From a virus: 26,261 nucleotides of DNA. The notes below the pieces were generated by a model. That model searched no databases, was not told where the DNA came from, and saw only the letters and a program-made list of their open reading frames with translations. The position numbers and the translations under genes are program-made. Of this stretch, positions 1-26,261 are shown one piece after another (the first letter of the stretch is position 1; every line of letters starts with the position of its first letter). The stretch spans positions 1 to 26,261 of IMG/VR virus record IMGVR_UViG_3300044800_000035; one strand, 5' to 3'.

Positions 1-11
1 ATAAATGGCAT
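1..11 (-). CDS. Start of a gene running off the left edge
   Basis: Only the first codons are present: an ATG at 11-9 followed by codons for Pro and Phe. An AGGAGAG ribosome-binding site (complement of 17-23) lies five bases upstream. It follows the fibre-like gene (34-930) in the same direction and is probably the next gene of the tail or lysis operon. Its product cannot be identified from this fragment. Confidence 0.55.
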
Positions 12-33
12 TTATTCTCTCCTATCGTATGGC

Positions 34-930
34 TTACGGCGTCACTTCGGCTATGGTCATATACGTCCTCGACGTTGTATTAAACAGGTCGCCAGCGCCT
101 CTTCGATTCCAATAAAAATAACCGCTGTCCGAAACCGCTACGCGCAGACTGAAGGTAATGGGGCTTGTGCCCCCGGCTGCGATAGCATACCGGAGCGCCA
201 TTCCGCCCGTATAATTCGCGGCGGCTGGTCCTAAGCTTGCGATTGACAGGGCGTTATTTGACGCAGCGGGAATAAAAAGCGCCATAATCCCCACCTGCCC
301 TGTGGTCGTATCCATCATCGGCATTATGACATCAACCCGCAATATGTTTGCTGCATTCCATGGCGTGATCGTTCCGGTAAGAATTTCCGTCATTTCTGCT
401 GCCTGCGGTATGGTATTGTCATACGGGACGACAACATTCGTGCTTCCAGAGCTGGTCAAGATTGCGTCTATTATTTGGACAACTTTCCCGCTGCTGCTCC
501 CAGCGCCAGAACCTATCCGTTCATCCGTGATATTCGCGTTCAGGATTGATACTTGCCCGACGACGAGCGCGATCTGCGCCACTGGCAGCTTGTTGGCTGT
601 TATCACAGGCGGCGATGGGCTTCCAGCCTCAGCGCCGGGTATGATCGAGAGGGCTCCAGTAGTTGTATCTATGACAGCGCGGTCAATACGGGGATTTGAA
701 ACAGGTGCCGTGATCGCTCCAGACACTTGAGCGGATTGCGCGACGATGGCTCCGCTGACGAACAATGCTCCTGCGTCAATCGTGACTGTCATCGCTGCCG
801 GTGACGATTGGTGCGGCGCGAACATCGCTGCGATCCGCGCCATGACCTGCACATTCCCGTCGAGTTTCGTCTTGTAGGTAGTTGAATCGTCTATCGTGTA
901 ATTGTTCTGCGCGAAAGTTGCTACTCCCAT
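34..930 (-). CDS. Tail fibre/appendage-like structural protein
   Basis: A 298-aa protein, rich in Ala, Thr, Ser and Val and low in charged residues, as expected for a beta-rich virion appendage. Residues about 78-140 carry an arrangement often seen in phage fibre N-terminal regions: NPRIDRAVIDTTTG, then a proline-rich turn, then KLPVAQIALVVGQ and ITDER. The rest gives no catalytic motif. It lies three bases after the tail-tip gene (934-4266) and is transcribed with it, which fits a part that docks on the tail tip and contacts the host surface. The assignment rests on composition, the ITDER-type region and position. A different minor tail protein is possible. Confidence 0.6.
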   Translation of the reverse strand: MGVATFAQNNYTIDDSTTYKTKLDGNVQVMARIAAMFAPHQSSPAAMTVTIDAGALFVSGAIVAQSAQVSGAITAPVSNPRIDRAVIDTTTGALSIIPGAEAGSPSPPVITANKLPVAQIALVVGQVSILNANITDERIGSGAGSSSGKVVQIIDAILTSSGSTNVVVPYDNTIPQAAEMTEILTGTITPWNAANILRVDVIMPMMDTTTGQVGIMALFIPAASNNALSIASLGPAAANYTGGMALRYAIAAGGTSPITFSLRVAVSDSGYFYWNRRGAGDLFNTTSRTYMTIAEVTP

Positions 931-933
931 AAA

Positions 934-3900
934 TCACACTCCTTGAGCCTGCCAGTTGGCGGCACCGTCAACCGCTGTTCCGGCAGAGTTATATATAGTT
1001 AAAGTAAATCCGTTGACTGTCTGCGCGGAAGGCACGGCGACCAGGCCGGACGCACCTATTGCCGTGGCCTGTACGTTCGGCAGAAAATTAAATGGCGTTC
1101 CGTATGTAATCGCCGTTCCCAGGTGCGATACAGAAACTCCGATCCCCAGCGATGCTGGGTTAGGCTCCGTTCGTGTCGGCATGTCGAGCATCGGAATGAA
1201 TGAAGCGATGTAGGCGAGACCTACCGATGCCGTCAGGATAAATTCCATATCCACGGCGATTGCCGTGATGTCTCCCACGTCCCACGGCGTGAAAGCGTTA
1301 TAGGCAACGCCGTAAGCATGCCATTTAATATTCAGTTGTGGAGAGGCCACGCCCAATTCACCGGGCCCAAGATTTGAGACGAGCTGAGCGAGCGCCCTGA
1401 TTTTCTGATTTTGCGACAGGGTTTTCTCCGACGCGACGTAGGTATAAGTCGCATAGGGGACCGGGCAGAATTTATCGAATGTATTCCAGCCGTCACCGGA
1501 GGCAGGGCCCTGCGACAACGGGACGAGGACATTTGAGGGATGAACAATAAGATATGGCGCAGTCAATGCCAGCGAGACTTCATCAAAAAAGACTATTTGA
1601 CCATTCGTTTGCGCTATGAGACCGACGTAAATAGACGTGCAGCCCACGGGCGTTGTGAACTGAATTGGCTGAAGCGCACTCCACGTCACGCTGTTCGCAA
1701 AGTAGGTGTAATTCACGATGAATGCGGAATGAGTATTATCGTAAACCCAGTAACCCGCGATGTCGGAACCTGAATTGCACTTATATCTCAGCGCCAGATT
1801 ATAAAGCGCATTCGCTGTGACGGTAATTGGGGCAGACTGAAATGCACCACTCGGCGATGCCCCCGCCGTTACCTTAAGGCATCCGCCAGAATAACCGCCA
1901 GCGTCCCATGCAACCGTACCACTATTCCACCCTGCCCAGCCGGTTATGTTCGTGGCAAAGGTGCCGTTTGCAAAGAGGTTAAAAAGTCCCGGCCAGCCAA
2001 GCGTCGCCTCATCGGCCAACGTGATTACCGGGAAGTTCGGATTTGAAACAGTCATTGTATATGTCGCGGGCGTCTGTGAGTAATTCCCTGATTTATCAAT
2101 GGCGGCGATAAGGAAAGTCCATGATCCCGGCGCGACCTTCAGGCTTACGAGGTGTGTCCCCTTTTCAACCTTCGTGATCGGCGAGCCATCCCCCCATTTT
2201 GTATTTCCCGATTGATTATATCTGATCTCATACCCGGCAACTGCTGCGTCATTGATATTGTCCCACGAGAAGATGACGAAGACGCCATTCTGCGAGGCGT
2301 TAAAATTCTGGATATTGCCGGGAAACGACAGCCCCGCGCCAATGACGTAGGTATATGGGGAGACGTCGGCAAGGTTCTGGTTGGCGAGCTGGAAAGTGTT
2401 GAATGATAGAAATTTGAGATACAGCGTCTGCCCTATCAGGGAAGGGTCGAATGCAATTTTCGCAAGCTGGTCGTCAAGCCTGACAAACTGCGCATTTGTA
2501 AGATGAGGGGCAATCGCGGAGCCATAGCAGCCGCGCCGGAGGTAGGCAGTCAGGTTATAATGGTTTGCAGACGTCAGCGTGGCCGTCTGGTAGGAAATCA
2601 TTTCGCTGTCAACCAGGCAGAGCGTGATCTTGTTGTCGGCGTCCGCTTGCGTGCCAGAAAGCAATGCGCCATTGGAAGTTGTCAGGTCTACCGCGCATGT
2701 ATGTGTCGTATCGGGATCGGCACCGATTGCCAGCGGTGCCGTCAGGACTCCATATCTTGATGCCCCATAAAGGCGCGTGATAAATTTGTAAGATGATCCG
2801 GCGTCAGTCGAGGCATAGATATCGCAGCCGCCCCAGTTCACGCCTCCGGAGAGAGCGCACCATATTTCGTAACCCGTGGCTGTCAACGCGCCCGGAGCGT
2901 TGAAAATAACGGGAGTATTGACGTTCCCCGGCGCGACGTTGTAATTGACTGCATATCCGCTTCCAGCCTGTCTGCCGTAAGTCGCTGCATGGCCGACGCC
3001 TTGCGGAAAGTCCTCCGCCGTAACGTCAAGGTCCCAGTCCTCATTTTCATCAATCTGTATGATCCGGACTGGAAACTTATTCAGTCCGAGCGCCAAATCG
3101 GTAAGCGTCACAGTGTCCATCGGCTCAAGATGGCCATATTTCAGACCGCTTAACTGGAATTCATATTCATTCCTGATATAGAGCTGTCTTTGATGGATAA
3201 GCTGCGCGAGCGAGGCCGCTATGGACGCCTGGCAGATCGCATGATGCTGCTTTGTCGATGACGGCCTTTTTATATATAGGTCTATGCTGCCCTGGTCGTA
3301 GGCTTCCGCCACGCTGACATTGTAACCGTTTGCTCTGTCGAAGAACTCTACCTTGACATCATTCTCCGCCTGTGCAGGTGATTTCCTTGTCACCTTGATC
3401 GGATCAGCGGTATTGTCTCCAAGGAAATCATCATCCGTGAGATCGTAAAGCGGGGTCACGTTCGGCGTCCATGTCGTGCTGTTGGCCGTGACTGAAGTAT
3501 CGCCAAAGGGCACGATCCGCAACGTCTGGGCATCATGCCAGATGCACGTTGAATTTGATTGATCGAGAATATCCTGGATATGGTCTGCAAGGTTTTTCTG
3601 TTCTGTGAATGCCGGGCTCAGAAGGAAGTTTGACGCGAGGCAGTAAGTCGCGTAGTCAGAAACGTCCAGCGGGAAGGATGGAACCAGCCCAAACTTTGTG
3701 TTGGTAATCATCTGCGTGATGATGTCTGAGGGGTTCGCGTCGTTTAGGCCGCCGACTATATTTAATCCCTGTACTTCAAAGGTAAAATTAGGCAGGGCAT
3801 CAGACGTGCCGAGATCGAAGTTTGCACATTCCACGCCTGCGATACCGGGGTAATTCAATGCCTCGGTAGGATGATTCGATGTCATGTAGCCCCATACAGC

Positions 3901-4266
3901 CTGGGGATATGAGCCAGCGAAGCCCGTTAAGCCAAACGCAGTATATGAGGGCTCCAATGCTTTCCCCGCCCACGTTTGTAGGATATTCGTAATCAATCCT
4001 TCACAAAGCCCCATGATGAATGAGACGCTATACGTATAGGTGATATTCGGCGAGCCTCCGCCCCCTCCGCCCTTCCCTCCCCCGCCTGAGCTTGATGCAT
4101 GGGGCGTTGCGGTGAAATCGCCAGCCCAGAGAAGGTTTTCTGTAACGCGCGTTGTTCCGAATACCACAGGGATTACCATCCCGCTTGTCGATGTCTGGAT
4201 GCGCAGCGCGTTGTATGCGGGCGGCTGCTGGCTCAATGCTGGTTTTGATCCACCGAAAAGGCTCAT
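934..4266 (-). CDS. Tail tip / host-specificity (central fibre) protein
   Basis: An 1110-aa protein in the slot of lambda J or GTA gp15. The N-terminus (MSLFGGSKP) leads into a Gly-rich tract at about residues 58-73, also common in this family. Residues about 75-420 look like the baseplate-hub type tail-tip fold. Residues about 660-755 look like a fibronectin type III domain (features include VFVIFSWDN, YEIRYNQSG and IAAIDKSGNYS). Residues about 775-920 resemble a jelly-roll carbohydrate-binding module (NGTFATNITGW through FDEVSL). The C-terminus probably forms a fibre attachment or receptor-binding part. Its start overlaps the end of the NlpC/P60 gene by four bases. It is likely the main adsorption determinant. 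Domain calls are by eye, with no profile search. Confidence 0.82.
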   Translation of the reverse strand: MSLFGGSKPALSQQPPAYNALRIQTSTSGMVIPVVFGTTRVTENLLWAGDFTATPHASSSGGGGKGGGGGGSPNITYTYSVSFIMGLCEGLITNILQTWAGKALEPSYTAFGLTGFAGSYPQAVWGYMTSNHPTEALNYPGIAGVECANFDLGTSDALPNFTFEVQGLNIVGGLNDANPSDIITQMITNTKFGLVPSFPLDVSDYATYCLASNFLLSPAFTEQKNLADHIQDILDQSNSTCIWHDAQTLRIVPFGDTSVTANSTTWTPNVTPLYDLTDDDFLGDNTADPIKVTRKSPAQAENDVKVEFFDRANGYNVSVAEAYDQGSIDLYIKRPSSTKQHHAICQASIAASLAQLIHQRQLYIRNEYEFQLSGLKYGHLEPMDTVTLTDLALGLNKFPVRIIQIDENEDWDLDVTAEDFPQGVGHAATYGRQAGSGYAVNYNVAPGNVNTPVIFNAPGALTATGYEIWCALSGGVNWGGCDIYASTDAGSSYKFITRLYGASRYGVLTAPLAIGADPDTTHTCAVDLTTSNGALLSGTQADADNKITLCLVDSEMISYQTATLTSANHYNLTAYLRRGCYGSAIAPHLTNAQFVRLDDQLAKIAFDPSLIGQTLYLKFLSFNTFQLANQNLADVSPYTYVIGAGLSFPGNIQNFNASQNGVFVIFSWDNINDAAVAGYEIRYNQSGNTKWGDGSPITKVEKGTHLVSLKVAPGSWTFLIAAIDKSGNYSQTPATYTMTVSNPNFPVITLADEATLGWPGLFNLFANGTFATNITGWAGWNSGTVAWDAGGYSGGCLKVTAGASPSGAFQSAPITVTANALYNLALRYKCNSGSDIAGYWVYDNTHSAFIVNYTYFANSVTWSALQPIQFTTPVGCTSIYVGLIAQTNGQIVFFDEVSLALTAPYLIVHPSNVLVPLSQGPASGDGWNTFDKFCPVPYATYTYVASEKTLSQNQKIRALAQLVSNLGPGELGVASPQLNIKWHAYGVAYNAFTPWDVGDITAIAVDMEFILTASVGLAYIASFIPMLDMPTRTEPNPASLGIGVSVSHLGTAITYGTPFNFLPNVQATAIGASGLVAVPSAQTVNGFTLTIYNSAGTAVDGAANWQAQGV

Positions 4267-4706
4267 TCTATAAAATCCTTATACCGGAAAATCTTACGCT
4301 TCCTGTCTGCCAATGGAGACAGGCTTATATCTGCATAGGTCACGCATTTATCAGGGGCGGATGCGTGGATGATATTCGGCCAGTCCAGAATAATGCCGCT
4401 ATGGCTGTAAATCCGGCCCTGCTGAAACATGATCACGTCTCCGGGAAGGAACGGCGGATCTGTGATCTCGACTGCATGCTTCAGTATTGTTTCGAGAAAC
4501 CATTCCACAGAGCGATTGCACATGAAGTCCATGCTATAGTGATCAGGCTCAATATGGGGGATTAGTCCCACCTTCTCATAGACTTCAAGAAGGAACATTC
4601 CACAGTCCACACCCGCGCCTTTGACGCGGGCTTCGTGGTGCCAGGGTGTGCGCACCCACGTTTTTGCTTCATCAACTATTGCCTGCCTTAATTCTTTTTC
4701 ATTCAT
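4263..4706 (-). CDS. NlpC/P60-family tail peptidase
   Basis: A 147-aa cysteine peptidase expected to sit at the tail tip and cut peptidoglycan stem peptides during DNA entry. The likely nucleophile is Cys35 in GVDCG. The likely histidine is His102 in YSHSGII, with His114 in IIHAS as a further candidate polar residue. This is the usual NlpC/P60 order. An ATG 75 bases further upstream exists, but the ATG at 4706 overlaps the preceding stop as ATGA and begins just before the conserved domain, so I chose it. Its place between DUF2163 and the tail-tip protein matches lambda K and GTA gp14. It could also act as the lytic enzyme, but the context favours a virion role. Confidence 0.87.
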   Translation of the reverse strand: MNEKELRQAIVDEAKTWVRTPWHHEARVKGAGVDCGMFLLEVYEKVGLIPHIEPDHYSMDFMCNRSVEWFLETILKHAVEITDPPFLPGDVIMFQQGRIYSHSGIILDWPNIIHASAPDKCVTYADISLSPLADRKRKIFRYKDFIE

Positions 4707-5569
4707 CAGTATGCCGTCTCCGGTATGGGGATATAGGGAAAACCCCTGAAATTGGAGCCGTTCGAAAACTTGCTCGCGCATGTTGCCTTCTGATGATCGC
4801 AGCCAGGATAGATATTGAATGCGTCGGTAGCTATTGGGACGTTATTCAGCGGGAGAATCAGGTTAACAATGCCGTTCGTATGCAGGAAGGATTTGATCGT
4901 TCGCGTGATCCCGGAGTTGAGTCCGGACGTGAATTTGATTACACCGAGGTCATGGTAGCCATCTACTTCTGGCCTGTTCGTTGAAAAGCTGTTGACAGTG
5001 AGCGTTCCGGCAATGACGAGACCCGTGTTCGTAAATGACGACTTTACTACTCCACATCCTGCGCCATATAGCGACCAGACGCATCCCGGCTGATAGACAT
5101 TCACTGGCCACGGGGATTGCAGCAACTCAAGCTGGCTGAGCACCTTGAGCTTTGCATATGTCCTTCCCATTTCGATGTCAGAGACGACGCCGGTGAACAG
5201 ATTATAACCGCCCGTTGCCGTAGCACCCCATGAAGGATAGAACACGCGCTCTAATTTCACGGTAGCACCATCGAGAGCGCCGTTCCGGCAGGCGGCCAGA
5301 AAAGCGATACCTCCTATCAGGGCGGCTGCCGTAGGATATACATCGATCCCTAACTCATCAACTTCGAGCCCGCGCATTTGCGTTATCTTGCTGCGTTTCA
5401 AAAGCAGGCCGGCAGACAGGAAGGTATCGCCGCTCCAGACAACATCAGTATCGAGCGTCGTATAATATAGGACAGTCCCGTCGAGCAGGGTCAGCGTGAA
5501 GACCTCAGCCACATAGAATTGGCTGCTGTTCTGCAATAAGGTAATCAGGCCTCCGGCTACCGTCTTCAT
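4706..5569 (-). CDS. DUF2163 / BR0599-type minor tail protein
   Basis: A 287-aa protein of the DUF2163 family, corresponding to GTA gp13 and functionally to lambda gpL. It is a tail-tip hub component that often carries cysteines for an iron-sulphur cluster. The C-terminal half has the typical cysteines: YQPGCVWSLYGAGCG (about residues 158-172) and YPGCDHQKATCASKF (about 254-268), followed by NFRGFPYIP. Cluster binding is known for related tail-tip proteins and is only inferred here. The start overlaps the DUF2460 stop (TAATG) and the stop overlaps the NlpC/P60 start (ATGA), so the three are likely translationally coupled. Confidence 0.85.
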   Translation of the reverse strand: MKTVAGGLITLLQNSSQFYVAEVFTLTLLDGTVLYYTTLDTDVVWSGDTFLSAGLLLKRSKITQMRGLEVDELGIDVYPTAAALIGGIAFLAACRNGALDGATVKLERVFYPSWGATATGGYNLFTGVVSDIEMGRTYAKLKVLSQLELLQSPWPVNVYQPGCVWSLYGAGCGVVKSSFTNTGLVIAGTLTVNSFSTNRPEVDGYHDLGVIKFTSGLNSGITRTIKSFLHTNGIVNLILPLNNVPIATDAFNIYPGCDHQKATCASKFSNGSNFRGFPYIPIPETAY

Positions 5570-6222
5570 TATCTGAATGACTCCAGCGTTATTTTTTTAA
5601 GTTCCCATAAATTATACATGAACATGTTCCACGCATCAGACGCGCCCGCTCCGTATTCCATAAAGCAGACCCTTTCGTAATAAGAGAAGTCGGCGGTAAT
5701 TGCATAAGCGCCCGGGATGTGCCCCGCCTTGAACGTCAGGATAGCACCGTTGAAATAGCTGATGTTGCCGAGGGTATCCTTGATGTCATAATAAGAAGGG
5801 CTTTGGAGAACGCCATTGACGTATATATTCAACACCGGAGTGGGACTAAGCGGAGGCATGACATCAGGCTGGGGCTCTGTAAACCCGCCATATGTTCTGA
5901 TCAGCGGAAAGGCCGCCGTTACTCCATTGCCGACCCCGATTGCCTGCCCGGTAATGATATTGTCGGAGGGCTCGATATAAAGAAAACTGTCAAACGCACC
6001 TTGACGCGAAAGATAAAACCCCATGAGCGTTCTCAGTTCATTGTGAGCAACGTCATCGCGGAGAATTTCATAAGATAGGTCGTATTGATATAATGGGTAT
6101 TGATAAAATGCCGTCCTGAATGATCTGCCGGATGTTGCCATCTGTGTGCGCGTCGAGAAGAGGGGAACTTTTGTTTGATTCCATTTTAGTCCCGGCAATG
6201 ACGGAAACACGAGATTAGACAT
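5569..6222 (-). CDS. DUF2460 distal tail protein
   Basis: A 217-aa protein of the DUF2460 family (GTA gp12), which forms the distal tail ring joining the tube to the tip. Recognisable features are FPSLPGLKWNQTKVPLFSTRTQ near the start, the YDLSYEILRDD and GFYLSRQGAFDSFLY segments (about residues 47-82), and the final ERVCFMEYGAG. It starts two bases before the end of the tape-measure gene region and overlaps the next gene by one base (TAATG). The family call is confident. The ring role is taken from the GTA structure. Confidence 0.85.
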   Translation of the reverse strand: MSNLVFPSLPGLKWNQTKVPLFSTRTQMATSGRSFRTAFYQYPLYQYDLSYEILRDDVAHNELRTLMGFYLSRQGAFDSFLYIEPSDNIITGQAIGVGNGVTAAFPLIRTYGGFTEPQPDVMPPLSPTPVLNIYVNGVLQSPSYYDIKDTLGNISYFNGAILTFKAGHIPGAYAITADFSYYERVCFMEYGAGASDAWNMFMYNLWELKKITLESFR

Positions 6223-6224
6223 TT

Positions 6225-8525
6225 TTACATCCTTATTCCCAGGCTTCTTGCGCTCCCTTTTAGCCCCTTGAGCACCTTGCGCCCTTCCCTGCTCATGAAC
6301 GATTTCGAGTCGAGGGCGGTAACGTGATAAGTGTCTCCACTTCCCCTTCCGCCACTCCCTCCCGCGATAAGATTACTGAGCCCCGCTGCAAAATCAGGAG
6401 GCAGCACCATCTCTCCAGCGTGTACGTTTGCCATCATGTCTTTCGGAACCCAGCCGCCCTGGCCAAAAGAAGCCATGGCGATAAACGGTGCCATTGATGC
6501 GAAAACCGCCGCCGCGACTGCCGGGGCAGCAGGCCCGGCAAAAGAGGCCGCAGACGTTGCAGCTACCGCAGCATTGGAGGTTGCCCTGCCGACATTTGCC
6601 ACTGATTGGACTGCATCTTCCTCTACTTCTATTGCCTCTTCTTCGGCAGCCGTGGTGATCCCCAGCGCGACAAGCGCCTGTGAAACCATTTCCGACACGT
6701 TTAGCTTTGCAAGCTGCGTTGAAGTCCAGTCCTTGAGCGACTTCACGCCGAGGTCAACAAACGATGCCAGGATGGACTGCCCCAGCCTATTCACAGCCTG
6801 CTGCAGCGTCGTAGTGCCCAGGATCATGCCTTGTATGGATGTGCTGATGGCCGACTGAATAGGCGAAAGGAGTGTATCAAAGGTCTTTTTCGTCTCGATG
6901 GAGAGCTTGTCATTCAGGGCAGTAATTTTTTCATTATGCTTTTGCGTGTTCGCCTCTACCTGCTCGTGCACCTTCTGCCAGATCGCCGGGTATTTTTCAG
7001 CCAGTGCTTCAAGCTCTGAGAAATTCTGCGTCTGAATTTCAAAGAGATTGTTCTGAACTTCCTGCTCTTGCCTTATCTGTTCCTTTGCCGATATCTCGCC
7101 GAGCCTGAACTTCGTGTCGATCTCCCGCTGTTTGGCAGCAGCGGCTTCTTCTGCCAGTTTATTCGCGGACGCAATCCGCGTCTCTTCGTCCCTGATTCCC
7201 TGCTGGACTTCCCGCTTGTCGAGTTCGAAGAGCTGGTGATTGATCTGGAAGAGGTCGTTGTTGTTTTTCGTCGCCAGCGCTTTCTTGCTTTCCCAGAAAG
7301 CCCTTTCCTCGTCTATGGAGAAATCAAAATAAGCCTTCTGATCCATCTTCTTCTGCTCAAGCTCGTCCCGCCATTTCGCCATGTCGGATGAGGCGTCTTC
7401 TTTCGCCTTGTCCGGCTCCGTAAAGCTCTTCGTGCCCTTGCCGGGGCCTGCCGTTGATGCAGCAGGAGCTTTGCCTGGCATCCATATCTGTTCAAGGCGC
7501 TTCGCTGATTTCTCAGCGTCGGTAACAATGGATTCCATCATCGCCTTGACATCGGTCTTTGCGTTGGAAACGCCACCTTTGAGAGCGCCCCAGGCACCCG
7601 AAAAATCACCCTTCACGACCAGCATTACAGCCTTCGCCACGGATGCAACAATATCGCCTATGGCATACAGGGTGCCAAGTATGACCGTTCCCGCTATCTG
7701 TACGGAAAGCCTCAGTCCCTCAAAGACTGTCATGAATGCCTTTACCGCACCCATGATGTAGGGCATCGTAGTGCCGGCCAGTTCACCAAGCGCCCCCGCG
7801 AGAGAAACAATCGTAGGCAGCATCTCGTTTCCGATCTGGACCTTGACAGCATCAAATATGATTCCGAGAATATTTAACTGGTAAGACATCTGCTTCGTCT
7901 GCTGCGCTGCGTCACCGCCGATGACAAGCCCATACCTCTCTGCAATTTCCGTGGCCCGCTTCATCATGTCCTGATTGAGGTTAAGATATTTATAGACTTC
8001 CGCGGCACCGCGTCCGAACGCATAGAGGGCAAACTGGTTTCGATCAGCGCCCTCTTTGTACTCACCCATTGTCTTGATTGTGTTCTCGAAGATTTCCTGC
8101 TGGCCGAGCAGATGGCCGTTGCCGTCTTTCAGGACAACACCAAGCTGCTGGAGGGCATCGGCATTGCTTTTTATGTGCATGCCGAGGCGCATGTTCATGG
8201 CGGCATATTCTTCGGTAGTGCCGCCGATGATCTTGATCGCCGTGGACAGCACAGATGCCTGCTCAGTCGTAACGCCCATGACACGCGATAACGAGATGAT
8301 GCTGGCATTATAAGACGTGGCGGCGTCTATGGCGGATTTCATCGCACCGACAGAGAGCACGCCCGCAAGCAACCCGCCGAGCTTGCCGATAACGTCATTG
8401 AGCCCGGTTGTGGAGTCCTTGATCTTGTCGCACGCCTGCGCGAACGCAGCAGCGCCCTGCTCCGATCCGGTCTTTATGCCATCCGCCTCAGCGGTTATTT
8501 TTACTTTGAGTTCCTGGTCAGACAT
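6225..8525 (-). CDS. Tail tape measure protein
   Basis: A 766-aa tape measure protein. Hydrophobic Ala/Gly-rich segments occur at about residues 48-65, 270-305 and 650-690. A long charged helical region at about 375-570 (many KE, QQ and EE pairs) is predicted coiled coil. Near the C-terminus is the common motif GGWVPKDMMANVHAGEMVLP. It sits between the chaperone genes and the distal tail genes, as in siphophages. No peptidase motif is visible, so it appears to act only as a ruler and DNA-ejection factor. By the usual scaling of about 1.5 angstrom per residue it implies a tail of roughly 115 nm, which is an inference. Confidence 0.9.
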   Translation of the reverse strand: MSDQELKVKITAEADGIKTGSEQGAAAFAQACDKIKDSTTGLNDVIGKLGGLLAGVLSVGAMKSAIDAATSYNASIISLSRVMGVTTEQASVLSTAIKIIGGTTEEYAAMNMRLGMHIKSNADALQQLGVVLKDGNGHLLGQQEIFENTIKTMGEYKEGADRNQFALYAFGRGAAEVYKYLNLNQDMMKRATEIAERYGLVIGGDAAQQTKQMSYQLNILGIIFDAVKVQIGNEMLPTIVSLAGALGELAGTTMPYIMGAVKAFMTVFEGLRLSVQIAGTVILGTLYAIGDIVASVAKAVMLVVKGDFSGAWGALKGGVSNAKTDVKAMMESIVTDAEKSAKRLEQIWMPGKAPAASTAGPGKGTKSFTEPDKAKEDASSDMAKWRDELEQKKMDQKAYFDFSIDEERAFWESKKALATKNNNDLFQINHQLFELDKREVQQGIRDEETRIASANKLAEEAAAAKQREIDTKFRLGEISAKEQIRQEQEVQNNLFEIQTQNFSELEALAEKYPAIWQKVHEQVEANTQKHNEKITALNDKLSIETKKTFDTLLSPIQSAISTSIQGMILGTTTLQQAVNRLGQSILASFVDLGVKSLKDWTSTQLAKLNVSEMVSQALVALGITTAAEEEAIEVEEDAVQSVANVGRATSNAAVAATSAASFAGPAAPAVAAAVFASMAPFIAMASFGQGGWVPKDMMANVHAGEMVLPPDFAAGLSNLIAGGSGGRGSGDTYHVTALDSKSFMSREGRKVLKGLKGSARSLGIRM

Positions 8526-8529
8526 GGCA

Positions 8530-8718
8530 TTACTTCTTCAATGCGCTCGCCATATTTGCGGCCTTGTCCTTAACTGCCTGAACGTCTGCTTTGATTTTGC
8601 CGACGTCTTCTCCGGCAGTTTTCAGGGCATCCTCAACCTTTGCCTGGTTGTTCCGGTAAGCGAGAACGGCGATGATAGCCACAATGATCAAAATGATTAT
8701 TCCGATGATCCAGTACAT
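8530..8718 (-). CDS. Small membrane protein with coiled-coil tail
   Basis: A 62-aa protein with one N-terminal membrane helix (residues 3-21, IIGIIILIIVAIIAVLAY) followed by a charged Lys/Asp/Ala helix (about 26-62) that looks like a coiled coil. A strong GGAGG site lies just upstream of the ATG at 8718, inside the end of the chaperone gene, so it overlaps that gene by 22 bases. It lies directly before the tape measure. Its function is not known. It could be a membrane partner of the tail or an early-expressed host-membrane protein. The one-helix layout also resembles some spanin or holin accessory proteins, but no lysis gene is nearby. Confidence 0.7.
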   Translation of the reverse strand: MYWIIGIIILIIVAIIAVLAYRNNQAKVEDALKTAGEDVGKIKADVQAVKDKAANMASALKK

Positions 8719-8960
8719 TTCCGATCCTCCTTTTTTATGGTCTTGACTGCGAACCCCGCAGCCGCAAAATCTCCGATTATGTCTTCCAAGTCGTGGCTGC
8801 TCTTGGCGGCCAGCCCCTTCTTTGAAGACTTCACGCCCATAAAAGCGGCGAGAAGTATATGCACCGGGGGGTGATCTCCCCAGTAGTCGAGCATTCCATA
8901 AAGGCGGGGCAAGGTCATGTACTCGTCAATGTACTCCCACGACCAGCCCGTTATCGTCAT
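8697..8960 (-). CDS. Second tail assembly chaperone-like protein
   Basis: An 87-aa protein beginning MTITGWSWEYIDEYMTL. The Trp-Ser-Trp-Glu-Tyr opening and the DHPPVHILLAAFMG segment (residues 29-42) resemble the short downstream chaperone reading frame seen before tape measure genes in many tailed phages. Its ATG overlaps the stop of the upstream chaperone (ATGA at 8960-8957), so it is likely made by coupled reinitiation and not by frameshifting. It probably helps assemble the tape measure. The homology call is by motif memory and position. Confidence 0.65.
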   Translation of the reverse strand: MTITGWSWEYIDEYMTLPRLYGMLDYWGDHPPVHILLAAFMGVKSSKKGLAAKSSHDLEDIIGDFAAAGFAVKTIKKEDRKCTGSSE

Positions 8961-9307
8961 GAGGTGGGTATAGACAGCTTCCCAGCCTGGCCAAGCCCCG
9001 CCAGCATTTCCCCCGCCGCCCTGGCCATCCCCGATGTATTCATAACCGCTTCGATAATCGGTAGGAGATTTCCAAGGTCAACCATATCTTCAACCTGCCC
9101 AACCGTAAGATCAGGGTAATTGCGCGTCATGGCTGCGTGGATTATTCTGAGCATGATCTGCGGGCGCTCATTCGGATCGGTATCCTTACTGCTAAGCGCC
9201 TTCATATCATTCTCGTGTTTGCGAACCTGGCCCAGCGACAAAGGAGGAATGATGTATTCCTCCCCGCCGATAGTTATCTTGAAGCCGTCAAATTTCACGT
9301 TCCCCAT
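8957..9307 (-). CDS. Tail assembly chaperone
   Basis: A 116-aa protein in the position of lambda gpG: after the tail tube gene and before the tape measure. The body reads as a mixed N-terminal strand part (VKFDGFKITIGGEEYIIPPLS) and helical middle with YPDLTVGQVEDMVDLGN, a pattern common in this group. I use the ATG at 9307, 13 bases after the tube stop, because AGGAGG lies just upstream. A longer ATG frame would begin inside the tube gene. It should bind the tape measure C-terminal parts during tail assembly and is not expected in the mature virion. Confidence 0.75.
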   Translation of the reverse strand: MGNVKFDGFKITIGGEEYIIPPLSLGQVRKHENDMKALSSKDTDPNERPQIMLRIIHAAMTRNYPDLTVGQVEDMVDLGNLLPIIEAVMNTSGMARAAGEMLAGLGQAGKLSIPTS

Positions 9308-9320
9308 GCACTGCCTCCTA

Positions 9321-10079
9321 TTAGTATTCGTACACGCTGCATGTGCCGACGATATTTGCATCGTCAGCCATCATGCTGATGTCGAGTTCCGGTATGTTGA
9401 AGTCTTCCAGTTTCGTTGCCAGCGCCAGCTTGCTTGCCACGCATCTGTTGAAAGTCATCGTGAGCTGCTTCCCCTGATAGACCTGATTTAGGGTCATCGA
9501 GAAGAACGGGGAGAGTCCGAGCAGCTGGTTGTTGATCGTGAATTTCGTGCCGGGAGCGACGGTTGTCGTGTAGATGTAACTGATCTTCAGGACGGCGTTC
9601 GCGTCGGCAGAGTTGAAGGTGTACACGCCCGCCGCAACGGAATAGACGCCGATGCCTGTCGCTGTCGCGCCCCTTGTCAGGGGGAGTCCTGTTGCCGAAT
9701 AGATGACGCCGAGATCAGTCGTCCACGTCGCGTTATTGGTTACGGTGACTATGTATACAGAAGCTGCCGGAACCGTACCCGCTTCCTGGAAGGCCACTTT
9801 GTTTTCTGCCGGAGTCGTGACCGATTCACCGAACACCTGGTTAAACAGCGTTGCCGTGATCTTCGCGGCCTTCGCCTTTGCGGTCAATTTCGCAGTTCCT
9901 CTCGCTACTGCCAGCGGGAACTGGTACTGGCCGAACAATTCCTTCATCGTCCAGCTCATATCTACAGTCACGTCCTGCAATGCCCCGAAAGGCACCGGCG
10001 TGGGGTTTGTCACCGCTACGCCTGCAAGGGTGATTGTCGGTATGGCCCAGAGACTGCCTGATCCAAATTCGTATGCCAT
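9321..10079 (-). CDS. Major tail tube protein with inserted repeat-type domain
   Basis: A 252-aa tail tube protein. Residues 1-95 and 172-252 give the expected strand-rich tube fold (features include PFGALQDVTVDMSWTMK, FPLAVARGTAKLTAKAKAA and a C-terminal FNIPELDISMMADDA). Residues about 102-172 form an extra compact domain (from GTVPAASVYIVTV through GVYTFNSADA) that is clearly related to residues 27-96 of the connector (11236-12036). In phage tails such insertions often sit on the outside of the tube. It is expected to be one of the most abundant proteins, stacked in hexamers. Strong GGAGG signals precede it. Confidence 0.82.
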   Translation of the reverse strand: MAYEFGSGSLWAIPTITLAGVAVTNPTPVPFGALQDVTVDMSWTMKELFGQYQFPLAVARGTAKLTAKAKAAKITATLFNQVFGESVTTPAENKVAFQEAGTVPAASVYIVTVTNNATWTTDLGVIYSATGLPLTRGATATGIGVYSVAAGVYTFNSADANAVLKISYIYTTTVAPGTKFTINNQLLGLSPFFSMTLNQVYQGKQLTMTFNRCVASKLALATKLEDFNIPELDISMMADDANIVGTCSVYEY

Positions 10080-10106
10080 TGTAAAAACCTCCTTTGCTTA
10101 AGAGAG

Positions 10107-10298
10107 TTATTTTATCTTTTTTAGTGGGGCTTCTTTCACATCCTCAACCGGCTCAGGAAATACCGCATGGAGCTCCATTTTCGCGTTGTGCAGTCTTTCC
10201 TGAACTATTGCGACATCAGAGAAGCCGGGCTGGTTGTGAAACCACTTCTGAAACCAGGTCTCGATCTTCTCAAAATTAGATTTTTCTTCTTTCGGCAT
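10107..10298 (-). CDS. Small hypothetical phage protein
   Basis: A 63-aa charged protein (MPKEEKSNFEKIETWFQKWF at the start, Lys/Glu-rich end) with a good GGAGG site before the ATG at 10298. It lies between the tail terminator and tail tube genes. No known domain is recognised. The FEKIETWFQKWF part is a likely amphipathic helix. Confidence 0.6.
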   Translation of the reverse strand: MPKEEKSNFEKIETWFQKWFHNQPGFSDVAIVQERLHNAKMELHAVFPEPVEDVKEAPLKKIK

Positions 10299-10308
10299 TT
10301 CTTCCTCC

Positions 10309-10743
10309 TTATGTTGGCGCTAATATCTCTATTGGCACGATTGCCACTTCCTGCGACCCGAGCGTGCCTTCCGACGTTTCTATTCGGCTGTGAATCCAGC
10401 AATGGCTCACGAGGCCGCCAAGCGTTTGCAGATGGTCCGCGTCAGTCGGAAAAAGGGCTTCAATCGCGTCAAGTATCGGATTCAATAAAATGGACGGTGA
10501 AGCGTGCGGGTCCTGGCCAGCGTCCACATAGACATACAGATCGGCATAGAGCTTCCATTTAGTCGGCAACATGCGCTGCTGGATAGGGTCCTCAAAGCGC
10601 TGCACCTGGAAGATCGCGGGCTTTTCGTTCACCGCAACATCCGCCCAGTGCCGGAGCCGTCTACTTGTCGTCTTCACGCCTGCCAGCACAGAGACGCCCT
10701 GAACCGCCGTAAAGAGCGCTGCATATATGGTTTCGCGGGTCAT
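10309..10743 (-). CDS. Tail terminator protein
   Basis: A 144-aa protein that fits the tail terminator family (lambda gpU-like), the ring that ends the tube and joins the head. Support comes from length, position (after HK97-gp10-like, before tail tube) and features such as RETIYAALFTAVQGV at the start, then RRLRHWADVAVNEKPAIFQVQ, PTKWKLYADLYVYVD and the final SQEVAIVPIEI strand. Its ATG overlaps the stop of the preceding gene (ATGA). Confidence 0.75.
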   Translation of the reverse strand: MTRETIYAALFTAVQGVSVLAGVKTTSRRLRHWADVAVNEKPAIFQVQRFEDPIQQRMLPTKWKLYADLYVYVDAGQDPHASPSILLNPILDAIEALFPTDADHLQTLGGLVSHCWIHSRIETSEGTLGSQEVAIVPIEILAPT

Positions 10744-11243
10744 GCTGCACCTCTCATCCGCGAGATGACTTCTGATAATGCCGATTCAAATTGAGCGCGG
10801 ATCTGCGGCTCCATTTCATTCAATGCCGTCCGCATAAAAGAGCGCTCAGGGAAGTTGACATGCCGTGAATGCGCCGACACGTTTTGAGTCACCGGCGATT
10901 TGAGCGGCCTGCCAAAAGCCTGCTTGATAGTTCGTAAATGCGCCTTCACGCTCTGACTGCCCGAGTAGCCGAACTCATGCACGCCCGCGTATTCGATGTT
11001 CGTCGCCACTTCGCCAGTGACAGACGACCCGCCTTCCTTGACTGTCGGTGTGATGCTGCGCCTGAGTGTGCCTGTCCTGTTTTTCAACACCTGGCCAGAC
11101 AGTTTTTCGAACTTGATCTTATTGCTCAGGGCAAAGACAATGCTCGCCATGCGCTTTCCGACAGCACCCGTTATCTCAGGGAACAGCGACCGGATGTTAT
11201 CGGAGATCCTTGACGGATCGCCTATGAGGACAGCTTTAAACAA
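10740..11243 (-). CDS. HK97 gp10-like head-tail joining protein
   Basis: A 167-aa protein of the HK97 gp10 type. The key region is NRTGTLRRSITPTV (about residues 55-68) followed by EYAGVHEFGYSG (about 84-95), typical of this family. The C-terminal part with PERSFMRTALNEMEPQI is also common. The reading frame begins with TTG at 11243, nine bases after GGAGGG. No ATG or GTG lies near the N-terminus, so TTG is the best start. It overlaps the connector gene by eight bases. Its role is at the neck or in tail completion. Confidence 0.8.
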   Translation of the reverse strand: MFKAVLIGDPSRISDNIRSLFPEITGAVGKRMASIVFALSNKIKFEKLSGQVLKNRTGTLRRSITPTVKEGGSSVTGEVATNIEYAGVHEFGYSGSQSVKAHLRTIKQAFGRPLKSPVTQNVSAHSRHVNFPERSFMRTALNEMEPQIRAQFESALSEVISRMRGAA

Positions 11244-12036
11244 CTGGAATGACCCTCCTGTATTTATTGAGAGCCGCTTTCACGGAATCAGGCATCTCGG
11301 CAGTTATGAAAGCAACAGTCTCCCCGCCCAGACTCTTGCTCTTGTGTCCGATCCGTTCTTTTTCACGGAACTTGAACGTAACCAGCTCAATGGCCGCCTG
11401 CACGAGATCATAGGGGACGGACGCATAGCCCGCCGAGTAAACGGCAATGATATTGTCCAGGCCTTCCGAGAACTCGTATCCGTACAAACTGATATGCGTC
11501 GGCAGATAAGCGAAGCCAACGCCGTTCGGATCGGGGATATTGCTGGGGAGCGCGGGTATTGCAACGTCATCAATAGTCAATGACGTTACGGAGACAATCG
11601 GCTGGTTTTTAAGGACGAGCATCGCCTGCCCCCAGCCCTTGCCGCTTCTGTACTCGGTATAATTCTCAACATCGAATTTGAGCTGCGTGTAAGACCGGAT
11701 GAACTCCGAAACGGCGGTTATCAGTCTGGCAAGCATCAGATCGTCAATGCCGAAAATCAGGTAGGTGATCCCGACGTTCTTTGAGGCGTCGCTTGAGAAA
11801 AAAGTATAGACGCCTTGCGAGACGGTATACTTCCCCGCGCTAAGCGCACCCGTAGTTTTCGTCATGGGAGCGCCTGTCGAAAGGTCAATAACGCCGATGT
11901 CCGCAGTGAAGGCCGCCGCCTTCGAAACGGTAGCTGTATAGGGGCTGCTCGCGGGGATCGTGAAGGTCTCCGCAAGCGTCCCCAAATTCAGCCATTGCTT
12001 GACATCCGCAAGCTGGCAGAGGTCATCAGAAGCCAT
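11236..12036 (-). CDS. Head-tail connector protein with inserted domain
   Basis: A 266-aa gp6-type connector. The normal fold is split. Residues 1-19 (DLCQLADVKQWLNL) and 97-266 (IDDLMLARLITAVSEFIRSYTQL onward) would read directly on in a standard connector. Residues about 27-96 are an inserted domain (TIPASSPYTATV through YTFFSSDASKNVGITY) that matches one in the tail tube protein. The C-terminal part has VPYDLVQAAIELVTFKFREKERIGHKS, typical of gp6-type connectors. It should form the ring below the portal. Confidence 0.8.
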   Translation of the reverse strand: MASDDLCQLADVKQWLNLGTLAETFTIPASSPYTATVSKAAAFTADIGVIDLSTGAPMTKTTGALSAGKYTVSQGVYTFFSSDASKNVGITYLIFGIDDLMLARLITAVSEFIRSYTQLKFDVENYTEYRSGKGWGQAMLVLKNQPIVSVTSLTIDDVAIPALPSNIPDPNGVGFAYLPTHISLYGYEFSEGLDNIIAVYSAGYASVPYDLVQAAIELVTFKFREKERIGHKSKSLGGETVAFITAEMPDSVKAALNKYRRVIPVV

Positions 12037-12048
12037 GGAAGCCTCCTT

Positions 12049-13590
12049 TTAACCGTTGCCGATATTGCAAATCACCCCAAATGCGGGCGGGAAATAATTC
12101 TCCAGCGTGCCGTCCATGTAGATGCCGTATTCATACAGGCGCCTTCTGATCGGCCATTCAATCTGGTAGTAATCGCGTCTGAGCTTCATCTGCACGACGT
12201 TCGTGACGTTGCTCAGGGGATAGGGAATGCGCGAGCTGAAGAACAGGATCATCCCCGGAGGCATGTTCGGATGAAGCATGATCTTGACGAGCTGCCCGCC
12301 GTCCATCGAGAACTTGTTGAGATACGTTCCGACGACTGCGCCTGCCGTCATGGTCAGATTTCCAGGCTGCCCACTGCCCTGCTGTGCATCGAGAGCGAAC
12401 CGAACGAGAGGCGTCCCGCCCGCTACCATGACCCTCAGATGGATGTTCTGCAATTCCTGCGAATTGACGAACATGATGTCCGGGGAGAGGCGGTAGTTGT
12501 CCCAAAACGCTTTCAGCGCTGTATCGATTTCCGTTACGCCGCCAGCGTTGTTGGTATGCAGAAGGCCGCCGTTCAAGGACACGAAATAGCCGCCTGCAAT
12601 CGGGTTCTCTGTGGCTGTCACCTGGCCCGCACCGCATGCCTGCATGATAAGACCGTCAAACAGCAGCGTATTGCGGGAGTTATCGGTAGCCGCGAGGCCC
12701 GCATAGGTCTGCGTGCCCTGAGTCTCATTTCCGAGAATAGACACCGCGTTGACGGTAGTGATCTGGGTCAGAAGCAATGGCTGCCCCTGGACTCCGTAAT
12801 ACCAGGCGTAAGCCGCTGCGCCTGTAACTGCGGTCACTGTTGCCGTCAGAATCTGTGCCGCGCCGCCGCCGTTGAGGACGATATTCGCAGTCGCGGACGG
12901 TCTTGCGGCACCGCCGCCGTAGGTATCATTCGTTCCGTCAGCGTTGATGCGGTTGATCTGCTGCCTGATTCCGGCTGCGATTGTCGCGTTGAAATATCCT
13001 TCCGGAGTGAGGGCTACGACGGCGATGCTGTAGGTAGCGTTAGAAAGTGCACCGCCTGCGTTGGTGACTACGCCCTGCGCTGGTGTCGGTGTCGCAGCGC
13101 CGCTCATGAGGGCCAGCGTCGCATTGCCCCAGAGCATCGTTCTCTCTTCGGCAAGCATCAGGGAGCGGAGCAATCCGAGAATTGCCAGCGCCTTAACATC
13201 GTCAAAGTTCTTTGAAGCGTAATCCGCTTCAAAGCTCACGTTGTCTTCCAAGCCAAGGCCCGCGAAGGGAACGATGACCTGCGCGACAGTGGTTGCAATG
13301 ACCGCATTCCTGTTGCCTTCAGACACGCCGGCAGACAGGTTGTTGATGTTGATTCCGGTGATTGCCTTGTAATGCGTGGCTGTACCGCCCGCGCCCGATA
13401 CGCGAGGAATCATGTTTCTGATCGGCGTGATTACGGGATAGAGCAGCTTTGCTGTGGGTTCCAGGTCGTACCATACAAGGCCAAGGGCCTGAGTGTATGC
13501 CTTTGCGAGATTACCCGGCAAAAGCGCCAGATCCTGCGCCTTCATGGACTTGACTAATTGAAGTGTTTCGTTCGTTACGTTCTGGTTCAT
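12049..13590 (-). CDS. Major capsid protein (HK97 fold)
   Basis: A 513-aa capsid protein, directly after the protease/scaffold gene. N-terminal residues (MNQNVTNETLQLVKSMKAQDL) are helical. The PVITPIRNMIPRVSGAGGTATHYKAITGIN segment and the later AEERTMLWGNATL fit HK97-type shell proteins. Residues about 170-300 (NATYSIAVVALTPEGYF through AYAWYYGVQGQ) look like an inserted Ig-like/fibronectin-like surface domain, which would explain the large size. The C-terminal part (LSPDIMFVNSQELQNIHLRV, then RIPYPLSNVTNVVQMKLRRDYYQIEWP) is the axial and P-domain region. It is expected to be the most abundant product. Confidence 0.87.
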   Translation of the reverse strand: MNQNVTNETLQLVKSMKAQDLALLPGNLAKAYTQALGLVWYDLEPTAKLLYPVITPIRNMIPRVSGAGGTATHYKAITGININNLSAGVSEGNRNAVIATTVAQVIVPFAGLGLEDNVSFEADYASKNFDDVKALAILGLLRSLMLAEERTMLWGNATLALMSGAATPTPAQGVVTNAGGALSNATYSIAVVALTPEGYFNATIAAGIRQQINRINADGTNDTYGGGAARPSATANIVLNGGGAAQILTATVTAVTGAAAYAWYYGVQGQPLLLTQITTVNAVSILGNETQGTQTYAGLAATDNSRNTLLFDGLIMQACGAGQVTATENPIAGGYFVSLNGGLLHTNNAGGVTEIDTALKAFWDNYRLSPDIMFVNSQELQNIHLRVMVAGGTPLVRFALDAQQGSGQPGNLTMTAGAVVGTYLNKFSMDGGQLVKIMLHPNMPPGMILFFSSRIPYPLSNVTNVVQMKLRRDYYQIEWPIRRRLYEYGIYMDGTLENYFPPAFGVICNIGNG

Positions 13591-13623
13591 CTTAAATGAT
13601 CCTCCTTTTCAAAGTTGTTATTG

Positions 13624-14910
13624 CTATGCCGTTTCTATTTTCAAGTCCTCCGGGCTTAAGAGGGCCTTTCTCGCCGTAAGATTCTGCGGTTTTCCATGTG
13701 CCGCCTTAATCATCGCCAACGCTCCGGCCTCTACGCTCTTCGGGTCGTGCGGGTCGATAGTGATGGCGTTTTCCTGATTGACAGGCGCTGCGTCGTCGGC
13801 CTTAGTGACTGTCACTACTTTCGTGACGCCTTTGGCCGGAGCCGGTTCTGCCTTGAACTTTGCGATCTCTTCTGCCTGTGCAGCGTTAGTTTTTTTCAGT
13901 TCCTCGGTTTCCTTGGTCAGCGCGTCTGCCTTAGTTATGGCCTCATCGCGCTCACCCGCTACCTTCTGCAGATCGCCAGCGCCTTCCGCCGCTTCCTTGC
14001 TGCACTTCGCGCCGAGATCAACGCTGTGATCGTGGACTGCCTGAATCTTCTCCAGGTTCTTGGAAGAAATGGCAGCGCCCTTCTTCTCCAGGCCCAGGGT
14101 CTCGCAAACCTTCTGCATTTTTTCCTCGTCCAGCTTGGAGAAGCGCCTGATTACGTCGTCCGGCTCGGCTTCCGTGATTTCGGATGCGATGAACGCTTTG
14201 AGATTTGTGATGACTGCTTTTAATGCGTCAAGTTGCGCGGCTGCTTCCGGGTGATCCTCTCCCTCTTCCATTGTGAAGAGGTAGACGATGTCAACCAGAC
14301 TTCTGACGGCAGTGCTAACGTCATAGATTTCCTGCCCCGCCCATTTTTTCAGGTCCGCTAAAATTTCTGTTTTTCTCACGTTCGTGGGTTCTCCTTTCTT
14401 CGCCGGAGCGATATTCTTAAAGGCGTGCGGCTCTTTCGTGCCGTCCGCCTTAATGAGATCGAAGGTGCAGCTCTTGTGTGCCGGGTAATCAACAATGCTG
14501 ACCTCGTTCGGCTGCGCGGTGTATCGCTTGAAATTTCCGTCAGTCCATTTCTTGACGTACTTCCCGCCGATGCTGAAACCCGTATAGTCGCCATCCATGA
14601 GCCTCTGCCACTCGTCCGCGTCGTTTATCTTGGCGCAGGCTTCGATGGCCTTGTCTTCATCGAGCATGACAATATCGGTGAGATGCCCAGCGTTGCGCTG
14701 GGGGTCATGCTGTACCCTGACGTTGCCTACGCTCTTGCCGTCAGTGGTTTTCGCAAAGAAATCTGACCACTCGGTGAAAAAGGGCTTTGAAGTTTCATAG
14801 TCGAATATCTCTCCGCCGCTATCCGGCGTCTCTTCCGCGATGCGCCCGAAAACCAGTTGCTTCTCAACGTCGATTTTGGTGATCGGAATGAAAAGTTTTA
14901 GTCCGTTCAT
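13624..14910 (-). CDS. Prohead protease fused to a scaffold-like domain
   Basis: A 428-aa protein. Residues 1-160 fit the XkdF-like/HK97-type prohead serine protease: His68 in VRVQHDP and Ser113 in GFSIGG are the likely catalytic pair, with NEVSIVDYPA (about 135-144) after them. Residues about 180-360 are charged and helical, with a probable coiled coil (DLQKVAGERDEAITKADALT, EELKKTNAAQAEEI). This suits a scaffold that is later degraded. The last part (ALAMIKAAHGKPQ) is a helix that may bind capsid protein. It would start prohead assembly together with the next gene, the capsid. A strong GGAGG lies upstream and a terminator-like hairpin lies before that. Confidence 0.82.
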   Translation of the reverse strand: MNGLKLFIPITKIDVEKQLVFGRIAEETPDSGGEIFDYETSKPFFTEWSDFFAKTTDGKSVGNVRVQHDPQRNAGHLTDIVMLDEDKAIEACAKINDADEWQRLMDGDYTGFSIGGKYVKKWTDGNFKRYTAQPNEVSIVDYPAHKSCTFDLIKADGTKEPHAFKNIAPAKKGEPTNVRKTEILADLKKWAGQEIYDVSTAVRSLVDIVYLFTMEEGEDHPEAAAQLDALKAVITNLKAFIASEITEAEPDDVIRRFSKLDEEKMQKVCETLGLEKKGAAISSKNLEKIQAVHDHSVDLGAKCSKEAAEGAGDLQKVAGERDEAITKADALTKETEELKKTNAAQAEEIAKFKAEPAPAKGVTKVVTVTKADDAAPVNQENAITIDPHDPKSVEAGALAMIKAAHGKPQNLTARKALLSPEDLKIETA

Positions 14911-14937
14911 GTGTCCATATCCTCCTTGGTTGAGGGC

Positions 14938-14986
14938 AAAGAAAAAGGGCGGTCAATGAGATGGTGAGGCACCTCACTACCGCCCT
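14938..14986 (-). terminator. Rho-independent terminator between portal and protease genes
   Basis: Read leftward, arms AGGGCGGT (14986-14979) and ACCGCCCT (14953-14946) close a hairpin whose inside can form a second stem (GTGAGG with CCTCAC). A T-rich run (TTTTTCTTT) follows directly. The opposite strand has no comparable T-run. It lies 62 bases after the portal stop in the middle of the late operon, so it is probably leaky or regulated. Confidence 0.72.
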
Positions 14987-15048
14987 AATTCTTTCTTTCG
15001 TCATCCTCATCCTGGCCGGGACTTGGATGAACCCTGATTTTCAAAGAC

Positions 15049-17367
15049 TTATGCTGCTTCCTCCATTACGGCAGGCATGAGATCGCAAACGCAGCGCGGG
15101 TGCGCCAGCGGCTCCATATCACCGCTCGGGAACGGTTCATCAAGTGGGATCACCCCTGCGTCTGCATTCATGTCGCACTCATCATCGTCATCATGCTCGC
15201 TGCCGAGCACCCACTCCTTGCCTTCCACAATGCCCGATTCTTTATAGGCGATCATGTTGCCCTGGATATCTGCATTGCCTATTTCCGTTCGTGCGATCGT
15301 GTCCGCCCGGTCTTTGCTAAAAGCGTAATTATCAGCTATGGCGCTCTTCAATTTCCCCGGGGACCAGCCTTCTTCAATCGCCTTGGTTATGTCGGATCGC
15401 AGCATGTCACGGGTTGATTCCGTGATCTGCCATTTTGCGTTGGGATTATCTATCAGATCACCTTCAACCCACTTCTTGCCTACCATCTCGGCAGCGCGAT
15501 CCCTGGCGTACTTCACGGCCAGCTCTGACATCTTGTCTGTCATATTCTCTTCCGTAAGGCCAATCTGCATGAGCGCTTGATATGCGCCGTCCTTCGTGAT
15601 CGCCGCCATAAGCTCCTCGCTCGGGTCCATCAGGAACGCCCAGCCCTCAAGGTCGAGCTTTGCCAGGAGACGCTTTGCATGTTGCGCCGATTCCTCCGCG
15701 TCTTTCATGAAATCATCAGTGGCCAATTTCATGGCTTCCGTTTTCCCCATTTTAAAGGCTTTCATCATCAGCTTCTTCATCTTCGACCGTGCGTCCGTTA
15801 CGGATTCTCGCTCCCTGTCAATACGGTTGAGTTTTTTTTTACCCTTCTCCAGCTTTTCGGCATCCTTCCCTTTCCCGGGAGGCGGAGGCGGAGGGGCATT
15901 TTCATCCTTGCTGGGTATGGGAGGCGGGGCAACCGGCTCCGGAGGGTTTAGAACTTTTTCCAGCGGCGTGGCCCCGGACGCCGTATAGATTAAATATTCC
16001 TTGCCAAGGCCGTCAGGCAATGGATCGAGGCCGTCCTTGCTTCGCCATTCGTCGATGCTCAACGCTCCTGCCCTGACTTTTGTATTTATAATTTCAGCTT
16101 CAATCGCCGGGTCAACTTCCTCGCCGGTCTCAAAATCAAACTCAAGCTCCGGGGCCTGGAAGTATTTCCACAGGACGTAATTCATCATGCTCTTGATCCA
16201 TGACAGGATCGGATGCAGCCCCTCTTCCATCGTCGCCTGCTGTATCGTCTCCGATGTGGCTCTGTTCATCATCTTCACAAAGGGCTGCGGATTGATCGAG
16301 AAGCAGAAGCAGAGTATCCGCGCCAGCCACTCATCGTAATCGTCTTTAAGCGCGTGTTCCTTAGCGTCCATGAGTTTTACGCCGCTGGGTACAAATTTAG
16401 CGTGGCGTCTCTGCGCGAGATTGCCTTCCATGAGGTCATCCCAATATGCCTGGAAGAGCGCGATCTGGTCAGTCGTCCACGTCTCCGGCACGCCGATCAG
16501 GGCTTCTGGCACATTGCCCTCGGTATAATATGAAAGCTGGAAGAGCTGACGCCTGAGCGCAATATTGACGGTCACGATGACCTGCTCTACGGGACTGAAG
16601 CCATATGCTTTTGCGGATCGTACATTGCGGGGCCGGTAGATTAGTTCGTCACGGCTGAAGTCTGCCATGGGAACACCTTTGATTAATTGCTGGTAGGCTG
16701 TGTCCAGAGGTTCGGGGGTGCGGCCATCGGCATTGAGCTTGCGAAGGATCGTTGAGCCGTCAAACACGTCAAGGGAGTAAATTCCGCCGCCCTTGGTCAT
16801 GCGCGGATAGATCGTCGGCGCATCGATGACAAACAAATCCTCCAGCAGCATGCGCAGCCAGGTATCCCAGTCGTGTTCGCGGTCGGGATAAATCAGGAAA
16901 TCCTTGATTGCCTTAATCTGTGGGGCCAGCTTTTTCACCGTGCCCTTATCTGGTTTCGCGCCGTCCATGTCGCGGGGCTTAATGCGCCACTGCATCTTGG
17001 CGATCTGGTCTTTCCGGGTTTCGATTATAAGCCGCAAGAGGTCGTAGTTATCGGCAAGCTGCCTCATCTGATCAAACGTCGTCGCTTCATATGGGCGTTT
17101 TGTAATCTGCAGGTTGTAGCCGACAGGGTAATCCCATGTCCTGCCCTTGCTCTCCTGTGAGATCGGGGCAATCGGCTGCTGAGGCCCAAACCATGTTGAG
17201 GGGCCGACGCCGGAGATCATATACTTCACGCCCTGTACAACGCGCGAGATGAGCCCCAATTCGACAGGCGTGGCTGTGCCTCCGCCTTTCGTGGCGCGGT
17301 CAACCTTGGCCAGTTCCTTGACCATAACGCGCTTGCTTCTTTTTCCCGTTTCGATAAGAATTCTCAT
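15049..17367 (-). CDS. Portal protein fused to a MuF-type domain
   Basis: A 772-aa protein. Residues about 1-470 fit a phage portal (DUF935/Mu gp29-like features: YDLLRLIIETRKDQIAKMQW, YGFSPVEQVIVTVNIALRR, FCFSINPQPFVKMMNRATSETIQQ). A Pro-rich linker with a run of prolines follows. The C-terminal third is an SPP1 gp7/MuF-type head morphogenesis domain ending in DRADTIARTEIGNAD and HPRCVCDLMP, with a Asp/Glu-rich Cys loop between. I chose the ATG at 17367, not the longer frame from 17463. It overlaps the preceding stop (ATGA) and has an AGGGAG site at a fitting distance. The portal forms the dodecameric DNA channel, and MuF proteins are carried into the capsid. Confidence 0.87.
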   Translation of the reverse strand: MRILIETGKRSKRVMVKELAKVDRATKGGGTATPVELGLISRVVQGVKYMISGVGPSTWFGPQQPIAPISQESKGRTWDYPVGYNLQITKRPYEATTFDQMRQLADNYDLLRLIIETRKDQIAKMQWRIKPRDMDGAKPDKGTVKKLAPQIKAIKDFLIYPDREHDWDTWLRMLLEDLFVIDAPTIYPRMTKGGGIYSLDVFDGSTILRKLNADGRTPEPLDTAYQQLIKGVPMADFSRDELIYRPRNVRSAKAYGFSPVEQVIVTVNIALRRQLFQLSYYTEGNVPEALIGVPETWTTDQIALFQAYWDDLMEGNLAQRRHAKFVPSGVKLMDAKEHALKDDYDEWLARILCFCFSINPQPFVKMMNRATSETIQQATMEEGLHPILSWIKSMMNYVLWKYFQAPELEFDFETGEEVDPAIEAEIINTKVRAGALSIDEWRSKDGLDPLPDGLGKEYLIYTASGATPLEKVLNPPEPVAPPPIPSKDENAPPPPPPGKGKDAEKLEKGKKKLNRIDRERESVTDARSKMKKLMMKAFKMGKTEAMKLATDDFMKDAEESAQHAKRLLAKLDLEGWAFLMDPSEELMAAITKDGAYQALMQIGLTEENMTDKMSELAVKYARDRAAEMVGKKWVEGDLIDNPNAKWQITESTRDMLRSDITKAIEEGWSPGKLKSAIADNYAFSKDRADTIARTEIGNADIQGNMIAYKESGIVEGKEWVLGSEHDDDDECDMNADAGVIPLDEPFPSGDMEPLAHPRCVCDLMPAVMEEAA

Positions 17368-17729
17368 CGCACTCCCTGAAGCCATGAAACAAAGCATGTA
17401 CTGTTGGCGGACGGGCTGGCGTAGAGCCCGTTTGTGAATCGCACGGGCGTTGGATTCATCCATCCGCCCATCAACGGCGTCGTCGCTGGTAGAAATGCAC
17501 CAGGGAGCTGCGGCCCTGCTCCTTGCGTTGCATTGTCAAAAAGGGTGCAGCCGCAAGCATGCGACCCGTCACCCTGGCATACCACAAGGACGACTCCGCC
17601 TGGGCCTGTCGCCAGAACCTTGGCGGCAGTCAGCGCCCCACTGTTTTCCGCAACCGGCTCACCGGCAATACAAGGGATTGCAGCGGTAAGGAGCGCCGCC
17701 AGGATTATAAACATCAGGAGCTTTTTCAT
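17364..17729 (-). CDS. Secreted protein with phage-like beta domain
   Basis: A 121-aa protein. The start MKKLLMFIILAALLTAAIPCIAG is a Sec signal peptide: two Lys, a hydrophobic core, and Cys at 20 which does not fit a clear lipobox, so cleavage after CIA-G seems likely. The mature part (TAAKVLATGPGGVVLVV through PVRFTNGLYASPS) resembles a small beta domain common in phage proteins encoded near the portal. Three Cys in CQGDGSHACGC are unusual and could form disulphides outside the cytoplasm. The ATG at 17729 has GGAGG five bases upstream. The gene lies within the end of the O-antigen-ligase-like gene (71-base overlap) and its stop overlaps the portal start. Confidence 0.68.
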   Translation of the reverse strand: MKKLLMFIILAALLTAAIPCIAGEPVAENSGALTAAKVLATGPGGVVLVVCQGDGSHACGCTLFDNATQGAGPQLPGAFLPATTPLMGGWMNPTPVRFTNGLYASPSANSTCFVSWLQGVR

Positions 17730-18987
17730 TTTTACCTCCATAAATCACACCCAGATAAAACATTGTGAGCGCCTGCACGGGCATGATCTGCCACGAGAAG
17801 AAAACGGCAGCACAGACGCACGAAGCGACAAGCCCGTAAAGCGGCACTCGGGCAGTCGGCATAAACCCCTTTGAGTTGCACGACATAATGTGCGCTCGAA
17901 ACAGAGACCACAAGACGGTGATGACCAGCAATGCCCCTCCAATTACTCCCCCAGCGAAGAGCCATTCAATATAATCGTTGTGCGCTTCTCCGTACAGATA
18001 TGCTTGCTGATTGTCTCCGGTGAAATAAGTTGTGTCTTTAGCATAGAGCCGCTGCGCAGCCTTTGCCAGCGCCACCTTGTCAACAACTCCACGCACAAGC
18101 GATTCCTGACTTTGGCTGCTCAGGTATTTGTGCGACGTGAGCAGCGGGATCACTTTGTCATATTGCGCGAACCCCCAACCGGCAAGCGGCTTCACGAGCG
18201 CAACCGTTATTGACGACTTCCAGATATCCAGGCGTATGTGCTTTTGGTTTGCGAAATTGAACGGCTTGACGAAGAAGTGAAAGAGAAGCACTGAACAGAA
18301 AAGCGCGATTAGGAGCATCGCCCTGAATCGTGCTGTTTTTAGCGTAATGGCGACGATCAAGAAGACGGCCACTGCCGCTGCGACGCCGATGAATGACTTT
18401 GCGAGCACAAGTCCCAGAATAGGTATCCACAGCAATTTCAATCTACCCTTTCGCAGGAAGACAGGCAGCATCACTGCAATGACACACGATTGGTCATCTT
18501 GGTTTCCCATCAATCCGGTGTATTGATACCACTGGACATTCTGCGCCACATATTGCTGCCCAAAATACTGCAAGACCTGAAAGCCGACACTGATCGTCGC
18601 ACAGAGCATAATCGCATCATAGATTTCGCCTGTGTATTGCTGCCAATAATCTCTGAGCAGAACCGCGCCGATGAAGAAAACGGCGAGAGAGAAGATGATA
18701 TATTCATCTATTCGTGGTCCCCCGATGAAGAGCTGCGCGCATGCCCATAACATCAGGCAGCCAAGCGTCCTGCTTATCGCTACGAGAATATAAATCCCCG
18801 CAGCGACGGTCAGGAAGAAGGTAAAGTTCGCTGTGCGTTGCAAGCGCAAATTCAGGCCGTTTGGTATCAGTAAGGCGGTGCCGGCGAAAAGGACGAGGAC
18901 GATAAGCCAGGCGATCATCTTTGAGCGCGCCCGTGAATCTCCCAACCGGCAATGATCATTGCCGGTTGTGTTGCCCATTGAAATCAT
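17659..18987 (-). CDS. O-antigen ligase/polymerase-like membrane protein
   Basis: A 442-aa protein with about ten hydrophobic segments, a large loop at about residues 290-350, and the motif GEAHNDYIEWLFAGGVIG (about 352-369), the hallmark of the Wzy_C/WaaL family. Relatives join or polymerise O-antigen or other glycans on the periplasmic side of the inner membrane. In a phage this suggests alteration of the host surface to block superinfection, but that is inference. The ATG at 18987 has GAGG four bases before it. ATG starts at 18978 and 18918 are also possible, the last just ahead of the first membrane helix. A 26-base perfect palindrome lies at 18943-18968. The end overlaps the next gene. 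Confidence 0.8.
   Translation of the reverse strand: MISMGNTTGNDHCRLGDSRARSKMIAWLIVLVLFAGTALLIPNGLNLRLQRTANFTFFLTVAAGIYILVAISRTLGCLMLWACAQLFIGGPRIDEYIIFSLAVFFIGAVLLRDYWQQYTGEIYDAIMLCATISVGFQVLQYFGQQYVAQNVQWYQYTGLMGNQDDQSCVIAVMLPVFLRKGRLKLLWIPILGLVLAKSFIGVAAAVAVFLIVAITLKTARFRAMLLIALFCSVLLFHFFVKPFNFANQKHIRLDIWKSSITVALVKPLAGWGFAQYDKVIPLLTSHKYLSSQSQESLVRGVVDKVALAKAAQRLYAKDTTYFTGDNQQAYLYGEAHNDYIEWLFAGGVIGGALLVITVLWSLFRAHIMSCNSKGFMPTARVPLYGLVASCVCAAVFFSWQIMPVQALTMFYLGVIYGGKNEKAPDVYNPGGAPYRCNPLYCR
18943..18968. repeat. Perfect 26-base palindrome
   Basis: Arms CAACCGGCAATGA and TCATTGCCGGTTG are exact reverse complements with no spacer. As RNA read leftward it gives an 11-bp stem closed by a GATC loop. 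No T-run follows, so it is not a standard terminator. It lies in the first codons of the ligase-like frame, or just before the gene if that gene starts at 18918. It could be an mRNA hairpin that limits translation or a protein-binding site. Confidence 0.8.
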
Positions 18988-18997
18988 GCCGCCTCGC

Positions 18998-19480
18998 TTA
19001 GTATCCGACGCACATATAGTTTATCGTATCGGAGCCAGTGCCAAAGAACCCCACCATTGAGCCGCTGTATGGGACAGATATCCTCACTGCGTTTGTAGCG
19101 GTAATATCATTCGCAGTGCAGAGATAAGTTGTGGCGCTGGTGAAGCTGAGTCCCGTGAGCGACGCAGATGCGTTACTCAACGTCAACTTTCCAGTCACTA
19201 CCATCGTTGCTGGCTGGTTTGTAACAGAACAGGCAAGAGCAGACCCGCATACGATGGCGTTGATCGTTTGCGGTACGTAACCGGCATTGATAAAATCGGC
19301 CTCGTATCTGTTTGGCACGCTGATCGTCCCGGTTGCGCTCGGCGTATAGGTATTTCCGTCACGGTCAATTGCCTGCCCAATGCCGGAAGGCACCACGAAT
19401 GTTACGTTTGCAAAGGCTGGCATGACCAGCGCAAGGCAGAGCATTAAAACTATGAAAAGAATCGATGTGAGCTTTTTCAT
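18998..19480 (-). CDS. Secreted protein, phage-type N-domain, unknown function
   Basis: A 160-aa protein with a clear Sec signal peptide (MKKLTSILFIVLMLCLALVM, then PAFA as a cleavage site at about residue 24). The next about 45 residues (FVVPSGIGQAIDRDGN through EADFINAGYVPQ) resemble the small protein encoded next door (19512-19709), with similar DGN, TG and GY-P features. The rest (TGKLTLSNASASLTGLSFTS through NYMCVGY) is strand-rich with cysteines. An AAAGGAG site lies before the ATG. It is likely exported by the infected cell. Its role is not known. Position among late genes could mean a structural origin, but the signal peptide argues for a periplasmic or cell-surface role. Confidence 0.65.
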   Translation of the reverse strand: MKKLTSILFIVLMLCLALVMPAFANVTFVVPSGIGQAIDRDGNTYTPSATGTISVPNRYEADFINAGYVPQTINAIVCGSALACSVTNQPATMVVTGKLTLSNASASLTGLSFTSATTYLCTANDITATNAVRISVPYSGSMVGFFGTGSDTINYMCVGY

Positions 19481-19511
19481 TTTGGCTTCTCCTTTGTTTT
19501 TAATTTATCGG

Positions 19512-19709
19512 TTATGATACGGGTGTATATCCCGATCCCTGCAAAATCGCGGCATGCGCGGCGCTTGCCAATACCTGCCCGGAACTGATATCCAGTTCGA
19601 TGGAATTCCCGTTGTCGTCCGTCACGAACAGTCTGTCAATTCCTGGCGGGACGTTGAGAAGTATGGAGCCGCCTGGGTCGGTTGAAACGGATGTTTTCTT
19701 TTTAGCCAT
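19512..19709 (-). CDS. Small phage protein between terminase and portal blocks
   Basis: A 65-aa protein (MAKKKTSVSTDPGGSILLNV start, ILQGSGYTPVS end). Similar small proteins ending in a G-Y/F motif occur beside terminase and portal genes in many phages, where they are usually unassigned. Weak resemblance to residues 25-75 of the neighbouring exported protein suggests a shared domain. The ATG overlaps the end of the terminase gene by eight bases and has GGAGG eight bases upstream. Confidence 0.62.
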   Translation of the reverse strand: MAKKKTSVSTDPGGSILLNVPPGIDRLFVTDDNGNSIELDISSGQVLASAAHAAILQGSGYTPVS

Positions 19710-21240
19710 TTGCCTGACCTCCTTTGTTTTTTAATCTGCCTTTGATATCGGAGAGGTGTTTTTCTATCGCCTCTTTTCTTTTTTTCACCACTTCCGCCAT
19801 GCCCCTATCTTCCAGTGCCTTCAGCGCGGCGTCGTGCTGATTAGCCATGTGGTCGAGCATGCCCATGCCGCCCGCACCCTGTGATAGATAAAATAAGGCC
19901 TTTGATGTGATGTCGGGATCTTCATCGTGTGCGCCGCCAGGGAAGATTGACATTTGGTCTACATATTCACCTACCCAAGGCTGATCTTCCGGCAGGAAGA
20001 CGCGCCCGGATTCACATAGCGGCGTAATGACATGCGCATTTGTAATCTTGTCCTTGTCTGCCGGAATTGCAATAATGGGAATTTTTGTCTCGCGCCTGAG
20101 TTCTTGAATAAGGCTTTGTCCGCTGGCCTTGTCTTCGATGAGGACGACATAGGGATGGTGATCATCATACTGTTGGATTGCGACGCGCTTTAGATCGGGA
20201 AATGGAATGCGGCCCCCAGTCCTGATGCGTTCCGGCCATCGATCAATGAGATAATAGCCATTGTCACCCTCACCCCACGTCTGGCAGCTCGAGGGATCGT
20301 TCCGTTGTTTTTCTTTAAATCCCGTATCCCAAAATTGGATAATGCGCTTTATGCGCGGCAACGCTTTGTAGTATTTCCACCATTCACGCTTAAATATGTC
20401 GCCGGCAGCGGCTGTTGGATTCTGCTGATACAGACATTCAAAATCACCGCCCATTGTGGTTTTAATTGCTTGAAGTTCTGCAACACCAAATCGCTCTGGA
20501 CAAAGTGCATCACCTTCTTTTCTGCCCAGCGGATCATTCGCTTCTGCAAAAGCGGGTAGCTTGATGACTTTCCATTCCTGCGTAGTATCATTTGCAAGAA
20601 TGCGCCCCGCAAGGTCGTCATGATGCCATCGGGTCATGATAAGAATTATGAACGCGCCAGGCTCCAGGCGTGTATAGAGGTCGTCACGATACCAGTCCCA
20701 AACCTTCTCGCGGTAAATCGCGCTATAGGCCTCTTCCCGGGATTTCACCGGGTCGTCGATGATTATCCCATTTGCACCATGTCCAGTTACCCCGGAACCC
20801 ACACCCACCGCCCGCACGCCGCCCTCTGCATCAGTAGTCCAGTCATCAATGGCCTCCCTGTCCAGGTGAAGCCCCCTTGACTGCGCAATACGTTGAACCT
20901 TCCGGCTAAATTTCGAGGCAAGTGAAAAGTTGTAGGCGGCGAGGATAAAGCGCATCGATGGAGATCGTTCCAGCATCCATGCTGGGAAGCGCACCGTCAC
21001 CGCCTCAGACTTGCCGTGGCGGGGGGGCATGAAGATCATAAGGCGGTTTATATCTCCGGCCACAACATCAAGAAGCGCCTCATAGAGCAGGAGAAGGTAG
21101 GGCCATGTCCATATATATTTTGGAGAGACTATAGGCAGCCATTTTTTGAATGGTGTATTTTGGCGGGAAGAAACGCGCCTGCGCAGTTCCAATTCCGCTG
21201 CGGCTCTCATTGATAGTGGTATTGCAGGCACAACATTCAT
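19702..21240 (-). CDS. terL: Terminase large subunit
   Basis: A 512-aa packaging motor and nuclease. The ATPase part has Walker A PPRHGKSE (residues 72-79), Walker B GIIIDDP (158-164) and a coupling-type motif MTRWHHDD (202-209). The nuclease part has FWDTG (Asp305), VLIEDKASG (Glu369/Asp370) and HDEDPDITSKAL (about 438-449), the three acidic clusters of the RNase H-like fold. The last 60 residues are charged and helical and probably contact the portal. It begins on an ATG that overlaps the small-subunit stop (ATGA). It cuts concatemers and drives DNA into the prohead through the portal. Confidence 0.93.
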   Translation of the reverse strand: MNVVPAIPLSMRAAAELELRRRVSSRQNTPFKKWLPIVSPKYIWTWPYLLLLYEALLDVVAGDINRLMIFMPPRHGKSEAVTVRFPAWMLERSPSMRFILAAYNFSLASKFSRKVQRIAQSRGLHLDREAIDDWTTDAEGGVRAVGVGSGVTGHGANGIIIDDPVKSREEAYSAIYREKVWDWYRDDLYTRLEPGAFIILIMTRWHHDDLAGRILANDTTQEWKVIKLPAFAEANDPLGRKEGDALCPERFGVAELQAIKTTMGGDFECLYQQNPTAAAGDIFKREWWKYYKALPRIKRIIQFWDTGFKEKQRNDPSSCQTWGEGDNGYYLIDRWPERIRTGGRIPFPDLKRVAIQQYDDHHPYVVLIEDKASGQSLIQELRRETKIPIIAIPADKDKITNAHVITPLCESGRVFLPEDQPWVGEYVDQMSIFPGGAHDEDPDITSKALFYLSQGAGGMGMLDHMANQHDAALKALEDRGMAEVVKKRKEAIEKHLSDIKGRLKNKGGQANG

Positions 21241-21605
21241 CGAATAAGACCCTTTGGAATTTTCCCCTTTACAATATCCGCGAGTTCTTCATCTGTCAGG
21301 TTTGATAAATTAAGATTCCCGCTAAGTTCAATCTTCTTCCTCTCGCACGGCTTCATGTCGTGGATTAAAATGCCAAGTTGCGCAGCGTCCAGCCTGCGCC
21401 CATGGTCTACACGCGGCTTTGCATAAAAAAAACGCATTGCCCGCGTGTCGTATGATATTTTAACTTCATTTGCATCGAGACCCTCAGAGATGCGCTGTAG
21501 GATGCGCCGCGTGGTGAGCTTTACACTTTTTGCCTCCTTGAGAACTTTCTGGCGGGCTATTTTTGCAGCTTCAAGCCCTATTTCTTCGTTCGATTTGGTT
21601 TTCAT
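21237..21605 (-). CDS. terS: Terminase small subunit candidate
   Basis: A 122-aa protein directly before terL, with a four-base overlap. The helical N-terminus (about residues 1-45) could bind DNA. The part DHGRRLDAAQLGILIHDM (about 67-84) followed by KIELSGNLNLSNLTDEELADIV (about 91-112) is like the C-terminal region of many small terminases, which ends in an LTDEEL segment that meets the large subunit. No Shine-Dalgarno sequence is visible: the bases before ATG are CCCTCCGTA. A possible promoter ends about ten bases upstream, so translation may be leaderless. Confidence 0.72.
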   Translation of the reverse strand: MKTKSNEEIGLEAAKIARQKVLKEAKSVKLTTRRILQRISEGLDANEVKISYDTRAMRFFYAKPRVDHGRRLDAAQLGILIHDMKPCERKKIELSGNLNLSNLTDEELADIVKGKIPKGLIR

Positions 21606-21614
21606 TACGGAGGG

Positions 21615-21643
21615 AGTGTATCAGGCAAAAACGGATTTGAAAA
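21615..21643 (-). promoter_or_regulatory. Possible promoter for packaging genes
   Basis: Read leftward: -35 TTTTCA (21643-21638), 17-base spacer, -10 TACACT (21620-21615). Each matches four of six consensus bases. The predicted start point lies 2-5 bases from the ATG of the small terminase gene, which lacks a ribosome-binding site. It is weak by sequence alone. Confidence 0.3.
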
Positions 21644-21671
21644 TATACAGCAGGGATACAAGAGGGGGTAT

Positions 21672-21869
21672 TTAGGAGACACGCCCCTGCTTGATCTTGT
21701 TAAATGCGATCAACCACTGATCTAATTCATAGGGTAGGCTCGCCGGAGTTCCTCCGGGGAGATAATGAACCGGCATGGAATACTTTTTGCGGTACTTCTT
21801 GCACGTATTGATATGCAGGCCGATGTAGCAAGCGATCTCTTTCCAGCCGGTCAGCCAGGTGTCAGCCAT
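21672..21869 (-). CDS. Nu1/excisionase-like winged HTH protein
   Basis: A 65-aa protein (start MADTWLTGWKEIACYIGLHI). The GWKEIACYIGLHINTCKKYR part (residues 8-27) is a helix-turn-helix, then SMPVHYLPGG (about 31-40) is the wing, and LPYELDQWLIAF (about 44-55) is the final helix. This is the layout of lambda Nu1 and excisionase-type DNA-binding domains. Just ahead of the terminase genes it could recognise the packaging site or regulate late genes. The start overlaps the stop of the small upstream ORF as TGATG and has only a weak site of its own, so translation is probably coupled. Confidence 0.7.
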   Translation of the reverse strand: MADTWLTGWKEIACYIGLHINTCKKYRKKYSMPVHYLPGGTPASLPYELDQWLIAFNKIKQGRVS

Positions 21870-22000
21870 CAGCGCACCCAAAACTTTATCATGTCAGCCC
21901 ACCAGTCCGGCATGTACACCACAATCTCAGCCGTGTAGACGCCCAAGAAAGCGGATAACGCGATCAGGAGTATCCATCTTTTCCATTTCTCTGATATCAT
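21869..22000 (-). CDS. 43-aa single-pass membrane protein
   Basis: A short ORF with start MISEKWKRWILLIALSAFLG and end DMIKFWVR. Positive residues (KWKR) precede a 20-residue hydrophobic stretch (about residues 9-29), followed by an aromatic-rich tail (MPDWWADMIKFW). AAGGAG sits seven bases before the ATG, one of the better sites in the early region. Its TGA shares a base with the ATG of the HTH gene. Function is not known. Tiny membrane proteins in early phage regions often act on the host membrane, but nothing here proves it. Confidence 0.55.
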   Translation of the reverse strand: MISEKWKRWILLIALSAFLGVYTAEIVVYMPDWWADMIKFWVR

Positions 22001-22040
22001 TTTCAAACTCCTTGAGTATGTGATTATGGTCATGTGGCAT
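21927..22040 (-). CDS. Possible 37-aa protein overlapping the membrane ORF
   Basis: A short ORF in another frame (start MPHDHNHILKEFENDIREME). It begins three bases after the stop of the replication gene with a weak GAGGA directly before the ATG. The product is hydrophilic and likely one helix. It covers the leader and first half of the 43-aa ORF, so it may be a real protein or a leader frame whose translation opens the next start. Composition looks protein-like but evidence is thin. Confidence 0.35.
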   Translation of the reverse strand: MPHDHNHILKEFENDIREMEKMDTPDRVIRFLGRLHG

Positions 22041-22043
22041 TCC

Positions 22044-22856
22044 TCAAAATGGGATATCTTTTAGATCAACTTCTTTCCCAACTGCCTTTGTTAGTTTTTT
22101 AATCTCGCTCAGCGGAACTCTCGGCGCGCAGTGGATGCAGTCTTTTTCAAAACAGTCTGCCGGTAGGACTTCTTTTTTGCACTTTGGGCAGATTGAGTAC
22201 CGCGATTCCTTTGGCGCTGGCTTACTTCCATTCCCGCCCGCTGGATTTCTTTTCTCCCAGGTTATGATCGCAGCCTTCCAGTCTCTCATTTTGTTCTTGC
22301 CTACCATCCAGTCGTTTGACGTATAGTGCGCGAGCCATAATTCGGGGTCTATTCCATTCCGTCTTTCCCGGCAATAAGTTGCTATTTCTTCAAGGGTCGG
22401 TTTTATGAATGTCGCCCTCTTTCTATTCTTTGTAACTGTAACTGAATCTGTAACTGAAACTGAAACACCGTGTGACGAGTCCGTTACATCATCCGTGACG
22501 GTAGCGTTACGCTTGTCCTTTGACCTGAACCGCTGTTGACGCAAACGGTTATACTCTCTATCTTTATCGTCTTGCATCATGCGCCGTGACCAAAGCGTTA
22601 CATAACCGTTAGCCTCACGTTGTCCCGATGCTATCCCCTCGGTTAACAGGTAGTCGAGTATGCGGTTAGTGCAGTCAATGTCCTTGCGGAGTATCACCGA
22701 CCAGCGATCCGGCCTAAGGGTCAATCTGCCCCTCTGTGGCGCCCACCACAAACGGCAACAAATCCTCACCCACGCACCCTCTATTTCAAGAGAATGTTCG
22801 TCAAGATCGCGCTGCCAGTCGGAGGGGTAAAATAGAAATGCGGGGTTTTTTCCCAA
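22044..22856 (-). CDS. DUF1376-like phage replication protein with Cys cluster
   Basis: A 270-aa protein. Residues 1-90 (KNPAFLFYPSDWQRDLDEHS, then EIEGAWVRICCRLWWAPQRG) have the DUF1376-like winged domain found in phage replication proteins. The middle is a variable Thr/Ser/Val-rich linker. Residues about 150-200 resemble a helical domain of replication initiators (PTLEEIATYCRERRNGIDPELWLAHYT, WKAAIITWEKRN). Near the end CPKC-x9-C-x4-C-x2-C forms a probable zinc-binding cluster (about 227-247). The start is TTG at 22856, seven bases after GAGGA. No ATG precedes the conserved beginning. It probably opens the phage origin or loads a helicase, but no helicase loader is seen nearby. Confidence 0.73.
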   Translation of the reverse strand: MGKNPAFLFYPSDWQRDLDEHSLEIEGAWVRICCRLWWAPQRGRLTLRPDRWSVILRKDIDCTNRILDYLLTEGIASGQREANGYVTLWSRRMMQDDKDREYNRLRQQRFRSKDKRNATVTDDVTDSSHGVSVSVTDSVTVTKNRKRATFIKPTLEEIATYCRERRNGIDPELWLAHYTSNDWMVGKNKMRDWKAAIITWEKRNPAGGNGSKPAPKESRYSICPKCKKEVLPADCFEKDCIHCAPRVPLSEIKKLTKAVGKEVDLKDIPF

Positions 22857-22866
22857 TAGCGATTCC

Positions 22867-23316
22867 TCAGATTATTTTCGGCTTTGGTAACTGGATTAGG
22901 TTCGACTCAACTTCTTCCTCGATCATGATGCTCAGGGCGTGGGTATCCATCAGGCTGATGTTCCCCATGAACCCGGACATGGGCAGCTTGTGCAGCGAGA
23001 CCACAACTACGCAGTTGACTAAATCCTCAAGCGCTTTCGTGCAGAGATCGACCGCTGGGTTCGGCTGCTGGACGCCGTCAACCTCTATCGTCGGCAGCAC
23101 AATAATCTGTCCCGTTGCCTCGTCCTTCGTACCGTGCTTTATTATAATATCGTTCCGTTCCTTCTCGATGCGCTCCGCGATAGGGCGCAGATGCTGCCAG
23201 TTCCGGCTCATCCAGTACGATGTCCGCGGATGCAGGGGCATGTTGCCGATACGGACCATCGCCTGATATGCCGCCGCCACTTCCTTGATTGACAAAATCA
23301 TTTTCGTTCCGACCAT
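22867..23316 (-). CDS. Phage protein resembling DUF1617
   Basis: A 149-aa protein. The first half (ILSIKEVAAAYQAMVRIGNM, then SYWMSRNWQHLRPIAERIEKERNDIIIKHG) looks like the helical start of DUF1617-type phage proteins. The rest holds a TGQIIVLP strand and a hydrophobic end. Its function in the family is not known. GGAGG at a normal distance precedes the ATG. It lies between the small winged-helix-like gene and the replication gene in the early operon. Confidence 0.58.
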   Translation of the reverse strand: MVGTKMILSIKEVAAAYQAMVRIGNMPLHPRTSYWMSRNWQHLRPIAERIEKERNDIIIKHGTKDEATGQIIVLPTIEVDGVQQPNPAVDLCTKALEDLVNCVVVVSLHKLPMSGFMGNISLMDTHALSIMIEEEVESNLIQLPKPKII

Positions 23317-23319
23317 TTT

Positions 23320-23580
23320 TTAACCTCCATATTTTATTTTATACATCCGGTTTCCCTTGACCCCGGGTATTGATTTGCAGTCATAATCCATGCCGTTCTT
23401 CCTAAGAAATGGCCTTATGTCAGAGCGGATTCTTGCCGTCTCAACCTTGACGATATTGTGAATCTGCCAGGTCGTTATTTCGCCGTGCTCTCTTAGATAT
23501 TCATAGAGACGGTAGCTATCCGTCCCCGGCGTGAAGATGTTTTTCGGATACGGATTAAAGTTCAAAGCCGCCTGGATCAT
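23320..23580 (-). CDS. Small winged-helix-like early protein
   Basis: An 86-aa protein (MIQAALNFNPYPKNIF start). The TPGTDSYRLYEYLREHGEITTWQIHNIV part (residues 17-44), then KVETARIRSDIRPFLRKNGMDYDC, is like a winged-helix domain with TTWQIHNIV as a helix-turn and a basic recognition helix. The frame is open further upstream, but that part overlaps the nuclease gene. The ATG at 23580 overlaps the nuclease stop as ATGA, so I use it. It may regulate or bind DNA during replication. The target is not known. Confidence 0.62.
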   Translation of the reverse strand: MIQAALNFNPYPKNIFTPGTDSYRLYEYLREHGEITTWQIHNIVKVETARIRSDIRPFLRKNGMDYDCKSIPGVKGNRMYKIKYGG

Positions 23581-23906
23581 CCCTTGTCCTTGTAGAATAA
23601 AAAGCGATCTTGCAATCCCAACGCCTCGATCACGTCCCCAATCGAGCGAGCACAGAGCGCAATCCCGCCGCGTGTCTTTATTTCTTCCAGGAATAGTTTC
23701 TGATGCTCGCTTAGAACGCCCTTTGGCGCTTTGATTTCGATGGCTATCATCCTGCCGTCGTGATTGATCCCGAGAATATCTGCAATGCCGGCCTTCGACA
23801 TCGCCCCTTGCCATGCCTTCCAGTGATAGATACGTGCGTGGTAGAGCACGTCGCGGATCTGGCGGGTGAGGATGGCCTCTTGCGTTACTTTTTTACGTGG
23901 TCTCAT
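23577..23906 (-). CDS. VRR-NUC domain nuclease
   Basis: A 109-aa single-domain VRR-NUC protein of the PD-(D/E)xK nuclease superfamily. Key residues are Asp in KAGIADILGIN (about residues 37-47) and Glu-x-Lys in MIAIEIKAPKG (about 52-62), followed by LSEHQKLFLEEI and GGIALCARS. Stand-alone phage members of this family are thought to resolve branched DNA or nick structures in replication. The open frame has an earlier possible start at 23954, but the ATG at 23906 has AAAGG eight bases upstream and precedes the domain by a normal short basic lead (MRPRKKVTQE). Confidence 0.85.
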   Translation of the reverse strand: MRPRKKVTQEAILTRQIRDVLYHARIYHWKAWQGAMSKAGIADILGINHDGRMIAIEIKAPKGVLSEHQKLFLEEIKTRGGIALCARSIGDVIEALGLQDRFLFYKDKG

Positions 23907-23964
23907 AAGGTATACCTTTATCAGAACATCATCCGAACATTGTCTACGTGACACGCAAAAAAAA

Positions 23965-24228
23965 TTATGAGAACATCTTCAGCACTTCGGACAGCGGCCT
24001 GTCCTGGTACTCTTTGATAAGCAGCATTTTCTCCATGTCGGTGGAAAGGCCCTTGATGATGTAGCGGGCGCACAGATCAGAAACGGTCACGCCCTGCTTA
24101 TTGGCAAAATCGTATATGGCTTTTTTAAGTTCTTCTGATCCTGTGAATGTGATTTTTTCGTTGCGCTTGCCTTCTTCGAGGTAAGCAAAGAGAGGTAATT
24201 TTGATGTGTCGAGATCGATTTTTGGCAT
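23965..24228 (-). CDS. Ribbon-helix-helix-like regulator
   Basis: An 87-aa protein. EKITFTGSEELKKAIYDFAN (about residues 24-43), followed by KQGVTVSDLCARYIIKGL, fits a strand-helix-helix (ribbon-helix-helix) DNA-binding unit. The C-terminal EYQDRPLSEVLKMFS could be an extra helix. It lies just after the Cro-like gene and could be a second early regulator. Its Shine-Dalgarno is weak. The 89 bases upstream (24229-24317) hold a small GC hairpin (24299-24314) and no clear promoter. Confidence 0.55.
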   Translation of the reverse strand: MPKIDLDTSKLPLFAYLEEGKRNEKITFTGSEELKKAIYDFANKQGVTVSDLCARYIIKGLSTDMEKMLLIKEYQDRPLSEVLKMFS

Positions 24229-24317
24229 ATATTAATCCAAGAAAGTATGATAAAGAAAGGGCAGAGCTCAAAAGGTTCCGAGACGGGCAATCTCATGAGG
24301 GGCTTCTGCGCCCCGCC

Positions 24318-24512
24318 CTATTTCGCGTCAGGGTAAAGCAGCTCTTTGATCGTAACCGCGCCGCCCGACGCCTCCTCGATGCGAAGCGCGAGCTTTCGTC
24401 CGGGAACATATCGGGAGTTGCTACAGAGATTGTTTACGTAGTTCTCCGTCGTCCCGACTTTGCCAGCGAATTCTTTGCGGTTTTTATTTTTCAGGAATTC
24501 ATTTAGCTTCAT
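24318..24512 (-). CDS. Cro-like HTH regulator
   Basis: A 64-aa protein (MKLNEFLKNKNRKEFAGKVG start). KNRKEFAGKVGTTENYVNNLCSN (about residues 9-31) is a helix-turn-helix, followed by RKLALRIEEASGGAVTIKELL, similar to Cro/YdaS-type proteins. It is the first gene of the leftward programme. I chose the ATG at 24512. The other start, 18 bases upstream, falls inside the -10 region of the promoter. No Shine-Dalgarno is seen, and the predicted transcript begins only one or a few bases before this ATG, so the mRNA may be leaderless. It probably competes with the divergent regulator for the shared operators. Confidence 0.72.
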   Translation of the reverse strand: MKLNEFLKNKNRKEFAGKVGTTENYVNNLCSNSRYVPGRKLALRIEEASGGAVTIKELLYPDAK

Positions 24513-24520
24513 GAGTACGA

Positions 24521-24554
24521 AGTAAATCATATTACTTTACCCTTGTCAACCAAA
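24521..24554 (-). promoter_or_regulatory. Leftward early promoter with phased operator half-sites
   Basis: Read leftward: -35 TTGACA (24549-24544), 17-base spacer, -10 TTTACT (24526-24521). The -10 and spacer are covered by GTAAA-N9-TTTAC (24522-24540). A weaker half-site, CCAAA on the plus strand, lies 14 bases on at 24550-24554. The same layout, with the same 17-base spacing, recurs at 25551-25584. The region also lies upstream of the divergent regulator gene (24567), so one operator could control both sides. Confidence 0.72.
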
Positions 24555-24566
24555 ATATTTGACTAT

Positions 24567-25028
24567 ATGAAATCACTCAAAGACACGAAGCATGAAAACT
24601 TTCTGAGACTTTTCAATAAAAGCAAGATGAGCCGTCAAGACCTCATGGCCGCGCTTGATGCTACGAAGCAATATGTGAGTGCGCTAATCAGGAACAAAGC
24701 GGCGCTCGGCGAGGAAGCCGTGTTGAAGCTCGCCAAAATTTTTTCTGTTGACTGGATAGAGTTTTATCGGGTAGAGGGTAAAAGTCATGATGCCCTGGTG
24801 TCCGATTGGCCGGATGATCTGATTGAGCTTTGCAAGCACGCTAAGGAAATTCTCGACTCGGACACAATTTATGCTGATGCTCTGCGCGTGAATGTTGCCG
24901 CCTTCAAGGACTCAATTGATCTTCATAGAAGGCTTGACAATCTTGAGCAGACCACGTCGGCAGGGTTGCCCGCCGGTACTGGGCGAAGGGCGGCTTCTGG
25001 TATCGGCAAAAAACGGAAAGCAATATAA
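24567..25028 (+). CDS. Phage repressor-like HTH regulator
   Basis: A 153-aa protein transcribed away from the Cro-like gene. The N-terminal part has an HTH: MSRQDLMAALDATKQYVSAL, then RNKAALGEEAVLKLAKIFSVDW (about residues 21-62), as in XRE-type repressors. The second half is mostly helical (WPDDLIELCKHAKEIL, RRLDNLEQ) and lacks the Ser-Lys protease of LexA/CI-type repressors, so it would not self-cleave. The end is basic (RRAASGIGKKRKAI). It is in the place of CI and probably keeps the leftward genes off. The ATG at 24567 is chosen over TTG at 24543. No Shine-Dalgarno is visible before either. Confidence 0.7.
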   Translation: MKSLKDTKHENFLRLFNKSKMSRQDLMAALDATKQYVSALIRNKAALGEEAVLKLAKIFSVDWIEFYRVEGKSHDALVSDWPDDLIELCKHAKEILDSDTIYADALRVNVAAFKDSIDLHRRLDNLEQTTSAGLPAGTGRRAASGIGKKRKAI

Positions 25029-25041
25029 CCTACCTGCATAT

Positions 25042-25056
25042 GGAGGGAATACGATA
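25042..25056 (+). promoter_or_regulatory. Strong ribosome-binding site before an ATA start codon
   Basis: GGAGG (25042-25046) is followed by seven bases and then ATA (25054-25056), which is the only codon in a suitable place for the lipoprotein signal that follows. A five-codon frame, ATG GAG GGA ATA CGA TAA (25040-25057), ends across this ATA and could feed ribosomes to it. Confidence 0.6.
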
Positions 25057-25467
25057 AGGAAGACATATTTAGTTTTTGTCCTGATTTTTCTTGTGGGCTG
25101 CGCCTCTGTTGGCCGCCAGGTAGATCAAGGCGCGGTCGATAAAATCGAGAAGGGGAAGACGACCAGGGCGGAAGTCATTTCACTGATAGGATCACCCGAC
25201 AGGATCATGAACATCGGCACAGGGGACACGATATTTAGTTATCATTATGCCCGCGCAGCCGCTAAGCCGCAGTCCTTCATCCCGATTGTCGGCCCCTTTA
25301 TCGGCGGAACAAATGTCCAGTCCCAGTATATAAGCATCATGTTCGGTCCTGATGACGTAGTAAAAAATATTACTTCATCCCACAGCTCAAGCGAATTTGA
25401 TCGGGGCGCAGCTACCAGCAGCAAGGCCACGCTGCCCGACGTCGAGGATAACAAGCGACCTAAATAA
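25054..25467 (+). CDS. BamE/SmpA-like lipoprotein with apparent ATA start
   Basis: A 137-aa lipoprotein. Counting from ATA as Met gives (M)RKTYLVFVLIFLVGC: a Lys/Arg start, a hydrophobic core and a lipobox LVGC with Cys16. Next is a SmpA/OmlA (BamE) domain: GAVDKIEKGKTTRAEVISLIGSPD (about residues 25-48), then IGTGDTIFSYHYAR. This fold sits in the periplasm at the outer membrane in relatives. In a prophage switch region it is expressed with the repressor, so it may be a lysogenic-conversion gene that alters the envelope. No ATG, GTG or TTG lies at the correct place. Longer frames would put the signal peptide inside the protein. A terminator follows. Confidence 0.72.
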   Translation: MRKTYLVFVLIFLVGCASVGRQVDQGAVDKIEKGKTTRAEVISLIGSPDRIMNIGTGDTIFSYHYARAAAKPQSFIPIVGPFIGGTNVQSQYISIMFGPDDVVKNITSSHSSSEFDRGAATSSKATLPDVEDNKRPK

Positions 25468-25505
25468 TAGATCGCCGCTGAAATAGAACGACCGTTCGCC
25501 ACATT

Positions 25506-25534
25506 GCCCCGGTTTTCGCCGGGGCTTCTTTTTA
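25506..25534 (+). terminator. Rho-independent terminator after the lipoprotein gene
   Basis: Arms GCCCCGG (25506-25512) and CCGGGGC (25519-25525) with a TTTTCG loop, followed by TTCTTTTTA. It ends the repressor-lipoprotein transcript and separates it from the next promoter, which begins 22 bases later. Confidence 0.88.
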
Positions 25535-25550
25535 CCTGCAAGTCAATCTT

Positions 25551-25584
25551 TTTACTTGACATGAGTAAAGCGGTATGCTTTACT
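25551..25584 (+). promoter_or_regulatory. Rightward promoter with two overlapping operators
   Basis: -35 TTGACA (25556-25561), 17-base spacer, -10 TTTACT (25579-25584). Half-sites TTTAC (25551), GTAAA (25565) and TTTAC (25579) lie exactly 14 bases apart, forming two overlapping palindromes. The arms AGTAAAGC (25564-25571) and GCTTTACT (25577-25584) are exact complements. Spacing, -35, -10 and half-sites match the leftward early promoter at 24521-24554, so the same regulator should bind both. Start of transcription is predicted near 25591. Confidence 0.78.
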
Positions 25585-25590
25585 GTGCTT

Positions 25591-25945
25591 AAATCAACCC
25601 GTAGACCTCTTGCTTCATACGCGGATCGAACAGCAGCCTCGGATCACATGGGGATCATGGGGAGAGATAGCTAACTGGTCTGGCAAGCGAGAAGGGCGTG
25701 AAAAAAGAATCCTTTCGATAGCGTGATTGCGGGGCCGAGGGGTGGCAGCGGAAAGTTCTTTTATATCGTCATCCATTTAAGGCGGGGAGATAACCACACG
25801 GCCTCGTCAGCCAGGTGTGGAAAGCCGGACTTGAAGTGCCTACCCTCTCCCAGGGTGAGATAGGAGAAACGGCACAGAGACAGAAGGGATCAGCTGGTTG
25901 ACTATCAGGGTTTCCTTTCTGCCTCGCCCTAAGTGGATGACGAAA
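25591..25945 (+). ncRNA. Candidate structured RNA, or long structured leader
   Basis: About 370 bases between the promoter and the next gene hold no convincing ORF but can fold strongly. Domain A: CCTCGG (25637-25642) with CCGAGG (25735-25740), continued by ATCAC (25643-25647) with GTGAT (25723-25727), and an inner hairpin at 25688-25717. Domain B: a 22-position helix joins 25766-25787 to 25922-25943 (19 Watson-Crick pairs, two G-U, one A-C mismatch). It encloses three hairpins: 25794-25820 (CCACAC with GTGTGG), 25836-25875 (GTGCC with GGCAC, then CCTA/TAGG and ACCCT/AGGGT), and 25881-25921 (CAGAA with TTCTG). It ends 18 bases before the start codon of the next gene. No known RNA family is recognised. 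It may be a free RNA or a regulatory leader. Confidence 0.55.
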
Positions 25946-25961
25946 AAGCGGAGGTGTCACC

Positions 25962-26222
25962 ATGCCAAAAACCAAATTAGACAAGTTCCTGTTTGTTGCC
26001 ACGGTCATTCTTCTCATCGCCGCATCGTATTACATCCTTTATCCGGCATTGAAGAAGATCCATTACAACAGAACGCATGTTCTATCGCAGGAAGAAAAGG
26101 AGGTGCATTTCAAAAAGATCGCGGCAAGAGGTTTCTTCGTCGGCAAGGACGGGAAAAGGCCGTTTATGATTGTCGATGAAGACAACAAATTTCACGACGG
26201 CAAAAGGTGGGAGGGGTTTTAA
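25962..26222 (+). CDS. Small membrane protein downstream of the structured RNA
   Basis: An 86-aa protein (MPKTKLDKFLFVATVILLIA start) with one membrane helix (about residues 8-27), then a basic helical part (LKKIHYNRTHVLSQEEKEVHFKK) and a short Gly/Asp-rich end (GFFVGKDGKRPFMIVDEDN). GGAGGTG sits seven bases before the ATG. Position suggests control by the same operators as the structured RNA. The function is not recognised. The following gene starts two bases after its stop. Confidence 0.7.
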   Translation: MPKTKLDKFLFVATVILLIAASYYILYPALKKIHYNRTHVLSQEEKEVHFKKIAARGFFVGKDGKRPFMIVDEDNKFHDGKRWEGF

Positions 26223-26224
26223 TT

Positions 26225-26261
26225 ATGAATACTGAATCGGCAATTTTGGATGCGATCTCCG
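26225..26261 (+). CDS. Start of a gene running off the right edge
   Basis: ATG at 26225 with GGGAGGGG about nine bases upstream, inside the end of the membrane protein gene. The visible residues are MNTESAILDAIS. It is likely the second gene of this operon, and its identity would decide much about the system. It cannot be named from 12 codons. Confidence 0.6.
   Translation, partial: MNTESAILDAIS

What the first reader, a model, noticed from the sequence alone, without database searches (positions are those of the whole stretch)
25551..26222. Operator-controlled structured RNA joined to a small membrane protein gene
A promoter with phage-type operators drives about 370 bases with no convincing ORF and strong folding potential. 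The final 178 bases form a multibranched structure closed by a 22-position helix with only one mismatch, and it ends 18 bases before the start codon of a one-helix membrane protein. The layout (terminator, own promoter, structured RNA, small membrane protein, then another gene) reads like a self-contained cassette in the immunity region. Possible explanations are a regulatory leader, a stand-alone phage RNA, an RNA-protein defence or toxin unit, or a retron-like RNA if a reverse transcriptase follows. I recognise none with confidence.
Basis: partly seen in the sequence, partly recalled or inferred. Interest (0 to 1): 0.78.

Follow-up and report, generated by a model that had tools for sequence, protein, structure and literature searches.

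The report
New structured RNA in phage operons
A 178-base stretch in a phage's immunity region codes for no protein but for an elaborately folded RNA whose fold, with a nearly unchanged centre, recurs in two otherwise mostly unrelated uncultured phages and matches no catalogued RNA family, so it is probably a new kind of phage RNA tool whose job is still unknown.

Summary
Window 25766-25943 folds as a multibranched RNA closed by a 22-position helix, far better than shuffles (z -5). Two homologues exist among 2.9 million viral contigs. Their closing helix has a different sequence but the same pairing: 13 base pairs changed on both sides, 0 of 500 shuffles equal this. The 67-column core is 88% invariant, although the window phage shares almost nothing else with the other two. 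No Rfam family matches, even at lax thresholds; no reading frame is conserved; the first ~175 leader bases are unstructured. The RNA moves: a pL-type leader here, between two membrane-protein genes in one relative, between ParB and a diversity-generating retroelement in the other. Neighbour, operon and promoter distance all differ; there is one copy per record and no terminator behind it. It is thus a portable RNA module fused 5' to another gene. I favour a gene-independent cis-acting element of the early transcript (works like HK022 put, but is not a put RNA); a trans-acting RNA or a riboswitch-like leader remain open. The strand is likely but not proven. Retron and RNA-membrane-protein-pair readings are not supported.

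The parts
24318..24530 (-). cro-like HTH gene, first of the leftward operon
   Evidence: phrog_35 transcriptional repressor, E 3e-8
24522..24540 (.). operator GTAAATCATATTACTTTAC between the divergent regulators
   Evidence: exact GTAAA-N9-TTTAC, one of two in the window
24543..25028 (+). cI-like repressor gene (TTG start, or ATG at 24568)
   Evidence: HTH_3 E 1.8e-4; homologous to the repressor of the G001 phage, E 2e-11
24892..25467 (+). ORF of a BamE-like lipoprotein (moron) gene; true start uncertain, probably well inside this ORF after the repressor gene
   Evidence: PF04355 E 5.7e-5; phrog_3135 E 4e-18 over residues 60-168
25506..25525 (+). intrinsic terminator separating the repressor unit
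   Evidence: 8-pair stem, 7 G-C, T-rich tail
25556..25584 (+). pL-type promoter, TTGACA - 17 bases - TTTACT
   Evidence: sequence; not listed by the strict scan
25565..25583 (.). operator GTAAAGCGGTATGCTTTAC, between -35 and -10
   Evidence: exact second copy of the GTAAA-N9-TTTAC palindrome
25590..25765 (+). unstructured, unconserved first part of the leader
   Evidence: z +1.2; no flanking homology in relatives
25766..25943 (+). the structured RNA domain
   Evidence: z -4.98; two homologues with compensatory changes; model score 192.7 bits
25766..25787 (+). 5' arm of closing helix P1
   Evidence: pairs with 25922-25943; 8 of 21 pairs changed on both sides in homologues
25794..25820 (+). hairpin 1, CCAC...GTGG
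   Evidence: 91.7% of cells paired, two pairs with changes on both sides
25817..25883 (+). near-invariant core (GTGGAAAGCCGGACTTGAAGTGCC...GGAGAAACGGCACAGAGACAG) holding domain 2
   Evidence: 59 of 67 columns identical in three phages; two competing pairings of CGGC
25881..25921 (+). hairpin 3, variable
   Evidence: 81.5% of cells paired in its lower stem
25922..25943 (+). 3' arm of closing helix P1
   Evidence: as for the 5' arm
25962..26222 (+). 86-aa single-helix membrane protein gene, Shine-Dalgarno GGAGG at 25950-25954
   Evidence: no Pfam, PHROG or PADLOC family; weak resemblance to the 89-aa protein downstream of the RNA in G001 (1 of 1000 shuffles)
26225..26261 (+). start of the next gene (MNTESAILDAIS...), cut by the contig end

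Best explanation
It is a discrete, portable structured RNA domain (about 160-180 nt): a closing helix of free sequence holds a multi-way junction with an almost invariant core. It is transcribed from the phage's operator-controlled early promoter as the 5' part of a longer mRNA. SHOWN: it is a conserved fold, not a protein, not a known Rfam family, and it changes place between phages. INFERRED: because it is always fused 5' to some gene without a terminator of its own, but neither to the same gene, the same operon nor the same distance from the promoter, it most likely acts in cis on the transcript that carries it, regardless of which gene follows, the invariant core docking on a conserved host component, most simply the transcribing RNA polymerase, to make it read on through the operon (a put-like mode of action). 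The step 'binds RNA polymerase and antiterminates' is not shown.
For: Fold significance z -4.98. Two homologues found by pattern. Pair counts on three sequences: 13 pairs with changes on both sides, 90.1% of cells paired, 0/500 shuffles; slid controls 40-47%. P1 sequence wholly different between phages but paired throughout. Core 59 of 67 columns invariant while block spacings vary 17/18/19, not in threes, and variable columns fall in all codon phases, so no coding frame. Not in Rfam at gathering or lax thresholds. Portability: in G001 the RNA starts where homology of the upstream 2-TM gene ends (residue 70 = nt 5145; RNA from 5146), and in G002 the two genes flanking that site overlap with no RNA; in G002 it lies behind ParB and in front of a DGR; in the window it is in the pL-type leader. 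Co-oriented with the operon 3/3; no good terminator between RNA and the next gene in any; SD and ATG follow within 18-24 nt in two. No conserved protein partner: the window phage shares only the repressor (32%), one short 34-residue match and the RNA with the other two. pL position in the window like HK022 putL (PMC9378689).
Against: Only three members, so the placement pattern is weak statistics. HK022 has one put in each early operon (PMC9378689); here there is one copy per record. In G002 the RNA is about 5 kb into the operon. The terminator scans find no excess of terminators downstream of it. In G001 the upstream ORF reads 60 bases into the RNA, which would disturb folding if translated. 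The strand is favoured, not proven. No transcript data.
Confidence: 0.36

Rival explanations
1. Trans-acting stand-alone RNA: the domain is cut out of the early transcript (the 15-22 bp P1 helix would suit RNase III or similar) and works as a free RNA or ribonucleoprotein, for example in host takeover or counter-defence.
For: Neighbouring gene, operon and promoter distance are all unconserved while the core is nearly invariant; domain ends are sharp and set by P1; own operator-controlled promoter in the window; one copy per record suffices.
Against: No terminator after the RNA in any of the three; always directly in front of a gene; P1 in G001 is only ~15 bp, short for RNase III; target complementarity was not tested.
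Confidence: 0.3
2. Riboswitch-like or protein-binding leader that controls translation of the gene next to it; the junction core is the sensor and P1 the switch helix beside the ribosome-binding site.
For: Anatomy of an aptamer (variable P1, junction with invariant unpaired bases); Shine-Dalgarno and ATG follow P1 by 18-24 nt in two of three; the core has two mutually exclusive pairings of CGGC (25870-25873) with GCCG or UGCC that differ by 0.3-2.2 kcal/mol.
Against: The downstream genes are unrelated (1-TM protein, DGR target protein) and in G001 the start codon is 111 nt away; the SD is paired in the window model but largely open in G002; no aptamer family matches.
Confidence: 0.2
3. It is a DNA element (cruciform, origin, or miniature inverted-repeat transposon) rather than an RNA.
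For: Inverted repeat ends; the element changes place.
Against: Terminal repeats of mobile elements are the shared part, here they are the part that differs completely while the inside is conserved; G-U pairs are used in several helices; no target duplication visible on either side of 25766-25943; internal hairpins have compensatory changes too.
Confidence: 0.06
4. RNA part of a retroelement: a retron ncRNA or an accessory RNA of a diversity-generating retroelement.
For: Complementary ends like retron a1/a2; in G002 a complete DGR (target protein, bAvd, TR/VR, RT) starts 24 nt after the RNA.
Against: No RVT_1 in the window record or in the G001 record; the G002 template repeat (9925-10049) is elsewhere and the RNA shares no sequence with it; no Rfam retroelement RNA matches.
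Confidence: 0.05

Closest known systems
HK022 put RNAs (putL, putR)
   Same: Untranslated structured RNA in an early phage transcript; in the window it sits downstream of a pL-type promoter as putL does; no dedicated protein partner seen
   Different: put is ~70 nt with two stem-loops and occurs once in each early operon (PMC9378689); this is 160-180 nt, multibranched, closed by a long helix, one copy per record, and the model finds nothing in HK022 24.0-36.5 kb
Riboswitch aptamers (as a class)
   Same: Variable closing helix, junction with invariant unpaired bases, close to a ribosome-binding site in two of three
   Different: No common downstream gene, no match to any Rfam aptamer
Retron ncRNA
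   Same: Complementary 5' and 3' ends enclosing several hairpins, in front of a small membrane-protein gene
   Different: No reverse transcriptase in two of three records; the third has a DGR reverse transcriptase
Diversity-generating retroelement
   Same: In one relative the RNA lies directly in front of a DGR
   Different: The other two have none; the RNA is outside the TR

Membership tests
HK022-type put RNA | ~70-nt RNA of two stem-loops | tested here: not met
   162-178 nt, multibranched, closed by P1 (put features from PMC9378689)
HK022-type put RNA | sequence/structure similarity to HK022 putL/putR | tested here: not met
   model R1 on HK022 24.0-36.5 kb (put sites themselves not annotated in the record), best 7.4 bits, E 0.39
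HK022-type put RNA | a copy in each early operon | tested here: not met
   one copy per record; records may be fragments
HK022-type put RNA | located downstream of an early promoter, on the transcript | tested here: met
   pL-type promoter with operator at 25556-25584
HK022-type put RNA | antitermination in cis by binding RNA polymerase | not testable with these tools
   needs in vitro transcription
Riboswitch | conserved aptamer-like fold with compensatory changes | tested here: met
Riboswitch | related genes downstream | tested here: not met
   membrane protein, membrane protein at 111 nt, DGR target protein
Riboswitch | ligand-dependent switching | not testable with these tools
   two near-isoenergetic core pairings exist but no ligand is known
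Retron | adjacent retron-type reverse transcriptase | tested here: not met
   none in window or G001; G002's RT has the TR/VR pair with A-specific changes of a DGR; the window's right flank is unsequenced
DGR | TR/VR repeat pair and RT next to the RNA | tested here: not met
   present in G002 only, absent in window and G001
Any Rfam 15 family | covariance-model score at the gathering threshold | tested here: not met
   none; lax searches give chance-level matches only
RNA-protein toxin-antitoxin or defence unit | partner protein conserved with the RNA | tested here: not met
   window and G001 membrane proteins give no BLASTP match and only a weak ungapped similarity; G002 has a different 47-aa one upstream; no PADLOC hit
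MITE / mobile DNA | terminal inverted repeats shared between copies | tested here: not met
   the P1 arms are the least conserved part

The most novel reading that the evidence does not exclude
A new class of portable phage RNA: an autonomous, host-factor-binding RNA domain of about 170 nt that phages place in early operons in front of cargo genes, and that modifies the gene-expression machinery (RNA polymerase, ribosome or RNase) without any phage protein, unrelated to put, nut or any Rfam family.
Probability: 0.4. Interest if true: 0.85.

Novelty: new variant of a known kind. Interest (0 to 1): 0.63.

Why it matters
RNA-only control of phage early transcription is known, to my knowledge, essentially from one example, HK022 put. 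A second, larger and structurally unrelated RNA module that travels between unrelated phages while keeping its core nearly unchanged would point to a conserved host target and give a direct handle on it. Even if it acts in trans, it is a new RNA family, invisible to Rfam and to protein-based annotation, that sits in the immunity region and in front of cargo such as a diversity-generating retroelement.

Tried and rejected
Protein-based searches for relatives of the membrane protein in viral and genome contigs: none. Relatives through the terminase: 28 loci, none with the RNA. Relatives of the repressor by peptide patterns: none. blastn of the region or of the G002 RNA against phages and plasmids: nothing real. 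Pattern scan of all genome contigs: 10 hits, all chance by inspection. A third independent viral pattern: only the two known. Model R1 over ~400 genomes of the phylum that holds a Desulfovibrio MAG: none, without a positive control. Records sharing the ParB gene (L068-L077): no RNA. Strong inverted repeat near ParB in L075: inside genes, z about -2.4, dropped. Conserved translated peptides over the core (WKAGLEVPTLSQGE... on +, LCAVSPISP... on -): by-products of the conserved RNA, since spacings break frame and substitutions ignore codon phase. A visual likeness of the core to conserved regions of RNase P RNA was considered from memory; lax Rfam searches show no RNase P match. Splicing (intron) reading: no group I/II model match, and the elements lie between genes, not inside conserved ones.

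Full report
WHAT WAS CLAIMED AND CHECKED. The window is a 26,261-base virus record that ends 37 bases into the gene to the right of the finding. The closing helix 25766-25787/25922-25943, the 178-base span and the 18-base gap to the ATG at 25962 are exactly as described. The fold is far beyond chance: -79.4 kcal/mol against -57.4 +/- 4.4, z -4.98, 0 of 200 shuffles. A scan of the window for closing helices of similar span ranks it first. The upstream part 25590-25765 is not structured (z +1.2), so the feature is the last 178 bases, not 370.

SETTING. The layout is lambda-like (my reading of gene order): a cro-like gene (24318-24530, -) and a cI-like repressor (24543-25028, +) diverge over an operator, then come a BamE-like lipoprotein gene, a terminator (25506-25525) and a promoter TTGACA-17-TTTACT at 25556-25584. 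The palindrome GTAAA-N9-TTTAC occurs exactly twice in the window, between the divergent regulators and inside this promoter, so the same repressor very likely controls both. The RNA is thus in the position of the leader of a pL operon. No Rfam family matches.

HOMOLOGUES. Protein searches found none. A gapped DNA pattern made from the junction (GATAACC...GGAAAGCCGG) found two real homologues among 27 hits in viral contigs: L044 = record G002 (IMGVR_UViG_3300028916_000084), L082 8298-8469; and L051 = record G001 (IMGVR_UViG_3300009566_000002), L081 5146-5311. A second pattern on a different part of the core found the same two and nothing else, and a third again only these; the scan of 84,980 species genomes gave only chance hits. 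A covariance model from the three scores 193, 190 and 162 bits and finds no second copy in any of the records.

COMPENSATORY CHANGES. On the alignment of three the structure keeps 90.1% of cells paired, 13 pairs have changes on both sides, and 0 of 500 shuffles reach any of the five measures; sliding the partners drops pairing to 40-47%. P1 alone has 8 such pairs; its outer sequence is different in each phage. By contrast the core is almost frozen: 59 of 67 columns identical. The distances between invariant blocks differ by one or two bases and substitutions fall in all codon phases, so the conserved translated peptides are by-products. The core contains two exclusive pairings, GCCG/CGGC and UGCC/GGCA, within 0.3-2.2 kcal/mol of each other; whether this is a switch is open. 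Strand: the reverse complement folds as stably in each sequence, the consensus favours + by 5 kcal/mol, and the RNA is co-oriented with its operon in all three; I take + as likely, not proven.

IT MOVES. G001 and G002 are related phages (terminase 74%, ParB 40% identical). In G001 the RNA lies between a 2-TM gene and a 1-TM gene; homology of the 2-TM protein to its G002 relative ends at residue 70 (nt 5145), one base before the RNA (5146), and in G002 the genes flanking this site overlap, with no RNA. In G002 the RNA is instead 3 kb further on, behind ParB, and 24 nt in front of a complete diversity-generating retroelement: target protein, bAvd (PF22296, E 1e-25), RT (PF00078, E 2e-21), TR 9925-10049 and VR 9350-9474 with 23 of 25 differences at template A. 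At the corresponding place in G001 the genes abut. In the window it is in the other early operon, and that phage shares with the other two only the repressor (32%), a short 34-residue match and the RNA. The further records with the ParB gene lack the RNA. So a discrete domain bounded by P1 appears at different sites, in different operons and phages.

MECHANISM. Constant features: same strand as the operon, upstream of a gene, no terminator of its own, no conserved protein partner. Inconstant: which gene, which operon, how far from the promoter. Gene-independent action in cis on the early transcript fits these best, with the frozen core contacting a conserved host component; RNA polymerase antitermination as by HK022 put (PMC9378689) is the known precedent. 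It is not a put RNA by size, architecture, copy number or sequence. Against the idea stand the single copy, the mid-operon place in G002 and the lack of visible terminators downstream. A processed trans-acting RNA is nearly as likely; a riboswitch-like leader is possible (ATG within 18-24 nt in two of three) but the downstream genes are unrelated. The membrane-protein partner idea is weak: the two 1-TM proteins of window and G001 show no BLASTP match and only a marginal ungapped similarity (1 of 1000 shuffles), while the RNA is nearly invariant. The retron idea fails for lack of a reverse transcriptase in two of three records, with the reservation that the window ends at 26261.

VERDICT. A real, conserved, previously uncatalogued structured RNA of phages; my confidence is about 0.93 that it is a genuine RNA family (on this strand or its complement) and 0.36 for the preferred mechanism. 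In the papers searched nothing describes it, but the library lacks most subscription journals.

Noticed in passing
L082:8493-11252: Complete diversity-generating retroelement (target protein, bAvd, TR/VR pair with 23 of 25 mismatches at template adenines, RT) in a phage early operon directly behind the structured RNA.
   Followed up: partly
L081:13600-13900 and L082:14390-14650: Intergenic region between the large helicase-like gene and the following primase-like gene holds repeated direct and inverted copies of CTCCAACC(C/T)TCCCC in both phages; looks like a replication origin or iteron region.
   Followed up: no
window:17659-18987 and L083:5082-6257: Both phages carry a polytopic membrane protein next to a small secreted-protein gene; the window's is an O-antigen ligase-like Wzy_C protein, suggesting serotype-converting cargo near the structural genes.
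   Followed up: partly
window:24892-25467: BamE-like lipoprotein gene (phrog_3135) directly behind the repressor, in the place of lambda rex; possibly an outer-membrane superinfection-exclusion moron.
   Followed up: no
L082:8244-8296: A-rich/T-rich hairpin typical of a bidirectional terminator lies about 15 bases upstream of the structured RNA in G002, without obvious room for a promoter between them.
   Followed up: no
L081:5146-5208: The ORF of the upstream 2-TM gene runs 60 bases into the RNA and stops in its core, so its last 20 residues are RNA-derived.
   Followed up: yes
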